DNA of 64,000 nt from Hydrogenivirga caldilitoris (GTDB lineage Bacteria > Aquificota > Aquificia > Aquificales > Aquificaceae): the NCBI RefSeq assembly GCF_003664005.1, contig NZ_RCCJ01000001.1:744001-808000 (forward strand). The letters are read 5' to 3'. Made by a program: the position numbers and the translations under genes. The notes under the pieces are model-generated. The model saw nothing but the letters and a program-made list of their open reading frames with translations, did not search any database and was not told the origin of the DNA. Position 1 is the first letter of the stretch; every line of letters begins with the position of its first letter. Shown piece after piece: positions 1 through 64,000 of the stretch.

Positions 1-732
1 TGAAGCGGTCTCAAAGGAGTTTGCTCCCCAAAGAACTATCGTATCGGCAAGCCTTGCGTCCTCATAGGTGTAGTTGAGCTCGTGGGCTCCTCTCTCCCTC
101 TGACCCCATACCTCGGAGTTGTAGGCTGGTCTGTTGTGGATGGAGAGCATCCTCGTCCCCACCGCTATGAAGAAGAACTTTCCAACAGCCCAGTTGTCCT
201 CAAATCCAGACCCTGAACCTCCATGGTCGTGGATCTTCATCGCTATGGAGTCAGGTCCCCAAGAGTCCTTAACGCCCTTCACAACCCTCGCAATTATGTC
301 TATGGCTTCGTCCCAGCTTATAGGTTGGAACTGGTCTCCGACCCTTAGGAGGGGATAATGGAGCCTGTTTCTCGTTGGTTTTGTAGGGGCATAAGTAGCT
401 TGGGCGTTTGTACCACCTCTTATGGAGTAGTTCCCTCTGTTTATAGGTGAGGCTTTAGAGGGTAGGACTAGGACGTTGTACTGTTTTCCATCGTGGTCTG
501 TAACCACAGTGTGCATGTTTTCAACCATTGCCTGTCCTTGAAGCGCAACCTGTTGCTTGGTGAAATCTATTCCAAGAGCGTTCTCGTTTGGCTTTGGTCC
601 TCCGTCCTTCCCTACGGGCCACTTGTAAACGTCATAACCGCATCCTACGTTACAGTACTGACAAACAGCGTTAAACTTCTTGGCATCCTTAGGTGGTATA
701 GGTAACTTGTCCTTCCTTGCAAAAAGTGCCAT
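1..732 (-). CDS. aioA: Arsenite oxidase large (molybdopterin) subunit, partial
   Basis: Catalytic subunit of arsenite oxidase, which oxidises As(III) to As(V) at a bis-pterin molybdenum centre. Only the N-terminal 244 codons are present; the frame runs off the left edge, while the family is about 820 residues. C24, C27 and C31 (CQYC-NVGC) match the N-terminal iron-sulfur motif, which in AioA ligates a 3Fe-4S cluster. Further on come a GTNAQATYAPTKPTRNRLHYPLL-like stretch and SWDEAI, typical of the DMSO-reductase superfamily. The start at 732 has a strong ribosome site (AAGGAGG) and lies 17 bp after aioB. There is no Tat signal, as expected if the partner AioB carries it. Identity rests on the pairing with a Rieske subunit and the aioXSR regulators. 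Confidence 0.93.
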   Translation of the reverse strand, partial: MALFARKDKLPIPPKDAKKFNAVCQYCNVGCGYDVYKWPVGKDGGPKPNENALGIDFTKQQVALQGQAMVENMHTVVTDHDGKQYNVLVLPSKASPINRGNYSIRGGTNAQATYAPTKPTRNRLHYPLLRVGDQFQPISWDEAIDIIARVVKGVKDSWGPDSIAMKIHDHGGSGSGFEDNWAVGKFFFIAVGTRMLSIHNRPAYNSEVWGQRERGAHELNYTYEDARLADTIVLWGANSFETAS

Positions 733-749
733 GACTCACACCTCCTTTA

Positions 750-1244
750 TTATTTAGGGAGAAGGTTTATAGCCCTTCCCCATACAAGACCTTCAACAGC
801 TTCAGCGTAAATGTTTCCCCTTCTGTCAACGCTCAGTTTTATCTGCGGTAGCCACTCGGAAGCGTGACCCTGGTAGGTCTGTCCGTTCTTAGCCGGGTCA
901 AACATTGAATAGTGACACTTACATACGAATCTCCCCTTAGAGTATTGCAGGGGGCATCCCTGGTGAGTGCACAGGGCAGAGAAGGCAACTATGTCCTTGT
1001 CCGGTCCAACCCCACCTATGGCTGGCCTTCCTATCTTTACAAGAACTGCGGGCGAGTTCTCATCAGGATAGTTGAACATTATTGGCTTGTGAGCTTTTAC
1101 ATCTCTTATGCTGGCTATCTTCTTCTTTCTATAGGGTAATGAAGGCGCCACACATGCCTTTGCGAACCTGTGGCTGACAAGCAGTGTTCCAAGAACTATA
1201 GAGCCCCCTACAAAGGTCCGTCGTGACACGTTGAGCTTCAACAT
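750..1244 (-). CDS. aioB: Arsenite oxidase small (Rieske) subunit
   Basis: Rieske 2Fe-2S subunit of arsenite oxidase; it passes electrons from AioA toward a periplasmic cytochrome and carries the Tat signal for the complex. The N-terminus has a twin-arginine motif (SRRTFVGG) followed by a hydrophobic segment. The cluster motifs CTHQGC and CKCHYSMFD supply two Cys and two His ligands, plus the extra cysteines found in AioB. I place the start at the ATG at 1244. It has GAGGAGG seven bases upstream, and the longer frame (ATG at 1271) would begin at or before the expected transcription start of the sigma-54 promoter. aioA follows in the same operon. Confidence 0.93.
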   Translation of the reverse strand: MLKLNVSRRTFVGGSIVLGTLLVSHRFAKACVAPSLPYRKKKIASIRDVKAHKPIMFNYPDENSPAVLVKIGRPAIGGVGPDKDIVAFSALCTHQGCPLQYSKGRFVCKCHYSMFDPAKNGQTYQGHASEWLPQIKLSVDRRGNIYAEAVEGLVWGRAINLLPK

Positions 1245-1279
1245 GCTCCACCTCCTCAAAATGTTTCTCATGATCTATG

Positions 1280-1294
1280 GCAAGAATCGTGCCA
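1280..1294 (-). promoter_or_regulatory. Sigma-54 (-24/-12) promoter of aioBA
   Basis: Read on the minus strand the site is TGGCACGATTCTTGC, an exact match to the RpoN consensus TGGCAC-G-N4-TTGC with the required GG/GC spacing. Transcription should begin near 1268, leaving a leader of about 24 nt before the aioB start at 1244. RpoN-dependent aio operons are known in proteobacterial arsenite oxidisers, and the gene for an NtrC-type activator (aioR) is nearby. Confidence 0.9.
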
Positions 1295-1371
1295 AAAAGT
1301 GGGATACAGGGAAAAGTGCTGAGGCTCAGAGACTATAAGACTATAGTTATTTTCTTATGTATATCTTTGGA

Positions 1372-1409
1372 TGGTCAAAATCTGAGCATCTGTGGTCAAA
1401 ATCTGACCA
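1372..1409. promoter_or_regulatory. Tandem palindromic upstream activator sites for AioR
   Basis: Two 17-bp sites share TGGTCAAAATCTGA. Site 2 (1393-1409) is a perfect palindrome, TGGTCA-N5-TGACCA. Site 1 (1372-1388) differs at one base of the right arm (TGAGCA). Their starts are 21 bp apart, two helical turns, so two dimers would sit on the same DNA face. They lie about 110-135 bp upstream of the predicted sigma-54 start, the usual place for enhancer sites of NtrC-family activators. AioR is the obvious candidate protein (inference). Confidence 0.8.
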
Positions 1410-1411
1410 CT

Positions 1412-1906
1412 TTACTCCTCTTCGTAGGAATAAACACAGTGGGGTAAGTTCCTGATCTCTTCAGATGAGGCTCTTATAAGAGCTTCGCCTCTTGACTCCT
1501 TTATAACATCAAATTTTTTCTTGAGGAGGTTTATACAGAACTCTTCCATTACCTTTACCCTGTAAGTCTTACTTTCAACCTTCTTCTTTTTGCTTTTGTC
1601 CTTTTCTTCCTTTATGGGATTTTCGGATACAGGCTTGCAGCTGAGATTATTGATAAGGAAAAGCTCTCCAGACCTTAGCTGGCAAGCGAGAGCATCGTAT
1701 TTTGGACATCCGGTGGAGGGTTTTATGTAAAGCTTGTCTTCCATAACCTCCAACTCGCATTTTCCACAAACCTGTGGAACCAGGCTCTTTTCTGTTATGA
1801 CAGACTTGCAGTAGAGAACGTTCTCTACAACCTCATAACATACCTTTTTAACCTCTACAGAACGGGAGAAAGACAGAAAGTAAACCAGGAGCAACAGGAC
1901 AAACAT
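1412..1906 (-). CDS. Secreted cysteine-rich protein of unknown function, in the aio locus
   Basis: 164 residues that I do not recognise as a named family. The first 16 residues form a hydrophobic signal peptide. The mature part has nine cysteines (C23, C33, C47, C50, C67, C75, C90, C124, C157), including a CGKC pair, then a Lys/Glu-rich linker at about residues 96-113 and a C-terminal acidic tail. It lies between aioX (divergent, 18 bp away) and the enhancer sites of aioBA, and is transcribed toward aioB. Its stop codon is two bases from the palindromes. A role in periplasmic arsenite binding or in folding or delivery for the oxidase is inferred from location and cysteine content only. Confidence 0.75.
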   Translation of the reverse strand: MFVLLLLVYFLSFSRSVEVKKVCYEVVENVLYCKSVITEKSLVPQVCGKCELEVMEDKLYIKPSTGCPKYDALACQLRSGELFLINNLSCKPVSENPIKEEKDKSKKKKVESKTYRVKVMEEFCINLLKKKFDVIKESRGEALIRASSEEIRNLPHCVYSYEEE

Positions 1907-1924
1907 AGGTTTATTTTATATCCT

Positions 1925-2770
1925 ATGGTTCTTCTTATAGTTCTGTTTTTAACCTTGGGACTTTCCTTTCCTCAGGAGGTTTACCGTTTTGGTTTTACGG
2001 CCGTGGTTGCAAAAGAGGATGTAAAAAGTGTTGAGAAGTTCCTAAACTATCTCAAGGAGAAGACGGGTTACAGCTTCGTTCCGGTCTTCACGAAATCTTA
2101 CGATGAGATGAGTTATCTCCTCAGCAGGGGAATGGTTGATGCGGCATACATATGTGGAGCCCCTTACGTGGAAGATAAAGACTATGCGGGTTTTGAGCTC
2201 CTTGCAGTTCCTCTTTACAGAGGGAAACCCCTTTACTACTCCTATGTTATAACAAGGAGGGAAAAGGGATATAAGAGCATCTTAGACTTCAAGGGCAAGC
2301 CCTATGCCTTTTCGGACCCAAAATCAAACTCAGGTTCGGTTGTTCCCACCTACATACTTATGAGAAACGGCTACAAAGCTGAGAGGTTTTTCAAGCCAAT
2401 AGTGTACACTTACAGCCATTCGGAATCCATTCTTGCTGTTTACTACGGGTTCGTTGAAGGGGCAAGCGTTGACAGTGTGGTCTTTGACCAGTTTGCAAAA
2501 AAATCCCCTGAGGTGGCGTCTCAACTCAAAGTTGTGGAGAAATACGGACCTTATCCCATAACTCCTGTGGTCGTTAGAAGTCAGCTTAGTGAAGACGTGA
2601 AGTACGCTCTGAGAAAAGCATTGACCCTTATGTCCAAGAACCCAAAAGGGAGAGATATCCTTTCGGAGCTTTCCCTTGATGGATTTACCGTGGTTGAGGA
2701 CAGCTTCTACAACCCCATAAGGGAGATGATAACCTTTATAAAGAACACCTCTCTGAGTTTACAGAAATGA
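1925..2770 (+). CDS. aioX: Periplasmic arsenite-binding protein, PhnD-like family
   Basis: 281 residues: a short signal peptide (1-16), then a type 2 periplasmic binding fold of the PhnD-like family (hallmarks: YICGAPYV near residue 76, and SDPKSNSGSVVPTY). It is the first gene of an aioX-aioS-aioR run and overlaps aioS by 4 bp (ATGA). In characterised aio systems AioX binds As(III) and triggers the AioS kinase, and one cysteine is essential for sensing. C77 is the only cysteine here, so it is the natural candidate ligand, but I cannot align it. Phosphonate transport is unlikely: no ABC ATPase or permease adjoins it. Confidence 0.85.
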   Translation: MVLLIVLFLTLGLSFPQEVYRFGFTAVVAKEDVKSVEKFLNYLKEKTGYSFVPVFTKSYDEMSYLLSRGMVDAAYICGAPYVEDKDYAGFELLAVPLYRGKPLYYSYVITRREKGYKSILDFKGKPYAFSDPKSNSGSVVPTYILMRNGYKAERFFKPIVYTYSHSESILAVYYGFVEGASVDSVVFDQFAKKSPEVASQLKVVEKYGPYPITPVVVRSQLSEDVKYALRKALTLMSKNPKGRDILSELSLDGFTVVEDSFYNPIREMITFIKNTSLSLQK

Positions 2771-4455
2771 AGAGGCTAATATATAGACTGCTGAGTCTAA
2801 ATATAGGAACCAAACTCACCATAACCTTTATATTTCTTATATTTATAACTTCTGTACCTCTCTCCTACGTGGTTATTAATCTCAGTGAGAGGATATTTTA
2901 CGAGAACACCGTAAAGTCCTTGAAAGATAACATAATAAGCGAGGAATTCCAGCTAAGGTATTACATGATAAACAGGGATTACTGGAGTCTATTCAAGTTT
3001 GTAAAGGGGCTTGCCCAGAAGAATTCCGTTTCTGAGGCTGCGGTCATTGATGGGAAGGGCAGGGTTCTCGCCCATTCAGACCCCCAGAGGTATCCTATCG
3101 GGTCAGAGTACAGCGGAAAGGGGGACATCTCTTATCCTATCGTCGGTCTTGGGTCTGAGGTTGGTTCTGTAGTTTTACTCCTGAATAGGGAAAGCATATG
3201 GGCTGAGTTTAAACCAATAAGGCTTTTCCTGATGTTCTCAGCCCTTCCTTTTGCCTTAATAAGCCTTCTCCTGGGGGTGTTGATATCTTACAGGATAAGG
3301 TCAAGACTCTCAAGGATAGAGAAATCAATAGAGGTTGCGAAGAAGGGGAACCTAGCCGAGTTGGAAAGAGTTGAGTTCCTGGAAAAGGATGAGCTTCAGG
3401 ATTTTGCTGACTTTCTCTTTGAAACCATAAAGGCTCTCAGAAACTATTACGAGAACATAGACTTTGCCCAGAGGTTTTACGGAAACCTGCTAAACACTAT
3501 CAACGAGCTTGTATTCGTCACCGACAGAGACGGAAAGGTTTTTTACGTTAACGACAAGGTGAGAGACATAGGTTACAGGATGGAGGAACTTATAGGAAGA
3601 AGCATTGAGAGCATAGTTGAGTATCCCAAAGAATTTGTACAGGAAAAGGAGTCCAAGTACAGGGAGGTAAGGGTGAAGGGGAGAGATAGAGCCATACCTG
3701 CTCTGATGGGAGTTGCCCATTACGAGGACTGGAACATAGTTACCCTTGTGGATATATCCGACAGGAAGGTACTTGAGGAAAAACTCAAGAGAATGGAACT
3801 CTTCTCTACACTTGGAGAGATGAGTGCAAACTTAGCCCACGAGCTTAAGAACGCTATGTTGCCCCTTAACCTTCTCTCCTCTGTTGATAAATTATCCGAG
3901 GAAGACCTCTTTGTAATAAGGAACTCCCTTTCTAGAATGACAAGGTTGGTCAATATGTTTCTCAACTTTGCAAAACCTTCCTCTGTTGAAAGGACTAAAT
4001 TCAAGTTATCTCTGGTAGTTGACGAAGTTCTTTCCTTGACGGAGACTAAAGTGAAGGAGAAGAACGTAAGGATAGTGAAAAAGGTGGAAGACGTTGAGGT
4101 GGCTTCCTCAAGGGACCTGATAGAGATAATACTGATAAACCTGCTTTCAAACGCCATAGATGCCGTAGAGGAGAGGGGAGAGGTAGGTATTCAAGTCTTC
4201 CTTGAAGGGGGAATTCTCAACATTGAGGTTTGGGATACAGGTAAAGGAATACCAGAGGAGGAAAAGGAGAAGGTTTTTGAACCTTTTTACACCACAAAAG
4301 AAGGCGGTTCTGGATTGGGTTTATCAATAGTTCTGAGGAATGTTTATCTTTTAAAGGGAACCCTGGAACTTAACTCTGAGCCTGGAAAAGGTAGTATATT
4401 CAAAATAAAGATACCTGTACAGGGGGCAGAGCATGGGAAGTATCCTCCTTATTGA
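2767..4455 (+). CDS. aioS: Arsenite-responsive sensor histidine kinase
   Basis: 562-residue membrane kinase. Order: TM1 about 17-38; extracytoplasmic sensor region about 39-150; TM2 about 153-175; HAMP-like linker; PAS domain about 240-330 (NTINELVFVTDRDGKV); HisKA domain with phospho-acceptor H358 (AHELKN); HATPase domain with N462 (N box), DTGKG at 490-494 and GSGLGLS at 514-520. It overlaps aioX by 4 bp and aioR by 23 bp, so translation is probably coupled. Expected role: receive the AioX-As(III) signal in the periplasm and phosphorylate AioR. The assignment comes from gene order; the sensor region itself is not diagnostic. Confidence 0.87.
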   Translation: MKRLIYRLLSLNIGTKLTITFIFLIFITSVPLSYVVINLSERIFYENTVKSLKDNIISEEFQLRYYMINRDYWSLFKFVKGLAQKNSVSEAAVIDGKGRVLAHSDPQRYPIGSEYSGKGDISYPIVGLGSEVGSVVLLLNRESIWAEFKPIRLFLMFSALPFALISLLLGVLISYRIRSRLSRIEKSIEVAKKGNLAELERVEFLEKDELQDFADFLFETIKALRNYYENIDFAQRFYGNLLNTINELVFVTDRDGKVFYVNDKVRDIGYRMEELIGRSIESIVEYPKEFVQEKESKYREVRVKGRDRAIPALMGVAHYEDWNIVTLVDISDRKVLEEKLKRMELFSTLGEMSANLAHELKNAMLPLNLLSSVDKLSEEDLFVIRNSLSRMTRLVNMFLNFAKPSSVERTKFKLSLVVDEVLSLTETKVKEKNVRIVKKVEDVEVASSRDLIEIILINLLSNAIDAVEERGEVGIQVFLEGGILNIEVWDTGKGIPEEEKEKVFEPFYTTKEGGSGLGLSIVLRNVYLLKGTLELNSEPGKGSIFKIKIPVQGAEHGKYPPY

Positions 4456-5761
4456 GGACGAAAGGAATGCCAGGTATGCCCTCAAACGGGTTCTTGAGGA
4501 CGCTGGTTTTTCAGTAGTTGACGTTGAAGACCCAAAGGAGGCAAAGAACCCTGACAGCTTCAGCCTTCTCATACTGGACCTTAAGCTTAAGAACCTGTCA
4601 GGTATAGATTTCCTGCAGGAACTCAGGGAAAGAGGTATAAACGTACCCGTTATCGTTATAACAGCCTACGCAAACCCTGAAAACATAATATCAGCCTCCA
4701 GATACGGAGTTGTAGACATCTTAAAGAAGCCCTTTGAGAGGGAGGAACTTTTAGAGCTTGTAGAGAGGGTACTTGAGGAAAAGGAGTCCTCCGGTGAACC
4801 GCAGAGATACTCCGAGGGTGTAATAGTTGGAGAATCCAAAAAGATGGTGGAGGTGTTCAAAAAGGTTGGTATGGCGGCTTCTACCGATATGAATGTTCTC
4901 CTTGTGGGAGAGACAGGCGTCGGAAAAGACATGCTGGCGAAGGTCATTCATGAAAAATCCCATAGAAAGGAGGGTCCTTTCATTGCTATAAACTGCTCTG
5001 CAATTCCTGAAAACCTCCTTGAAGCGGAACTATTTGGTTACAGGAAAGGAGCTTTTACTGGTGCAACGAGGGATATTAGGGGTAAGATAGAGCTTGCTGA
5101 AGGGGGAACTCTATTCCTTGATGAAATTGGAGATATGCCCCTTCCTCTTCAGGCAAAGCTCCTCAGGTTTCTTGAAACCAAGAGTTTTTACAGGCTTGGG
5201 GAAGAACGGGAAAGAAGCTCTAACGTCAGGGTGATAGCTGCTACTAACAGAAACCTCAGAAAGATGATAGAGGAGGGGAATTTCAGGGAAGACCTTTACT
5301 ACAGGTTATCCCAGATACTTATAGAGATTCCCCCTCTGCGGGAGAGGAAGGAGGATATACCCATACTGATAGAGATGTTTATTGACAGAGCGAACAAAGA
5401 ATTTGGAACCAGCGTTAAGGGCGTGAGCAAAGTGGCACTGGAGGAAGCCATAAGTTACGAGTGGAAAGGGAATGTGAGGGAACTTAAGAATGTAGTCTAC
5501 AAAACCGTCCTTGAGACAAAGGGAGGGTACATAGAGAAGTTTATCTTTGACCAAGAATGTCGGGAGAATGTTGAAGAGCTTTTAAACAGATGTATGAGCA
5601 TGCTATCGGAGGAAGAGTATAAAGAGTTCCTTGCAAGGGCGGAGAAAAGCCTTCTGAGGTACCTCCTGGATAAATACGAGGGAAACAAGAGCAAGGTAGC
5701 TAACCTGCTTGGTATTTCCAGAAACACCCTGAGAATGAAGCTAAAAACTTTAGGTCTTTAA
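4433..5761 (+). CDS. aioR: Sigma-54-dependent response regulator, activator of aioBA
   Basis: 442-residue NtrC-family protein. The receiver (about 1-115) has the acidic pair E8/D9, phospho-acceptor D49 (LILDLKL) and K99 (LKKPFE). The AAA+ domain has Walker A GETGVGKD (159-166), the sigma-54-contacting GAFTGA (206-211) and Walker B GTLFLDEIGD. A Fis-type helix-turn-helix closes the protein (NKSKVANLLGISRNTLRMKL). All elements look functional. A perfect sigma-54 promoter and palindromic enhancer sites in front of aioBA, 3 kb away, give it an evident target. Reverse gyrase follows 23 bp later on the same strand. Confidence 0.9.
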   Translation: MGSILLIEDERNARYALKRVLEDAGFSVVDVEDPKEAKNPDSFSLLILDLKLKNLSGIDFLQELRERGINVPVIVITAYANPENIISASRYGVVDILKKPFEREELLELVERVLEEKESSGEPQRYSEGVIVGESKKMVEVFKKVGMAASTDMNVLLVGETGVGKDMLAKVIHEKSHRKEGPFIAINCSAIPENLLEAELFGYRKGAFTGATRDIRGKIELAEGGTLFLDEIGDMPLPLQAKLLRFLETKSFYRLGEERERSSNVRVIAATNRNLRKMIEEGNFREDLYYRLSQILIEIPPLRERKEDIPILIEMFIDRANKEFGTSVKGVSKVALEEAISYEWKGNVRELKNVVYKTVLETKGGYIEKFIFDQECRENVEELLNRCMSMLSEEEYKEFLARAEKSLLRYLLDKYEGNKSKVANLLGISRNTLRMKLKTLGL

Positions 5762-5784
5762 AATTCTAATAAAATTATAAGGCT

Positions 5785-8700
5785 ATGATTTCAGCAGTCT
5801 TTGAAAATCTGTGCCCTAACTGTGGGGGAAGGATAAGCTCTGACAGGGTTTTAAAAGGGCTCCCCTGTGATAAGTGCCTACCTAAGGAAGTCTCAAGGGA
5901 CAAACTCTGTTCCGTAATAAAGAAAGGCTCTATGAGGGAACTCTGTGACATTGAAGAGAAGGTAAACAGGTGGGAACTCTTTTTCAGGGAGAACGTAGGC
6001 AGTACTCCCTGGAGTCTTCAACGTTCATGGGCTAAGAAGGTGTTTCTAAAAAGGAGTTTTGCCCTTCTTGCTCCCACCGGAGTTGGCAAAACTACCTTCG
6101 GTGTTACTGTGGCTGCCTTTCTGGCTAAAGAGGGAAAGAAGAGTTATATAATCCTGCCTACAAAACTTTTGCTTGAGCAGGTTCAGAAAAGCTTGATAAA
6201 AGCTGGCGTACCTGAGGGGGAGCTCCTTGTAGCTGGAGAGGTGACGGAGAAAAAAAAGAGGGAGGCTAAGGAGAAGATAGCCGGAGGAGATTTTAAAGTT
6301 CTGGTAACCACATCAATGTATCTGTATAAAAACTATGAACTGATACCAAGGGAGTTTGACTTTATATTCGTTGATGACGTTGACTCTTTCCTAAAGACTG
6401 CAAAGAACATAGATAAGGTCTTATACCTTTTGGGCTTTTCGGAAGAGGAGGTCCAAAGAGCCTATGAGCTTGTAAGACTGAAGGAAAAAAGGAATAAATC
6501 CAAAGAAGACTGGGAACTTATAAAGGAGGAATCCCAAAAGATAGCAGAGCTTTCTTCTAAGGCAAGGGGAGTGCTCGTTGTCTCCTCAGCTACGGGGAAC
6601 CCCCGCTCAAACAGGATAAAGTTGTTTAAAGAACTTCTTGGTTTTGAAGTTGGGAGGCCTACCGTTTACCTACGGAACGTTGCAGACGTATATGAAGAAC
6701 CTGAAGATATGGACAGAGCCCTCGTTGAAAAGGTCAGGGAACTTGGTGGTGGTGGACTTATATTTGTTTCTTCTGACTTGGGGAAAGAAGGTGTGAACAG
6801 AGTACTGAAACTTCTGAAAAAGGAGAAGATAAAAGCTAAATCTTACGAGGAACTCAAAGACTTTTCTGAGTTTGAGAAGGGAAAAGTTCAGGTTCTTATA
6901 GGTATATCCTCTTACAGAAATCCTTTGGTCAGAGGGCTTGACCTGCCACACGTCGTGAGATACGCCCTTTTCTATGGTGTCCCCAAGATAACCGTTTCAC
7001 TTAACATAGAGACAAGCGTCTCCCACCTGCTGTGGGCACTTTTATCTATAAGACCAACAATAGCAAAGTCGCTCAAGGATAAAGTGAAAGACGTTGACAG
7101 GTGGATTCAGACACTGAGAAGGTACTCCTTTATAAGTGAGAGTTTTATTGAACAGAGCCCCGAGCTTGGTAAAAGGATAGAGAGTTTGAGGAAGGAAGTT
7201 CAAAAGTTCCTTCTCTCAAAGGAGGTTAAGAAGCTTCTTGAAAGCTCTGAAGAACTGACACTCAGGAAAACCGAAGAAGGCTACACCATGGTTGTTGCTG
7301 ACGTAACAGGCTACCTTCAGGCTTCGGGGAGAACTTCAAGGATGTTTGCGGGTGGTGTCACTAAGGGGCTTAGCTACATACTGGTTGATGACAGAAGAGC
7401 TTTAAACAACCTCTTCAGAAAGGTAAGGTGGTTTAACGAGGATGTCCGATTTGTTCCAGCAACCGAGATAAAGCTGGAGGAGCTGCTGAAAGAGATAAAC
7501 GAGGATAGAAGAAAGGTAAAAGCCCTCCTTGAGGGCAGGGAAGAGGTGGAAAGGAAAGAGCATATAAAACCTGTCCTTGTCGTGGTGGAATCTCCAAACA
7601 AAGCCAGAACCATAGCGAACTTCTTTGGAAAACCAATATCACGACGTTTCGGAGACTTTGAAGTCTTAGAGATAGCCGCCGGAGACCTTTACCTTATGAT
7701 TACTTCTTCTTTAGGGCACATCCTTGACCTGACGAAGGAGGAAGGTTTTCACGGGGTCATAGTGGATGGAGACTTCACTCCCATTTATGAGGTTATAGAG
7801 GGTAAGGATAAGACCGTTGAGGGGCTCAGACTGATAGCTGAGGAGGTTGAAAGTGCTTACGTTGCGACTGACCCTGACACGGAAGGGGAGAAGATAGGCT
7901 GGGATGTAGGCGCATTGCTTACCCCCTTTGTTAAGGAGATTCGCAGGGTAGAGTTCCATGAAGTTACAAGAAGGGCGATAGGTCAGGCTCTGAAGAACCC
8001 AAGAGATTTCAATGAGAACTTAGTTAAGGCTCAGGTAGTCAGAAGGATATCGGATAGGTGGATCGGCTTTGAGGTTTCTCGCATACTTCAATCAACCTTT
8101 CAGAAAGCTTGGCTTTCTGGTGGTAGGGTCCAGATACCCGTCCTGGGCTGGATAGTGGAGCGAGAGAAGGAGTACAGAAAAAAGAGACAGGTTGTTCAGA
8201 TAACCTTCAGAGGAGAAGGAAGCTGGTTACGTGTTGAATTTGAGTTTCCTGATAAGAAAGAGGCAAAAAAGTTTTTTGAGAAACTCAAAAACGTGGAGGT
8301 CAACCTCCTTGAGGAGAGAGAGGAGGAACTCTCACCACCCGGACCTTTTACCACGGACACACTTTTAAAGGAGGCCTCGGATAGGTTTAGGTTCAGCGTG
8401 AAAAAGACCATGCAACTTGCTCAGGACCTGTTTGAGAAGGGCTTCATAACTTACCATAGGACTGACTCCACCCGTGTATCAGATGTGGGTATAGCGGTCG
8501 CCAGGGAATTTGTGACGGAGAACTTTCCGAAAGAACTCTTCTCGGCGAGGCGCTGGGGAAGCGAGGGAGCTCACGAGTGCATTAGACCGACAAAACCCCT
8601 GGATAGCGAAGAGCTCAGGTCGGTGATTCTCTCTGGTCAGGTTCAGGAGCTTACCAGGGACCATATAGTCCTGTACGACTTGATATTTAAAAGATTTATG

Positions 8701-9225
8701 GCATCACAGATGAAGTCTGCAAAGGTTAAACTAAGCAGGGTTGTGCTTCGTGCCCTTGACCGAGAGCAGGAGCTTGAGCTCAGAACGGGAGTTGTTAAGG
8801 ACGGTTTTAACTTGATCTACCCTATAGAGCTGCATCCAGAGCTTAAAGGCAGGATACCTGTATCTGACAAGAAGGAGTTAAAGGAGGTTCCGAGCGCTTA
8901 CCTCTTCACACAGGGAAGTTTGGTTCAGGAGATGAAGAGGAGGGGAATAGGAAGACCCTCCACTTACGCGAGCACAGTTGAGAAGTTACTTGACAGGGGG
9001 TACGTGATAGAGAGGAGCGGTTTCCTTATCCCTACAAAGCTTGGAAAGGAAGTTTATGAGTTTCTTAAAAACCAGGAGAGGATAATACCTTTCGTATCGG
9101 AAGAGTTCACCAGGAAACTTGAGGAGCTAATGGACAGTGTGGAAGAAGGGAAGGAAGACCACAACGAAATCCTTAAAACCCTTTACGAGGATATAATAGA
9201 ATTTGAGGTGAGCGTGAGGAGGTAG
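5785..9225 (+). CDS. rgy: Reverse gyrase
   Basis: 1146 residues; introduces positive supercoils with ATP and is the hallmark enzyme of hyperthermophiles. An N-terminal zinc finger (C10, C13, C28, C31) precedes the helicase-like half, with Walker A APTGVGKT at 96-103 and a VDDVD Walker B near 197. The topoisomerase IA half starts with the Toprim segment (VVVESPNKART near 600; DPDTEGEKIGWD) and has the DNA-cleaving Tyr890 in FITYHRTDSTR. No second zinc finger is visible in the topoisomerase half. It is preceded by only 23 bp after aioR and followed, with overlapping stop/start region, by a small membrane protein gene. Length is normal for the family and there is no sign of a split. Confidence 0.97.
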   Translation: MISAVFENLCPNCGGRISSDRVLKGLPCDKCLPKEVSRDKLCSVIKKGSMRELCDIEEKVNRWELFFRENVGSTPWSLQRSWAKKVFLKRSFALLAPTGVGKTTFGVTVAAFLAKEGKKSYIILPTKLLLEQVQKSLIKAGVPEGELLVAGEVTEKKKREAKEKIAGGDFKVLVTTSMYLYKNYELIPREFDFIFVDDVDSFLKTAKNIDKVLYLLGFSEEEVQRAYELVRLKEKRNKSKEDWELIKEESQKIAELSSKARGVLVVSSATGNPRSNRIKLFKELLGFEVGRPTVYLRNVADVYEEPEDMDRALVEKVRELGGGGLIFVSSDLGKEGVNRVLKLLKKEKIKAKSYEELKDFSEFEKGKVQVLIGISSYRNPLVRGLDLPHVVRYALFYGVPKITVSLNIETSVSHLLWALLSIRPTIAKSLKDKVKDVDRWIQTLRRYSFISESFIEQSPELGKRIESLRKEVQKFLLSKEVKKLLESSEELTLRKTEEGYTMVVADVTGYLQASGRTSRMFAGGVTKGLSYILVDDRRALNNLFRKVRWFNEDVRFVPATEIKLEELLKEINEDRRKVKALLEGREEVERKEHIKPVLVVVESPNKARTIANFFGKPISRRFGDFEVLEIAAGDLYLMITSSLGHILDLTKEEGFHGVIVDGDFTPIYEVIEGKDKTVEGLRLIAEEVESAYVATDPDTEGEKIGWDVGALLTPFVKEIRRVEFHEVTRRAIGQALKNPRDFNENLVKAQVVRRISDRWIGFEVSRILQSTFQKAWLSGGRVQIPVLGWIVEREKEYRKKRQVVQITFRGEGSWLRVEFEFPDKKEAKKFFEKLKNVEVNLLEEREEELSPPGPFTTDTLLKEASDRFRFSVKKTMQLAQDLFEKGFITYHRTDSTRVSDVGIAVAREFVTENFPKELFSARRWGSEGAHECIRPTKPLDSEELRSVILSGQVQELTRDHIVLYDLIFKRFMASQMKSAKVKLSRVVLRALDREQELELRTGVVKDGFNLIYPIELHPELKGRIPVSDKKELKEVPSAYLFTQGSLVQEMKRRGIGRPSTYASTVEKLLDRGYVIERSGFLIPTKLGKEVYEFLKNQERIIPFVSEEFTRKLEELMDSVEEGKEDHNEILKTLYEDIIEFEVSVRR

Positions 9226-9230
9226 TGAGT

Positions 9231-9635
9231 ATGAACTATCACCCTTTAGTGATATACTTTGCAGTTGGGGCACTGGTTTCCTCTTACCTCGCTTATTTAC
9301 TGTACTTCACACTGCTTAACAGGATAGGTTTCGTTTTTTACTACGCCCTGACAAATCATGTTGCTTCAGTTCTGCTTTCAATACTTGCCGTACTGACTGG
9401 ACTTTCTATCTCAGGAGCTCAATATGTCCAGGAGAAAGCACCTTTCATATTCCTTTTCCCCCATAAATGGCTCGGTATAACCCTTGCAGGATACACCCTT
9501 GTCACCTTTATACCTCTTTGGATAAAACAGAGAGAGCTGAGCAGAAATATCGGTATAGTCTTCTCTTTTATCGGCTTTGCCTTATCTGTTGCGGTGCTTG
9601 TGTTTGGCTGGCTCTTGAGATTGATTTTCTTCTGA
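9231..9635 (+). CDS. Small four-helix membrane protein, DUF2231-like
   Basis: 134 residues with four predicted transmembrane segments (about 5-27, 40-60, 78-97, 106-132) and a very hydrophobic C-terminus. The opening MNYHPLVIYFAVGAL resembles the HPL-h-V-h-F motif of DUF2231-type membrane proteins; this is a resemblance, not a firm match. The start at 9231 is chosen because AGGAGGT, formed by the last codons of reverse gyrase, lies seven bases upstream. A GTG at 9225 overlapping the reverse gyrase stop is possible. It sits 20 bp before dxs, probably in one transcript. Function unknown. Confidence 0.75.
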   Translation: MNYHPLVIYFAVGALVSSYLAYLLYFTLLNRIGFVFYYALTNHVASVLLSILAVLTGLSISGAQYVQEKAPFIFLFPHKWLGITLAGYTLVTFIPLWIKQRELSRNIGIVFSFIGFALSVAVLVFGWLLRLIFF

Positions 9636-9655
9636 AGGGAAATAACTTTTAGCTT

Positions 9656-11542
9656 ATGCTTAAGAAATACAGACTCCTCTCAGAGTATAAGGGACCCGAA
9701 GATATAAAACGTTTTGGTGAGGAAGAGTTAAAGGAGCTCGCTCAGGAGGTAAGGGACTACATAATTGAGGTTACCTCTCAGAACGGTGGGCATGTGGGTC
9801 CCGGTCTTGGTGTTGTTGAGCTAACCATAGCTCTCTTAAGGGTCTTTGACCCCCCAGAAGACACGATAATCTGGGATATAGGGCACCAGGGTTATCCCTG
9901 GAAGATTCTGACCGACAGGAAGGAAGTGTTCCACACTCTCAGACAGTATGGAGGGATAGCAGGTTTCCTGAGAAGGGAAGAAAGCCCGTACGACGCCTTC
10001 GGGGCAGGGCATAGCTCCACCTCTATATCTGCAGCTCTTGGATTCAGAATAGCCAAAGACTTGAAGGGTGATGAGAGCTTTGTGGTGGCTGTTATAGGTG
10101 ACGGGGCGATGACGGCAGGAATGGCTTTTGAGGCGCTGAACAATGCCGGACACATAAGACCTGACAGGTTCATCGTTATACTCAACGATAATGAGATGTC
10201 TATCTCCCCAAATGTGGGGGCTATATCCACTTACTTGAACAAAATAATAAGCGGACACTTCGTCCAGGAGTCACGTCAGAGGATAAAGGGGCTCTTGAAA
10301 CACCTTGGTGAAACGCCTCTGAGGTTTATGAAACTTACCGAAGAGTTTCTGAAAGGGCTCATATCCCCCGGTGTCCTCTTTGAAGAGCTGGGTTTTAACT
10401 ATATCGGTGTTGTGGACGGCCACAACATCAGTGCCCTTGAAAAGACCCTGCATAACGTAAAGGAGATAAAGGGTCCGGTACTTCTTCACGTGGTTACAAA
10501 GAAGGGAAAGGGTTACCCACATGCAGAGGAAGACCCCGTTAAGTGGCATGGGGTGGCTCCCTACAAGGTTGAGTCTGGTGAGATCATTAAGAAGCCTTCT
10601 CCACCTACCTGGACCTCCATCTTTGGGAAGGCTGTTGTTGAATTGGCAGAGATGGATGAAAGGGTAGTGGTGATAACGCCGGCTATGAGGGAGGGCTCTG
10701 GTCTGGTTGAATTTTCAAAGAAATTCCCGAGCAGATTCTTTGACGTTGGTATAGCGGAGCAACACGCCGCAACCTTTGCGGCTGGATTGGCATGTGAAGG
10801 TATGAAACCCATAGCTGCCTATTATTCCACCTTTCTCCAGAGGGCTTACGACCAGGTTATACACGATATAGCCCTTCAGAGGCTGCCCGTTACCTTTGCT
10901 ATAGATAGGGGAGGCTTGGTAGGAGACGATGGACCAACCCATCACGGCGTCTTTGACCTCTCCTATCTGAGGTGTGTGCCCAACATGGTGGTGGCTGCCC
11001 CCAAGGATGAGCAGGAGCTCAGGAATTTACTCTATACCGCTGTGAACAGCTCCCTTCCCTTTGCCGTAAGGTATCCTCGTGGTTGTGCTTACGGTGTACC
11101 CGTGGAAGACTTTGAAAGCATAGAGATCGGAAGTTGGGAAGAGCTTCTTGAAGGGGAGGAGGTCGTTGTGCTTGCGACAGGGTACCCGGTGTATCAGGCA
11201 CTGAAAGCAGCGGAGAAGCTTTACAAGGAAGGCATACGCATAGGTGTTGTGAATGCGAGGTTTGTAAAGCCTATGGACGAGAGCCTCCTTGAGAAACTGG
11301 CAAGGAAGTATGAACTTTTCATAACGGTTGAGGATAACACCGTTGTGGGAGGCTTCGGAGCGGGTGTTCTTGAGTTCCTGTCCAGAAAAGGTATTCTAAA
11401 GCGTGTGGTCAACCTGGGAGTCCCAGACAAGTTTATAGAACATGGTAATCAGAACCTATTGAGAAAGATTATAGGTATTGACTCTGATGGTATAGAAAGA
11501 GCCGTAAGAGACCTTCTTACCAAGAAAACCCTTGAGTATTAA
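9656..11542 (+). CDS. dxs: 1-deoxy-D-xylulose-5-phosphate synthase
   Basis: 628 residues. Thiamin-diphosphate enzyme that condenses pyruvate and glyceraldehyde 3-phosphate, the first step of the MEP isoprenoid pathway. Visible motifs: the GGHVGPGLGVVELT segment with the active-site His; DIGHQGYPWKILT; AGHSSTSISAALG; the ThDP/Mg motif GDGAMTAGMAFEALNNAG ... NDNEMSIS; then the transketolase pyrimidine domain (GIAEQHAATFAAGLA, DRGGLVGDDGPTHHG) and the C-terminal domain (VEDNTVVGGFGAG). Length is normal for the family. The reading frame is intact. Confidence 0.97.
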   Translation: MLKKYRLLSEYKGPEDIKRFGEEELKELAQEVRDYIIEVTSQNGGHVGPGLGVVELTIALLRVFDPPEDTIIWDIGHQGYPWKILTDRKEVFHTLRQYGGIAGFLRREESPYDAFGAGHSSTSISAALGFRIAKDLKGDESFVVAVIGDGAMTAGMAFEALNNAGHIRPDRFIVILNDNEMSISPNVGAISTYLNKIISGHFVQESRQRIKGLLKHLGETPLRFMKLTEEFLKGLISPGVLFEELGFNYIGVVDGHNISALEKTLHNVKEIKGPVLLHVVTKKGKGYPHAEEDPVKWHGVAPYKVESGEIIKKPSPPTWTSIFGKAVVELAEMDERVVVITPAMREGSGLVEFSKKFPSRFFDVGIAEQHAATFAAGLACEGMKPIAAYYSTFLQRAYDQVIHDIALQRLPVTFAIDRGGLVGDDGPTHHGVFDLSYLRCVPNMVVAAPKDEQELRNLLYTAVNSSLPFAVRYPRGCAYGVPVEDFESIEIGSWEELLEGEEVVVLATGYPVYQALKAAEKLYKEGIRIGVVNARFVKPMDESLLEKLARKYELFITVEDNTVVGGFGAGVLEFLSRKGILKRVVNLGVPDKFIEHGNQNLLRKIIGIDSDGIERAVRDLLTKKTLEY

Positions 11543-11572
11543 TCACCTTTATAAAGTTATAAATTTGTGATG

Positions 11573-11600
11573 TTGATAAATCTTAAACTTTAAACATAAT
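11573..11600 (+). promoter_or_regulatory. Putative sigma-70 promoter upstream of the 178-residue hypothetical gene
   Basis: TTGATA (11573-11578) and CATAAT (11595-11600) are separated by 16 bp in an AT-rich gap after dxs; a ribosome site (GAGGGG) and the ATG at 11616 follow. Spacing is a little short and the AT richness raises the chance of a random match. Confidence 0.4.
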
Positions 11601-11615
11601 AAATAGAGGGGTGTT

Positions 11616-12152
11616 ATGGAACAGGTAGAGGAGTTTACCTTCAACATAAAGAAGTTTCTTTCAAACATAAGCTCTGCACAGGAAGAGGAGTTAAACGAAC
11701 TTCGCAGGTGGCTTGGAAGGAACGAGAAGCGTTTTATGTGTATCCTTGAACATCACTTTGCCTTTGATAACTATGCACATCTGATTGAGGACTGTGAGAA
11801 GGACAGGTGTATGGTTAACTGGCTTAAGGTCTACAAGTATATAAACATACTCGGTATACAGCTCAATATGACGGTTTACCCTGTTATACTCTGGGACATA
11901 CCTCTGGGTGGAGCCCACCAGATCTCCTACAATGCCCAGTTCCGATACAAGAAAGGATGGATTTCCAAGAGGGAAACCATTGAGGTGAACGGAAAGGAGC
12001 TTGAAGAGTATGTTCTTAAAAAACTGCCCAGGGATGGTTTCTATATAGCTCACAAACTTCAGAACGAAGTGATAAAACTTGCAGACTATATAATAAGTGT
12101 GGTTTTCTCAAGGATAATGAAGTGTGAGGGTATCAACGAGATTATGGTCTGA
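11616..12152 (+). CDS. Hypothetical protein (178 aa)
   Basis: I do not recognise this protein. It is soluble by appearance: no signal peptide or transmembrane segment. The N-terminal 40 residues are acidic and helical, followed by a cysteine-containing middle (FMCILE, EDCEKDRC), a strand-rich segment around 85-125 and a C-terminal helix ending in MKCEGINEIMV. GAGGGG upstream of the ATG is a plausible ribosome site. It is a single-gene unit between dxs and the convergent trmB, and its end overlaps trmB by 11 bp. Codon use matches the neighbours, so it is very likely a real gene. Confidence 0.7.
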   Translation: MEQVEEFTFNIKKFLSNISSAQEEELNELRRWLGRNEKRFMCILEHHFAFDNYAHLIEDCEKDRCMVNWLKVYKYINILGIQLNMTVYPVILWDIPLGGAHQISYNAQFRYKKGWISKRETIEVNGKELEEYVLKKLPRDGFYIAHKLQNEVIKLADYIISVVFSRIMKCEGINEIMV

Positions 12153-13041
12153 ATGCAGCTTCTGCGACCCTATTAACTGCCTTCTGGATGTTTTCAGTCC
12201 TTAAAACCTCACTATGAGGCGATATATCAACTATCCATGTCCTGCCCTTTTTCCTAAGCTCAATAAAGAACCTCTGGGTGAAGCCCTCTTCAGACAGGAG
12301 TGCCTCTATGAGCTCAGAATCAGGGCGCCTATAAGCCCTAAACAGTCTTAGGTAAACACCTTCCTCAAGCTTGAACTCTTTACCTTCAAGACTTTCAGTG
12401 TGTGGCTCCTTTCCCTCTATTCTCACAGGGAACAACTCCTTTACCTCCTTTAGCTTTGGTAATTCTATAAGTTTTGTCTCACCTACCTTGACCAAGGTTA
12501 ACTGGTATAATTTCCTTCCTTGAGAGAGCCATTTGGCTTCATACTTGGTTAAAGGCTCACTTGTCTCTAACTCCCTAAGTTCGTATTCAAAACCACCGAG
12601 CCACGTTGCCTCTTCAATTGTAAACTCTGCAAAAGGCAGATGGTCCGTTCTTACATATAGGCTTCCCCCTTTCTTCAGCTTTTTTGAGAACAGGAAGAGT
12701 TTTTCTCTGCTCGTCACCCTTCTCTTAGTATCTCTCCTCTTGAACCAGGGGTCTGGATAGTTTATGTATATGCTCCTGATGGAGTTGTCTTTCAGAAGGA
12801 GGTGAAAGCCCCAGTAAGCGTCCAATCTAACGCAGGATATATTCTTTATGCCAGCGCTCTTTACTCTCTTCTGGAGCTTTTCTATGCCAATTCCGGAGAG
12901 TTCAAACCCCAAGGCTATAACGTCAGGGTTATCATTGGCTATCCTTAAAAGGAAGTCTCCCCGACCAAAGCCAATTTCTACGAGAACTTCATCCCACGGG
13001 AGGGGCTTCTCAACTCTCTTGTAATTCAGCGGGCAGAGCAT
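12142..13041 (-). CDS. trmB: tRNA (guanine-N7-)-methyltransferase
   Basis: 299 residues. SAM-dependent enzyme that makes m7G46 in the tRNA variable loop. Family motifs: VEIGFGRGDFLLR (SAM site), the substrate-binding NYPDPWFKRRDTKRR and YVRTDHLPFAEF. The catalytic core is about 190 residues. The remaining 100 or so residues form a C-terminal extension, as described for the Aquifex aeolicus enzyme, while E. coli TrmB is 239 residues. The start at 13041 has GGAAGGAG about 11 bases upstream, and the N-terminal extension of proteobacterial TrmB is absent. It is convergent with the hypothetical gene before it and divergent from the hydrogenase genes. Confidence 0.93.
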   Translation of the reverse strand: MLCPLNYKRVEKPLPWDEVLVEIGFGRGDFLLRIANDNPDVIALGFELSGIGIEKLQKRVKSAGIKNISCVRLDAYWGFHLLLKDNSIRSIYINYPDPWFKRRDTKRRVTSREKLFLFSKKLKKGGSLYVRTDHLPFAEFTIEEATWLGGFEYELRELETSEPLTKYEAKWLSQGRKLYQLTLVKVGETKLIELPKLKEVKELFPVRIEGKEPHTESLEGKEFKLEEGVYLRLFRAYRRPDSELIEALLSEEGFTQRFFIELRKKGRTWIVDISPHSEVLRTENIQKAVNRVAEAAFRP

Positions 13042-13042
13042 A

Positions 13043-13104
13043 ATGTTAACTACTCCTTCCTTACGAAATATGTCTTGGAGGGTATATTAATATTAAGTTA
13101 ACAT
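13043..13104. repeat. Inverted repeat flanking the trmB/hydrogenase divergent gap
   Basis: ATGTTAACT (13043-13051) and its exact reverse complement AGTTAACAT (13096-13104) bracket the divergent intergenic region, 44 bp apart; the right copy contains the hydrogenase start codon. Each copy holds the palindrome GTTAAC. It could be a paired regulator site, or chance in AT-rich DNA. Confidence 0.35.
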
Positions 13105-14032
13105 GAATCTCTTATGGCTCCAAGGGCTTACCTGTAGCGGGAATACCCAGTCTTTCCTATGTGCTGAGAACCCCTCTGCGGACGAGGTCCTCGGTATGTT
13201 TGAGGTGCTCTTCTGTCCTTTCTCCAGCTGGGAAGTAGATATGGAAGAGGTTATCCTAAAGCTCCTTAGGAGGAGAGAGGAGCTTAACGTTCTTATACTT
13301 GAAGGTGCGGTTGGTGGGAGTGACCATAGAGTCTGCAAGAGGTCTTTTGCAGAGGTGGTAAGGGAACTTTCCAGAAGGGCAGACTATGTTATAGCTCTCG
13401 GTAACTGCGCAGTTTTTGGTAACATACCTGCCAAGTATGACCAAGAGGTAAAGGGTCTCCAGTACCGGTTCAAACAGATGGGAGGTGTCTTGGGAAGAGA
13501 TTTTCGTTCCCGTTCTGGACTTCCAGTTATAAACCTCTCAGGTTGTCCGGCTCACCCCTCATGGTTGTCCTATGTTCTTCTGCAGATACTTTCGCAGAGA
13601 AAAATAGAACTTGATGAACTAGGCAGACCTAAGGAGTTATATGCCTATCTTACCCATCATGGTTGTATTAGGAACGAGTACTTTGAGTGGAAGGTTGAGG
13701 CAGAGGAGTTGGGTAAAAAGGAGGGCTGTCTCTTTTATTACTTTGGTTGCAAGGGACCCATGACACACTCCTCCTGCAACAGGATACTCTGGAACGGCTT
13801 GAGTTCAAAGACAAGGGTTGGGATGCCCTGTGTGGGCTGTACAGAGTATGACTTTCCCCGTGAGGGGATGCTTGAAACCAGGCACCTTATGGGCATACCT
13901 GATGAGCTTCCCCTGGGAGTTTCCAAGAGAGGATACATACTTATATCTGGAATAGCCAAGACCTTTGCCCCAGAAAGGTTAAAAAAGAGGCTTATGGATG
14001 AAGATTCAAAGGAAACTGCTCAACAGGATTGA
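13103..14032 (+). CDS. NiFe hydrogenase small subunit, cytosolic group 2-like
   Basis: 309 residues; electron-transfer subunit carrying the iron-sulfur clusters of a NiFe hydrogenase. WLQGLTCSGNTQSFL at the very N-terminus matches the proximal-cluster motif of cyanobacterial/group 2 uptake hydrogenases. Other cluster regions: ALGNCAVFGNIP, LSGCPAHPSW, HHGCIRNEYF, GCKGPMTHSSCNRILWNG and PCVGCTEYDFP. There is no Tat leader, so the enzyme should stay in the cytoplasm. Aquificales carry such a soluble enzyme (hydrogenase III of A. aeolicus, group 2d), proposed to supply reductant for carbon fixation. The gene overlaps the large subunit gene by 35 bp. Confidence 0.92.
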   Translation: MNLLWLQGLTCSGNTQSFLCAENPSADEVLGMFEVLFCPFSSWEVDMEEVILKLLRRREELNVLILEGAVGGSDHRVCKRSFAEVVRELSRRADYVIALGNCAVFGNIPAKYDQEVKGLQYRFKQMGGVLGRDFRSRSGLPVINLSGCPAHPSWLSYVLLQILSQRKIELDELGRPKELYAYLTHHGCIRNEYFEWKVEAEELGKKEGCLFYYFGCKGPMTHSSCNRILWNGLSSKTRVGMPCVGCTEYDFPREGMLETRHLMGIPDELPLGVSKRGYILISGIAKTFAPERLKKRLMDEDSKETAQQD

Positions 14033-15347
14033 GGGTGAAGTTGAGCTGAAGCTACTCTGGGACAGTGGCAGGATAAAGGATGCTTTTGTGTGTGCTCCCA
14101 ATTACAGAGGTTTTGAAAAACTCCTGGTTGGGAGACCGTATCTGGATGCGGTCGTAATAACGCCCCGTATATGTGGTATATGCGGGCATGCCCATCTCAT
14201 GGCCAGTGTGGAAGCTATAGAAGACGCTTACAGAAAGGCTGGTTTTAAAGTTGAGCTATCGGATAAAGCTCAGAGGATAAGGAAACTCACCTTAACTTGC
14301 GAGTTCCTCCAGAACCATCTGAGGTGGTTTTATCTATACCTGATGCCCGACATTATCAAGCTTGAACCCAACCTCAGAGAGCTCTATGAACCCCTCAAGG
14401 GAAGTGTCTGGACAGAAGCTCTGAAGGCGAGCAACCTGCCTGTAAAGGTTATAGCCCTCTTTGGGGGACAGTGGCCCCATACATCCTATGCTGTGCCGGG
14501 CGGTGTTGTATGTGATCCCACAGGGTGGGAGCTTGTCCAAGCGGAGTTTCTTCTTAGGAAGCTGAAGGAATTCTTTGAGGAAAGACTTTTAGGTATGACC
14601 TTTGAGAATTACCTTTCCCTCAAGGGTGAAGAGTATTTAGAGAAACTCGGCGGAGACATGAGGGTTTTTTGTGAGGTAGCCATTGACCATGGGCTTCACG
14701 AAGCAGGAGCCAGCTACGATAGGTTCCTGTCCGGAGGCAACTTTCTACCGGGAGTCACCAGCGGTGTTCTCTCAGAAAATGGGAAAAAGTTTAGCTTTGA
14801 AGTATCAAAGGTGTCTGAGAATGAGGACTTCAGCTTTTTCAGTAAACGGAAAGAGGCTTACACCTGGTCTAAGGCTGCAAGGTATGAAGGGCTTCCCTAT
14901 GAAACTGGACCGCTTGCCAGGCAACTGATGTCAGGTAACGAGATTATAAAAAACTTATATGGCAAGTATGGCAGCTCTGTGCTCGTCAGAGTTCTTGCTA
15001 GACTGGATGAAGGTGCAAAACTTCTAAAGGAAGCGCTTGTTCTTCTTTCAGGCATAAAACTGAATGAACCCTCCTGGATAAAACCTCCTCTTGAGACAAA
15101 GAACTTCAGCGGTAAAGGAGTTGGTGTCATAGAAGCCTCTCGGGGAACCCTAATACACGAGATAGAGATAAACCAGGGAAAGATAAAAAGCTACAACGTG
15201 ATAACACCAACGGTCTGGAATTTGGGACCAAGGGACGGGAAGTATCTTGGAGTGGTTGAGAGAGCTGTCGTGGGAATGGCTTCAGAACTCAAAGCCGAGA
15301 TAGTTGTGAGAAGTTTTGACGTATGCTCAGTTTGTACCTCTCACTGA
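13998..15347 (+). CDS. NiFe hydrogenase large (catalytic) subunit
   Basis: 449 residues; holds the NiFe active site for H2 oxidation/evolution. The L1 motif RICGICGHAH near residue 57 and the L2 motif at the extreme C-terminus (DVCSVCTSH, then stop) provide four nickel cysteines. Two features are unusual against standard uptake enzymes. The proline of DPCxxC is valine, and the protein ends exactly at the L2 histidine, so no C-terminal peptide is left for a maturation protease. The same absence is known in regulatory hydrogenases. The overlap with the small subunit gene points to coupled translation. The stop codon abuts the convergent polX stop with no spacer. Confidence 0.93.
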   Translation: MKIQRKLLNRIEGEVELKLLWDSGRIKDAFVCAPNYRGFEKLLVGRPYLDAVVITPRICGICGHAHLMASVEAIEDAYRKAGFKVELSDKAQRIRKLTLTCEFLQNHLRWFYLYLMPDIIKLEPNLRELYEPLKGSVWTEALKASNLPVKVIALFGGQWPHTSYAVPGGVVCDPTGWELVQAEFLLRKLKEFFEERLLGMTFENYLSLKGEEYLEKLGGDMRVFCEVAIDHGLHEAGASYDRFLSGGNFLPGVTSGVLSENGKKFSFEVSKVSENEDFSFFSKRKEAYTWSKAARYEGLPYETGPLARQLMSGNEIIKNLYGKYGSSVLVRVLARLDEGAKLLKEALVLLSGIKLNEPSWIKPPLETKNFSGKGVGVIEASRGTLIHEIEINQGKIKSYNVITPTVWNLGPRDGKYLGVVERAVVGMASELKAEIVVRSFDVCSVCTSH

Positions 15348-17093
15348 TCACTTCGCTCTCGCTAAATTCTTCCTTTTCCTTTGAACAAAATCCCTCACCT
15401 GTTTCAAGTCCTTAGTGTTAAGGATAAGCTCCGGAGGTGCCCAACCTCTGCGGGCTATCCCAACACCAATTCTGATATAGGAAAGATGGGTTACCGAGTG
15501 AGCATCCGTCACCACTGCCATCGTAACACCCCTTTCTACGCACCTCCTTATATTTTCAGGGGAGAGGTCAATCCTGAAGGTATTTATCTCAAGGGCGGTT
15601 CCTGTTTCCTTTGCAAACTCTATAACCTTATCCATGTCCAGAGGGTAACCTTCCCTTTGCCCGTAAGCCTTACCGGTTGGATGTCCTATCAGATTTACAT
15701 AGGGATTCTCCATAGCCTTCAGTATCCTGTAGGTATTGTCCTGGTTGAACCTTGAATGTATAGAAGCTACGACGAAGTCAAACCCTTCCAGGAGTTCATT
15801 GGGAAGGTCTAACGAACCATCCGGGAGTATGTCTACCTCGCACCCCTTGAGTATATAAAAGCCTTTTGGATTGTAAAGTTCATTCAGCTTGTCTATAAGT
15901 TTCCATTGCTGAAGGTATCTTTCAGGGGTTAGCCCATTTGCCACCCGTGCACTCTGAGAGTGGTCTCCTATCACTATGTAACTGTAACCGAGCCTGTAAG
16001 CATGTTCTACCACCTCTTCAATAGGGTTTATACCATCACTCCAGTTGGTATGTACGTGGAAATCCCCCTTTATCTCCTCAAACTCAATGAGTTTCGGTAA
16101 CTTTCCCTCAAGGGCTAACTCTATCTCACCCCAGTTTTCCCTTATCTCCGGAGGGACCCATTGCATACCGACGAGTTCGTAAACTTCCTCTTCCGTCTCT
16201 CCTCCCAGCCTCTCCTCTGTATCCGCTCTGAATACACCGTATTCGTTAACCTTTAAACCTTTCTCTTTGGCTATATCCCTTACCCTTACATTGTGCTCCT
16301 TTGAACCAGTGAAATACTGTAGTGCGGCACCCCAGCTCAAAGGTTCAACGGTTCTAAGGTCCGCCTGGCGTCCGTTTCTGAGAACAACGCTTGACTTGGT
16401 CTCCCCCTTCGCAAGGATTTTATCAACCTCCATATACTTTACAAAGTGTTCGTGTATCTTAGACCAGTCTTTCCTGTCTGCGGAAACGAGGATGTCTATA
16501 TCACCTATAGTTTCCTTCATCCTTCTTAGGCTTCCCGCCACCGATATGTCCTTTATGGCTTCCTCTTTCTTCATGTACTCCAGCAGTTCCTGGGCTATTG
16601 GATAGGCGTCCAAAAGGGATATCCTCTCTTGAGAACTCTTCCATAGCTCTATACCTTTCAGTATGTTCTCAACCTTTTTTGAGCCAAACCCAGGAAGTTT
16701 AGCCAGCGAGCCGTCCTTCAAGACCCTTAGGAAGTCTTCTTTGGTTCTCACATTGAGTTTCTCGTAGGCTACCTTTAAGGTTTTTGGTCCTATTCCAGGA
16801 ACGTCCATTAGCTCTAAAAGGTCTTCAGGAACCTTCTTTCTGAGGTCCTCGTACTTCTTCACTGTCCCAGTTCTCAGGAACTCCTCTATCTTCAGTACCG
16901 TTGAAGACCCTATCCCAGGAAGCTTTGAAAGCTTTCCCCTTTTGTAAAGCTCCTCAATATCATCAGGTAACTCCGATATGAGGTTTGCAGCTCGCCTGTA
17001 AGTGTTGACCCTATAAATATTGTCTCCCAAGAATTCCAGTATGTCAGCTATCTTCTCAAATATCCTTGCAAGCTCTTTGTTGTTTTTGTGCAT
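15348..17093 (-). CDS. polX: DNA polymerase X family with PHP domain
   Basis: 581 residues; bacterial PolX, implicated in gap filling during base excision repair and carrying a PHP phosphoesterase. Domains: helix-hairpin-helix lyase-like region (1-90; GIGSSTVLKIEEF), two further HhH motifs (DVPGIGPKTLKVAYE; KLPGFGSKKVENI), nucleotidyltransferase palm with GSLRRMKETIGDIDILVS (metal aspartates), and PHP domain from about 340 (DFHVHTNWSDG, GDHSQSARVANG, EINTFRID, TDAHSV). All PHP histidine/aspartate motifs look intact. Length is typical (about 575). The start has GAGGAGT upstream. The gene is divergent from lpd. Confidence 0.95.
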   Translation of the reverse strand: MHKNNKELARIFEKIADILEFLGDNIYRVNTYRRAANLISELPDDIEELYKRGKLSKLPGIGSSTVLKIEEFLRTGTVKKYEDLRKKVPEDLLELMDVPGIGPKTLKVAYEKLNVRTKEDFLRVLKDGSLAKLPGFGSKKVENILKGIELWKSSQERISLLDAYPIAQELLEYMKKEEAIKDISVAGSLRRMKETIGDIDILVSADRKDWSKIHEHFVKYMEVDKILAKGETKSSVVLRNGRQADLRTVEPLSWGAALQYFTGSKEHNVRVRDIAKEKGLKVNEYGVFRADTEERLGGETEEEVYELVGMQWVPPEIRENWGEIELALEGKLPKLIEFEEIKGDFHVHTNWSDGINPIEEVVEHAYRLGYSYIVIGDHSQSARVANGLTPERYLQQWKLIDKLNELYNPKGFYILKGCEVDILPDGSLDLPNELLEGFDFVVASIHSRFNQDNTYRILKAMENPYVNLIGHPTGKAYGQREGYPLDMDKVIEFAKETGTALEINTFRIDLSPENIRRCVERGVTMAVVTDAHSVTHLSYIRIGVGIARRGWAPPELILNTKDLKQVRDFVQRKRKNLARAK

Positions 17094-17183
17094 GAGATTA
17101 ATTTACTCCTCACAGACCCGGATAGGGAGGCATGAAGAAAATAGGTTTATCATAATATTCTTAAATCCTCAGGAGGTTTAGTA

Positions 17184-18578
17184 ATGGAAGTTGACCTCGT
17201 GATAATAGGTGCGGGAAGCGGCGGATATGAAGCTGGGATATACGCGTACAGAAGAGGTATGAGGACGGTTCTCGTTGAGCTTTCACCCGATTCGGTTGGT
17301 GGAAACTGTCTTAACAGAGGTTGCATACCCTCCAAGTACATGAGGCATGGGGCTTACCTCCTTGAGAAGTTTGAAAAGATGGATAGGTGGGGCATACTCC
17401 CAAAGGGATATGACCTTGACTACAGGAAGTTGATGGAAGGAAGGGATGATGTGGTCGTTACGATAAGAGAAAGCTTTAAGAAGTTTGCTGCTCAGATAAA
17501 TCTCCCTATCCTCTATGGAAGAGGTGTGATAAAGGACCCAAACACTGTCTTTGTTGAGGGAGCTGAAGAAACCATAAAGACAAAGTTCATACTGGTGGCA
17601 ACCGGCTCAAGACCTGTGGGTGTTGGCAACCTTATTCCTGATGGCAGGTATGTTGTTGACACCGATCAGATATGGGACATAGACTTTATACCGAAGAGGC
17701 TTCTGATCGTTGGCGGTGGAGCTGTAGGTGTTGAATTTGCCTTTATCTTCAACAGATACGGGTCTAAGGTGACTCTTGTTGAGCTTCAAAGGAGACTGCT
17801 ACCATCGGATGACATACCTGAGGACTCAGGCAGGTACCTCGGTAGGAAACTAAAACAGCTTGGCGTTGAGGTAAAGACTAAGACCACCCTTGAGAGTTGG
17901 GAGAAGACCAACAGCGGTGTAAGGGCAAAACTCTCCGATGGGAGTGAGCTGGAGGCTGACTTCATATTACTTGCCGTTGGGAGGAGTCCAAATACCTCAG
18001 GGTTTGGTCTTGAAGAACTGGGTATTGAGATGGACTCAAAAGGCTTTGTTAGGGTAAACGAGTTCTCTCAAACTAACGTCCCAAACGTGTACGCCTGTGG
18101 AGACATAACTTCCCCTCTTATGCTTGCCCATAAAGCTATGTACGAAGGTAAGATAGCTGTAAATCACATGCTTGGTGGAAGAGACTGGAAGAGAGAGGAC
18201 AGAATAATACCTAAAATTATATACTCTGCCTTTGAAGTAGCAAGCGTTGGCCTCACCGAGGAACAGGCTGAGGATGAAGACCGTGAAGTAGTTGTAGGTG
18301 TCACATCCTTTGTCCCCAACCCAAAGGCTATGGATGACGGTGAAAATGAGGGTTTTGTGAGGATAGTAGCCGATGAAGATACGGGAGAGATACTGGGATG
18401 TCACATAGTTGGTCCTCACGCTGGTGAGCTGATACACCAGATAGTACATATGATGAGAGACCACAAAGATGTAGAGTTTGCATCAAAGAGCATGTATTCT
18501 CATCCGTCCCTATCGGAAGCTATAGGTCAGAGTGCATCGGAGATACATTACGGACCTATTACCTGGGTTAAGAGGTAA
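17184..18578 (+). CDS. lpd: Dihydrolipoamide dehydrogenase family flavoprotein
   Basis: 464 residues; class I FAD/NAD disulfide oxidoreductase. An N-terminal FAD Rossmann motif (IIGAGSGGYEAG) is followed by the redox-active pair C42/C47 in GGNCLNRGCIPSK, an NAD-binding motif (LIVGGGAVGVEFAFIFNRYG), the second FAD motif (VYACGDITSPLMLAHKA) and the dimer-interface His-Glu pair (HPSLSEA). The ribosome site AGGAGGT is strong. No 2-oxoacid dehydrogenase or glycine-cleavage gene is adjacent, so the partner complex (glycine cleavage H protein, or lipoate-binding proteins of sulfur oxidation) is not shown by context. The 3' end overlaps the convergent receiver gene by 11 bp. Confidence 0.92.
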   Translation: MEVDLVIIGAGSGGYEAGIYAYRRGMRTVLVELSPDSVGGNCLNRGCIPSKYMRHGAYLLEKFEKMDRWGILPKGYDLDYRKLMEGRDDVVVTIRESFKKFAAQINLPILYGRGVIKDPNTVFVEGAEETIKTKFILVATGSRPVGVGNLIPDGRYVVDTDQIWDIDFIPKRLLIVGGGAVGVEFAFIFNRYGSKVTLVELQRRLLPSDDIPEDSGRYLGRKLKQLGVEVKTKTTLESWEKTNSGVRAKLSDGSELEADFILLAVGRSPNTSGFGLEELGIEMDSKGFVRVNEFSQTNVPNVYACGDITSPLMLAHKAMYEGKIAVNHMLGGRDWKREDRIIPKIIYSAFEVASVGLTEEQAEDEDREVVVGVTSFVPNPKAMDDGENEGFVRIVADEDTGEILGCHIVGPHAGELIHQIVHMMRDHKDVEFASKSMYSHPSLSEAIGQSASEIHYGPITWVKR

Positions 18579-18918
18579 GCTTAGCAACCAGCTCAGCAGC
18601 CGAGTTGACTATTACACTGTTGGGTACAACTATATCGGCTCCCAGCTCCTGTGCCTTTGATTGAAGAGGGAGGTTCATGTGTCCACAGTAGGTTATGACT
18701 TTAACCTCTGGGTTTTCCTTTTTGAGGTTTTCTAAGAGCTCCAAGCCTCCAAAGCCTTCAAGGTTTATCACGGCTACGCTTATATCCGGATTTTCTTGAA
18801 GTATCTCTTTAGCCTTTGTCCACCTGCTTGCTGAGAACACCTCCCAACCCTGGGATTTTAAGAGAGAGCTCACCTTTGAGGAGGTTATAAGGTTAGAATC
18901 CGATAGAAGCACCTTCAT
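18568..18918 (-). CDS. Stand-alone degenerate receiver (pseudo-receiver) protein
   Basis: 116 residues with the fold pattern of a CheY-like receiver: MKVLLSDSNLITSSKVSSLLKS at the start, then VAVINLEGFGGLELLENL, then VKVITYCGH. D7 is kept, but the phospho-acceptor position is N52 (INLEGFGG instead of DLxMPGMDG), and the usual KP(F/Y) lysine near the C-terminus is replaced (VVPNSV). It is therefore unlikely to be phosphorylated normally. The ATG at 18918 is chosen because the longer frame runs into moeB and adds unrelated residues. It follows moeB by 4 bp on the same strand. Role unknown. Confidence 0.75.
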   Translation of the reverse strand: MKVLLSDSNLITSSKVSSLLKSQGWEVFSASRWTKAKEILQENPDISVAVINLEGFGGLELLENLKKENPEVKVITYCGHMNLPLQSKAQELGADIVVPNSVIVNSAAELVAKLTS

Positions 18919-18922
18919 GGAT

Positions 18923-19738
18923 TTAGAACCTTGCCTCACAGGTGTGGTCATACTCAATAAGCTCTTTGATGGTAGGGTTCTCTCCACAGAGGGGACATCC
19001 GGGGTCTTTCCTTAGTTTTACCTTCCTGAAGTCCATGGACAGTGCGTCCATTATCAACAGCTTTCCAACAAGAGGTTCTCCGATACCAAGAAGAATTTTT
19101 ATAGCTTCCGTTGCCTGTATGCACCCCATTATCCCACCTATTGACCCGAGGATACCAGCCTCCTGACAGGAGGGAACCATTCCGGGAGGTGGAGGCTCAG
19201 GAAAGAGACATCTGTAACAGGGGGAGCTTTCCTTATCCCTGAAGTCAAAAACCGAGCACTGCCCTTCAAACCTGAGCATGGCTGCCGATACAAGCGGCTT
19301 TCCTGCGAAGTAGCAGGCATCATTTATAAGAAATCTTGTGGGGAAGTTGTCTGTCCCGTCAAGAACGACGTCATAGTCCTTTATCAGGTCCATAATGTTT
19401 TCTTTGTTTACCATCTGGTTGTAAGTTATAACTTTGACGTCCGGGTTCAGAAGCTCAAGGGTCTTTCTGGCAGATTCAACCTTGGGAACTCCAACCCTTT
19501 CGGTGGTGTGGAGTATCTGCCTCTGAAGGTTGGAGAAATCCACTACGTCGTAGTCAACTATGCCTATAGTCCCCACACCCGCAGCAGCGAGGTAGAAGAG
19601 CGCAGGAGAGCCAAGACCTCCAGCTCCTATCACGAGAACCTTTGACTTGAGGAGCTTCTCCTGACCTTTTCCTCCTACTTCGGGGAGGATTATGTGCCTT
19701 GCGTACCTCTTTATCTGCTCTTCCGTGAACTGAAACAT
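18923..19738 (-). CDS. moeB: MoeB/ThiF-type sulfur-carrier adenylyltransferase
   Basis: 271 residues; E1-like enzyme that adenylates the C-terminus of MoaD or ThiS for sulfur transfer. Motifs: TEEQIKRYARHIILPEVGGKGQ at the N-terminus, the nucleotide site VIGAGGLGSPALFYLAAAGVG, DGTDNFPTRFLINDAC, two zinc pairs (SPCYRCLF; PGCPLCGE) and the GIMGCIQATEAIKILLG helix. The longer upstream frame is not family-like, so the start is the ATG at 19738. Sequence alone does not separate MoeB from ThiF. A molybdenum enzyme (AioA) in the same window makes MoeB plausible, but the activity may serve both. Confidence 0.88.
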   Translation of the reverse strand: MFQFTEEQIKRYARHIILPEVGGKGQEKLLKSKVLVIGAGGLGSPALFYLAAAGVGTIGIVDYDVVDFSNLQRQILHTTERVGVPKVESARKTLELLNPDVKVITYNQMVNKENIMDLIKDYDVVLDGTDNFPTRFLINDACYFAGKPLVSAAMLRFEGQCSVFDFRDKESSPCYRCLFPEPPPPGMVPSCQEAGILGSIGGIMGCIQATEAIKILLGIGEPLVGKLLIMDALSMDFRKVKLRKDPGCPLCGENPTIKELIEYDHTCEARF

Positions 19739-19801
19739 GCTTAATATGATACAAACTTTTCTCAGGTTAGCAACACGAGAAAGGTCATAATAAATAAGAC
19801 C

Positions 19802-20713
19802 ATGAAGCTCAGAATAGGAACGAGAAAGAGTAAGCTGGCTCTCTGGCAGGCAAACTTTGTAAAGGACTTCCTTGAAAGGAAGTGGGGTGTTCAGGTTGAT
19901 TTGGTAAAGATAACAACTACCGGAGATAAGATTCTTGACTCGCCACTTGCAAAGATAGGAGGTAAGGGGCTCTTTGTAAAGGAGATAGAGCAAGCGCTTA
20001 TGGAGGGCAAGATAGACCTTGCGGTTCACTCCCTTAAAGACGTTCCGATGGTCATCCCGGAAGGTCTCACTCTTGGGGCTGTGACTGAGAGGGAAAACCC
20101 TTACGATGTGCTCCTGTCAAGAAACAGGGAGAGGCTATCGGAACTACCAGAGGGTGCAAAGGTTGGAACATCCTCTTTGAGAAGACAGGTTCAGATAAAG
20201 AGACTCAGGAGAGACCTCAGGGTAGAGGTCTTGAGGGGAAACGTGGACACAAGGGTAAGAAAGCTGAAAGAGGGTCAGTATGAAGCCATAGTTCTTGCCT
20301 ACGCTGCTGTGAAGAGGATGGGTTACGAGGAAGAGATAGCGGAGGTTCTTGACTACTTCATACCTGCAGTCGGACAGGGTAGTCTCGCCATAGAGATAAG
20401 GAAAGGTGACGATGAGACTTACAGACTCATAGAGCCACTGAACCACAAAGAGAGCTATATAAGAGCTGAGTGTGAAAGAGCCTTCTTGAGGAAGCTTGAA
20501 GGTGGATGTCAGGTACCTATAGGTGCCTTTGCCGTAGTAGAGGGTAACACTGTCTCAATAAGGGGTTTCATTTCGGACCTTGAAGGACTTAAATTTATTG
20601 AAGGTGAAGAGAGAGGAAGTTGTGAAGAGGCAAGGGAGGTCGGAGAAAGGCTTGCCAAGAACCTTTTGGACAGGGGTGGCAAGGAGATACTTGAGGAAAT
20701 TTACGGAGGTTAG
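19802..20713 (+). CDS. hemC: Porphobilinogen deaminase (hydroxymethylbilane synthase)
   Basis: 303 residues; polymerises four porphobilinogens to hydroxymethylbilane in heme/siroheme synthesis. Starts directly with [16 protein letters not shown]. Also visible: [59 protein letters not shown] and the cofactor-attachment cysteine in [12 protein letters not shown]. Length normal. Three bases separate it from the HerA-like gene, so the two are probably co-transcribed. A short divergent gap separates it from moeB. Confidence 0.97.
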
Positions 20714-20716
20714 GTT

Positions 20717-22378
20717 ATGAAGCCGGTCGGTATAGTGCTTGGAACAAAACCCTCTAACCCTCTTGAGTTCTGGGTTGGAGTTGAGAGTGGTAACTACTTA
20801 CAGCTTGACGACGTGGTTATGGTTCGTTCAAGGATAGATGGAAGTTCTCAGGAGATAAGGTTTTACGGTCTCGTTCACGAAGTCCAGAAGTTCCTGGAGG
20901 GTGTTGAGCTGGTTTACGATGCTCAGCTTGTAAACAGCGGTATAGTCCCTGCAAACATAGCCTATATGGCGAGGATAATGGTAACCAGGATAGAACCGGA
21001 GATATTCATACCGCCTACACCGGGGGACCCTGCTTTTAGGGCTCAGGGCATAGACCTTGAGAAAGCCCTTTACTACGACAACATGAAAAACAAGATACCG
21101 GTGGGTTTATCAAGGAGCGGAGATGTGGTCTATCTGAACTACGATTTCCTCAATGGAAGGGAGGGTGCCCACGTTTCTATATCTGGCATGTCTGGAGTTG
21201 CTACAAAAACCTCCTATGCTCTGTTTCTCATGTACTCAATATTTCAGAAGGCTGACGATAGAAGCAGAATTCACGGGCTTATATTTAACGTTAAAGGGAA
21301 AGACCTCCTCTGGATAGATAAGAGAAATAAAAGGTTTGAGGGTAAGTTTGCCCAAGACTTCAAAAAGATGGGGCTTGAACCAAAACCATTCCAGAACGTT
21401 GGTTTCTTCGCTCCTCCTGAGGTTCCGGGAAGTGATATTCCAGCGACCAAGGACAGGCTTGAGGGTATAAATACTTACTGCTGGAGTATGAAAGAGTTTG
21501 CTCAGGAGGGTTTGCTCAGGTTTCTCTTTGCAGAGGGGGATGAAGGAACTTCATCCCTTCACTACGTTATAGACAGGGTTTCTGAAAAACTTCAGCAGCT
21601 TGCCAAGAACAGCCCTCCGGACATACTTATAGACGAAAACGGTAGGGAGATAGAAAGTCTTGATAAACTGAGAGAGATACTTCAGGAAGTTATAGAGGAC
21701 AAGGAAAGTAAAACAGACACGGACAGATACAGGGAGTGGTTCGGTACCGCTGCCACCGCCACCGCCTATGCTTTTCTCAGGAGGTTTCACCACGCTGCCT
21801 CTCATTGCAGAACCCTTATATATGGGCACGAGTCAAAGCCAATAAAGTGGGATAGGACCAGATTGACGGTGGTTGACATATCCGACCTCCATGGTATAGC
21901 CAAGATGTTCGTGGTGGGTTCAATATTAAAGAAGGTATTCAAGGAAAAGGAAGAGAGCGGAAACCCTTACCCTAAAATCTTTGTTGTTCTTGACGAACTA
22001 AATAAGTACGCCCCGAAGGACAGATGGAGTCCTATTAAGGACATCCTCCTTGATATAGCGGAAAGGGGCAGGAGCTTGGGAGTGATACTGATAGGAGCAC
22101 AGCAAACTGCGAGCGAGGTGGAGAAGAGAATAGTTGCAAACGCAGCTATTAAGGTAACAGGTAGGCTTGATAGCTCTGAGGTGCTCAGCAAGGAGTATGA
22201 GTTCCTTACAGGTAACTTCAGGCAAAGGGCTATCATGCTCAAGAAGGGTAGCATGATCCTTTACCAACCGGACATACCAAACCCCGTGATGATAAACTTC
22301 CCCCTTGGACCGTGGGCTACTAAGAAGGAGGAGGTAGAGGAGGAAGTTCATGTTCCAGAGGAGTTTGATAGGTTTTAG
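20717..22378 (+). CDS. HerA-like ATPase (DUF87 family)
   Basis: 553 residues; FtsK/HerA superfamily hexameric ATPase, a DNA-translocating family that in archaea works with the nuclease NurA in end resection. The N-terminal 150 residues look like the HAS beta-barrel (GIVLGTKPSNPLEFWVGV; YDAQLVNSGI). The P-loop is GMSGVATKT, with the usual GK reduced to TK. Walker B is KIFVVLDELNKYAP, followed by a sensor ILIGAQQTASEV and an arginine-rich segment. No nurA gene is adjacent. RBS GGAGGT precedes the start. The 3' end overlaps the amidase gene by 29 bp. Confidence 0.82.
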   Translation: MKPVGIVLGTKPSNPLEFWVGVESGNYLQLDDVVMVRSRIDGSSQEIRFYGLVHEVQKFLEGVELVYDAQLVNSGIVPANIAYMARIMVTRIEPEIFIPPTPGDPAFRAQGIDLEKALYYDNMKNKIPVGLSRSGDVVYLNYDFLNGREGAHVSISGMSGVATKTSYALFLMYSIFQKADDRSRIHGLIFNVKGKDLLWIDKRNKRFEGKFAQDFKKMGLEPKPFQNVGFFAPPEVPGSDIPATKDRLEGINTYCWSMKEFAQEGLLRFLFAEGDEGTSSLHYVIDRVSEKLQQLAKNSPPDILIDENGREIESLDKLREILQEVIEDKESKTDTDRYREWFGTAATATAYAFLRRFHHAASHCRTLIYGHESKPIKWDRTRLTVVDISDLHGIAKMFVVGSILKKVFKEKEESGNPYPKIFVVLDELNKYAPKDRWSPIKDILLDIAERGRSLGVILIGAQQTASEVEKRIVANAAIKVTGRLDSSEVLSKEYEFLTGNFRQRAIMLKKGSMILYQPDIPNPVMINFPLGPWATKKEEVEEEVHVPEEFDRF

Positions 22379-23618
22379 TGTTTTCTTGCTGTTGGTAATC
22401 TTTGCTTTTGGTGAGATCAGGGAAAGCACCTACGGCATATACGATGGTAAGATACGTATAGTATTCAGTCTCACGGAAGGTCGGGACTTCAAGGTGTTTA
22501 CCCTGAATGACCCTCAAAGGATAGTCGTTGATGTGTACGGAGAATACAGAGTAGGACGACTACAATTGCCGGTGGATGTAAAGTACAAGGTTGGAAAACA
22601 CCCGTGGGGCACGAGGATAGTCCTTTACTACAACAGGAACTTCTCCTTGAAGTATTTTTATCTTAGAGACCCTTACAGGATTGTACTTGACATATACAGA
22701 GAGAGTAACGAACTGTATGCGGAGATACTCCAGATAATAGGGGAGGATGGTAGGAAGGTAACAGAACCAAAGGTCGTTGTGGTTGAAGAAAATAAACCTC
22801 CGCAGGTGAAAAATGAACGAAAGGTAGCCGAAGAGAAAGTTAAGGAGGACCCGATAGCTTCCCTTATTGAGAAAGCCAGGTTTCAGCCTGTCATATATGA
22901 AGATAAGGTGATAGTTGTGGACGCAGGACACGGAGGCAAAGATCCAGGTGCCATAGGATATGGAGGGCTGAGAGAAAAGTGGGTAAACCTGGCAATAGCC
23001 AAGAAGGTAGCCCAGTTCCTGCAAGAGGATGAGAGGTTCAAGGTTATCCTTACCCGGGACGGCGATTACTTTATACCCCTTCACAAAAGAGCTGAAATAG
23101 CCCTGAAGAACAAGGCAGACCTATTTATCAGCATCCACTCTGACGCAGCCCCTCACAAGAATCCCAGAGCAAAGGGTACACAGGTATTTGCTCTCTCCTA
23201 CCAGAGAGCTGCTGAGAAGAAGGAACAGATATTAAGCAGCAGACGCTATGCAAAACTTGTTCTGGGAGACGCTGCCGATATCCGCTCCGGGGTCGTCAAA
23301 AAGGTTCTTGCAGACCTTGCCATTGACGTTACCCTTACGGAGAGTGTTTACTTTGCAAGGCTTCTTTCTAACGAGCTGAAGAACGTAATAGGTGAAGATG
23401 TTTACTTTAAAGGTATAAATAGAGCTGGTTTTGCAGTGTTAAAGACTCCAGGCATACCCTCTGTGCTGGTTGAAACAGGCTTCATAACCAATCCATCAGA
23501 AGCCAACAAGCTCAAGGACCCCGAGTTTCAAAGGAAGGTTGCCTGGTCTATATACAGGGCTATAGTTCGCTACTTCTATGGAGAGGACTTCGGTCAAAAA
23601 CTTGTAAAATATGAGTAA
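22350..23618 (+). CDS. amiC: N-acetylmuramoyl-L-alanine amidase with AMIN domain
   Basis: 422 residues; cuts the amide bond between muramic acid and the stem peptide, probably during cell separation. Signal peptide (1-21), AMIN domain (about 25-125; DGKIRIVFSLTEGRDFKVFTL), a Lys/Glu-rich linker, then the Amidase_3 catalytic domain from about 187 with zinc motifs VVDAGHGGKDPGAIG, the ISIHSDAAPHKNPRAKG segment and the catalytic Glu in PSVLVETGFITNPSEA. The start overlaps the HerA-like gene and has AGGAGG upstream. The amiC symbol reflects domain order only. Confidence 0.92.
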   Translation: MFQRSLIGFSVFLLLVIFAFGEIRESTYGIYDGKIRIVFSLTEGRDFKVFTLNDPQRIVVDVYGEYRVGRLQLPVDVKYKVGKHPWGTRIVLYYNRNFSLKYFYLRDPYRIVLDIYRESNELYAEILQIIGEDGRKVTEPKVVVVEENKPPQVKNERKVAEEKVKEDPIASLIEKARFQPVIYEDKVIVVDAGHGGKDPGAIGYGGLREKWVNLAIAKKVAQFLQEDERFKVILTRDGDYFIPLHKRAEIALKNKADLFISIHSDAAPHKNPRAKGTQVFALSYQRAAEKKEQILSSRRYAKLVLGDAADIRSGVVKKVLADLAIDVTLTESVYFARLLSNELKNVIGEDVYFKGINRAGFAVLKTPGIPSVLVETGFITNPSEANKLKDPEFQRKVAWSIYRAIVRYFYGEDFGQKLVKYE

Positions 23619-23639
23619 CTGAGGTTGGGAGGTAGCACA

Positions 23640-24602
23640 GTGTTTCTGATAACTTTGCTCCTCAGTATAGGTATGCTCTATGCGCAGCCGATATTTGACA
23701 CCCTTGGAGAGGTAAAGAGGTTTCCCTTTATAACCTATGAAGAGGTTTGGAGCGGCACACCCGCCGAAACGAAGGAGGCTGCAATTCCTAACGTAATCGT
23801 GACTTACGGGAATGGAGAGGACAAGGAGATTGTGTCCGCAGCTGCGAACATAGCTTACTATCTGGGACAGTGGACAGACGATATGGGGCTTACTCCTCGC
23901 TCTGTCAGAAAGGGAGATTTGCCTTCAATAGCGATGCCTTTGTCAGAGGCTCTAAAAACCGATAAACCTCTGATACTGTTGGGTACTAAGAATACAGTTG
24001 TTAGGAGTTTGGGATTGACCTTCACCAGACCCACCCTGAAGGTTGTGAAGTGGAAGGGAAGACAGGTCCTCGTGGTTGGAGGAAAAAACAGCTCTCAGGT
24101 AGTTTACGCGGCGAATTTCCTAGCCCATAGGGTTGTTGGTTTTAAAGCAGGTGCCTACAAAACCTTCTTCAGCTTTGTAAGGTTGAGGGGGTTGATAGAA
24201 CAGGACAACTATATTGCGGCTTTACATCTTATAAAAGACCCAGCCGGACTCTCTGCTTGCGGGAAGAACATGTCCCTTGCTGCTCCTCAGATTATCAAGT
24301 TTCCTCCACGGGTTAAGGAAGTTGTAACAAAGAGAAACAAAATTATGTACGTTGAGCTCGCAAAGGCACTTGAAAGGAAAGATAAGGAGAGAGCTGTAAA
24401 GCTCTGGAAAGAAGCGATGTTCACCTGCTACCAGTGCCATCAGGGTCTGGGTATAGATAGGCTCAGGAAGTTCAATCCTAATCCTGATATACACTCTAAA
24501 CACCAAAGGATAGCCGCCCAGTACGGTCTTGTTAAGAAGCTTAACGGAGAATACACCTGCACGGCTTGCCATAGCGGAAGAACAGAGATAAGAGGATATT
24601 GA
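23640..24602 (+). CDS. Exported diheme c-type cytochrome with an N-terminal S-layer-like domain
   Basis: 320 residues from the GTG at 23640, chosen because GGGAGGT lies six bases upstream; a TTG at 23625 would add residues before the signal peptide. Signal peptide about 1-15. Residues about 30-190 (VTYGNGEDKEIVSAAANIAYYLGQW ... ILLGTKNTVVRSLG ... VLVVGGKNSSQVVYAANFLA) resemble the alpha/beta units of S-layer or secreted glycosidase N-domains. The C-terminal part has two heme sites, CYQCH at 263 and CTACH at 307. I know no named family with this order. It is exported and probably carries electrons. It overlaps aroK by 4 bp. Confidence 0.8.
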   Translation: MFLITLLLSIGMLYAQPIFDTLGEVKRFPFITYEEVWSGTPAETKEAAIPNVIVTYGNGEDKEIVSAAANIAYYLGQWTDDMGLTPRSVRKGDLPSIAMPLSEALKTDKPLILLGTKNTVVRSLGLTFTRPTLKVVKWKGRQVLVVGGKNSSQVVYAANFLAHRVVGFKAGAYKTFFSFVRLRGLIEQDNYIAALHLIKDPAGLSACGKNMSLAAPQIIKFPPRVKEVVTKRNKIMYVELAKALERKDKERAVKLWKEAMFTCYQCHQGLGIDRLRKFNPNPDIHSKHQRIAAQYGLVKKLNGEYTCTACHSGRTEIRGY

Positions 24603-25102
24603 GGTACGATAAGGTATTCCTAATTGGTTTTATGTGCAGTGGAAAGTCAACCGTTGGAAAGATTCTCGCCCAAAGGCTTTGCTGGAAATTCGTTGACATA
24701 GACGAGGAGATAGAGAAAAGGGAAGGTCTTAGCATACCTGAGATTTTCAGCAGGAGGGGAGAGCCCTACTTCAGAGAACTTGAGCTTGAAGTGCTTAAGG
24801 AACTTTTAGATGAGGAAAAGGTTGTTGTATCCACTGGTGGTGGGCTTGGAGCTAATACTGAAGCAGTTGAGCTTATGAAGAGAAAAGGGTTCGTAGTCTG
24901 GTTGAAGGTCTCCTTTGAGGAATTTATAAAGAGGTGTGGAACAGGGGAAGGCAGACCCCTTCTTCAGAGGGGGAAGGAGGAGCTCAGGAGATTACTTGAG
25001 AGCCGAAATAAAGTTTACTCCATGGCACACCTTCATTTGGAGTCTAAGGAACCCCAGGAGGCTGCCGAGGAGATAATGAAAGCTCTCCTCAGTCAGCCGT
25101 AA
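24599..25102 (+). CDS. aroK: Shikimate kinase
   Basis: 167 residues; phosphorylates shikimate at the 3-hydroxyl in aromatic amino acid synthesis. P-loop GFMCSGKSTVGKILAQRL, shikimate-binding FVDIDEEIEKREGLSIPEIF and RRGEPYFRELE, the STGGG motif and the lid RPLLQRG are all present. The likely start is the TTG at 24599, which overlaps the stop of the cytochrome gene. No ATG occurs before the P-loop. The 3' end overlaps the convergent RND pump gene by 14 bp. Confidence 0.95.
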   Translation: MRYDKVFLIGFMCSGKSTVGKILAQRLCWKFVDIDEEIEKREGLSIPEIFSRRGEPYFRELELEVLKELLDEEKVVVSTGGGLGANTEAVELMKRKGFVVWLKVSFEEFIKRCGTGEGRPLLQRGKEELRRLLESRNKVYSMAHLHLESKEPQEAAEEIMKALLSQP

Positions 25103-28100
25103 GGTCTCTCTTTATAGTTTCCGGAGTTGGGCATGACTCTGGGGGAAGCCCTTTAGTTTTTGAAGCGTAATACATAAGAGGTATAAGCACAAGGGTTAAC
25201 GTAGTTGAGCCAAGTGTTCCGAATATAAGTGATATAGCAAGCCCGTTGAATATAGGGTCAAAGAGTATGACAAAGGCGCCAATGACAACAGCCACCGCGG
25301 TAAGCAGTATGGGGCGAGTCCTTATGACGCCGGCTTCCACGACGGCAACATGGACAGGAAGCCCCTCTCTCATCCTTTCCTCTGCAAAGTCAACTAGGAG
25401 TATGGAATTCCTAACTATTATCCCAGCGAGAGCTATAAAACCTATCATTGACGTTGCCGTGAAGAATACTCCTCCAAGAATATGATCCATAAGCCAGTGA
25501 CCGGGTACTATACCGACGAGCGTTAGGGGAATAGGAGCCATTATTATCCCTGGAGCCTTGAAGCTTTTAAACCACCCTAAGATCAGGACATACATAACAA
25601 ACAGGGCGACACCAAAGGCTAAACCAAGGTCTCTGAAAACCTCAAGGGTTATATGCATTTCCCCGTCCCACTTTACATAGACCTTATCCTCTATGAGAGG
25701 AAGAGACATCCAGAGTTCTCCTATGTTCTGATAAGGGGTCTGTATTCCAAGTATCTTATCTCTAACATCTAAGATTCCGTAGAAAGGAGCTTCCTCCCTT
25801 CCTGCCACATCACCTATTACGTAAATAACCCTCCTGAGATTTTTGTGATATATGGTTTCTGGTATGGAAACCTCTTCAAGCTCAACGAGTTCCCCAAGAG
25901 GGACCTTTCTCCCTTGGGAGTTAACCAGTTTAAAGTTTTTGAGTATCTCCGGGACTCTGTATCTCTCTTCCAGTCTAAGTCTGATAGGTACGTGTTCCGT
26001 ATCCGTGTTCTGGAGCACCCCTACCTGCATACCTCCTATGAGAGCCTGCATGGTAAGAACTATCTCCTCTTTGGAAAAACCGCTGAGTTTAGCTTTATCC
26101 TCCTTGACCCTGAAGTTGAGCATAGGAGCCGGCTCTTCAAGGTATATACCCTCATCGGTAATCTTCTCTGAGTTCCTGAAAGCCTCTAGAACTTTAAGGG
26201 CAGTTTCTTTCTGAATATTTCTCTCGGGGGCATACACCTCCGCAACTATCGGTGAGAGAACAGGAGGTCCGGGAGGGACTTCAACAACGGCAACATACTT
26301 GGCACCGTGCCTCTTCGCTATCTGGTGAACATGGGGTCTGATGAGTTTCGCAAACTCGTGAGACTGCTCTTTTCTATCGTGCTTACCTATCAGGTTTACC
26401 TGTATCTCAGCGAAATTGGAAGCCTGCCTTAAATAGTAGTGTCTCACCAAACCGTTGAAGTTAAAGGGAGCAGCTGTCCCAACGTATATCTGATAGTCGG
26501 TTACTATGTTTTGCCTTGATATATAGTTGCCTATCTCTTTAGCCACCCGTAATGTCTCTTCAAGGGTGGTTCCCTCCGGCATGTCAATAACTACCTCAAG
26601 CTCAGACTTGTTATCGTAAGGGAGCATCTTCACAACGACCGCCTTTGTGTAAAAGAGAAAGAGAGAAGCCCCCAGCAGGACCATAACGAAACTATAGAAG
26701 GCATATCTCTTCGCTTTGCTACTCAACAGGGGAATCATAAGAGTGCAGTAGAGTTTCCAGAAGAGGGTTTCCCTGATGTTTACCTCTTCATGGGTCCTTT
26801 CCTTCTTAAGGAACTTGTAAGAAGCCCACGGGGTAATTATGAAGGCAACCAGAAGGGAGAAGAACATCGCCACGGAGGCGTTTATCGGTATGGGACGCAT
26901 ATAAGGACCCATTAAACCTGTTACAAAAGCCATAGGCATTAGAGCAGCTATAACTGTGAAGGTGGCGAGCACGGTTGGGTTGCCTACCTCATCGGTAGCG
27001 TGAACTATAGCATCTCTGGGAGGAAGTTTCTGCATTTCAAACCAGCGATGTATGTTTTCCACTACAACTATGGCATCGTCAACGAGTATCCCTATGGCGA
27101 ATATAAGGGCAAAGAGGGTAACCCTGTTGAGGGTGAAACCGTACATCTCACTCAGGAAGAGGGCTATTGCGAGGGTTACAGGCACAGCTATCCCTACGAC
27201 AAAAGCTTCTCTGACACCAAGGGTTACCGCTATCAAGAGTATCACCGAGAAGGTTGCTATCAGTAGGTGTTCCAGAAGCTCGTTAGCTTTTTCCTTTGCA
27301 GTCTCTCCATAGTTTCTGGTAACGGTTATGTTCAGGTCCTTAGGGAGTATCTTCCCCTTTGCATGTTCTACAAGCTGGAGGACCTCCTCGGCAACGTTAA
27401 CAGCGTTGGTGCCCTTCCTCTTGGATACGGCTACAGTGACCGCAGGGAAAAGGCTGTCAGATTTTGCTTCTATCCCCTTATGATGGTATGAAGGTCCGAG
27501 ACCCATAAACACGTAATCTTTTATCTCCGACGGACCGTCTATAACCCTTGCCACGTCCTTAAGGTAAACAACCTTGCCTTTTTGAACGCTGACAACAAGA
27601 TTCTCCACATCCTCTTTGGATTTAAAGAAGTTTCCAACCTTAATCAGATACTCCCTGTTACCCTTGTTAACTTTGCCGCTTATAGCCTGGGCATTGGCTG
27701 ACCTGAGTAGCTGAGCTATATACAGCGGAGATACACTGTAAGCTTCCAGTCTTTGAGGGTCAAGCTCTATCCTTATCTCTCTTGGAAGACCTCCTACCAG
27801 GAAGACGTCCGCAACGTTATCTATCTTCTTCAGCTCATTCTGGAGAGTGGCTGCAAACCTCCTTAAGGAGTACCAGTCATACTTTTCACCCCACAGGGTT
27901 AGGGTGACCACAGGAACGTCATCTATGGACATGGGCTTTATCAAAGGTGGAAGTATCACACCTGGCGGAGCAAGGTCCATAGCTGACATCATCTTGGAAT
28001 TAAGGTCCACAAGAGCCTTAACCGGGTCTGTACCCACATAGAAGCGGGCTGTGACTATAGCCATATCGTTTGCTGAAGCTGAGTATATGTACTCTATGTC

Positions 28101-28337
28101 CTTGAGTTCCCAGAGTTTCTTTTCAAGAGGTATCACAACCCTGCTTTCAACCTCTTCAGGCGTTGCACCAGGGTAGGAGATGTAGATATCTATCATGGGA
28201 ACTATAATCTGAGGCTCTTCTTCCTTTGGGGTTGTCACAACAGCAAACAAACCTAAAGCAAGGGATATCAGTATTAATATGGGTGTAAGCTTTGAATCTA
28301 TGAAGTAGTGGGCTAACCTCCCAGCCAGTCCGTACAT
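25089..28337 (-). CDS. RND-family efflux pump permease
   Basis: 1082 residues; proton-driven inner-membrane pump of the AcrB/MexB superfamily (COG0841), third gene of a TolC-adaptor-pump operon. One N-terminal TM helix, a large periplasmic loop, a second TM block with the proton-relay aspartate pair in GILVDDAIVVVENIHRW, a second periplasmic loop starting around residue 570, and a final TM block (GVFFTATSMIGFIALAGIIVRNSILLVDF). The first loop holds the typical YPGATPEEVESRVVIPLEKKLWEL. The substrate (drug, metal or lipid) is not evident. Four bases separate it from the adaptor gene. A promoter and palindrome are at the head of the operon. Confidence 0.94.
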   Translation of the reverse strand: MYGLAGRLAHYFIDSKLTPILILISLALGLFAVVTTPKEEEPQIIVPMIDIYISYPGATPEEVESRVVIPLEKKLWELKDIEYIYSASANDMAIVTARFYVGTDPVKALVDLNSKMMSAMDLAPPGVILPPLIKPMSIDDVPVVTLTLWGEKYDWYSLRRFAATLQNELKKIDNVADVFLVGGLPREIRIELDPQRLEAYSVSPLYIAQLLRSANAQAISGKVNKGNREYLIKVGNFFKSKEDVENLVVSVQKGKVVYLKDVARVIDGPSEIKDYVFMGLGPSYHHKGIEAKSDSLFPAVTVAVSKRKGTNAVNVAEEVLQLVEHAKGKILPKDLNITVTRNYGETAKEKANELLEHLLIATFSVILLIAVTLGVREAFVVGIAVPVTLAIALFLSEMYGFTLNRVTLFALIFAIGILVDDAIVVVENIHRWFEMQKLPPRDAIVHATDEVGNPTVLATFTVIAALMPMAFVTGLMGPYMRPIPINASVAMFFSLLVAFIITPWASYKFLKKERTHEEVNIRETLFWKLYCTLMIPLLSSKAKRYAFYSFVMVLLGASLFLFYTKAVVVKMLPYDNKSELEVVIDMPEGTTLEETLRVAKEIGNYISRQNIVTDYQIYVGTAAPFNFNGLVRHYYLRQASNFAEIQVNLIGKHDRKEQSHEFAKLIRPHVHQIAKRHGAKYVAVVEVPPGPPVLSPIVAEVYAPERNIQKETALKVLEAFRNSEKITDEGIYLEEPAPMLNFRVKEDKAKLSGFSKEEIVLTMQALIGGMQVGVLQNTDTEHVPIRLRLEERYRVPEILKNFKLVNSQGRKVPLGELVELEEVSIPETIYHKNLRRVIYVIGDVAGREEAPFYGILDVRDKILGIQTPYQNIGELWMSLPLIEDKVYVKWDGEMHITLEVFRDLGLAFGVALFVMYVLILGWFKSFKAPGIIMAPIPLTLVGIVPGHWLMDHILGGVFFTATSMIGFIALAGIIVRNSILLVDFAEERMREGLPVHVAVVEAGVIRTRPILLTAVAVVIGAFVILFDPIFNGLAISLIFGTLGSTTLTLVLIPLMYYASKTKGLPPESCPTPETIKRDLTAD

Positions 28338-28341
28338 CCTC

Positions 28342-29463
28342 TTAACCTCCTACCCTGCAACCATCACAAGCTCTGTCAACACCATCAACGACTATCTTCT
28401 CTTCACCTTCAAGACCTGAAAGGACTTCAACCATACCGTTTATAGTCCTACCTAAGCGTACGTACCTTAGTTCAAGGGTGTTGTCAGGTTTCACAACCCA
28501 AATTCCTGTAAAATCCCACCTCCTGTATATGGCTTTTGCCGGCACAAGTATAGTTTTTCCTATGGGTTCCTCCACATAGACCTTTGCAAAGAACCCGCTC
28601 CTTACATCCTTATCTTCCAGAAGGGCTTTCACTTTGAAAGTCCTGTTAACCGGGTCAACGGAAGGTTCAACCTCCACAACTCTTGCTGAAGTTTCACGGT
28701 TCAGGCTCTCCACATAAACCCTCAGACTTGCTCCAACCTTTACCCTGCCGTAAAGCCTCTCGGGCAGGTTGACTTCAACCTTATAGGGGGGTTTCTCAAG
28801 AACCAGCAGAGGGTATCCAGGTTTTGCTATATCCCCGTAATCAACCAGCTTTGAAGTAACGTAACCACTGAAGGGTGCCCTAACCTCTGCATAAGAAAGG
28901 TTAGAAGACACAGCCTTGAGATTCTGTCTGGCAAGCTCTATGCCAGCTCTCGCAGCTTCAAGTTTCGCCTGGACCGCCCTAAACTTCGCCTCTGTCATGT
29001 CAAACTCATGTTGGGTTATGGCGTTGGATTCAAGGAGTTTTTTATACCTCTGATAGGTCTTCTCCACAGCCTCATACTCAGCAAGAGCAGCATTGTAGTT
29101 CTTTTCAGCCTGTATAACCTGTTGGCGAGCCGCTTCAACCTGAGCTTTTGCATCCCTCGGATCTATCTTAAGGAGAAGCTGCCCTCTTCTAACGTAGTCT
29201 CCCTCTTTAACTCCTATATAGCTTACGTATCCCATCGTCCTCGTGGATACCTCTGCCCTATCAGAAGGTATAACTGTTGCTGCGAATGATACGTAGCTTT
29301 TCTCAAGAAGAGCAACCCTATCTATCTTTAAACCCTGTATAACTTTCTCCTTGCCTTCTATCTCCTGGGCTGATAGCCGAGGATGGAACACCCCTGCAAG
29401 CCACAGAATCGTAACTAAAACAGGGAGGACAAGAAAAAACATGTACTTCGCTACCCCTCTCAT
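28342..29463 (-). CDS. Periplasmic adaptor (membrane fusion protein) of the RND efflux system
   Basis: 373 residues. N-terminal membrane anchor/signal (about 8-28), lipoyl-like beta domain (GYVSYIGVKEGDYVRRGQLLLKIDP), long alpha-helical hairpin about 108-190 (Ala/Gln/Glu-rich), second lipoyl half (AEVRAPFSGYVTSKLVDYGDIAKPGYPLLVL) and beta-barrel. It bridges the RND pump and the TolC-like channel. An unusual C-terminal tail holds a CxxC pair (ACDGCRVGG), which could bind metal or form a disulfide. It overlaps the TolC gene by 4 bp and leads into the pump gene with a 4-bp gap. Confidence 0.92.
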   Translation of the reverse strand: MRGVAKYMFFLVLPVLVTILWLAGVFHPRLSAQEIEGKEKVIQGLKIDRVALLEKSYVSFAATVIPSDRAEVSTRTMGYVSYIGVKEGDYVRRGQLLLKIDPRDAKAQVEAARQQVIQAEKNYNAALAEYEAVEKTYQRYKKLLESNAITQHEFDMTEAKFRAVQAKLEAARAGIELARQNLKAVSSNLSYAEVRAPFSGYVTSKLVDYGDIAKPGYPLLVLEKPPYKVEVNLPERLYGRVKVGASLRVYVESLNRETSARVVEVEPSVDPVNRTFKVKALLEDKDVRSGFFAKVYVEEPIGKTILVPAKAIYRRWDFTGIWVVKPDNTLELRYVRLGRTINGMVEVLSGLEGEEKIVVDGVDRACDGCRVGG

Positions 29464-30770
29464 TTCAACACCTCCTTTATCATGCCGGCTTCAAGGAGAG
29501 CTTTCCCGTAACTTAGATTGCAACTGTAAAGAGCCTGTATGTAGTCAAACCTTGCATTTTCAAGCTGGGTCTGGGCATCAAGAAGGTCAACGACTCTTGC
29601 GAGACCGTTTTCATACCTGACAATTAGCACCCTTACCACCTCCTGAGCGGTTTCAAGTCTTTTCCTTGCAGATTCAAGACTGCTAAGGGCTGTCTCGTAC
29701 TCCGAAAAAGCCTTTTCCACGGCAAAGACGATTGCCTTCTTTAAGAGTTCTCTTCTCTCCAGAAGGGCTCTCTCCCTGTCCTTAAAGCTCATAGCCCTCT
29801 GAAGAGGGGATAAGCCGGTATTGAAACTCCAGGATAAGCTCACCCCAAGCATGTAACCGCTGCCATCTGAACCAAAAGGAGTATCTCTGTCATACAGGCT
29901 ATAAGAAGCGAAGGCTATCAGCTGGGGTAGGTTGTCGGATAAACTTGCCCTGTATTGTTCTCTGTAAACCCTAACGTAGTCCTCCATAGATCTGAGGTCT
30001 TCCCTTTTGTTGAGTGCCTGCTCTTTAAGCTCTTTCAAATCTATACTTGGACAGGCGTTGAGGGCTGGAACCTGATAATCCGTATAGGTTGTGTTCGCAA
30101 TAAGCTCTATGGCTTTGAGAGCCAATTTGTAGTTATTCTGGGCTTCCTTGAGTTTTTCTTCAGATTTTTTTAAGGAGAGCTCCGCTCTTAAGACGTCTGA
30201 TAGGAGAGCCATGCCTACTTCATGCAACCTTTCAGCTAACTTCAAATGTTCTTTTGCATCCTCAAGATTCTTTTCGGATACGTCCAGAGCTGACTTCGCC
30301 AAGGAAGCCTGGAGATAGGTTTCGTAGGCTTTAAATAGGACTTCTTCTTCCTTTCGTAGGTAGCTTTTCTCTTCAGCTTTCTTTCTATAAAGGGACGCGT
30401 TCTTAATGGCTCTTACCTTACCTCCCAGCCACAGAGGAACTTCCAAACTTAGCTTTGTTTCAAAGTTATTTACAGGTCTTGGGTTGTTTAGAGTTGATGG
30501 TGTGAAGTCAGCAGGGGTAACCCTTTCCTGGTTAAGCTTGGTGAAGAGAACATAAGAAGCTACATCGGTACGTGTGAAAACCTCCTCCAGTTTAATACTG
30601 GGAAATAAAGCACCCTTTGCCGACAGGTACTCTCTCTCATAAGCTGAAAGTTCGTGTTTAAGTGCCTTTATCTCCAAGTTGTTCTTGAGCGTATCCTCCA
30701 GAACCCTGTAAAGGGTTAACTCCTGGGCAAAGGTTAAGGTCATGAGTATGAGAAGGAGTATTAAACCCAT
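29460..30770 (-). CDS. TolC-like outer membrane efflux protein
   Basis: 436 residues; outer-membrane channel of the tripartite efflux pump. Signal peptide (1-15, ending FAQE), then two OEP repeats rich in long coiled helices (VLEDTLKNNLEIKALKHELSAYEREY; LLDAQTQLENARFDYIQALYSCNLSYGKALLEAG at the C-terminus, the classic TolC ending). First gene of the three-gene operon. The start has GGAGGG upstream and a well-formed promoter 25-55 bp before it. Confidence 0.92.
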   Translation of the reverse strand: MGLILLLILMTLTFAQELTLYRVLEDTLKNNLEIKALKHELSAYEREYLSAKGALFPSIKLEEVFTRTDVASYVLFTKLNQERVTPADFTPSTLNNPRPVNNFETKLSLEVPLWLGGKVRAIKNASLYRKKAEEKSYLRKEEEVLFKAYETYLQASLAKSALDVSEKNLEDAKEHLKLAERLHEVGMALLSDVLRAELSLKKSEEKLKEAQNNYKLALKAIELIANTTYTDYQVPALNACPSIDLKELKEQALNKREDLRSMEDYVRVYREQYRASLSDNLPQLIAFASYSLYDRDTPFGSDGSGYMLGVSLSWSFNTGLSPLQRAMSFKDRERALLERRELLKKAIVFAVEKAFSEYETALSSLESARKRLETAQEVVRVLIVRYENGLARVVDLLDAQTQLENARFDYIQALYSCNLSYGKALLEAGMIKEVLK

Positions 30771-30783
30771 CGCATCCCTCCGA

Positions 30784-30823
30784 ATTAGAATATAAGAATA
30801 TTCTAATAATCTTATAAAGTCAA
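30784..30823 (-). promoter_or_regulatory. Efflux operon promoter overlapped by a perfect palindromic operator
   Basis: On the minus strand TTGACT (30823-30818) and TATTCT (30800-30795) are separated by exactly 17 bp, a good sigma-70 promoter. A 24-bp inverted repeat, ATTAGAATAT-N4-ATATTCTAAT (30784-30807), has perfect 10-bp arms and covers the -10 box and the start-site region. That is the arrangement of a repressor operator of TetR or ArsR type. No regulator gene is next to it, so the protein that binds must be encoded elsewhere. Confidence 0.8.
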
Positions 30824-30851
30824 GTCCGAATTCTCACAGTCATGTAGGGAT

Positions 30852-30857
30852 TATAAT
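30852..30857 (+). promoter_or_regulatory. -10 box eight bases before the DUF815 gene
   Basis: TATAAT ends eight bases before the ATG at 30866, with no ribosome site between them. Transcription would begin at or within two bases of the start codon, giving a leaderless mRNA. The -35 region is weak. Confidence 0.5.
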
Positions 30858-30865
30858 TTATAGCG

Positions 30866-31675
30866 ATGTTACCGATGGAAGAACTACTGAAAGCTCTTTA
30901 CAAGCCCATAAGGGCTGAAGATTATACCGATGATTTCTTTGAAAGGTACCTTGCCTTCAGACTTAAGGGTTCCCAGATAGAGCCTGTGAAGAACCCCTCA
31001 ATGCCGGACCCGGATAAACTCTTACACATTGACCGCCAGAAGGAAATCCTCTTAAGGAATACAGAGCAGTTTGTCAGGGGCTTACCGGCTAATGACGTTC
31101 TTATCTGGGGAGAGAGGGGAACGGGGAAGTCCTCCCTAGTTAAGTCCCTCCTGAAGGTGTTCGGCTCGCAAGGTCTTAGAATAGTTCAAGTTTACAAGTG
31201 GGAGATATTTTCCCTGACAGAGCTTTATGAGGTATTGAGAGACAGAAAGCAGAGGTTTATTCTCTTCTTTGACGACCTCTCCTTTGAACCTGGAGAAGAA
31301 GGTTTTAAGTTACTCAAGTCCCTTCTTGAGGGGGATATAGAAGAGAGACCGGAAAATGTACTCGTGTATGCAACGTCTAACAGGAGACACCTTATACCGG
31401 ACTTGGAGCTGGAGGAAAAGTTTCCCTCTGAAAGTTTGCAGGAGAGGATATCCCTCATAGATAGGTTTGGTATAAGGTTGGGGTTCTTTGCTTTTGACAA
31501 AGAGATGTACCTTGATATAGTTCATGCTTACGCCAAAGAGCGTGGACTGGTGATACCTGAGGAGAGACTTGAAAGAGAGGCACTCCTCTGGGCTACTGAG
31601 AGGGGAGGTTTTTCAGGCAGAATAGCCTATCAATTCATAAAGGACCTTGAAGGCAGGCTTAAGCTTTCTTCTTGA
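30866..31675 (+). CDS. AAA ATPase of the DUF815 family
   Basis: 269 residues. Soluble P-loop ATPase with Walker A GERGTGKSSLVKSLL near residue 82, Walker B RFILFFDDLSFE near 131, sensor-like VLVYATSNRRHLIPD and a C-terminal helical lid. DUF815 proteins are widespread and their cellular role is not established. No ribosome site; a TATAAT box just upstream suggests a leaderless transcript. The last 17 bp overlap the convergent ferritin-like gene. Confidence 0.88.
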   Translation: MLPMEELLKALYKPIRAEDYTDDFFERYLAFRLKGSQIEPVKNPSMPDPDKLLHIDRQKEILLRNTEQFVRGLPANDVLIWGERGTGKSSLVKSLLKVFGSQGLRIVQVYKWEIFSLTELYEVLRDRKQRFILFFDDLSFEPGEEGFKLLKSLLEGDIEERPENVLVYATSNRRHLIPDLELEEKFPSESLQERISLIDRFGIRLGFFAFDKEMYLDIVHAYAKERGLVIPEERLEREALLWATERGGFSGRIAYQFIKDLEGRLKLSS

Positions 31676-32531
31676 GGTCTCCCACTGTTAGCTTTCTGAG
31701 CCTCCTCATAAAATCAAGAAGTCTTTGTTTGTGATATTCCTCCTGACCCTCTATCCACTCCAGGAGTTTCCTCACGGAAGGGTCAGAAACATCCTCAGCC
31801 AGCTTAGTGTATTCATTTTTAGAGTGCTCCTCGTACACTATGTGTTCTTCAACACCCTTTATCTTCCCAAACTCGGGAAGACTCAGGTCCGGCACTCCAC
31901 CCATCTTACTGAGCTTCTCTCCCAACTCTCCCATATGCACCATGCTCTCTATGGCAAGGTCAAGCATTATGTCTTTGTATTCACAGCTCTTGGAATGGAA
32001 GAAGTTGTAAAGGTACTCAAGAATAATTCTGTACTCCTCCTTTAAGAGTTTATTCAGGAGCTGAAGGGTTTTCTGATCGGCCTCTTTCTTCTCCTCCTCG
32101 CTGAAATCCCTCCTTTTAACCTCCTCAAGAAGCTCCGAAAATTCATGCTTATGCTGGCTCTCATCGTGTATGACCCTTTCAAGGAGTTTCTTGACGGAAT
32201 CATCTGTAACCAGTTCAAGCTGTTTTGTATAGGTATCAATCGCCAGTTGTTCTGCGTTTACATCGTTCTCAAGCATACTAACCCAGTCCGGACCTCCTAC
32301 CTTTATCTCTTCCTCAATCCTCTTGAGTTCAACTTCGCCCCCAAGCTGGACAACTTTTTGCGCAAACCATTTCATATGCCTCATCTCCTGACGGGCTATC
32401 TTCTCTATTTCCTCCGTGACTTCAGCGTCCTGTATAAGGAATATGTGGTACAGGTACTGAACTATAGCTGAGTGCTCCAAGGCAATATTGTGAAGGAGTA
32501 TGCCTATAAGCTCTAATTTTTTCATGCCCAC
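31659..32531 (-). CDS. Double ferritin-like domain protein
   Basis: 290 residues made of two fused ferritin-like four-helix halves of about 145 residues. The first half has a full di-iron set: E19, E49xxH52, E94 and E124xxH127. The second half keeps E166, E235 and the E264-region ExxH, but the first ExxH has become S196-M-V-H199, so the bridging glutamate is missing. It is probably a cytosolic iron or oxidative-stress protein. The exact family (bacterioferritin-like, rubrerythrin-like without rubredoxin) is uncertain. The start has a GGAGGTGGGC ribosome site. Confidence 0.82.
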   Translation of the reverse strand: MGMKKLELIGILLHNIALEHSAIVQYLYHIFLIQDAEVTEEIEKIARQEMRHMKWFAQKVVQLGGEVELKRIEEEIKVGGPDWVSMLENDVNAEQLAIDTYTKQLELVTDDSVKKLLERVIHDESQHKHEFSELLEEVKRRDFSEEEKKEADQKTLQLLNKLLKEEYRIILEYLYNFFHSKSCEYKDIMLDLAIESMVHMGELGEKLSKMGGVPDLSLPEFGKIKGVEEHIVYEEHSKNEYTKLAEDVSDPSVRKLLEWIEGQEEYHKQRLLDFMRRLRKLTVGDLKKKA

Positions 32532-32594
32532 CTCCTACTATGAGTATAGCAAAGACCCCTTCCCCTGAAGGGAACGGAGTCCTATAATTTAAGT

Positions 32595-32921
32595 ATGCTT
32601 ATCTCAGAGCTTTCCAAAAAGCAAAGGGATTTTTTAAAGGGTGTATTTGAACTGTCCGAGCTTCCAGAAGAAGCAGAGCTAAGAGAATTTCTGAGAGAGA
32701 AAGGGTGCGAGCTGTATGAGTGTATGGAATGCGGTAGCCTTATATTTCATGACAACTACGAGTTTTGGAACCTTTCCGAGTGCTGTGACGACAACTCAAA
32801 ACTCACCCAAAAGGGTCTGCTATGTGAAGTTTGCTACGCAAAGAGTCCCGAAAACATGAAATACTGGGTAGCCTTCAGACCCAGCTGGTACAAGGATGTA
32901 GATTTTAACCCAAACGGTTGA
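32595..32921 (+). CDS. Small zinc-ribbon-like protein
   Basis: 108 residues, not recognised. Cysteines pair as ECMECG near 43, a CC pair near 61 and LLCEVCY near 76, which suggests one or two zinc or metal sites after an acidic N-terminal helix. The next gene, a YkuK-like protein, begins one base after its stop, so they are one transcript. There is a TATAAT at 32583-32588, six bases before the ATG, and no ribosome site, so the mRNA may be leaderless. Confidence 0.7.
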   Translation: MLISELSKKQRDFLKGVFELSELPEEAELREFLREKGCELYECMECGSLIFHDNYEFWNLSECCDDNSKLTQKGLLCEVCYAKSPENMKYWVAFRPSWYKDVDFNPNG

Positions 32922-32922
32922 T

Positions 32923-33363
32923 ATGCCTCTCATAAAAAACATAGAGGAGGTAAGGGAGTTTATCAAAAACTCCTCAGACAACAGCGCTATATACGTTGGA
33001 TGTGATTCAAGGCAGTTCAGAAGTAAAACCATATTCGTCACCGTAGTGGTAGTTCATATAAACTCCAACCACGGAGCAAAGATATTCTGGCAGGTTGATA
33101 AGGTAGACAGGATAAACTCTATAAGGCAAAGGCTGATGGAGGAGGTTAACAGGGCTGTTTATACAGCCCTTATGATCGCTGATGTGGTTGGAGAGCGTCC
33201 TTTTGAAGTTCACCTGGATATAAACCCCAGCCCTGACCATCGCTCCAGCGTAATAGTGAAAGAAGCTGTCGGATACGTCCTTGCGCAGGGGCTGAAGCCA
33301 GTTCTAAAGCCTGACGCCATAGCAGCTTCAACCGTGGCGGACTTTTTCACTGGAAAATTTTGA
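32923..33363 (+). CDS. RNase H-fold protein, YkuK/DUF458 family
   Basis: 146 residues. YVGCDSRQF (first acidic strand), a beta-sheet core VTVVVVHI, helix RINSIRQRLMEEVNRA, LDINPSPDHRSSVIVKEAVGYV (second acidic motif, diagnostic of YkuK) and a C-terminal KPDAIAASTVADFFTGKF. The family is predicted to have an RNase H-like fold, and biochemical function is not established. It is coupled with the upstream small cysteine protein (gap 1 bp) and followed by rlpA after 29 bp. Confidence 0.85.
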   Translation: MPLIKNIEEVREFIKNSSDNSAIYVGCDSRQFRSKTIFVTVVVVHINSNHGAKIFWQVDKVDRINSIRQRLMEEVNRAVYTALMIADVVGERPFEVHLDINPSPDHRSSVIVKEAVGYVLAQGLKPVLKPDAIAASTVADFFTGKF

Positions 33364-33392
33364 GCCTCTAAACCGATAATAGGTATAAACTG

Positions 33393-34052
33393 ATGAGGTT
33401 TTCTGCCCTTTTGCTCAGTTTTATCTTTCTGGTAGTTGCCTGTGCGCCACCTACAGGTAGGATAAAGTACGAGTACGAAGACCTTGTCGCCGAGTGTCCT
33501 GAGGAAAGCGTTATGCTCGTTAATTATTGCCCTACGAATTACGCTTATTCGGACAGGATACAACACCTAAGCAGGGTAAGAGTTACCAGTCTTGAAACAG
33601 GAAAGGGTTTAACAATAGCAGTTAGAAAAAACAGGAGCGTAAAGGGACTATGCATACCAAAGAAGTACAAACACTTTATGAGCAGAAACGATCAGTTCAG
33701 AGCAAGGGTAGAAGTCCTAAGATGCGGAGAAAACAATGTGAGGATGTGTCCCAAGTATATAAGGGGTTACGCCTCCTGGTACGGCCCCAAGTTCCATGGA
33801 AAGAAAACCGCGGCGGGTACAAGTTTCAATATGCACGATTACGTTGCTGCTCATAGGACCCTTCCTCTTGGTACGTTGCTCCTCGTGAAGAACTTAAAAA
33901 ACGGGCGAACCGTAAAGGTTAAAGTCCTTGACAGAGGTCCCTTCGTTAGAGGGAGGCACCTTGATCTATCCAAAGCGGCAGCAGAGAAATTAGGTATGTT
34001 TAACGACGGTGTAATCCCCTTTGTTGCAGAAGTGCTGAGATGTGGGGGTTGA
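33393..34052 (+). CDS. rlpA: RlpA-like septal ring lipoprotein
   Basis: 219 residues. Lipoprotein signal with lipobox LVVAC (C17). A cysteine-containing middle region of unknown role precedes the C-terminal double-psi beta-barrel RlpA domain from about residue 125 (GYASWYGPKFHGKKTAAGTSF; AAHRTLPLGTLLLVKNLKNGRTVKVKVLDRGPF; HLDLSKAAAEKLGM). RlpA proteins are lytic transglycosylases or septal-ring proteins acting on peptidoglycan. No SPOR domain is present, unlike the E. coli protein. Confidence 0.9.
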   Translation: MRFSALLLSFIFLVVACAPPTGRIKYEYEDLVAECPEESVMLVNYCPTNYAYSDRIQHLSRVRVTSLETGKGLTIAVRKNRSVKGLCIPKKYKHFMSRNDQFRARVEVLRCGENNVRMCPKYIRGYASWYGPKFHGKKTAAGTSFNMHDYVAAHRTLPLGTLLLVKNLKNGRTVKVKVLDRGPFVRGRHLDLSKAAAEKLGMFNDGVIPFVAEVLRCGG

Positions 34053-34102
34053 AATACTGAAAAAAAGCCAAATAAATATTAAGAGGAGGAGGTTAGGGAG
34101 CC

Positions 34103-35311
34103 ATGAAGGGGAGACTCCTTGAAAAAATATTAAAGGACATCAATCACTTCAGTGACGAGGGTATAGGTGTACGCTTGCCAGACGGTAAGAACGTACCTGA
34201 AGGCAACGTCACTCACAGGGTTGTGTTTAAAAGCTGGAAAGCCCTTGACAGGGTCCTGAAAGACCCGGAAATGGGGTTTGGTGAGGGTTACATGAGGGGT
34301 GAGATAGAGATTGAGGGGGACCTGGAGAAGGTTCTTGTTGCCGGGAATAGGTATATAAACAACTTGGAGGGAAATAGGGGTTTTTCAGTATTGTTCTTCA
34401 AGGTTGTTAATACCCTGAGCTTTATAAACAAGCTCAAGGAGAAAGAGAATATAAAAAGACACTATGACCTGGGGAACGATTTTTACAAACTCTGGCTTGA
34501 CGAATCTATGACCTATTCCTGTGCCTTTTTCAGCTCTCCAAACATGAGTCTTGAGGAGGCTCAAAGGGAAAAGAGGAAGATAATTTATGAAAAACTTCAG
34601 CTTGAAGAGGGAGACAGACTCCTTGATATTGGTTGCGGTTGGGGTTCTATAATTTTAGAGAGTGCTGAGAATTACGGGGTCAGGAGTGTTGGAATTACCC
34701 TTTCAGAAAATCAGTACGAGTATGTAAAGGGGGAGATAAAGAGGAGAGGGCTTGAAGATAGGGTTGAGGTTTACCTTATGCACTACGCTGACCTTCCAGA
34801 GCTGGAAAGAAAGTTTAATAAGGTTGTTTCAGTGGGAATGTTTGAGCATGTAGGGAGGGAGCATTACAAAGCCTTTTTTAACACCGTTAACAGGGTTATG
34901 GATGAGGGAGGTCTTTTCCTTCTCCACACCATAGGCAAGGTTCATCCCAGTACCCAGAGCAGGTGGATAAGGAAGTATATATTCCCTGGTGGTTATCTGC
35001 CGGGTATACCTGAAGTTCTCTGCGCCTTTGAGGGGCTCAATTTCTGTCTTATAGACATAGATGACTGGAGAATACACTACTACATGACTTTAAGGGAATG
35101 GAGAAAGCGCTTCTGGGACAGGGTGGAAGAGGTTAAAGGTATGTACGGTGAGGAGTTTGTAAGGATGTGGGACCTGTATCTCGTTGCTTCTGCCGTTTCC
35201 TTCTACGTCGGAAGTAATCATCTCTTTCAGTTCCTTCTGTCTAAGGGGGTGAAGAACGACTATCCTGTCATGAGGAGAGTTTTTTTAGAGACCCCTGCCT
35301 TGCTTAGTTAA
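34103..35311 (+). CDS. cfa: Cyclopropane-fatty-acyl-phospholipid synthase
   Basis: 402 residues; adds a methylene bridge from SAM to unsaturated acyl chains of membrane lipids. N-terminal lipid-binding region (about 1-115) then a methyltransferase domain with KRHYDLGNDFYKLWLDESMTYSCAFF, SAM site LLDIGCGWGSIILESAE, VGITLSENQYEYV and GMFEHVGREHY. Length is as in the family. A very strong ribosome site (AGGAGGAGG) precedes the ATG. The 3' end overlaps the convergent ABC gene by 27 bp. Confidence 0.95.
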   Translation: MKGRLLEKILKDINHFSDEGIGVRLPDGKNVPEGNVTHRVVFKSWKALDRVLKDPEMGFGEGYMRGEIEIEGDLEKVLVAGNRYINNLEGNRGFSVLFFKVVNTLSFINKLKEKENIKRHYDLGNDFYKLWLDESMTYSCAFFSSPNMSLEEAQREKRKIIYEKLQLEEGDRLLDIGCGWGSIILESAENYGVRSVGITLSENQYEYVKGEIKRRGLEDRVEVYLMHYADLPELERKFNKVVSVGMFEHVGREHYKAFFNTVNRVMDEGGLFLLHTIGKVHPSTQSRWIRKYIFPGGYLPGIPEVLCAFEGLNFCLIDIDDWRIHYYMTLREWRKRFWDRVEEVKGMYGEEFVRMWDLYLVASAVSFYVGSNHLFQFLLSKGVKNDYPVMRRVFLETPALLS

Positions 35312-36055
35312 GCAGTCCTTCATATCACCTATGAACTCTTGAATAAAGGGGTCTGGTGAGTTGAGGACCTCCTCCGGTTCACCTATAGCGACAGTTTCCC
35401 CTTTTTTAAGGACCAAGACCCTGTCCGATATGGTAAAGGCGGATATCATATCGTGGGTTACAACTATCGCTGTTGTGCCGGTTCTTTCTCTGAGCTGGAG
35501 TATCAGCTTGTCTATAACCCTGCTCGTTATAGGGTCAAGACCAGACGTGGGCTCGTCATAAATTATGAGCTTAGGATCGGTGGCTATAGCTCTGGCTATT
35601 GATACCCTCTTTCTCATACCGCCTGAAAGCTCAGAGGGCATAAGGTCTAACACGTCCTCGTCCAGGTCCACAAGCCTGAGCTTCTCAAGTGCTATATCCC
35701 TTACCTCCCGCCTGCTCATATTCGTGTGTTCTAAGAAATAGAAGCCCACGTTTTCCCATACCTTAAGACTGTCAAACAGAGCTCCTTCCTGGAAAACGTA
35801 GCCTATATTCTTCCTGAGCTCATCAAGCTCCTGAAGAGACAGTTTTGATACCTCCTTACCGAAAACCAGGACGCGTCCTGAAGTTGGTTTCCAAAGACCT
35901 ATTATGTGCTTGGTTATAGAGGTCTTTCCGCTCCCGCTTCCTCCTATTATGGAGAATATCTCCCTTTCCGTTACCTCAAAGGATACATTCTTGAGTATCT
36001 TTCTGCCCTCTATATCCTTGTAAAGGCTCTCTACCTTAACTATAGTTCTGCTCAT
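35285..36055 (-). CDS. mlaF: ABC transporter ATPase, MlaF/Ttg2A type
   Basis: 256 residues; ATP-binding subunit of a lipid-transport ABC system (Mla/MCE type). Walker A GGSGSGKTS near 38, Q-loop YVFQEGALFDSLKVWENV, signature LSGGMRKRVSIARAIA (the GGMRKR form is typical of MlaF-type ATPases), Walker B LIIYDEPTSGLD and the switch His VVTHD. The permease (MlaE) and MCE protein (MlaD) are not in the window near it, so they must lie elsewhere. It starts inside the last codons of the MBL gene (4-bp overlap). Confidence 0.88.
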   Translation of the reverse strand: MSRTIVKVESLYKDIEGRKILKNVSFEVTEREIFSIIGGSGSGKTSITKHIIGLWKPTSGRVLVFGKEVSKLSLQELDELRKNIGYVFQEGALFDSLKVWENVGFYFLEHTNMSRREVRDIALEKLRLVDLDEDVLDLMPSELSGGMRKRVSIARAIATDPKLIIYDEPTSGLDPITSRVIDKLILQLRERTGTTAIVVTHDMISAFTISDRVLVLKKGETVAIGEPEEVLNSPDPFIQEFIGDMKDCLTKQGRGL

Positions 36056-36690
36056 ACCAGACCACCGTGCAGGTAGGGGTTGAACTTCCTCTCGTGTCCT
36101 ATCGTTGTCTCTTCATAATGCCCGCATATTACTATGGTTTCATCAGGTAGTTCAGTAAATACTCTTTTTAAAGAAGCTTTCATCTCCTCTGGATTTCCGC
36201 CAGGGAGATCCGTCCTCCCTATACTTCCTTTAAATAGGAGGTCTCCCGCTATAAGTATGTTTTCGTCCTCTATATAAAAGCAACATAGTCCGGGTGTATG
36301 TCCGGGCGTATGAAGGACTCTCAACTTTAAATCCCCCACGCTTATCTCCATACCTTCTTCAAGGTACTCGTCAGGTGGTGGGCATGGCACCGCCCCTATA
36401 TACCTGGAAAAGCCTTCCCATATCTCGTCTTCTATAAGGTAAAGGTCTTCTTTGTGAAGGTAGAAGGGGACGTTGAAATACTCCTTTACCGTTTTTACTT
36501 GACCCACATGGTCTATATGTCCATGGGTATTTAGCACACCGATAACTTCAAACTCTTTAGCTACCTCTATAATCTTCTGGGCGTCTGCGCCGGGGTCTAT
36601 TACGATAGCCTTTCCTGTCCTATCATCCGCTACCACAGAGCAGTTAACCGCAAGAGGTCCTACAGGTATAACTTCAATCACCATACCCAT
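36052..36690 (-). CDS. Metallo-beta-lactamase fold hydrolase
   Basis: 212 residues; glyoxalase II-like MBL protein. Metal motif NTHGHIDHVGQ (HxHxDH), then HTPGHTPGLCCFY, AGDLLFKGSIGRTDLPGG and a C-terminal CGHYEETTIGHERKFNPYL. The SIGRTDLPGG and GHxxxTTIGxExxxNP stretches are typical of YcbL/hydroxyacylglutathione hydrolase-like enzymes. The exact substrate is unknown. It lies 15 bp after mutS2 and overlaps mlaF by 4 bp. Confidence 0.9.
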   Translation of the reverse strand: MGMVIEVIPVGPLAVNCSVVADDRTGKAIVIDPGADAQKIIEVAKEFEVIGVLNTHGHIDHVGQVKTVKEYFNVPFYLHKEDLYLIEDEIWEGFSRYIGAVPCPPPDEYLEEGMEISVGDLKLRVLHTPGHTPGLCCFYIEDENILIAGDLLFKGSIGRTDLPGGNPEEMKASLKRVFTELPDETIVICGHYEETTIGHERKFNPYLHGGLV

Positions 36691-36705
36691 GCTTGTTTAA
36701 TGATA

Positions 36706-38976
36706 CTACTGAACATTGAGATAGACCATAGTTACACCGGAACCCCCCTCTTTTGGGTAAGCTTCTCTGTAAAACCTCACCTTGTCCGATTTGGAAAGGA
36801 ATTCGTGAACAACCTGTTTTAAGACCCCCTTTCCTATGCCGTGCACCACCCTAACACTTTTATGTCCCGCTGCGTAAGCCTCCTCTATGAACTTTTCAAG
36901 TTCCAAAAGAGCTGTATTTGCGTCCATACCTATAAGGTTTATCTCAGTCCTTGCCAATGTACCCTTAGGCACCTGAGGCTCCTTCTTACCAGGAGTTTTC
37001 TTGAGCTTGATGAGTGAGTCAATGTCAATCCAGATTCTCATACCCTCAAGGTTAACGTAAGCTTTCCCCTCCTTTATCTGGGAAACCCTTCCCTTCTTGC
37101 CCATAAACTCAACCATGTCCCCAACTTTTATCTCTTCCTTTTCTTCTCTGGGCATAAAGAGTTTTAACTGTTTCTCTTGCTCCCTGATAAAGTCCTCAAG
37201 CTCTTCCTTAGTTTTTGCCTTTTTGAGGACTTCCTGCCCTTCGTTTATCAGCTTTCTTAAATACTCCTTAGCCTCCTTATAAGCTTCCTTCCAGCCTCTC
37301 CTTTTAAATTCCATATACTCTCTGTATAGTTCTTCATACTTCTCCTTCTCCTTACTGAGTTCTTCCTTGAGATTTTCAAGTTCTTCCAGTTTCTCCTCGT
37401 ATTCCCTCGTGTAATCGGAGAGCTTCTCCATTGCGCTCATGTATTCCCTGCCCTCCGCTTTAATGCTTGATTTTGCAATTTCTATGACTTCCTCGGGAAT
37501 CCCGCATCTGCTTGCAACCTCAAAAGCCATGCTCTCCCCTATGGTGTTGTAGGCGATTTTGTATAGGGGCTTTAGGGTTTCTCTATCAAAGAGGACACTC
37601 CCTGGAACGAAGTAGTCAGAATTTACCGCGTAGACTTTTATAGGCGTGTGATGGGTATTGGCGAAAACCCAAGCTCCTCGCTTCTTCAGATACTCCAGTA
37701 TTCCTATGCCTAAGGCTGAGCCCTCTACAGGGTCTGTTCCCGCTCCAAGTTCATCCAGGAGCACGAGGGTGTTTTCATCGCTGTTTGGTAGGAACTGGGC
37801 TATATTCGTCATATGGGATGAGAAAGTTGAAAGGTTCTGCTCTATGCTTTGCTCATCTCCGATATCTGCAAAAACCCTCTGAAAAACTCTCAGAATGCTC
37901 CCCTCTTGTACAGGGACCGGTATGGCGCTCTGAACCATAAGGGTAACTAAACCTAAGGTTTTTAAAGCTACCGTTTTGCCTCCGGTGTTGGGACCTGTAA
38001 GTATGAGCCCCTTCTTCTCTTTGATGACTATGTTCACCGGAACGGTATCTGGGTTTATCAGAGCAAGGATAGGATGTTTTACTTCTTTCAATTCAATATG
38101 TCCAGCTAACTGGGGAAACTTACCCCCGATGGCTTCCGCAAATTTCCTTTTTGCCTGAAGCAGGTCAATCTTCACGAGGGTTTCAAAGCTCTCTTCTATT
38201 TTGGGAGCGAAATCCCCTACGTAAGAGGTTATCCTTCTGAGTACCTTTATAGTTTCCTCCTCTTCCCTCGCTTTCAACTCTGTGAGCTTGTTGTTCAACT
38301 GAATTACAAACTGGGGTTCAACATAGGTTGTGTAACCGGAAGAGGAGGTGCCATGGATTATGCCAAATATCTTTTTAACCTGAGAGCTTTTCACAGGAAC
38401 AACGTAACGGTTATTCCGGAGAGTTATTATCCTGTCAGTGAATACCTTGTCCGCATCTGGTCTCCTCAATAGGCTCTCAAGCCTGTCCATTATCTCCTTT
38501 TCCAGACCCCTTATGCTTTTTCTAAGGTTAAAGAGCTCCTCGCTTGCCTCATCTTTAACGAAACCCCTTCTGTCAATCGTAGACTCTATAAGGTTCTCCA
38601 GTGAGGAGAATAGGTGTAGCCTCCTTGAAAGTCTTCTCAACGGGACTTTGTTTTCCGCTTCGCTCCCTATAACCTTCCTAACTTCCTTTATGAGTTTCAA
38701 AGTGTTCTGGAGTTTTAGTAGTTCCTCAACACTGAGGGACGCCCCCTCAATTCTTGACCTCTTAAGAAGCTCCCTTATATCCTCAAAGTTATAGAGAGTC
38801 AGCCCATCAACTTGGGTGAAGCTGTTGAAAAGCTCTATCTCAGAATTGATCTCCTCCAGGGAAGTCATAGGACTTAAATTCTCTATCACCTCATTGGTTG
38901 CGGGAGAGTTGGTAAATTCCTTTAACTTCTCTTTAACTTTGTGGAACTCAAGCTTCTGTAAGTCCTGCTCTCTCAT
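36706..38976 (-). CDS. mutS2: MutS2 ATPase/endonuclease
   Basis: 756 residues. Core and clamp helices (1-300), then the ATPase with Walker A GPNTGGKTVALKTLGL near 325, Walker B LVLLDELGAGTDPVEGSALG and THHTPIK. A long coiled coil (about 500-620) and KOW-like segment follow, then the C-terminal Smr domain (675-756) with VVHGIGKGVLKQ. MutS2 proteins suppress homologous recombination and/or act on stalled ribosomes. The usual Smr LDLRG motif reads INLIG here. The gene overlaps dapB by 4 bp. Confidence 0.95.
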   Translation of the reverse strand: MREQDLQKLEFHKVKEKLKEFTNSPATNEVIENLSPMTSLEEINSEIELFNSFTQVDGLTLYNFEDIRELLKRSRIEGASLSVEELLKLQNTLKLIKEVRKVIGSEAENKVPLRRLSRRLHLFSSLENLIESTIDRRGFVKDEASEELFNLRKSIRGLEKEIMDRLESLLRRPDADKVFTDRIITLRNNRYVVPVKSSQVKKIFGIIHGTSSSGYTTYVEPQFVIQLNNKLTELKAREEEETIKVLRRITSYVGDFAPKIEESFETLVKIDLLQAKRKFAEAIGGKFPQLAGHIELKEVKHPILALINPDTVPVNIVIKEKKGLILTGPNTGGKTVALKTLGLVTLMVQSAIPVPVQEGSILRVFQRVFADIGDEQSIEQNLSTFSSHMTNIAQFLPNSDENTLVLLDELGAGTDPVEGSALGIGILEYLKKRGAWVFANTHHTPIKVYAVNSDYFVPGSVLFDRETLKPLYKIAYNTIGESMAFEVASRCGIPEEVIEIAKSSIKAEGREYMSAMEKLSDYTREYEEKLEELENLKEELSKEKEKYEELYREYMEFKRRGWKEAYKEAKEYLRKLINEGQEVLKKAKTKEELEDFIREQEKQLKLFMPREEKEEIKVGDMVEFMGKKGRVSQIKEGKAYVNLEGMRIWIDIDSLIKLKKTPGKKEPQVPKGTLARTEINLIGMDANTALLELEKFIEEAYAAGHKSVRVVHGIGKGVLKQVVHEFLSKSDKVRFYREAYPKEGGSGVTMVYLNVQ

Positions 38977-39770
38977 AGATTCAGTACATCAAACATGGTG
39001 TACATACCGGGTTTTTTACCCTTTATCCATTTTGCTGCTTCAAGAGCTCCCTTTGCAAAGGTGTCCCTGGAACTTGCCCTGTGGGTTAACTCTATCCTCT
39101 CTCCAAAACCAAGAAAGTAAACGGTATGGTCTCCAACAACATCGCCTCCCCTTACAGCAAAAACACCGAGCTCCCCCTCTTTCCTGGGTGATTCTCCTTC
39201 TCTTCCGTAAATGACCTCGTCCAGTCGTGCGCTTTCTTTGAGTATCTGTGCAAGTTTGACAGCCGTTCCGCTCGGTGCATCCTTCTTGAATCTGTGATGT
39301 ATCTCTACAACCTCTACATCAAAGTTTTTGTCTTTTAAAACCCTTGCAGCAGTCTCAACGAGCTTGAACAGGAGATTTACCCCAAGGCTCATATTGGGGG
39401 AAAACAAAACTGGAGCGGTTTTGGATGCCTCCTCTATCTCGGATAGCTCCTGGGAGGTAAATCCTGTCGTGCCTATCACCACAGCTTTTCCGTCAAGGGT
39501 TGCAAGCTTGGTATGTCCTACCGCTGCTGTCGTATTACCCGAAAATTCTATCACCACGTCGCAGGAAGGTAAAAGCTCTTCCAGTCTGCTTGTAAGTGGG
39601 ACACCCTTGAGCTCTGCTTGCCCGATTGCCTCTCCCAGGTCAATGGAGGGTATACAGTCAGGATGCTCAACTCCTCCAACCACTCTCACCTCTTGGTCCT
39701 GCAGGGAAAGCTCTATTATACGCCTTCCCATACGACCGAGAGCTCCACAAACAACTATCCTTGTGCTCAT
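38973..39770 (-). CDS. dapB: 4-hydroxy-tetrahydrodipicolinate reductase
   Basis: 265 residues; NAD(P)H-dependent step of the lysine/diaminopimelate pathway. Nucleotide motif VVCGALGRMGRRI, EFSGN, GTTGFTSQEL, SPNMSLGVNLLFKLVE, the catalytic E-I-H-H-R-F-K-K-DAPSGTA segment and C-terminal GFGERIELTHRASSRDTFAKGALEAAKWI. Both ends overlap neighbours by 4 bp (81-residue gene upstream, mutS2 downstream), so the run is translationally coupled. Confidence 0.97.
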   Translation of the reverse strand: MSTRIVVCGALGRMGRRIIELSLQDQEVRVVGGVEHPDCIPSIDLGEAIGQAELKGVPLTSRLEELLPSCDVVIEFSGNTTAAVGHTKLATLDGKAVVIGTTGFTSQELSEIEEASKTAPVLFSPNMSLGVNLLFKLVETAARVLKDKNFDVEVVEIHHRFKKDAPSGTAVKLAQILKESARLDEVIYGREGESPRKEGELGVFAVRGGDVVGDHTVYFLGFGERIELTHRASSRDTFAKGALEAAKWIKGKKPGMYTMFDVLNL

Positions 39771-40012
39771 TCTTCCTCCCCGAATATCATACCCTCAAGC
39801 TCACTGACTGCTTCTTCAGCCTGGTCCGGAGGGACGACCGAGGGATACAGTGCAACCTTCACCCCTTCCTTGAAGAGGAACTTTGCCACCAGGTCCTGGA
39901 GCTTTTCCATCTCCTCAGGGGTTAAGTCATCCCTGATGCTCTCCTCAATAGGCCTGTTGGTTACAAAGAAACCCACCAAACTGAATGGAACTGCAACATA
40001 CTGCTCTTCCAT
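39767..40012 (-). CDS. Small acidic hypothetical protein (81 aa), head of the dapB operon
   Basis: 81 residues, unrecognised. It has an N-terminal strand-like segment (MEEQYVAVPFSLVGFFVT), an acidic helical middle (DLTPEEMEKLQDLVAKFLF), a central VKVALYPSVVPPDQAEEAVSELEGM and an acidic end. No signal or TM segment. It overlaps dapB by 4 bp and begins the operon 81aa-dapB-mutS2-MBL-mlaF. GAGGTGAGC upstream is a good ribosome site. It is divergent from the DUF374 gene. Confidence 0.7.
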   Translation of the reverse strand: MEEQYVAVPFSLVGFFVTNRPIEESIRDDLTPEEMEKLQDLVAKFLFKEGVKVALYPSVVPPDQAEEAVSELEGMIFGEEE

Positions 40013-40053
40013 AGCTCACCTCACAACCAGTTTTTAGTAATAATATCATCTAC

Positions 40054-40701
40054 ATGCGTAAAAGAGTTAAGTTAATCAAATTCAAACTTATCCTTGCCCT
40101 TATGCCAGTGATAGTGCTGCTGACGAGGATTCTTGCAAGGACTATACGCTGGAAGAAGAGGTACGACTTTGATAAGGATAGGGGAACTATATATGCAATA
40201 TGGCATGGACAGGCTCTTGCCCTTGCTATGTTCGGGATGGACAGAGGTATATACACCCTTGCAAGCAGGTTCAGGGATGGGGAGATAGCAACCGCGCTCT
40301 TGAAAGGTCTGGGTTTCAACGTGGTGAGGGGTTCAACTGAAGAAGGGAAAGTTGAAAAGGGGGGCAGGACAGGAACCCTCAAGCTTATAGATGCCCTAAA
40401 GAGAGGTAAAAATGTTGCTATAACCGTTGATGGTCCTAAAGGTCCTGCCTTCAAGGTGAAAAAAGGTGTTGTTTTCCTTGCTCAGAAAACCGGGGCGAAG
40501 ATAATACCAGCCGTAGTCAAATTTGAGCGTGCCAAGATTCTGAACTCTTGGGACAGGTTTACGATTCCCTACCCTTTCACGAAGGGTGTGGTTGTCATCG
40601 GAATGCCAATAGAGGTTAAGGAAGGAGATGACCTTGAGCTTAAGAGGCTTGAGTTAGAAAAGGCTCTCTCTGGGCTTTCTTCTTCGGAGGTTTCTTTTTA
40701 G
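40054..40701 (+). CDS. DUF374 lysophospholipid acyltransferase-like protein
   Basis: 215 residues. One N-terminal membrane segment (about 10-27), then an acyltransferase-like domain: AIWHGQALAL (the conserved His region of DUF374), ASRFRDGEIATALLKGLGFNVVRGST, GKNVAITVDGPKGPAFKVKKGVVFLAQKTGAKIIP. The family is related to LpxL/PlsC-type acyltransferases and probably acts in lipid A or phospholipid acylation. TAATAT at 40041-40046 lies seven bases before the ATG with no ribosome site, suggesting a leaderless mRNA. The last 62 bp overlap the convergent antiporter gene. Confidence 0.85.
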   Translation: MRKRVKLIKFKLILALMPVIVLLTRILARTIRWKKRYDFDKDRGTIYAIWHGQALALAMFGMDRGIYTLASRFRDGEIATALLKGLGFNVVRGSTEEGKVEKGGRTGTLKLIDALKRGKNVAITVDGPKGPAFKVKKGVVFLAQKTGAKIIPAVVKFERAKILNSWDRFTIPYPFTKGVVVIGMPIEVKEGDDLELKRLELEKALSGLSSSEVSF

Positions 40702-41830
40702 GTGGATAGAATATGTCCGCTACTCTTGGAGCAATCACAAACAGGAAGCTACCTATTAAAGCCGTTGCGAAGATAAAGGGTATAGATAAGATTTTGACAG
40801 AGGGTTCTAGAGAAGCTATCACAACAGAGAATTCACCTCGCGGGACAAAAGAGAGAGAAGTTCTGAGTCTGGTTTTCTTCTTCATTCCGTAAAGGTAAGC
40901 GGCAAGGTAAGTTGATATAACTTTAAGGACTATACCCAGGGCTATAAGCAGCAGGACAAACCTCAGGTCTTGAGGAAGTGAGAGAGAACTCTCATAGGCA
41001 AAGAAGAAGAAAAAGATACCTATGGATAGCTCCTTTAGAGCAGAGAGGTGGTGCTCAATGCTTTCCATCACTCTGGTCTCTGGAACAAGCACACCTAAAA
41101 GAAAAGCTCCCAAGGCTTCTGAAAGCCCAGCCTCCTTAAAGGAAACACCTATAACCATTATCAGACCAAGGAGGAAGAACACAAAGCTTTCCTCCTCGGA
41201 TACTCTGTCAAGCCAGGGTTGAATCTTAGGCATGAGGAGCTTGTAAAACAGATAAAAAACCGTTAAAACCAGGACTATTTTAAAAAGACTTATGGGCAAC
41301 GTTCCCGGGTCAACACTTCCAAACTCCACAACGGGAATAAGGACAGAGAGGAGTATTATCGCAACCAGGTCTTCAAATATGAGAATTCCAATGAGTAGTT
41401 CTGCCTCTGGAGAAGCCAACCTTTTAAAATCCATAAGTAGTTTTGCAACTATGGAGGTGCTGGAGGGGTAAAAGACCCCCGCTATCAGCAGTGAGAGTAT
41501 CGGGTCAAAACCGAACATTAAGGAGAGGAGGAAGACGGGAAAGAAATTAAAAAGAAGGTCAACCACACCCGGCTTCCATATAGAGACCATGTTTCTGAGC
41601 CTTTCAAAGGAATATTCAAGACCTATGAAGAAGAACAGGAGTATTATGCCCGCCTCTTTAAAGAGCTCTATTAACCGTGTGCTTTCAGGGTGCACCCAGA
41701 ACTTGGCTAAAAAGCCTACAAGTAGATAGGAGATTATCGGAGGTACCCTTACCTTCTTTAGGATATAGGCAGACAGAAACATTATTATGAAGAGTAGATT
41801 TATCTGTATGAAGGTTAGAGAATGCTCCAT
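40640..41830 (-). CDS. CPA2-family cation:proton antiporter, KhtU-like
   Basis: 396 residues with about 12 predicted TM helices of the Kef/KhtU type (VPPIISYLLVGFLAKF; GIILLFFFIGLEYSFERLRN; GVFYPSSTSIVAKLL; ILIFEDLVAIILLSVLIPV; FVPRGEFSVVIASL). The upstream gene encodes a KhtT-like regulator with a TrkA-C domain, 3 bp away, so the pair probably forms a K+/H+ antiporter. There is no RCK/TrkA-N domain on the pump itself. The C-terminus is a Pro/Lys tail encoded in the 62-bp overlap with the DUF374 gene. Confidence 0.88.
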   Translation of the reverse strand: MEHSLTFIQINLLFIIMFLSAYILKKVRVPPIISYLLVGFLAKFWVHPESTRLIELFKEAGIILLFFFIGLEYSFERLRNMVSIWKPGVVDLLFNFFPVFLLSLMFGFDPILSLLIAGVFYPSSTSIVAKLLMDFKRLASPEAELLIGILIFEDLVAIILLSVLIPVVEFGSVDPGTLPISLFKIVLVLTVFYLFYKLLMPKIQPWLDRVSEEESFVFFLLGLIMVIGVSFKEAGLSEALGAFLLGVLVPETRVMESIEHHLSALKELSIGIFFFFFAYESSLSLPQDLRFVLLLIALGIVLKVISTYLAAYLYGMKKKTRLRTSLSFVPRGEFSVVIASLEPSVKILSIPFIFATALIGSFLFVIAPRVADIFYPPKKKPPKKKAQREPFLTQAS

Positions 41831-41833
41831 AGT

Positions 41834-42325
41834 TCAGGTGTAACACTCGCCGCAGTATTCAAGGAAGCTATTTATGTGCTGTCTTGTCCCCACAACTACA
41901 AGGGTGTCTCCAGGCTTTATAACGGTATCATATGGGTCTGGACTGACTATCATATCCTCTCCCCTTATTATTGCAACTATTGAGGCTTTTGTCTTCTTCC
42001 TTATCTGGGCTTCGGCTATAGTCTTATTCACAAGGTTTGAGCCTTCTCCCACCCTGACCCACTCCATGACCATCTCCTTCATTATGAGCTCCATCTTCTC
42101 CGGAGCTACGGGTTGATAGGTAGTGCCAGCGAGTAAAAAGCCCAAATCCTTAGCTTCATCCTCGGTAAGGGATATTACGCAGGTGGGCTCCTCTTCCTCC
42201 TGCTCTATTATGTAAAGCTCTCTTCTGCCGGTGTTGTGAATTATAAGGGTAAGTTCTCCACCGTCTTCAAGTTCAAGGGTGTACCTCTTCCCCACCCCCG
42301 GTAAGTCAGTTTCCCTAAACCTCAT
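41834..42325 (-). CDS. KhtT-like antiporter regulatory subunit with TrkA-C domain
   Basis: 163 residues. An N-terminal KhtT-type domain (DLPGVGKRYTLELEDGGELTLIIHNTGRRELYII) and a C-terminal RCK_C/TrkA-C domain (NKTIAEAQIRKKTKASIVAIIRGEDMIVSPDPYDTVIKPGDTLVVVGTRQHI), which binds nucleotide second messengers in relatives. A cysteine-rich end (YCGECYT) is unusual. It sits between guaB (6-bp gap) and the antiporter gene, so the three form one operon with guaB first. Confidence 0.88.
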   Translation of the reverse strand: MRFRETDLPGVGKRYTLELEDGGELTLIIHNTGRRELYIIEQEEEEPTCVISLTEDEAKDLGFLLAGTTYQPVAPEKMELIMKEMVMEWVRVGEGSNLVNKTIAEAQIRKKTKASIVAIIRGEDMIVSPDPYDTVIKPGDTLVVVGTRQHINSFLEYCGECYT

Positions 42326-42331
42326 TGAACC

Positions 42332-44312
<1,981 letters not shown>

Positions 44313-44316
<4 letters not shown>

Positions 44317-44759
44317 ATCTCTTCAGAATCCACAATTATGGTTACGGGACCCCAGTTCCTTATAAACACATCCATCATAGCTCCAAAGATGCCTGTTTCA
44401 ACCCTCACACCCTCTCTTCTCAGCCTCTCAACAAACCTGTTGTAAAGCTCCTCCGCCCTGGCAGGCTCCTCCGCAAGCTCAAAACTTGGTCTCCTCCCCT
44501 TCTTTACATTCGCATACAGCGTAAATTGAGACACCACAAGAGCCTCACCACCTATGTCAAGCAAGGAGTGCTGGAATTTACCGCTCTCGTCTTCAAATAT
44601 GCGGAGGTTGACTATCTTACGAACGAGCTTTTCTATGTCTTCTTCGCTATCTCCTTTCTTTACACCGAGCAATATGTTTAAGCCCTTCCCTATCCTTCCA
44701 ACAACTCTGTCGTTAACCTTGACGAAAGATTCTTCAACTCTTTGCACTACCGCTTTCAT
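44313..44759 (-). CDS. dtd: D-aminoacyl-tRNA deacylase
   Basis: 148 residues; removes D-amino acids (and glycine from tRNA-Ala) mischarged on tRNA. MKAVVQRVEESFVKV at the start, catalytic SQFTLYANVKKGRRPSF and the Gly-cisPro region NWGPVTIIVDS at the C-terminus are all present. Family length about 145-150. TATAAT (44773-44768) lies eight bases upstream of the ATG. The next gene overlaps by 4 bp. Confidence 0.95.
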
Positions 44760-44806
44760 GGAAGAAGATTATAATTTTTATACAACCATAAGATGGGAGG
44801 GAAAGG

Positions 44807-45085
44807 ATGGAAGACCAAGAGCTCAGGCTGGAAGAACTCTACGAACTTATAGAGGAGGTAGATTCAGTTAAGAATCCCACGTGGAGGGAAGTAGAGGACT
44901 TAAACTACAGACTGAGGAAATTCCTTGAAGCTCTGCTGATAAGGACTAAGTACGATTATGAACTTCTTGACCTTTACTACAGGGTAGGGGAGAACTATGA
45001 GGAGATAAAGGGAAACCCTTCAAGAGGCTTAAAAACTATAAGGGAAATACTCATATCAGTAGTAAGAAAGCTTGAAGGCGAATAG
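44807..45085 (+). CDS. Small helical hypothetical protein (92 aa)
   Basis: 92 residues, unrecognised, acidic and helical with several Tyr-Glu/Tyr-Arg pairs (TKYDYELLDLYYRVGENYEEIKG). No membrane segment. GGGAGGGAAAGG just before the ATG is a clear ribosome site and codon use matches neighbours. It is a single-gene unit divergent from dtd, and its stop is two bases from the convergent WD40 gene stop. Confidence 0.65.
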   Translation: MEDQELRLEELYELIEEVDSVKNPTWREVEDLNYRLRKFLEALLIRTKYDYELLDLYYRVGENYEEIKGNPSRGLKTIREILISVVRKLEGE

Positions 45086-45087
45086 TT

Positions 45088-45993
45088 TCACTTTAGGTTC
45101 CAGATTATTATCTTCCCCCTATCGTCTCCCGATACAAGCTTTTTACCGTCCGGGGAGAAGCGTAGCCTGGTTACGGACCCCTTATGTCCCTTCAACGTTC
45201 CAACGAGTGCGAAGGTCTTAGCATCCCACAGCTTTATAACAGAATCAAACCCAGCGGTTGCTATGAGGTCCCCTTTAGGAGAGTAGTGAACAGTGTAAAC
45301 AGCCCCTTCATGGGCTTTGATTTTAAACAAACCCTGCCTTTTCACCACGTCCCATACTATCAGGTAACCGTCGTTACCAACGGACACGAGCTTCTCTCCA
45401 TCAGGGGAGAAGGAAAGGTCATAAACAAAATCTTCATGCCCCTCCAAAACCACGGAGGAGCCGTCAGGGTACCACAATCTTACCGTCGTATCCTTGCTGG
45501 CTGAAGCGAACAGGTCCTGGGTGGGGGAAAAATCTATGGAGAATATCCAACCACTATGCCCCTCTACTTTCTTTATAAGTTCCCAGTTTACGGCATCCCA
45601 TAATCTTATCTCCCACAGGTCATCACCCGAGGCAAGTCTTTTGCCGTACCTTGAGAAAGAGAGAGCCCTCACGTACTCTTCGTGACCTTTCAGAGTTTTC
45701 ACAAGTTCCCCGTTAGGAAGTCTCCATATCTTTACAGTTCTGTCGTCTCCAGCGGAGGCTATAAAACCCCTTTTGTTTATTGCCACTGATAACACCTGCC
45801 CTTTGTGACTTTTTATCTCAAGTACCTTCTTGCCGGACAGGTCCCATACGCGAATGTATCCGTCATCACCGCAACTGACAAAGAACTTCCCGGCAAGGTC
45901 AAGGTCTCTGACCGCCCCCCGATGGGCATTTATCACCGTTTGAGCGAATGAGAATAAGACAACAACCAGGAGTATAAAAACGCTTATACCCAT
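45088..45993 (-). CDS. Exported WD40-repeat beta-propeller protein
   Basis: 301 residues: a signal peptide (1-18, ending SFAQ) followed by seven WD40 repeats of about 40 residues, e.g. GDDGYIRVWDL, GDDRTVKIWRL, GDDLWEIRLWDA, SKDTTVRLWY, GNDGYLIVWDV, GFDSVIKLWDA and GDDRGKIIIWNL. Seven repeats make one closed propeller with no other domain. It should be a periplasmic scaffold or binding protein; the partner is unknown. GGGGGTAGGT precedes the start. Divergent from thrS. Confidence 0.88.
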   Translation of the reverse strand: MGISVFILLVVVLFSFAQTVINAHRGAVRDLDLAGKFFVSCGDDGYIRVWDLSGKKVLEIKSHKGQVLSVAINKRGFIASAGDDRTVKIWRLPNGELVKTLKGHEEYVRALSFSRYGKRLASGDDLWEIRLWDAVNWELIKKVEGHSGWIFSIDFSPTQDLFASASKDTTVRLWYPDGSSVVLEGHEDFVYDLSFSPDGEKLVSVGNDGYLIVWDVVKRQGLFKIKAHEGAVYTVHYSPKGDLIATAGFDSVIKLWDAKTFALVGTLKGHKGSVTRLRFSPDGKKLVSGDDRGKIIIWNLK

Positions 45994-46025
45994 ACCTACC
46001 CCCTTTATATTGAAGATAGTAAAAT

Positions 46026-47960
46026 ATGAAAACTATGAAGGTGCAAGAAAAGGTAAAAGTTTCCATAGAAGGAAAAGAGTATGAAGTAGAGAAAGGAACT
46101 CCCCTCGGGGAAGTGTTTAGCCTCGCTGGAATAAAGGATGCCCTTGGAGGAAAATTAGGGGGGCGCATAATGGACCTCCAGACACCTATAAAGGATGGTG
46201 GAGAGATTACCCCAATATATAAGGATGACCCGGAGAGTCTTGAGATAATGAGGCATTCCCTTGCCCATATTATGGCTCAGGCTCTCAAAGAGCTTTATGG
46301 TGTTGATAGGGTGCATCTGGGTGTTGGTCCAACTACTGAGGAAGGTTTTTATTACGACGTTGAGGTTGAAGGGCATAGGATAACCGAAGAAGACCTTCCC
46401 AAGATAGAAGAAAAGATGAAAGAGATAATAAGCAGGGACTATCCTATCCTCAGAAAGGAGCTCCAGAGGGAAGAGGCGATAAAACTCTTTGAGCAGCTAA
46501 AGGAAAAGTACAAGATAGATATAATCCAGAGGATACCTCCTGACGATGTTATATCAGTTTACGAGCAGGGAGATTTCATAGACCTATGCAGGGGTCCTCA
46601 CCTGCCCTCAACAGGTAAAGCCGGAGCCTTTAAGCTTACCTCCATTTCAGGAGCTTATTGGCTCGGCAAGGCTGACCAGCCTCAACTTACGAGAATTTAC
46701 GGTATGGCTTTCTGGTCCGACAAGGAGTTAAAACAGAGGCTTATGTTTTATGAAGAAGCTAAGAAGAGAGACCACAGGAGGCTTGGCAAAGAGCTTGAGT
46801 TTTTCATGATAGATGAGAACGTGGGGGCTGGTTTAGTCCTGTGGCTTCCGCGAGGAGCCGTTTACAGGAGAGTTCTTGAAGACTACTGGAAGGAAGAACA
46901 CCTGAAGAGGGGCTACCAGTTTGTTTACACACCACACGTCGGTAAATCCAAGCTCTGGGAGATAAGTGGACATCTTGAGTGTTACAGACCAAACATGTTC
47001 CCCCCTATGGAGATGGAAGGAGAAGAGTACTACGTAAAGCCTATGAACTGTCCCTTCCATATAGCCATATATAAGAGCAGGGTAAGAAGCTACAGAGAGC
47101 TTCCTATTAAGCTTGCAGAGCTGGGAACAGTTTACAGATATGAAATGTCCGGAGTACTTCATGGGCTTCTTAGGGTGAGAGGTTTTACCCAGGATGATGC
47201 TCATATCATCTGCACTCCGGAGCAGGTTGATGATGTGATTAGGGACACCCTTGACTTAGCCTTAACGGTTCTAAGAGATTTTGGTTTTGATGACTTTAAG
47301 ATATACGTATCTACAAGACCGGAAGATGCAATAGGTTCAGACCAGCAGTGGGAGGTTTCCGAGAACGCCCTGAAGAAGGCTGTTGAGGACCTGGGTTACA
47401 GCTATGAGATAGATGAAGGTGGTGGAGCCTTCTACGGACCTAAAATTGACGTGAAGATAAGAGATGCTATAGGAAGGCTCTGGCAGTGCTCAACCATCCA
47501 GTTTGACTTTAACCTTCCGGAGCGTTTTGACATGACCTATGTAGGTGCGGACAATCAGAAACACAGACCCTACATGATACACAGAGCCTTGCTGGGTTCA
47601 ATAGAGAGGTTCACCGGGATACTTCTTGAGCATTATGCAGGTTTATTGCCAGTATGGTTATCTCCAACCCAGGTCAGGATAGTTCCTATAGCCGACAGAC
47701 ACTTGGACTACGGAAATAAGGTTCTTTCAGCCCTTGAGGAGGCAGGTTTCAGAGCCGACATAGACGACAGGGACGAACGGATGAACGCCAAGATAAGGGA
47801 AGCAGAACTGATGAAGATACCGTACATACTCGTTATAGGGGACAGGGAAGCTGAGGCTGGAACCGTCTCGGTGAGAAGCAAGAAAGAAGGAAACTTAGGC
47901 TCAATGACGATAGAGGAGTTCTTGAAGTTTCTAAAAGAAAAGGTAGAGAGGAAAGAGTAG
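46026..47960 (+). CDS. thrS: Threonyl-tRNA synthetase
   Basis: 644 residues. TGS domain (about 1-70), editing (SAD) domain with HSLAHIMAQALKELYG and the DLCRGPHLPSTG motif, class II catalytic core with GAVYRRVLEDYW, zinc-site PMNCPFHIAIYKS, motif 2 RYEMSGVLHGLLRVRGFTQDDAHIIC, motif 3 HRALLGSIERFTGILLEHY, and a C-terminal anticodon-binding domain (SPTQVRIVPIADRHLDYG). Length normal. plsC starts immediately after its stop. Confidence 0.98.
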   Translation: MKTMKVQEKVKVSIEGKEYEVEKGTPLGEVFSLAGIKDALGGKLGGRIMDLQTPIKDGGEITPIYKDDPESLEIMRHSLAHIMAQALKELYGVDRVHLGVGPTTEEGFYYDVEVEGHRITEEDLPKIEEKMKEIISRDYPILRKELQREEAIKLFEQLKEKYKIDIIQRIPPDDVISVYEQGDFIDLCRGPHLPSTGKAGAFKLTSISGAYWLGKADQPQLTRIYGMAFWSDKELKQRLMFYEEAKKRDHRRLGKELEFFMIDENVGAGLVLWLPRGAVYRRVLEDYWKEEHLKRGYQFVYTPHVGKSKLWEISGHLECYRPNMFPPMEMEGEEYYVKPMNCPFHIAIYKSRVRSYRELPIKLAELGTVYRYEMSGVLHGLLRVRGFTQDDAHIICTPEQVDDVIRDTLDLALTVLRDFGFDDFKIYVSTRPEDAIGSDQQWEVSENALKKAVEDLGYSYEIDEGGGAFYGPKIDVKIRDAIGRLWQCSTIQFDFNLPERFDMTYVGADNQKHRPYMIHRALLGSIERFTGILLEHYAGLLPVWLSPTQVRIVPIADRHLDYGNKVLSALEEAGFRADIDDRDERMNAKIREAELMKIPYILVIGDREAEAGTVSVRSKKEGNLGSMTIEEFLKFLKEKVERKE

Positions 47961-48599
47961 TTGAGTGGTTGCCCAACTACCTGGGTAGGTGATTACCTGT
48001 TAAAGCCTTTGTGTCCCGTAGCCAAGTTCGTTTTTGTAAACCTCTTTAAGGTCAGCGTTTACGGACGTGAGAACATACCTCCAAAGGGTCCTTATATAGT
48101 GGCTTCAAATCACAGGAGCCATTTAGACCCTCCGGTTCTAAATTCCGTGTTTCCAGAACCGCTCCTATTTCTGGCAAAAGAAGAACTCTTTAAGCCGCCT
48201 TTTGGCTGGCTCATAAGACACATGAGAACTGTTCCAGTAAAAAGGGGTAGTGGCGATGTAGACACACTGGAGATGAGCCTGGAATTTCTCCGCAAAGGAT
48301 GCAAGCTTGCCATATTTCCTGAAGGGACAAGGGCAAAACCTGGAGAGTTCTTAAGACCTAAACCGGGGGTGGGGCTCCTCGCCGTAAAGAGCGGTGTTCC
48401 GGTTATTCCAGTTTTAGTGGAAGGAACAGACAGGGTGTTCCCAAGAGGCAGTAAATTCCCAAAACCCGGACATCCGATAAAGGTACGCATTGGAAAGCCT
48501 AAAGTATACACTGGCTATGAGGATAATCTAAAGGGCTACAGAAGAGCCGCCCTGGATATAATGGAGGATATTAGGAAGCTTCTTCCTCATCCTTCATGA
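47961..48599 (+). CDS. plsC: 1-acyl-sn-glycerol-3-phosphate acyltransferase
   Basis: 212 residues; adds the second acyl chain to make phosphatidic acid. Motif [10 protein letters not shown] (HX4D), motif [16 protein letters not shown] and [14 protein letters not shown]. One hydrophobic segment near the N-terminus. The start is the TTG directly after the thrS stop with GAGAGGAAAG upstream; no ATG occurs before motif I. The 3' end overlaps cimA by 29 bp tail to tail. Confidence 0.93.
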
Positions 48600-50151
48600 G
48601 TTTATAAACTATGGCGTCCCTTAAGGCTATCCAGGAAGCTTCTATAACGTTCTCAGAAACCCCAACCGTCCCCCACTTTCTCTTGCTATCGCCCGACTCT
48701 ATGAGAACCCTAACCTTTGCAGAAGTTCCGGCAGACTCATTTATTATCCTAACTTTGTAGTCTATAAGCTGCATCTCTCTGAGATTTGGGTAGAATTCTT
48801 CAAGAGCTTTTCTCAACGCTCTGTCAAGGGCACTTACCGGACCGTTTCCCAAAGCAGCCGTATGTTCATCAACACCTTCAACGGCAAGCCTCACAGTCGC
48901 TTCTGAGGTTGGCAGGCTATCGTTCCTCCTTTTGGCGATAAGAACCCTGTAAGCATCAAAGTCAAAGTAGTCCTTCACAAGTCCAAAATGCCTCTTACAT
49001 AAGAGTTCTAAGGAAGCTTCGGCAGCTTCAAAGTGATACCCTTCATTTTCAAGCTCCTTAACCCTTTCAACAAGCCTAAGCAGTTCCGGAGAGTTCTCAT
49101 CTACGTTGATACCGAACTCCCTGAGTTTATATATAAGGTTGCTCTTACCCGCCAGGTCCGAGACCGTTATCTTCCTTCTATTTCCAACGAGGGAAGGGTC
49201 TATATGTTCGTAGGTTAGCGCTTTCTTCATCACAGCCGAAGCATGAACACCACCCTTGTGAGCGAAGGCACTTTCTCCAACGTAGGGCATGTTTCTTGGT
49301 AGGGGCATGTTGGACAGCTCAGCCACAAACCTGGCTATTTCCGTTAGTCTTTTGAGGTTTTCTTCAGGTATGACTTTAAAACCAAGTTTCAGCTGGAGGT
49401 TGGGGATTATAGAGCATAGATTTGCGTTGCCAGTCCTCTCCCCTATGCCGTTTATGGTTCCGTGGACCTGCCTTGCTCCTGCCAAGACAGCCATTATTGA
49501 GTTAGCAACAGCAGTCTCCGAATCGTTGTGAGCGTGGATGCCAACTTTTACCTGGGGAAACCTTTCCGTTACGTGCTTAGTTATATCATAGACCTCATGG
49601 GGTAGCTTGCCCCCGTTTGTGTCGCACAAAACGATCCAGTCAGCACCACCCCTAACGGCAGCTTCCAGAACTGCAAGGGCATACTCGGGGTTAGCTTTAA
49701 AACCGTCAAAAAAGTGCTCCGCATCAAATATAACCTCTTCAACATGTTTCTTCAAAAATTCAACGGACTCATAGACCATATCAAGGTTCTCATCAAGGGT
49801 GGTTTTAAGAGCTTCGGTAACATGCATATCCCAGCTCTTCCCGAATATGGTTACAACGGGCGTACCTGCCTTTATCAAAGCCTCTATCTGTTTGTCCTCC
49901 TTAACCGATTTACCGGGTTTTCTCGTTGAACCAAAAGTTACCGGTTTCGCATGGGAGAGATTCATACCTTTAATCTTTTGAAAGAATAGGTTATCCTTCG
50001 GATTGGCATAGGGCCATCCACCTTCAATGTAGTCTATACCGAACTCGTCAAGCTTTTGAGCTATCCTGAGCTTATCCTCAAGAGAGAAGTTTACACCCTC
50101 AGCCTGGGAGCCGTCTCTGAGCGTTGTGTCGTATATGTAAACCTTTTCCAT
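48571..50151 (-). CDS. cimA: (R)-citramalate synthase
   Basis: 526 residues; condenses pyruvate and acetyl-CoA to citramalate, the threonine-independent route to isoleucine. The start [34 protein letters not shown] and [14 protein letters not shown] are typical of CimA rather than LeuA. Metal-binding [15 protein letters not shown] and the C-terminal regulatory domain (from about 385) are present. Start at the ATG at 50151; a 12-residue longer frame from 50187 is not family-like. The gene follows the thioredoxin-domain gene. Confidence 0.93.
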
Positions 50152-50167
50152 AGTTGATAATAATAGA

Positions 50168-51598
50168 CTATATCTCGTCCCTTTCAATCATATTTTCAAG
50201 GGCTTTCAGAAGAAAGACCATATCGTCAGGGTTGTGGTAGGAAAGGTTTACTTCAAGATCAGTGAGAACCTTTCTTGCCTCATCACCGCTTAACCTTGAC
50301 AGGATATACGCCTTTATAGAGACGGAGACCCAGTCTTCATAGGAAGGTTTAAGCTCAAGGATTTTTCTTAAACTCACCCTGTATGTGGGGTTAAACTCGG
50401 ACAGCTCAATAAGAGCGAGACCTAACCAGGCTATATCCCTTCCAAGATTAAGATTCACCCTCTTATTTTTCTTGACGCCGGTGTCGTAGTATCTGTAAAG
50501 ACCCTCTTGAGTCAGGAGGTTCATCAAAAGGTAGTCTGTGCATCTGAACGCTGTATCTAAAAACTGTTTGCTTTCTAGCTTTCTGTAAAGCTCCAGTAGA
50601 GCAAGAATGGCTTTGGCGTTGTCTTCCACTATTATTGCAGTATCCACCGGTGGTGGTTTTCTCCTTTTCCTGTCCTGAGGGTCAAGGTTGTAGTATTCTG
50701 GGTCGGAGACCTGAGCGTTGAAGAAACAACCGCTCTCCCTGTGTAGGAGAAAAGTTATCAGATAGGAGTAAGTTCCCAGAGCTTTGCCTAGAAAGTCTCT
50801 ATCCCTGGTGACACGGTACGCCTCCAAAAGGGCAGGTATCATCAGAGCGTTTACCATAAGGGATTTAGAAGTTTCAAAGTAAAACTCGTACACACGGGTC
50901 CTATCATAAAAATTAAAGAATCCCCCATCTACAGGGTCGTACAGGAACTCTATATCTTTTCTAAGAGAGAAAAGAACTTCATCGGTGAGAAGTGCTCTCT
51001 CAAGTAGGAAATCGTAGGTTAGTGGTGTACTCCACTTAAATACGCTCCCCCTCTTAGAGGGCGAGGAAAAACCACCGTAAAAACTATCGTATCTTCCTTT
51101 CAAATCGGTAAGGAAGTATTGCAACAGGAGCTGGTATGTTTCTTTACCCGGAAGCTGAATCTTGTAAGTTTCATTCTTATCAGTTGGACTTGCTTCACCT
51201 CTGCGAACAAGGTACAGGATTTCCTTCAGGTCCTCAGATTTTACAGAGCCGTGGAATTTCAGAAGAACCTTCTCTCTTTGGTCCAGCACAACTGTTAAAG
51301 GGGTTCCTCTGCCACCAAACTTTAAAAAAAGCTCCCTGTCCCTGTCGCTATCCAGGTTTAGGGGAACAAAGTTTTCGGATATATATGGAGCTATCTTTAC
51401 AAGCTCCTTCTCGTATTCCCTACACCAGCTACACCACACCGCTGAGAAGTAGAGAAATACAGGCTTTCCTGCTATCTCAGCCTCTTTTAGAGCCGAGGGA
51501 TAACTCGTATACCATCCTATATCGGGAGCTTTATCTCTTAATTCCCTTTCACAGCTATGTACAAGTAATACCAGTAGAAGGAGTAAAAGAAACCTCAC
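50168..51598 (-). CDS. Lipoprotein with thioredoxin and six-hairpin-like domains (DUF255/YyaL-like)
   Basis: 476 residues from a GTG at 51598 (a TTG at 51628, four bases after pyrB, is the alternative). The GTG start gives a compact lipoprotein signal, lipobox LVHSC. A thioredoxin domain with active site WCSWC near residue 56 and [22 protein letters not shown] is followed by about 300 residues of alpha-helical repeats ([42 protein letters not shown]), like the YyaL/SSP411 family. It is probably a periplasmic thiol protein; substrate unknown. Operon order pyrB, this gene, cimA. Confidence 0.8.
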
Positions 51599-51631
51599 AA
51601 GTTTAAATTTAATATGAGGAGGTCCCAAGGC

Positions 51632-52519
51632 TTATTTGTCTGTAAAGCACCAGCTTATAACTGCCATTCTGATAAACAGACCGTTTCTAACCTGCTCCTG
51701 TATCAGGGATTTTTCGGAGTAGAGCAGTGAGCTGTCTATATCTATATCCCTGTTGACAGGTCCAGGGTGCATGAAGAAACCCTTCAGTTTCTTGTGCCTT
51801 TCCTTTGTAAGGCCGAACTGCTCAAAATAACTCCTCTCGGAGGGAATCAGGTTTTCCTTCTGACGCTCTTTCTGAAGTCTAAGCCATATAACAACATCAG
51901 CCCACTCTATACCTTCGTCCACATTATCAAAAACCTCTTTAACACCAAACACGTGAATATCCCTTGGAATCATGGTCTTGGGTCCGGATACAGAAACCTC
52001 AGCACCGAAAAGCCCGAAAAGAGCTGCTCCAGACCTAAAGACTCTACTGTGGGTTATATCACCCACATACAGCACCTTTAAACCTTTAAGGCTTCCGTAA
52101 GCTTCTCGGAGTGTAAACAGGTCTGTAAGCCCCTGCGTAGGATGCTGATGGGTTGAGTCTCCCGCGTTTATGAGGGAAAGTTTAAGGGCATTCGCTGTAT
52201 CCTCGTAGGGGAACAGTATGAAAGGGACCCTGAAGATCACACCCCTGAACCCAAGGGCTTCAAAGGTCTTAAGGGTGTCAAAGAAGCTTTCCCCCTTCGC
52301 AAGGGAGCTACTCTCCCCCAGGACTGTATAAGTTTCCAGACCAAGGGTTCTACACGCCTTCTCAAAGGATATGCGGGTTCTGGTTGAAGGTTCAAGGAAC
52401 AGGAGAACGATATCCCCCTCAAGTCTCTCTTCCTTACCCTCTTTAAAAGAGGAAGCTTTCTTCAGTATCTTTTCAACTTCCTTTTTGCCGATATCCCTGA
52501 CAGATATGAGGCTCTTCAT
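51632..52519 (-). CDS. pyrB: Aspartate carbamoyltransferase catalytic subunit
   Basis: 295 residues; second step of pyrimidine synthesis. Carbamoyl-phosphate motif FLEPSTRTRISFEKA, the INAGDSTHQHPTQGLTDLFTL segment, YVGDITHSRVFRSGAALFGLFG, HPGPVNRDIDID. No regulatory chain (pyrI) is adjacent, so it is a catalytic-only type in this region. Family length about 300. First gene of the minus-strand run pyrB-thioredoxin lipoprotein-cimA. Confidence 0.96.
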   Translation of the reverse strand: MKSLISVRDIGKKEVEKILKKASSFKEGKEERLEGDIVLLFLEPSTRTRISFEKACRTLGLETYTVLGESSSLAKGESFFDTLKTFEALGFRGVIFRVPFILFPYEDTANALKLSLINAGDSTHQHPTQGLTDLFTLREAYGSLKGLKVLYVGDITHSRVFRSGAALFGLFGAEVSVSGPKTMIPRDIHVFGVKEVFDNVDEGIEWADVVIWLRLQKERQKENLIPSERSYFEQFGLTKERHKKLKGFFMHPGPVNRDIDIDSSLLYSEKSLIQEQVRNGLFIRMAVISWCFTDK

Positions 52520-52627
52520 GGCTTGGAAAACTATTTTAGGCCATAGATGGAATGTTTAATGGAAGAAATTCAGGTAACATAGCGGTAACACTCCTGCCGA
52601 ATTTAAAGGTCAGAAGGAGGTTATTCA

Positions 52628-52894
52628 ATGGTTGCCACTCAGGTAGGCTGGGCACCATGGCTCTTTGCACTCCTTGAAAGAATTGAAGGGCTACCCTTTG
52701 TTGAAAGCCTGGAAATTATGGAGCTGTCTTCGGAGGAAGTCAACACTGAATTTTCTCTGAGGATAAGAATATTGGAGGGAACGGACGTAAGCCTGGTCCT
52801 GCCAACTATAGTAGACTTGATAACTCAGGAAAGTTGGAAAGTTTATGAGAGAAATAATACGCTCCCAACCTTTTTCTGGGAAGTAGTAGGTTAA
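52628..52894 (+). CDS. Hypothetical protein (88 aa) upstream of the ATP-grasp operon
   Basis: 88 residues, unrecognised. A Trp-rich hydrophobic start (VGWAPWLFALLERIEGLPFVESL), a central beta-like stretch (NTEFSLRIRILEGTDVSLVLPTIVDLI) and an aromatic end (TLPTFFWEVVG). No cleavable signal is obvious. AAGGAGG is seven bases before the ATG, supporting a real gene. It is separated from the ATP-grasp gene by 66 bp containing a promoter, so the link to that operon is only by neighbourhood. Confidence 0.6.
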   Translation: MVATQVGWAPWLFALLERIEGLPFVESLEIMELSSEEVNTEFSLRIRILEGTDVSLVLPTIVDLITQESWKVYERNNTLPTFFWEVVG

Positions 52895-52913
52895 AAGATT
52901 ATGATATAAATAT

Positions 52914-52942
52914 TTGACAGGTTACCAAATAAGCTTTAAATT
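52914..52942 (+). promoter_or_regulatory. Sigma-70 promoter of the ATP-grasp/transglutaminase operon
   Basis: TTGACA (52914-52919), 17 bp, TAAATT (52937-52942); the -35 is perfect. AAAGGAG follows and the GTG start is at 52961, so the leader would be only about 10-12 nt. It separates the five-gene operon from the 88-residue gene before it. Confidence 0.75.
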
Positions 52943-52960
52943 GATAACAAAGGAGTTTAA

Positions 52961-54448
52961 GTGTTAAAGACTAAGGGAACAATTAAGCAATCAAAACCAC
53001 TGTTTAGGGGTTATTTTAAGCACCTAAGGCAATACAAGGCTTTTGATGAGGTGTTTAACAGAACAGGCAAGCCAAAAAAACATTACCAGAAGGTAGCCAA
53101 CTTCTTCTCCAAAATGTCCAAAGATGAGTTCTTAGAACTCAACAATCACACGAAAATTTCCTTTATGTATCAGGGTGTAACTTTCACGGTTTACTCTGAA
53201 AAGGAAGGTATAGAGAGAATTTTTCCCTTTGACCTTTTCCCACGGATAATAACTCAAAGAGAATGGGAGAAAATAGAAAGGGGACTTGTTCAAAGGATAA
53301 CTGCTCTAAACCTGTTCCTGCACGATATATACCATGATAAGAAGATACTTAAAGATAGGGTTATTCCCTACGACCTCGTTCTGGAGTCTCCCCATTACAA
53401 CAAGGAAATGATAAATCTTGAACCTCCAGGTGGTGTGTACACACACGTATCCGGTATTGACATAATCCGCCACAAAGACGGAGAGTTTTACGTGCTGGAA
53501 GATAATCTACGCTCTCCATCGGGGGTGAGTTATGTCCTGTCAAACCGGTCAACGATGAAAAAAGTCCTGCCCAACATATTTTTCCATTATGAGGTGTCTT
53601 CTGTGAGCGATTATCCTCAGCAACTTCTTGCGATGCTGAAATCAGTCGCACCTGAAGGAGTTGATGAGCCAACCTGCGTTGTTCTGACTCCGGGTATATA
53701 TAACTCAGCCTACTATGAGCACACGTTCTTAGCTCACAATATGGGTGTAGAGCTTGTTGAGGGTAGAGACATGTTCGTTGATAACAACTTCGTGTATATG
53801 AAAACCATCTACGGACCCCAAAAAGTTGATGTGATATACAGAAGGGTTGATGACAGTTTCTTAGACCCTTTGGTCTTTAAACCTGAATCCCTCCTCGGAG
53901 TTCCGGGAATAATGGCCGCTTACAGGGCTGGAAATGTGACTATAGTTAACGCTCCAGGAACTGGAGTTGCTGACGATAAAGCCATATACGCCTATGTGCC
54001 TCAAATGATAAGGTACTACCTTAAAGAGGAGCCGGTGCTTAATAACGTTCCGACGTATATCTGTGACATAGAGGAGGATTTCAATTATGTAATGGACAAT
54101 ATGGAGAAGTTAGTTATCAAGCCTGTTGATGAATCAGGAGGTTACGGGATACTTATAGGTGCTATGGCAACAAAAGAAGAGATTGAAACTTACAAAAACA
54201 AGATAAGAAGAAACAGAAGAAAGTATATAGCCCAGCCGATAATGACGCTTTCCACCCACCCTACGTTTATTGAAGAATCTGGGAAATTTGAACCAAGACA
54301 CATAGATTTAAGGACTTTCCTCCTTTATGGAAAGGATTTTAAATATCCTCTTAAGGGTGGTTTAACTAGAGTTGCCCTAAAGAAAGGCAGTCTTATAGTT
54401 AACTCATCACAGGGTGGGGGCTCTAAAGATACGTGGGTTATGGAATAA
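52961..54448 (+). CDS. Circularly permuted ATP-grasp enzyme (DUF404/DUF407, COG2308)
   Basis: 495 residues, GTG start with AAAGGAG. Family segments: RITALNLFLHDIYHDKKILKDRVIPYDLV, VSGIDIIRHKDGEFYVLEDNLRSPSGVSYVL (with Glu/Asp/Asn metal and nucleotide residues), VVLTPGIYNSAYYEHTFLAHNMGVELVEGRDM and PVDESGGYGILIGAMA (glycine-rich phosphate loop). These proteins are predicted amide-bond ligases acting on peptides or amino acids. The four following genes (alpha-E, transglutaminase-like, two M14) are all on the same strand with gaps or overlaps of a few bases. The natural substrate is not known. Confidence 0.9.
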   Translation: MLKTKGTIKQSKPLFRGYFKHLRQYKAFDEVFNRTGKPKKHYQKVANFFSKMSKDEFLELNNHTKISFMYQGVTFTVYSEKEGIERIFPFDLFPRIITQREWEKIERGLVQRITALNLFLHDIYHDKKILKDRVIPYDLVLESPHYNKEMINLEPPGGVYTHVSGIDIIRHKDGEFYVLEDNLRSPSGVSYVLSNRSTMKKVLPNIFFHYEVSSVSDYPQQLLAMLKSVAPEGVDEPTCVVLTPGIYNSAYYEHTFLAHNMGVELVEGRDMFVDNNFVYMKTIYGPQKVDVIYRRVDDSFLDPLVFKPESLLGVPGIMAAYRAGNVTIVNAPGTGVADDKAIYAYVPQMIRYYLKEEPVLNNVPTYICDIEEDFNYVMDNMEKLVIKPVDESGGYGILIGAMATKEEIETYKNKIRRNRRKYIAQPIMTLSTHPTFIEESGKFEPRHIDLRTFLLYGKDFKYPLKGGLTRVALKKGSLIVNSSQGGGSKDTWVME

Positions 54449-54451
54449 AGC

Positions 54452-55393
54452 ATGCTCTCAAGGATAGCGAACAACCTCTTTTGGCTCGGTAGATATCTGG
54501 AAAGGGTTGAAGACACGACGAGATTTGTAGAGGTTCAATACTACTCGGCTTTAGATGCACCCTTTATACAGAAAAAGGAGCTAACTTTAAACTCAATACT
54601 CTCCATTCTTGGTAACTCAGACTACTACTTCCAGAAATACGAGACTTTATCTGAGGATGATGTCCTGTACACGGCGATATTTGATAGGGATAACCCCACT
54701 TCAGTTTTTTATTCCCTGAGCATGGCGAGAGAGAACGCCAGGACAACAAGAGATATATTGGCTGAGCATCTATGGGAGTCCATAAACCGTTTCTATCACT
54801 ATTTAAAAAACTACAGATTTAACAGGTTTCAGAAAAATCCCTTTGACCTGCTTGATACCGTGATAGACAACTGCTTCATTATCAACGGGATAATAGACAG
54901 GATCATAATGAAGGATATCGGATGGGCTTTTATAAAGCTTGGAATAGACATAGAGAAAGCTGCCCAGCTGTCAAGAATAATCTTGGCAAAGATACAGGAC
55001 ATTGAAAACATGAAAAATCCTACAGAGATAGCGGAACGTTTCCAGTGGAACAAGCTTCTTGAAAGCACCGCTGCTGAAGATATAAAGAGCACACTTGACC
55101 CAAAAGCTACGGACAAGGAAAAAGTTCTTGAAATCCTGATTTTGAATCCCAAATCTCCACGCTCAATTTCCTATAATCTTCAGAGCATTTACAATCTACT
55201 CGTTTTAGTTTCTTTGGATAAAGAGGAGAAGGCGGGAAGCGTGGAGTTTGAGGCAGGCAAACTCGCTTCAAGGTTCAGGTACACAACCGTTGAAGATATC
55301 ATAAACGTGGGAGAAAAGGAGTTTTGCTTAAGAACTCTGAACGATATCTACAGTTTAGCAACCCTGATAGAGAAGAGGTATTTTGTATACTGA
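54452..55393 (+). CDS. Alpha-E domain protein (DUF403)
   Basis: 313 residues, mostly helical. The start MLSRIANNLFWLGRYLERVEDTTRFVEV is the signature of the alpha-E family, where the conserved ARE motif appears here as MARENARTTRDILAEHLWESINRFYHYL. These proteins almost always accompany permuted ATP-grasp genes and are thought to be partners in the same synthesis; activity is not established. It starts 3 bp after the ATP-grasp stop and its own stop shares one base with the next ATG. Confidence 0.9.
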   Translation: MLSRIANNLFWLGRYLERVEDTTRFVEVQYYSALDAPFIQKKELTLNSILSILGNSDYYFQKYETLSEDDVLYTAIFDRDNPTSVFYSLSMARENARTTRDILAEHLWESINRFYHYLKNYRFNRFQKNPFDLLDTVIDNCFIINGIIDRIIMKDIGWAFIKLGIDIEKAAQLSRIILAKIQDIENMKNPTEIAERFQWNKLLESTAAEDIKSTLDPKATDKEKVLEILILNPKSPRSISYNLQSIYNLLVLVSLDKEEKAGSVEFEAGKLASRFRYTTVEDIINVGEKEFCLRTLNDIYSLATLIEKRYFVY

Positions 55394-56241
55394 TGAGGTA
55401 CAAAGTTATATATAACACCGACAACCATTACACGGATGTGGTAAGGGAGGCTATATACGACCTTTTGGTTTTGCCAACAACCGATGAATCTCAAACGCTT
55501 CTGTTCTACAACACAGAGAATTCTATCAAAGAGAAACCTACCCTATATAAGAACACCTTTGGGTTTGACGTTTTCAGGATAAGAACCGCCAAGCCCTTTG
55601 AGACTTTTTCTTTCAGAATGGAAGCTGAGGTCGCAGTGAAGGAGGTAAACCCCTTTGACTTTATCTCGCTTCCGCCTGAAGAGGAAAGAGCCATTTTAAA
55701 CTCTGAAGCCTTCAAGATTGATAACTTCCTGTTTTTGAAAAGAACCAGATACACTCACCTGTCGGATTCTAATAAGAAGAAGATACCAAACCTTGATAAA
55801 TCAAAATCGGTCTTTAACTTCTTGTTAGAACTGAACAGGTATATAAACGAGAGAATAGATTACTGCACCCTATCAACGGACGTTTACACTACTGCCGACC
55901 AAGTCTTTGAGCTTGGGAAAGGAGTTTGTCAGGACTACGCTCACGCTTTTATTTCTGTGGCAAGAGAGAACCAGATACCCTCCAGATACGTATCTGGGTA
56001 TTTAAACCCCGGCGAGGGTCTAATTGGAAGCCTGTTCATGCACGCTTGGGTTGAAGCCCTGATACCGGGAGTGGGCTGGAAGGGTTTTGACCCTACAAAC
56101 AACCTTCTCGTTGATGAAAACTACGTAAAGGTAGCTCACGGCGTTGATTATAATGATTGTGCACCTATTAAAGGGGTCGTAAAAACAAATGGAAAGGTGG
56201 AAACCCAGTATTTAGTGCAGGTTTCCCAGGAGCAGCAATGA
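55393..56241 (+). CDS. Transglutaminase-like (papain-fold) peptidase/amidase
   Basis: 282 residues from the ATG at 55393 (MRYKVIYNTDNHYTDVV), which overlaps the previous stop as TGATG. The longer frame is a read-through of the alpha-E gene. An N-terminal beta domain (1-150) is typical of this subfamily. The catalytic domain has the Cys in ELGKGVCQDYAHAFISVAREN, the His in LFMHAWVEALIPGVGWKGFDPTNN and the following Asp. In such clusters it may act as an isopeptidase or amide-transfer enzyme on the ATP-grasp product (inference). Confidence 0.9.
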   Translation: MRYKVIYNTDNHYTDVVREAIYDLLVLPTTDESQTLLFYNTENSIKEKPTLYKNTFGFDVFRIRTAKPFETFSFRMEAEVAVKEVNPFDFISLPPEEERAILNSEAFKIDNFLFLKRTRYTHLSDSNKKKIPNLDKSKSVFNFLLELNRYINERIDYCTLSTDVYTTADQVFELGKGVCQDYAHAFISVARENQIPSRYVSGYLNPGEGLIGSLFMHAWVEALIPGVGWKGFDPTNNLLVDENYVKVAHGVDYNDCAPIKGVVKTNGKVETQYLVQVSQEQQ

Positions 56242-57176
56242 TAGAAGAGGTATTTTCCCTTGATTTAAGGGTTTCTGAGAAATTCTACATAAGAAGGAAC
56301 AGGTATACTCCCGGAAATCCGGGAAGTGGAAAGAGGATATCAATAGTATCGGGCATACACGGGGATGAGCTTGAAGGTCAAATGGTGTGTTATCTGCTGA
56401 ACAGGTTTTTAAGAGAGAATGAAGATAAGATTCTCGGAACTATAGATATCTATCCCTCTATCAATTCCGTCGGAATAGATTCCATATTGAGGAACGTTCC
56501 TCCTACAGATATTGACCTAAATAGAGTTTTCCCAGGTTCACCAGAAGGAACCTTACCGGAGAGAATCGCCTTTGCTCTTGTTGAAGCTGTGAAGGGTTCG
56601 GACATAGCGATAGACATCCATTCAAGCAACATCTTTCTCTTTGAAATACCCCAAGTTAGGATAAGTGAGGAGAATGCTGAAACCCTCGTTCCCTTGGCTG
56701 AGAAGCTGAACGTGGATTTTATATGGGTTCATGGTGCTGTTACGGTTTTAAAATCCACCTTTGCCCATACAATGAATGAGCTCGGCACTAAAACCCTCGT
56801 CGTGGAGATGGGTGTAGGTATGAGGCTAACTCAAGAGTACTGTTATCAGCTTTTTAGGGGGATTGTAAACTTGCTCACCCAAGAGGGGTTTTTAAACTAT
56901 GAGGTTAACTATGATGTGAGGAAACCAACGATCTCAACGAACGGAGAAGTCCACTTCATAAACGCGGAAGCTCCAGGGATATTTATACAGAATTCAGAGC
57001 ACGGCAGCTGGGTTAATGAAGGAGAGAATATAGGAAGAGTCGTATCCTCTCTAACGGGAGAGGTTCTCCAGGATGTTGTTTCCCCAGCTAAAGGTTTTCT
57101 ATTTACCCTGAGGGAGTACCCAGTGGTATATCCCGGCTCCCTCCTTGCCAGGATTTACGAGGAAAAAAATGGGTAA
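56238..57176 (+). CDS. M14-family zinc amidohydrolase, AstE/AspA-like
   Basis: 312 residues; succinylglutamate desuccinylase/aspartoacylase-type zinc carboxypeptidase. Zinc ligands H41 and E44 in SGIHGDELEG, a third in AIDIHSSN, and the catalytic Glu in LVVEMGVGMRL. The C-terminal beta domain begins near residue 235 (PGIFIQN). All catalytic parts look intact. It overlaps the transglutaminase gene by 4 bp and the paralogue after it by 8 bp. The substrate is not predictable; deacylating or trimming the ligase product is a guess from context. Confidence 0.88.
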   Translation: MIEEVFSLDLRVSEKFYIRRNRYTPGNPGSGKRISIVSGIHGDELEGQMVCYLLNRFLRENEDKILGTIDIYPSINSVGIDSILRNVPPTDIDLNRVFPGSPEGTLPERIAFALVEAVKGSDIAIDIHSSNIFLFEIPQVRISEENAETLVPLAEKLNVDFIWVHGAVTVLKSTFAHTMNELGTKTLVVEMGVGMRLTQEYCYQLFRGIVNLLTQEGFLNYEVNYDVRKPTISTNGEVHFINAEAPGIFIQNSEHGSWVNEGENIGRVVSSLTGEVLQDVVSPAKGFLFTLREYPVVYPGSLLARIYEEKNG

Positions 57177-58101
57177 AGAGCTTCTCTTCAGTTTTCCGTC
57201 CCCGAGCAGGGATGAGCTAAAGGTTTATGGCTACAGATTCAAAGGAGCAGAAGGGAAAGCTTCTGTTGCCATAGTAAGTGGTTTAAGAGGAGATGAACTC
57301 CTCCAGCTTTACGTGGCATCAAAGCTCGTAAGATTCTTGAAGGAAAAGCTTGAACATAACAAGTCTTTCGTAAGGGGAGAAGTGCTTATAATCCCAGCAG
57401 TCAACACTTACAGCTTCAATATTGAAAAGAGATACTGGCCCCTGGACAATACGGACATAAGCAGGATGTTTCCAGGATACGATAGAGGAGAAACTACCCA
57501 GAGGATAGCGGCAATGTTGTTTGAAAAGGTCAAAGGTTTTGATTACGGAATAAAACTTACATCAGGAATAAGGTCCAATGAATACATTCCCCATGTGAAG
57601 GTTTTTGACATGGAAAACAGCGATATAGATAAGTCAAGAGATTTTGGGTTGAGATACATACACAAGATACAGCCTAAACCCTATGACACCGTCACCCTTG
57701 CTTACAACTGGCAAATCTGGAACACAAAAGCCTACTCAATATACGGTGGAAAGGCAAACGACATAAACTTTGCTTACGCTGAGGAGATTAAAAACGCCCT
57801 GGTCAGGTTCTTATCTAAGAATGAAGTAATCTCACACAGGATTCACGAGCTTTACTTTCCTGAAGTTATAGAAGATGAAAGCCTTGTGAGTGTGAAGACA
57901 CCCTATGCGGGTATATTCCATCCTTACAAGGAGTTAGGAGACTATGTGGTGAAAGGGGAAACCCTCTTCCGTGTTGAAGACCCCTTGTCAGGAGAGACAA
58001 GAGTCAAGATAAAGTCTCCCGTTGACGGGATTGTATTTCAAAAACATAACCACCCAATGATATATCAGAACACGGTTGCCTTTAGACTTGAAGTCAAGTG
58101 A
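57169..58101 (+). CDS. Catalytically degenerate M14 (AstE/AspA-like) paralogue
   Basis: 310 residues from the ATG at 57169. It aligns end to end with the preceding protein, including the C-terminal beta domain (AGIFHPYKELGDYVVKGETLFRVEDPLSGE). The zinc motif reads SGLRGDELLQ, with the first histidine now R40 and the Glu kept. IDIHSSN has become IKLTSGI, and the VEMGVG catalytic region is absent. It therefore looks like a pseudoenzyme that pairs with its active sister as regulator or binding subunit. It closes the operon. The initiator tRNA follows in the opposite direction. Confidence 0.82.
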   Translation: MGKELLFSFPSPSRDELKVYGYRFKGAEGKASVAIVSGLRGDELLQLYVASKLVRFLKEKLEHNKSFVRGEVLIIPAVNTYSFNIEKRYWPLDNTDISRMFPGYDRGETTQRIAAMLFEKVKGFDYGIKLTSGIRSNEYIPHVKVFDMENSDIDKSRDFGLRYIHKIQPKPYDTVTLAYNWQIWNTKAYSIYGGKANDINFAYAEEIKNALVRFLSKNEVISHRIHELYFPEVIEDESLVSVKTPYAGIFHPYKELGDYVVKGETLFRVEDPLSGETRVKIKSPVDGIVFQKHNHPMIYQNTVAFRLEVK

Positions 58102-58113
58102 TGGTTATAAAAT

Positions 58114-58187
58114 TTGCGGGGGAGGGATTTGAACCCTCGACCTCCGGGTTATGAGCCCGGCGAGCTACCAGGCTGCTCCACCCCGCG
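58114..58187 (-). tRNA. Initiator tRNA-fMet (anticodon CAU)
   Basis: 74-nt cloverleaf on the minus strand. It has the initiator hallmarks: unpaired first acceptor position (C1 opposite A72), anticodon CAU and three consecutive G-C pairs at the base of the anticodon stem (CCGGG CTCATAA CCCGG). T arm GAGGG-TTCAAAT-CCCTC. The 3' CCA is not encoded (AA then ATT), so a CCA-adding enzyme is needed. Stems are almost entirely G-C, fitting a hyperthermophile. Confidence 0.96.
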
Positions 58188-58235
58188 TTTATGCAAGTTA
58201 TTATTATACTTCCTGGAGAAAAAGTCTTCAAGTGT

Positions 58236-58427
58236 TCAGGTTTGGACTGTCGGCTGAGGGTTTTCTCCGCCAGAGCTTTCATCAATTATAACCACATTGG
58301 CTTTTTTTATGAAATCTGAGTTCAGGTCTCTTACATCACTTACTACCGCAAGCACCTTTTTCTTCCCCAACACTCTTCTCTCAACACGTTCCCTATCCCT
58401 CTTACTTTTAACCCTTAATACTTTCAT
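58236..58427 (-). CDS. Small basic hypothetical protein (63 aa)
   Basis: 63 residues: a strongly basic first half (KVLRVKSKRDRERVERRVLGKKK) and a second half with strand-like VLAVVSDVRDL and VVIIDESSGG. Unrecognised. AGGAGGTTAAAGC immediately before the ATG is a near-perfect ribosome site, so it is likely translated. It lies 48 bp upstream of the tRNA-fMet gene on the same strand, and the two may share a transcript. Confidence 0.6.
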   Translation of the reverse strand: MKVLRVKSKRDRERVERRVLGKKKVLAVVSDVRDLNSDFIKKANVVIIDESSGGENPQPTVQT

Positions 58428-58481
58428 GCTTTAACCTCCTGCATACACCTTAATACCTATTCGTTAAGTTTCTGTTAATTT

Positions 58482-58586
58482 CTAACGGCAGCATTCCCCT
58501 TTGCTTTTATCTCTCGCTCCTTTCCAGAGTAAGACTAGCCCTCCAACTATCAATACTACTGCTAAAGCTAAATCCTTGATTTCCAT
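58482..58586 (-). CDS. Tiny single-span membrane protein (34 aa)
   Basis: 34 codons, ATG at 58586 and TAG at 58482-58484. Composition: two charged residues near the start, one hydrophobic helix (LALAVVLIVGGLVLLW), then a basic tail KGARDKSKG and a terminal ECCR. This layout (short N-out helix, charged tail, cysteines) recalls FeoB-associated Cys-rich membrane peptides but no feo gene is near. The ribosome site is weak. It fills the gap between truD and the 63-residue gene. Open reading frames this short can be chance, though the membrane-protein pattern argues against it. Confidence 0.45.
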   Translation of the reverse strand: MEIKDLALAVVLIVGGLVLLWKGARDKSKGECCR

Positions 58587-58601
58587 GTATCTTTAAAAGT
58601 T

Positions 58602-59738
58602 ATGGTGATTATAAAGGAGCGTCCAGAGGACTTTTACGTAAGAGAAATAAAGCATCTGGAGTTTGAACCAGATGGACGGTATGCGTACTTCCTGCTACGA
58701 AAGAAGGGACTGAACACCCTTGAAGCTATAAGGGAGATTTCCAAGCTCCTCGGTGTTTCCGAAGAAAGAGTAGGTTTTGGAGGGTTAAAGGATAAACACG
58801 CCCTTTCGGAGCAGTTTATATCCGTTGAAAGACCAAAGTACATAAGAGAGATAAAAACGGAAAACCTTACTCTCAAGTTCTTGGGGTATGGAAGGAGACC
58901 TGTAAGCCTGGGTGAAATAGAAGGTAACTATTTTGAGATTGTTGTCAGGAGAGTTAGACCCAAGGATATAGGACTTTTAAAGGAGAGGATACCCTTCGTC
59001 AAGAAGTTCGGTTTTGAAAACTACTTTGGAGAGCAGAGGTTTGGCTCTGTAAAGCACGCAGGGGAGTTCATACTTAAACACCTTTTAAAAAACAACTATG
59101 AGGCTGCCGCTAAAGAGTATCTTACCTCTCTTGGTGATAAGAGGAGGAAAAAAGCTCTCCTGAAAGCATGGGGCAACTGGAAAGAATTCCTACGGCTCAT
59201 GCCCCAGACTTCAATACCAGAGGTAAAACTTGTGGAATCCCTGTTAAAGGGGAAGTCTTTTGAGGAAGCTCTTGCAGAGTTGCCAAGGAACATAAAGCTT
59301 ATGTTTGTATTTGCTTACCAGAGTTATCTGTGGAACAGGTATTTAAACACCTTTGTTGCAAGGTATTTCAAGCATTGCCCTGTACCCTTTTTGAAGTGGA
59401 AAATCTCCTTTATAAAGGAGATTAATGAAGACGTTTTTAAAGAGATAAAAGAGCTTGAGATACCCTTCATCGGAATAGAGTTCAAACCTAAGAGCAAAAA
59501 GATAGAGCTCATAATTGAAAGCATACTTAAGGAAGAGGGAATAGACAGAGAAGCCATTGAAGCTGAAAGGATAGGAATCAAGCTATTCAACGACGGTATC
59601 AGGAAAGCCTTTGTTTTCCCAGAGGGATTAAAACTTATGGAAGAAGGGAAGAACCATGTGAAACTCTCCTTTACACTCCCGCCGGGAAGTTACGCTACCA
59701 TTCTGCTGAGAAAACTCCTTTGCACACCCATAAATTAA
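58602..59738 (+). CDS. truD: tRNA pseudouridine synthase D
   Basis: 378 residues; makes pseudouridine 13 in tRNA. N-terminal PEDFYVREI, then GRYAYFLLRKKGLNTLEAI, the catalytic GFGGLKDKHALSEQFISVE with its Asp, GNYFEIVVRRV, NYFGEQRFGS and the insertion domain. The C-terminal PPGSYATILLRKLL ends the protein. Length about 350-380 in the family. It is divergent from the small 34- and 63-residue genes and followed by mtaB after 24 bp. Confidence 0.95.
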   Translation: MVIIKERPEDFYVREIKHLEFEPDGRYAYFLLRKKGLNTLEAIREISKLLGVSEERVGFGGLKDKHALSEQFISVERPKYIREIKTENLTLKFLGYGRRPVSLGEIEGNYFEIVVRRVRPKDIGLLKERIPFVKKFGFENYFGEQRFGSVKHAGEFILKHLLKNNYEAAAKEYLTSLGDKRRKKALLKAWGNWKEFLRLMPQTSIPEVKLVESLLKGKSFEEALAELPRNIKLMFVFAYQSYLWNRYLNTFVARYFKHCPVPFLKWKISFIKEINEDVFKEIKELEIPFIGIEFKPKSKKIELIIESILKEEGIDREAIEAERIGIKLFNDGIRKAFVFPEGLKLMEEGKNHVKLSFTLPPGSYATILLRKLLCTPIN

Positions 59739-59762
59739 GCACTTATATTATTTAACCTGGCT

Positions 59763-60995
59763 ATGAGAGTTTCCTTTTATACCCTTGGGTGCAGAATGAA
59801 TCAGTTTGATACCGACCTGATGCGTTCAAAATTCATAGAGTCTGGCTATGAGGTGGTTAGTTTTGAAGAGCTTGCAGACATTTACATCGTAAACACCTGC
59901 ACTGTGACGACCGGAGGTGACCGCTCCTCCAGACAAGCTCTCTATCAAGCTAAGAGGAGAAATCCCAAGGCTGTTGTGGTAGCTACCGGATGCTATGCTC
60001 AGGTAAAACCCCAGGAACTTACCTCTCTCAATGAGGTTGACCTCGTGGTAGGCAATACCCATAAGAGCGAAATACTCAAGCTCGTGGAGGAGTTCCTGGA
60101 AAAGAAGAACAAGAAAGCTGTTGTTGGAGAGATATTCCGACAGAATGAGCTGAAAAATTTTGATACGGTTCTTTACTTTGAAGAGTCAAGACCTTTTCTC
60201 AAGGTTCAGGAAGGGTGCAACAAATTCTGTACTTTTTGTGTTATACCCTTTGCAAGAGGAAAGGTGAGGAGTGCCCCTAAAGAGAAAGTAATTGAGCAGG
60301 TGAAGCTTTTGGCGGATAGAGGTTTTGAGGAGGTCGTTTTATCGGGAACCCAACTGTCCCAGTACGGATGGGACATAGACTCCTCCCTTCATGAGTTGCT
60401 TCTTGACCTGCTTAAAGTTGAGGGAATAAAGCTTATAAGGCTTTCATCAATGCACATAAAGGAGCTTTCTAAAGAACTTATAGAGTTAATAGCAACCGAG
60501 GATAGGATAGCTCCCCACTTTCACCTCTCTCTTCAGAGTGGCTCTGATAGAATTCTTGCCCTTATGGAGAGGGGATACACAAGGGAAGACTACCTCCGAG
60601 TGGTAAATCTCATACTTGAGAGTAGGTCTGAGAGTGCTATCGGTACAGACATCATAGTCGGGTTTCCCACAGAGAGTGATAAAGATTTTGAAGATACCTA
60701 CAGATTTGTGGAAGAGCTACCTTTTGCTTACCTGCACGTATTCCCCTATTCTGATAGACCTTTTACAAAGGCGAGTAAGCTTAAAGGAAAAGTGCAGGAG
60801 AGGGTAAAGAAGGAGAGGGTAAGAGCCTTAAATAAACTGGATAGCGAGAAAAGGACAGAATTTTACAGGAAAAATTTGGGGCGGAAGTTGAGAGCAACGG
60901 TTCTAGGGAACGGAAAGTTGCTGACCGAGAATTATATAAGCGTAGAGAGAAGTACGTATGCACCCCCAGGAAGGGTTGTGGAGGTCACCTTGTAA
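59763..60995 (+). CDS. mtaB: tRNA t6A37 methylthiotransferase
   Basis: 410 residues; radical-SAM enzyme that converts t6A37 to ms2t6A37. UPF0004 domain with three cluster cysteines (LGCRMN, NTCTVT, TGCYAQ), radical-SAM motif CNKFCTFCVIPFARG near 153, then the TIM barrel (LSLQSGSDRILALMERGY; GTDIIVGFPTE) and a short C-terminal TRAM-like part. The LGCRMNQFDTD opening and missing long TRAM domain favour MtaB over MiaB. It forms a modification pair with truD. Confidence 0.94.
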   Translation: MRVSFYTLGCRMNQFDTDLMRSKFIESGYEVVSFEELADIYIVNTCTVTTGGDRSSRQALYQAKRRNPKAVVVATGCYAQVKPQELTSLNEVDLVVGNTHKSEILKLVEEFLEKKNKKAVVGEIFRQNELKNFDTVLYFEESRPFLKVQEGCNKFCTFCVIPFARGKVRSAPKEKVIEQVKLLADRGFEEVVLSGTQLSQYGWDIDSSLHELLLDLLKVEGIKLIRLSSMHIKELSKELIELIATEDRIAPHFHLSLQSGSDRILALMERGYTREDYLRVVNLILESRSESAIGTDIIVGFPTESDKDFEDTYRFVEELPFAYLHVFPYSDRPFTKASKLKGKVQERVKKERVRALNKLDSEKRTEFYRKNLGRKLRATVLGNGKLLTENYISVERSTYAPPGRVVEVTL

Positions 60996-61024
60996 CTCTT
61001 GCGAACGTTTAAAATATAAATCCC

Positions 61025-62107
61025 ATGAAGTTTTTGAAACCGTCTCTGCTTTTCCTGTTTTCCATTACAACCCTTTCCTATGCCCTTGAAGAGTGTGTTG
61101 TACAGACGAAGGAAGTAGTTAAAGCGGTTTACGGTTCTGGTTATGTAAGGAGCAGGGAGTACGTTTTAGTCCGGTCTGCCGTATCTGGATACATAAAGGA
61201 CATCTTTGTTGACAGCGGAGATATGGTCAAAAGGGGGCAGCTACTTGCTATTATAGACAGCGTAGGTCTTAAGAACAGAATAGAGGCTCTTGAAGAGAGG
61301 ATTAAGACCTTAAGGGAGCGACTTGAGCCTGACTCGCCTTTTATGAAGAACCTCAGACAGAATGTGGATTTGAGGGAGGAAAACCTTGAGAAAGCCGAAA
61401 AGAAATACAGGCGCAGACTGGAACTCTTTGATAAAGGTGTTATACCTAAGGAAACCCTTGAGGAAGCTGAAAGGCTTTACAGGTCAGCTCGGATAGAGCT
61501 CAATATGGCACAGCTAAAGCTCAAAGATACAGTTAAAGAAATGAAGTCTGAACTTGCCTCTCTTGAGAAAGAGAAGACTTCCCTTGAGAGGGAGCTTGAA
61601 AATTACAAAATAAAGAGCCCCATAGAGGGTGTGGTTCTTAAGAGGTTCGCTGAAAAGGGAGATTATGTCAACGCCATAAGCAGAGAAAACGCCCTTGTAT
61701 CCATAGGTTCTCTGGAAAAGAAGGTCGTGCTGAACATTGATGAGGAACTAACACCTCTTGTGAAGGAAGGGCAACAGGTTTACATAACAACAGACGCATT
61801 GCCAGATAAAATCCTTGAAGGTAAAGTCCTAAAATTAGACCTTGAAAGCGACCCTACGAGGAGAGTTGTTGATGTAGAAGTGGAGGTTGAGCTACCCAGG
61901 GGCGTGCCCGTAAATTCAGTTGTAGAGGGTAACATACTGATCAGTAAGTTAAAGACCACCGTTGTTCCTTTAGAATTTGTCAAAGACGGCTTCGTTACTC
62001 TCCTGGTAAACGGTGAGAAGAGAAAGGTTAAGATAAACAGGGTATTTAAAGACTATGCAGAAGTTCTCGGCTACCCTCCCGGAACGCCCTGTCTCAGCGA
62101 GAGGTAA
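61025..62107 (+). CDS. HlyD-like periplasmic adaptor/efflux protein
   Basis: 360 residues. Signal peptide (1-20, ending SYA), first lipoyl half (VRSAVSGYIKDIFVDSGDMVKRGQLLAIID), a long coiled hairpin of about 110 residues (82-192), second lipoyl half (KIKSPIEGVVLKRFAEKGDYV) and a beta-barrel. No outer-membrane or pump gene is adjacent in the window; its neighbour is a convergent P-type ATPase. A MacA/HlyD-type ABC or RND partner may lie elsewhere. Overlaps the ATPase gene by 14 bp. Confidence 0.85.
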   Translation: MKFLKPSLLFLFSITTLSYALEECVVQTKEVVKAVYGSGYVRSREYVLVRSAVSGYIKDIFVDSGDMVKRGQLLAIIDSVGLKNRIEALEERIKTLRERLEPDSPFMKNLRQNVDLREENLEKAEKKYRRRLELFDKGVIPKETLEEAERLYRSARIELNMAQLKLKDTVKEMKSELASLEKEKTSLERELENYKIKSPIEGVVLKRFAEKGDYVNAISRENALVSIGSLEKKVVLNIDEELTPLVKEGQQVYITTDALPDKILEGKVLKLDLESDPTRRVVDVEVEVELPRGVPVNSVVEGNILISKLKTTVVPLEFVKDGFVTLLVNGEKRKVKINRVFKDYAEVLGYPPGTPCLSER

Positions 62108-64000
62108 GCTTTTTCTCAAAGAGAAGCCAAAGAAACTTCCTCATTTCTATGAAGAGGAAGAGACCAAAAGAGGTGAGCAGGACGTAAAGCCAATCTCTAA
62201 AGTTCAAAGGAACAGCGTGGAGAAATTCAGGAAATAGGTAGAGGGCGGAGAGCTGGAGAAGAAGACCTATAAGAAGTCCTGCATAGACGTAAGGGTTAAG
62301 GGTAAAGTTTCTCCAGGGTCTGTAAAAGAAGGGCAGGTCCCTTATAGTCTGAACTCCGTTGAACCACTGGTTCACAACCATTGAAGTGAAGGTAACGCTC
62401 AGTGCATGCTCGTAATCGCACATCTCCAAAAGATAGCGAAACAGGAGTATGTTAGCAAATCCCACAAAGAGGGCCGTTGAAAGTGTATCAATAAGCTGTC
62501 TCCTATCAAAGAAGACCTTCTCCGGTTTTCTGGGTTTCTCTCTCATAAGGTCCCTTTCCTCTCCATTAAAAGGGAAAGCTTTATCCTGAACTCCATCGGT
62601 AACTAAGTTTATCCAGAGGATTTGGGTTGGATATAGGGGAAAGGGCAGCTTCATGAGGAAGGCTAAGGAGAGGAGAATAACCTCATCAAAACTACTGGAC
62701 AGCAGGTAATAGATAGCCCTCCTTATGTTCCTCGCAATCACTCTTCCCCACCTGACTGCGTCCACTATGACCGAGAGGTTGTTGTCCGCTATGACCATTT
62801 TAGCCACGTCCCTTGCCGCCTGAGCTCCGGAGCCCATGGCTATGCCTATGTCCGCCACCTTGAGGGCTGGAACATCGTTTATTCCGTCTCCGGTAACGGC
62901 TACCACCTCACCCCTGCTCTGAAGAACCCTGACTATCCTGTACTTGTCTTCGGGTAGTGCCCTCGCAACGACCGTTATCCTTTTAAGGGCATTGTAGAGC
63001 TCCTCATCGGTGTAACTCTCTATCTGCCTTCCTTCCACAGCCCAGCTTCCTTCCCCGTATATTCCCACCTCTCTACCCACAGCTTTAGCTGTTTTGAGGT
63101 TGTCCCCGGTGAGCATTATCACCCTTATCCCTGCTTTCTTAGCTATCTCTACCGCTTCCCTTACACCCTCCTTGGGAGGGTCCAAAAAACCCACAAGCCC
63201 GACAATTCTTATCTTTACTTCTTCCGGAGAGCTCGGTATCTCTTCTACCTGTGCATACCCGAAAGCGAGAACCCTAAGCCCCTCCTCAGCCATTCTATCG
63301 TGCTCTTCAAGGATATCTTTCGGGACGTCTTCTGATAGGGAGCCAAGGCTTTCAAGGGCTCCTTTAATAAGGAGCAGTTTCCCTCCATCGCAGCGATGAA
63401 CTGTGGTCATGTAGCGCTTCCTGGTGTCAAAAGGAAACTCCCTTAATCTGGGACAGGCTTCCCTCACACGGAGGACATCAAAATCCATACCCTTAAGCCA
63501 TTTCACAAGGGCGACCTCAACCGGGTCTCCGGAAGACCCATCTGAGTTGTTGCACAGAGCAGCCACAAGTCTGAGCATTTCGGCATCCACTTCATAGACC
63601 TTCATGACCTTCAGCTTCCCCTCCGTTATAGTTCCTGTTTTATCGGTAGTTATGTAAGTGGTGCTACCAAGGGTCTCTGCCGCTGGAAGGTACCTTATGT
63701 AAGTCTTCCTCCTGCTCAACCTCACAGCGCCAACCACCAAGACAAGGGTTATTACTATTGGAAGACCTTCTGGAACTGCGGAGACAAGTTCGGCTATAAC
63801 AAGGAGAGCCACCTCATAGATACCTCTTCCCTGAAGGACACCGACAGCAAGAAGTAGGAGCAAGAGAAAGAGGAGGAGGAGCATCCACCTCCTTGAGAAA
63901 GCCTTTAGCGCTCTTGTGAGTGGTGTATCCGGAGACTTTTCCTCTGCCCTTAAACTTATCTTCCCAAGCTCAGTCCTGGCTCCGGTTGCATAAACAACCC
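62094..64000 (-). CDS. P-type cation-transporting ATPase, partial (P2-like)
   Basis: The frame is open to the right edge, so the N-terminal part is missing; the methionine at 63884 is internal (VVYATGARTELGKIS precedes it). Visible: ion-site PEGLP, phosphorylation loop TTDKTGTITEGK, nucleotide domain KGALESLGSL, MLTGDNLKTAKAVG, hinge VTGDGINDVPALKVADIGIAMGSG and six C-terminal TM helices including ILWINLVTDGVQDKAF. The PEGLP motif and six C-terminal helices indicate a P2-type (Ca/Mg/Mn-like) pump rather than a P1B metal pump. Ion not certain. About 635 residues are in the window. Confidence 0.92.
   Translation of the reverse strand, partial: VVYATGARTELGKISLRAEEKSPDTPLTRALKAFSRRWMLLLLFLLLLLLAVGVLQGRGIYEVALLVIAELVSAVPEGLPIVITLVLVVGAVRLSRRKTYIRYLPAAETLGSTTYITTDKTGTITEGKLKVMKVYEVDAEMLRLVAALCNNSDGSSGDPVEVALVKWLKGMDFDVLRVREACPRLREFPFDTRKRYMTTVHRCDGGKLLLIKGALESLGSLSEDVPKDILEEHDRMAEEGLRVLAFGYAQVEEIPSSPEEVKIRIVGLVGFLDPPKEGVREAVEIAKKAGIRVIMLTGDNLKTAKAVGREVGIYGEGSWAVEGRQIESYTDEELYNALKRITVVARALPEDKYRIVRVLQSRGEVVAVTGDGINDVPALKVADIGIAMGSGAQAARDVAKMVIADNNLSVIVDAVRWGRVIARNIRRAIYYLLSSSFDEVILLSLAFLMKLPFPLYPTQILWINLVTDGVQDKAFPFNGEERDLMREKPRKPEKVFFDRRQLIDTLSTALFVGFANILLFRYLLEMCDYEHALSVTFTSMVVNQWFNGVQTIRDLPFFYRPWRNFTLNPYVYAGLLIGLLLQLSALYLFPEFLHAVPLNFRDWLYVLLTSFGLFLFIEMRKFLWLLFEKKLTSR

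What the first reader, a model, noticed from the sequence alone, without database searches (positions are those of the whole stretch)
57169..58101. Tandem M14 pair in which the second copy has lost its zinc site
Both proteins align throughout, including the C-terminal beta domain. H41 of the first (GIHGDEL) is Arg in the second (GLRGDEL), the third ligand motif DIHSSN is KLTSGI, and the VEMGVG catalytic region is missing. Overlapping frames suggest an obligate active/inactive heteromer.
Basis: seen in the sequence. Interest (0 to 1): 0.62.

Follow-up and report, generated by a model that had tools for sequence, protein, structure and literature searches.

The report
Conserved live/dead bacterial M14 hydrolase pair
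Two neighbouring genes encode a working zinc amide-cutting enzyme and a sister protein that has lost its cutting site, and the two have stayed side by side across at least four bacterial phyla, which suggests that the dead copy works as the partner of the live one.

Summary
The finding is real and reaches well beyond this window. M1 (56238-57176) is an intact zinc M14 hydrolase of the AstE/AspA type (PF24827). M2 (57169-58101, 8-nt overlap) is its full-length paralogue with H41->R, H128->T and the catalytic Glu190->Tyr; the ligand Glu44 is kept. The pair ends an operon of circularly permuted ATP-grasp, Alpha-E and transglutaminase genes, in the place where the Anbu operon carries Anbu. I collected 131 M2 sequences from Aquificota, Campylobacterota, Bacillota and Coriobacteriia. 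None has the catalytic Glu; 125 have lost both zinc histidines. The other six are all the heliobacterial copies found: they keep H-E-H but have Glu->Met, and branch at the base of M2. In surveys, all 68 genomes with M2 have M1 next to it; one M1 was found without M2. M1 and M2 trees mirror each other. M2 is under purifying selection (dN/dS about 0.10) and has its own invariant residues. Eight Lachnospirales genomes keep the pair without any CP ATP-grasp, so the pair is the tighter unit. A conserved enzyme-pseudoenzyme pair is well supported. A physical heteromer is likely but untested, and "obligate" is too strong. I found no bacterial M14 precedent.

The parts
52961..54448 (+). Circularly permuted type-2 ATP-grasp ligase (first gene of the operon)
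   Evidence: PF14403 E=2.5e-164, 547 bits
54452..55393 (+). Alpha-E protein
   Evidence: PF04168 E=1.2e-69
55393..56241 (+). Transglutaminase-like protein (overlaps the Alpha-E stop as TGATG)
   Evidence: PF01841 E=1.5e-19; ORFs
56238..57176 (+). M1: catalytically intact M14 (AstE/AspA-type) zinc amidohydrolase, 312 aa
   Evidence: PF24827 E=2.5e-21; HEH/E motif kept in 127 of 131 homologues; model pLDDT 92.2, top PDB matches 3cdx and DoeB 6twm
56358..56369 (+). M1 zinc ligands His41 (56358-56360) and Glu44 (56367-56369)
   Evidence: sequence; conserved column
56619..56621 (+). M1 third zinc ligand His128
   Evidence: sequence
56805..56807 (+). M1 catalytic Glu190 (equivalent to the Glu mutated in CphZ E251A, 8eip; equivalence inferred from the shared family fold)
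57169..58101 (+). M2: pseudoenzyme paralogue of M1, 310 aa; 8-nt overlap with M1
   Evidence: PF24827 E=5.1e-10; 27% identity to M1; model pLDDT 95.8, full-length DoeB fold
57286..57288 (+). M2 Arg40 in place of the zinc ligand His41
57559..57561 (+). M2 Thr131 in place of the zinc ligand His128
57742..57744 (+). M2 Tyr192 in place of the catalytic Glu190

Best explanation
M1 and M2 are an enzyme-pseudoenzyme pair made by one old duplication of an M14 AstE/AspA-type amidohydrolase. M1 is the zinc hydrolase. M2 keeps the whole fold and part of the substrate-recognition motif (the R..N/S(R) stretch) but cannot catalyse. M2 first lost the general-base Glu and later, outside the heliobacteria, lost zinc. 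Most likely the two form a heteromer in which M2 stabilises M1 or helps it hold a peptide-like substrate, as the inactive subunits do in TldD/TldE and in M16 MPP. Where the full operon is present, the pair probably supplies the hydrolytic arm of an ATP-grasp/Alpha-E/transglutaminase peptide-ligation system, in the slot filled by Anbu elsewhere. Shown: M2's loss of the catalytic residues, its constraint, its pairing with M1 and its co-descent. Inferred: the physical complex, M1's amide or isopeptide substrate, and its opposition to the ATP-grasp ligase.
For: Adjacency: all 68 genomes with M2 have M1 directly next to it; 67 of 75 pairs overlap or lie within 20 nt. Catalytic state: M1 HEH/E in 127 of 131; Glu190 absent in all M2. 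Constraint: median dN/dS 0.098 for M2 and 0.073 for M1 over 129 pairwise comparisons; M2-specific near-invariant residues R14, F24, N84, W90, D93, G107-T110, R112, L177, Y179-Q182. Co-descent: mirror-image M1 and M2 trees, M1 100/99, M2 89/84. The pair is kept where the CP ATP-grasp is absent (8 Lachnospirales genomes). Precedents: TldD/E is active only when both are present; the MPP alpha subunit is inactive but essential. Operon parallel: the Anbu operon is ATP-grasp, alphaE, transglutaminase, Anbu, and genomes with the pair have at most one PF00227 protein, of about HslV size.
Against: No interaction data and no complex model: only single-chain prediction was available. G070 has M1 with a GCS2 ligase gene and no detected M2, although that MAG is 83% complete. 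Eight pairs have gaps of 50-119 nt. Three Coriobacteriia M1 copies are themselves degenerate, so in those genomes the pair cannot be a simple hydrolase. In the published Anbu system no specific interactions between the operon's proteins were detected.
Confidence: 0.68

Rival explanations
1. M2 is a free-standing binding protein or sensor: it binds the substrate or product of M1 in its old pocket and regulates or delivers it, without a stable M1-M2 complex. Genomic linkage then reflects a shared pathway and balanced expression.
For: M2 keeps the R and N of the substrate motif (R 49/56, N 51/56 representatives) and has its own conserved residues. Some pairs are not overlapping.
Against: Strict adjacency in 68 of 68 genomes, and retention as a pair even where the CP ATP-grasp is gone, argue for a closer tie than a shared pathway.
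Confidence: 0.2
2. M2 is an enzyme with a new chemistry: the zinc site has been replaced by another catalytic arrangement built from M2-specific residues such as D93, E108-T110, R112 and Y179-Q182.
For: Many M2-only positions are at least 85% conserved across 56 representatives below 70% identity.
Against: The substituted ligand positions themselves are not conserved: 32 different combinations occur at the HEH/E positions among 127 M2s, which is not what a new catalytic centre at that site would look like. In heliobacteria only the Glu is changed.
Confidence: 0.08
3. M2 is a decaying duplicate without function.
For: It lacks catalytic residues.
Against: dN/dS about 0.10, an ancient origin shared by four phyla, and M2-specific invariants.
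Confidence: 0.01

Closest known systems
TldD/TldE heterodimeric metalloprotease (PMC5810440)
   Same: Two homologous proteins that work together; only one has the metal site; the dead one is conserved.
   Different: Unrelated fold and family; complex and activity were proven there, not here.
M16B peptidases and mitochondrial MPP alpha/beta (PMC11266112)
   Same: Active and inactive paralogues, in bacteria from a two-gene operon; the inactive subunit lacks the zinc motif.
   Different: Different metallopeptidase family; clamshell active centre; no link to ATP-grasp ligases.
Anbu operon (PMC6376114)
   Same: ATP-grasp, Alpha-E and transglutaminase genes in one operon with a putative hydrolase.
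   Different: Anbu is absent; an M14 active/inactive pair stands in its place; some genomes keep only the M14 pair.
DoeB/EutE (6twl, 6twm) and CphZ (8ein, 8eip)
   Same: Among the closest solved folds of both proteins; amidohydrolase / isopeptide hydrolase of the same family with a catalytic Glu.
   Different: About 20% identity or less; I know of no dead partner for them; DoeB's NCBIfam cut-off is not reached (58 of 402.7 bits).
Eukaryotic M14 pseudoenzymes (AEBP1, CPXM2, CPD-III, Ecm14; PMC11266112)
   Same: M14 fold with lost ligands or lost Glu270.
   Different: Eukaryotic carboxypeptidase homologues; not in an operon with an active twin.

Membership tests
M14 AstE/AspA-type zinc amidohydrolase (PF24827) | Domain match above the gathering score (M1 and M2) | tested here: met
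   76.5 and 39.6 bits against a cut-off of 25
M14 AstE/AspA-type zinc amidohydrolase (PF24827) | H..E...H zinc triad and catalytic Glu in M1 | tested here: met
   Present in window M1 and in 127 of 131 homologues
M14 AstE/AspA-type zinc amidohydrolase (PF24827) | H..E...H zinc triad and catalytic Glu in M2 | tested here: not met
   R-E-T/Y in the window; catalytic Glu absent in all M2s, both His absent in 125 of 131
DoeB/EutE deacetylase (TIGR02994) | Equivalog model cut-off 402.7 bits | tested here: not met
   58.5 and 46.3 bits
Anbu operon | ATP-grasp, Alpha-E and transglutaminase genes together | tested here: met
Anbu operon | Anbu gene present | tested here: not met
   No Anbu in the operon; only one PF00227 hit, open frame of 183 aa (HslV-sized), elsewhere in G000
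Active/inactive metallopeptidase heteromer (as TldD/E, M16B) | Paralogues, one with and one without the catalytic site, conserved together | tested here: met
   68 of 68 genomes; residues
Active/inactive metallopeptidase heteromer (as TldD/E, M16B) | Physical complex; active subunit needs the inactive one | not testable with these tools
   Single-chain structure prediction only; needs co-purification

The most novel reading that the evidence does not exclude
A bacterial M14 enzyme-pseudoenzyme heteromer, in which the dead subunit began as a zinc-binding, base-less substrate trap (still seen in heliobacteria) and later lost zinc. It would act as the hydrolase of an Anbu-less ATP-grasp peptide-ligation system and, in some Lachnospirales, as an independent module.
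Probability: 0.45. Interest if true: 0.7.

Novelty: new variant of a known kind. Interest (0 to 1): 0.56.

Why it matters
Active/inactive metallopeptidase pairs are known for M16 and TldD/E, but the M14 pseudoenzymes reviewed are all eukaryotic. Here is a bacterial M14 pair conserved across at least four phyla, with an apparent intermediate (zinc ligands kept, general base lost) preserved in one lineage, which makes the order of catalytic loss testable. It also supplies a candidate hydrolase for the unexplained ATP-grasp/Alpha-E/transglutaminase operon, whose function is open even in its better-studied Anbu form.

Tried and rejected
A single-protein M2 scan of genome contigs found nothing; the M1-alignment scan did. 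Plasmid tblastn hits looked like generic AstE/AspA or DoeB-type proteins, not this pair: the two leads that were opened were a RimK-linked M14 in Photobacterium (L008) and a lone M14 in Legionella (L009). Single hits of 100-126 bits in Campylobacterota were first thought to be lone M1 genes; three of them were fetched (L182-L184), score about equally with the M1 and M2 profiles, and lie next to a gene of about ATP-grasp size as in L008; the others were judged by score band only. A pseudogene reading of M2 was rejected by dN/dS. Residue-level coevolution between M1 and M2 was not attempted, since about 130 pairs are too few. Promoter and terminator scans gave no more sites than shuffles. The primary paper on these amidoligase operons (Iyer 2009, PMC3268129) is not held, so prior mention of M14 genes there could not be checked.

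Full report
Observation. The two reading frames are as described. M1 runs 56238-57176 and M2 57169-58101, with an 8-nt overlap. They are the last two genes of a tightly packed operon: CP ATP-grasp (52961-54448, PF14403), Alpha-E (54452-55393, PF04168), transglutaminase (55393-56241, PF01841), M1 and M2. M1 and M2 share 27% identity over almost their full length, E=3e-27, and both match PF24827 only. M1 has the family's zinc triad (H41, E44, H128) and Glu190. M2 has R40, E43, T131 and Y192 in those places. One detail of the first report is wrong: the VEMGVG stretch is present in M2 but changed (SIYGGK).

How far it extends. The window genome (1.75 Mb, one contig) belongs to a phylum in which the pair is patchy: of 136 genomes, three have both genes (G000, G081, G083) and one has M1 only (G070), while none of 16 other members of the window's genus has a match. 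A scan with an M1 alignment recovered 80 loci, nearly all in other phyla, and nearly all carry M2 immediately after M1. Surveys with an M2 profile, which separates M2 (about 260-466 bits) from M1 (about 78-199 bits), found M2 in 23 of 298 Campylobacterota, 29 of 295 Lachnospirales, 3 of 299 genomes of the heliobacterial phylum, 5 of 199 genomes of the Coriobacteriia class, and 6 of 9 genomes of the heliobacterial order, 5 of them new. With Aquificota that is 68 genomes, and every one has M1 adjacent. The exceptions are one extra orphan M2 copy in a genome that also has M1-M2 pairs (G144:C132) and the M1-only G070, where M1 follows a GCS2-type ligase gene.

State of the catalytic site. In 131 non-redundant M1 and 127 M2 sequences, M1 is HEH/E in 127. 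M2 has lost both histidines in 125 and lacks Glu190 in all. The two exceptions were heliobacterial; extending to six heliobacterial genomes (131 M2 in all) showed that every M2 there keeps H-E-H and the N-R motif but has Met in place of Glu190. In a careful tree with related M14 proteins as outgroup, M1 is one clade (100/99) and M2 another (89/84). The heliobacterial M2 clade is sister to the remaining M2 proteins, which form a starred clade on a long stem (100/100, length 1.34), and the M1 tree has the same deep order (heliobacteria; Aquificota with Campylobacterota; other Bacillota with Coriobacteriia). The simplest reading is one duplication, loss of the general base first, then loss of zinc. 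The M2 root has moderate support, so this order is likely rather than proven.

M2 is not decaying. Median dN/dS over 129 pairwise comparisons is 0.098 for M2 and 0.073 for M1, with an M2 maximum of 0.23. M2 has its own near-invariant positions (R14, F24, N84, W90, D93, G107, E108, T109, T110, R112, L177, Y179, N180, W181, Q182, A188, S190) that are not conserved in M1 or are different there. It keeps the Arg and Asn of the family's substrate-binding stretch (R 49/56, N 51/56); their role is taken from general knowledge of the family and was not tested here. The M2 model is confident (pLDDT 95.8, pTM 0.93) and matches DoeB over its full length, as does M1 (pLDDT 92.2). CphZ, also among the matches, is a beta-Asp-Arg dipeptide hydrolase whose E251A mutant was solved in complex with a beta- ligand (title cut in the output), in line with Glu190 of M1 being the general base and with an amide or isopeptide substrate.

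Pair against operon. In most genomes the pair ends an ATP-grasp/Alpha-E/(transglutaminase) operon. In eight Lachnospirales genomes no CP ATP-grasp was found anywhere in the assembly, and in one Lachnospirales genome with two pairs (G142) only one copy sits in the operon. So M1 and M2 are tied to each other more firmly than to the ligase. The operon resembles the Anbu operon (ATP-grasp, alphaE, transglutaminase, Anbu; PMC6376114) with the M14 pair in Anbu's slot. The eight genomes tested have at most one PF00227 protein, and in the Aquificota its open frame is HslV-sized (177-183 aa); calling it HslV is by length only.

Mechanism. The best-supported model is an M1 hydrolase with M2 as its non-catalytic partner, probably a heteromer, by analogy with TldD/E (activity only with both) and MPP. 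That they touch is inferred. That the pair removes or trims something made by the ATP-grasp ligase is a further inference from the operon alone, at perhaps 40%. The three degenerate Coriobacteriia M1 copies suggest that at least some descendants no longer hydrolyse, so a structural or binding role of the pair is also possible there.

Novelty. Enzyme-pseudoenzyme metallopeptidase pairs are a known kind; the reviewed M14 pseudoenzymes are eukaryotic. I found no paper on a bacterial M14 pair, but Iyer 2009, the most likely place for a mention of the gene order, is not held. I therefore call it a new variant of a known kind.

Noticed in passing
L118, L119 (Coriobacteriia G1225, G1189): M1 itself is degenerate in these pairs (HGQ/R and YEH/E) while M2 is kept: both copies appear dead, with no CP ATP-grasp found in the genome.
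   Followed up: partly
L121 (G144:C37), M1: The M1 segment that should hold the first zinc motif is replaced by a stretch that looks like a RimO-type N-terminus (VNTCAFIESAKKESI); possible chimera or assembly artefact.
   Followed up: no
L011 (G070), 247-2258: An Aquificota M1 orthologue without detected M2 or CP ATP-grasp, directly after a GCS2 (YbdK-like) ligase gene: a second ligase-hydrolase pairing.
   Followed up: partly
L144 (G144:C132), 10093-11481: Orphan M2 in an open frame of 462 aa without M1 beside it.
   Followed up: no
L182-L184 (Campylobacterota) and L008 (Photobacterium sp. GJ3 plasmid): A different single M14 with intact HEH/E, next to a gene of about 315 aa (RimK-like ATP-grasp in L008; not identified in the others); perhaps another ligase-M14 pairing.
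   Followed up: partly
e.g. L031, L034, L049-L051, L132-L137: In many Campylobacterota a convergent transglutaminase plus large (about 830 aa) second CP ATP-grasp lies beside the pair.
   Followed up: no
window 58114-58187 (-): tRNA-Met on the opposite strand just after M2.
   Followed up: yes
window 52628-52894 (+): 88-aa ORF just upstream of the ATP-grasp gene, not identified.
   Followed up: no
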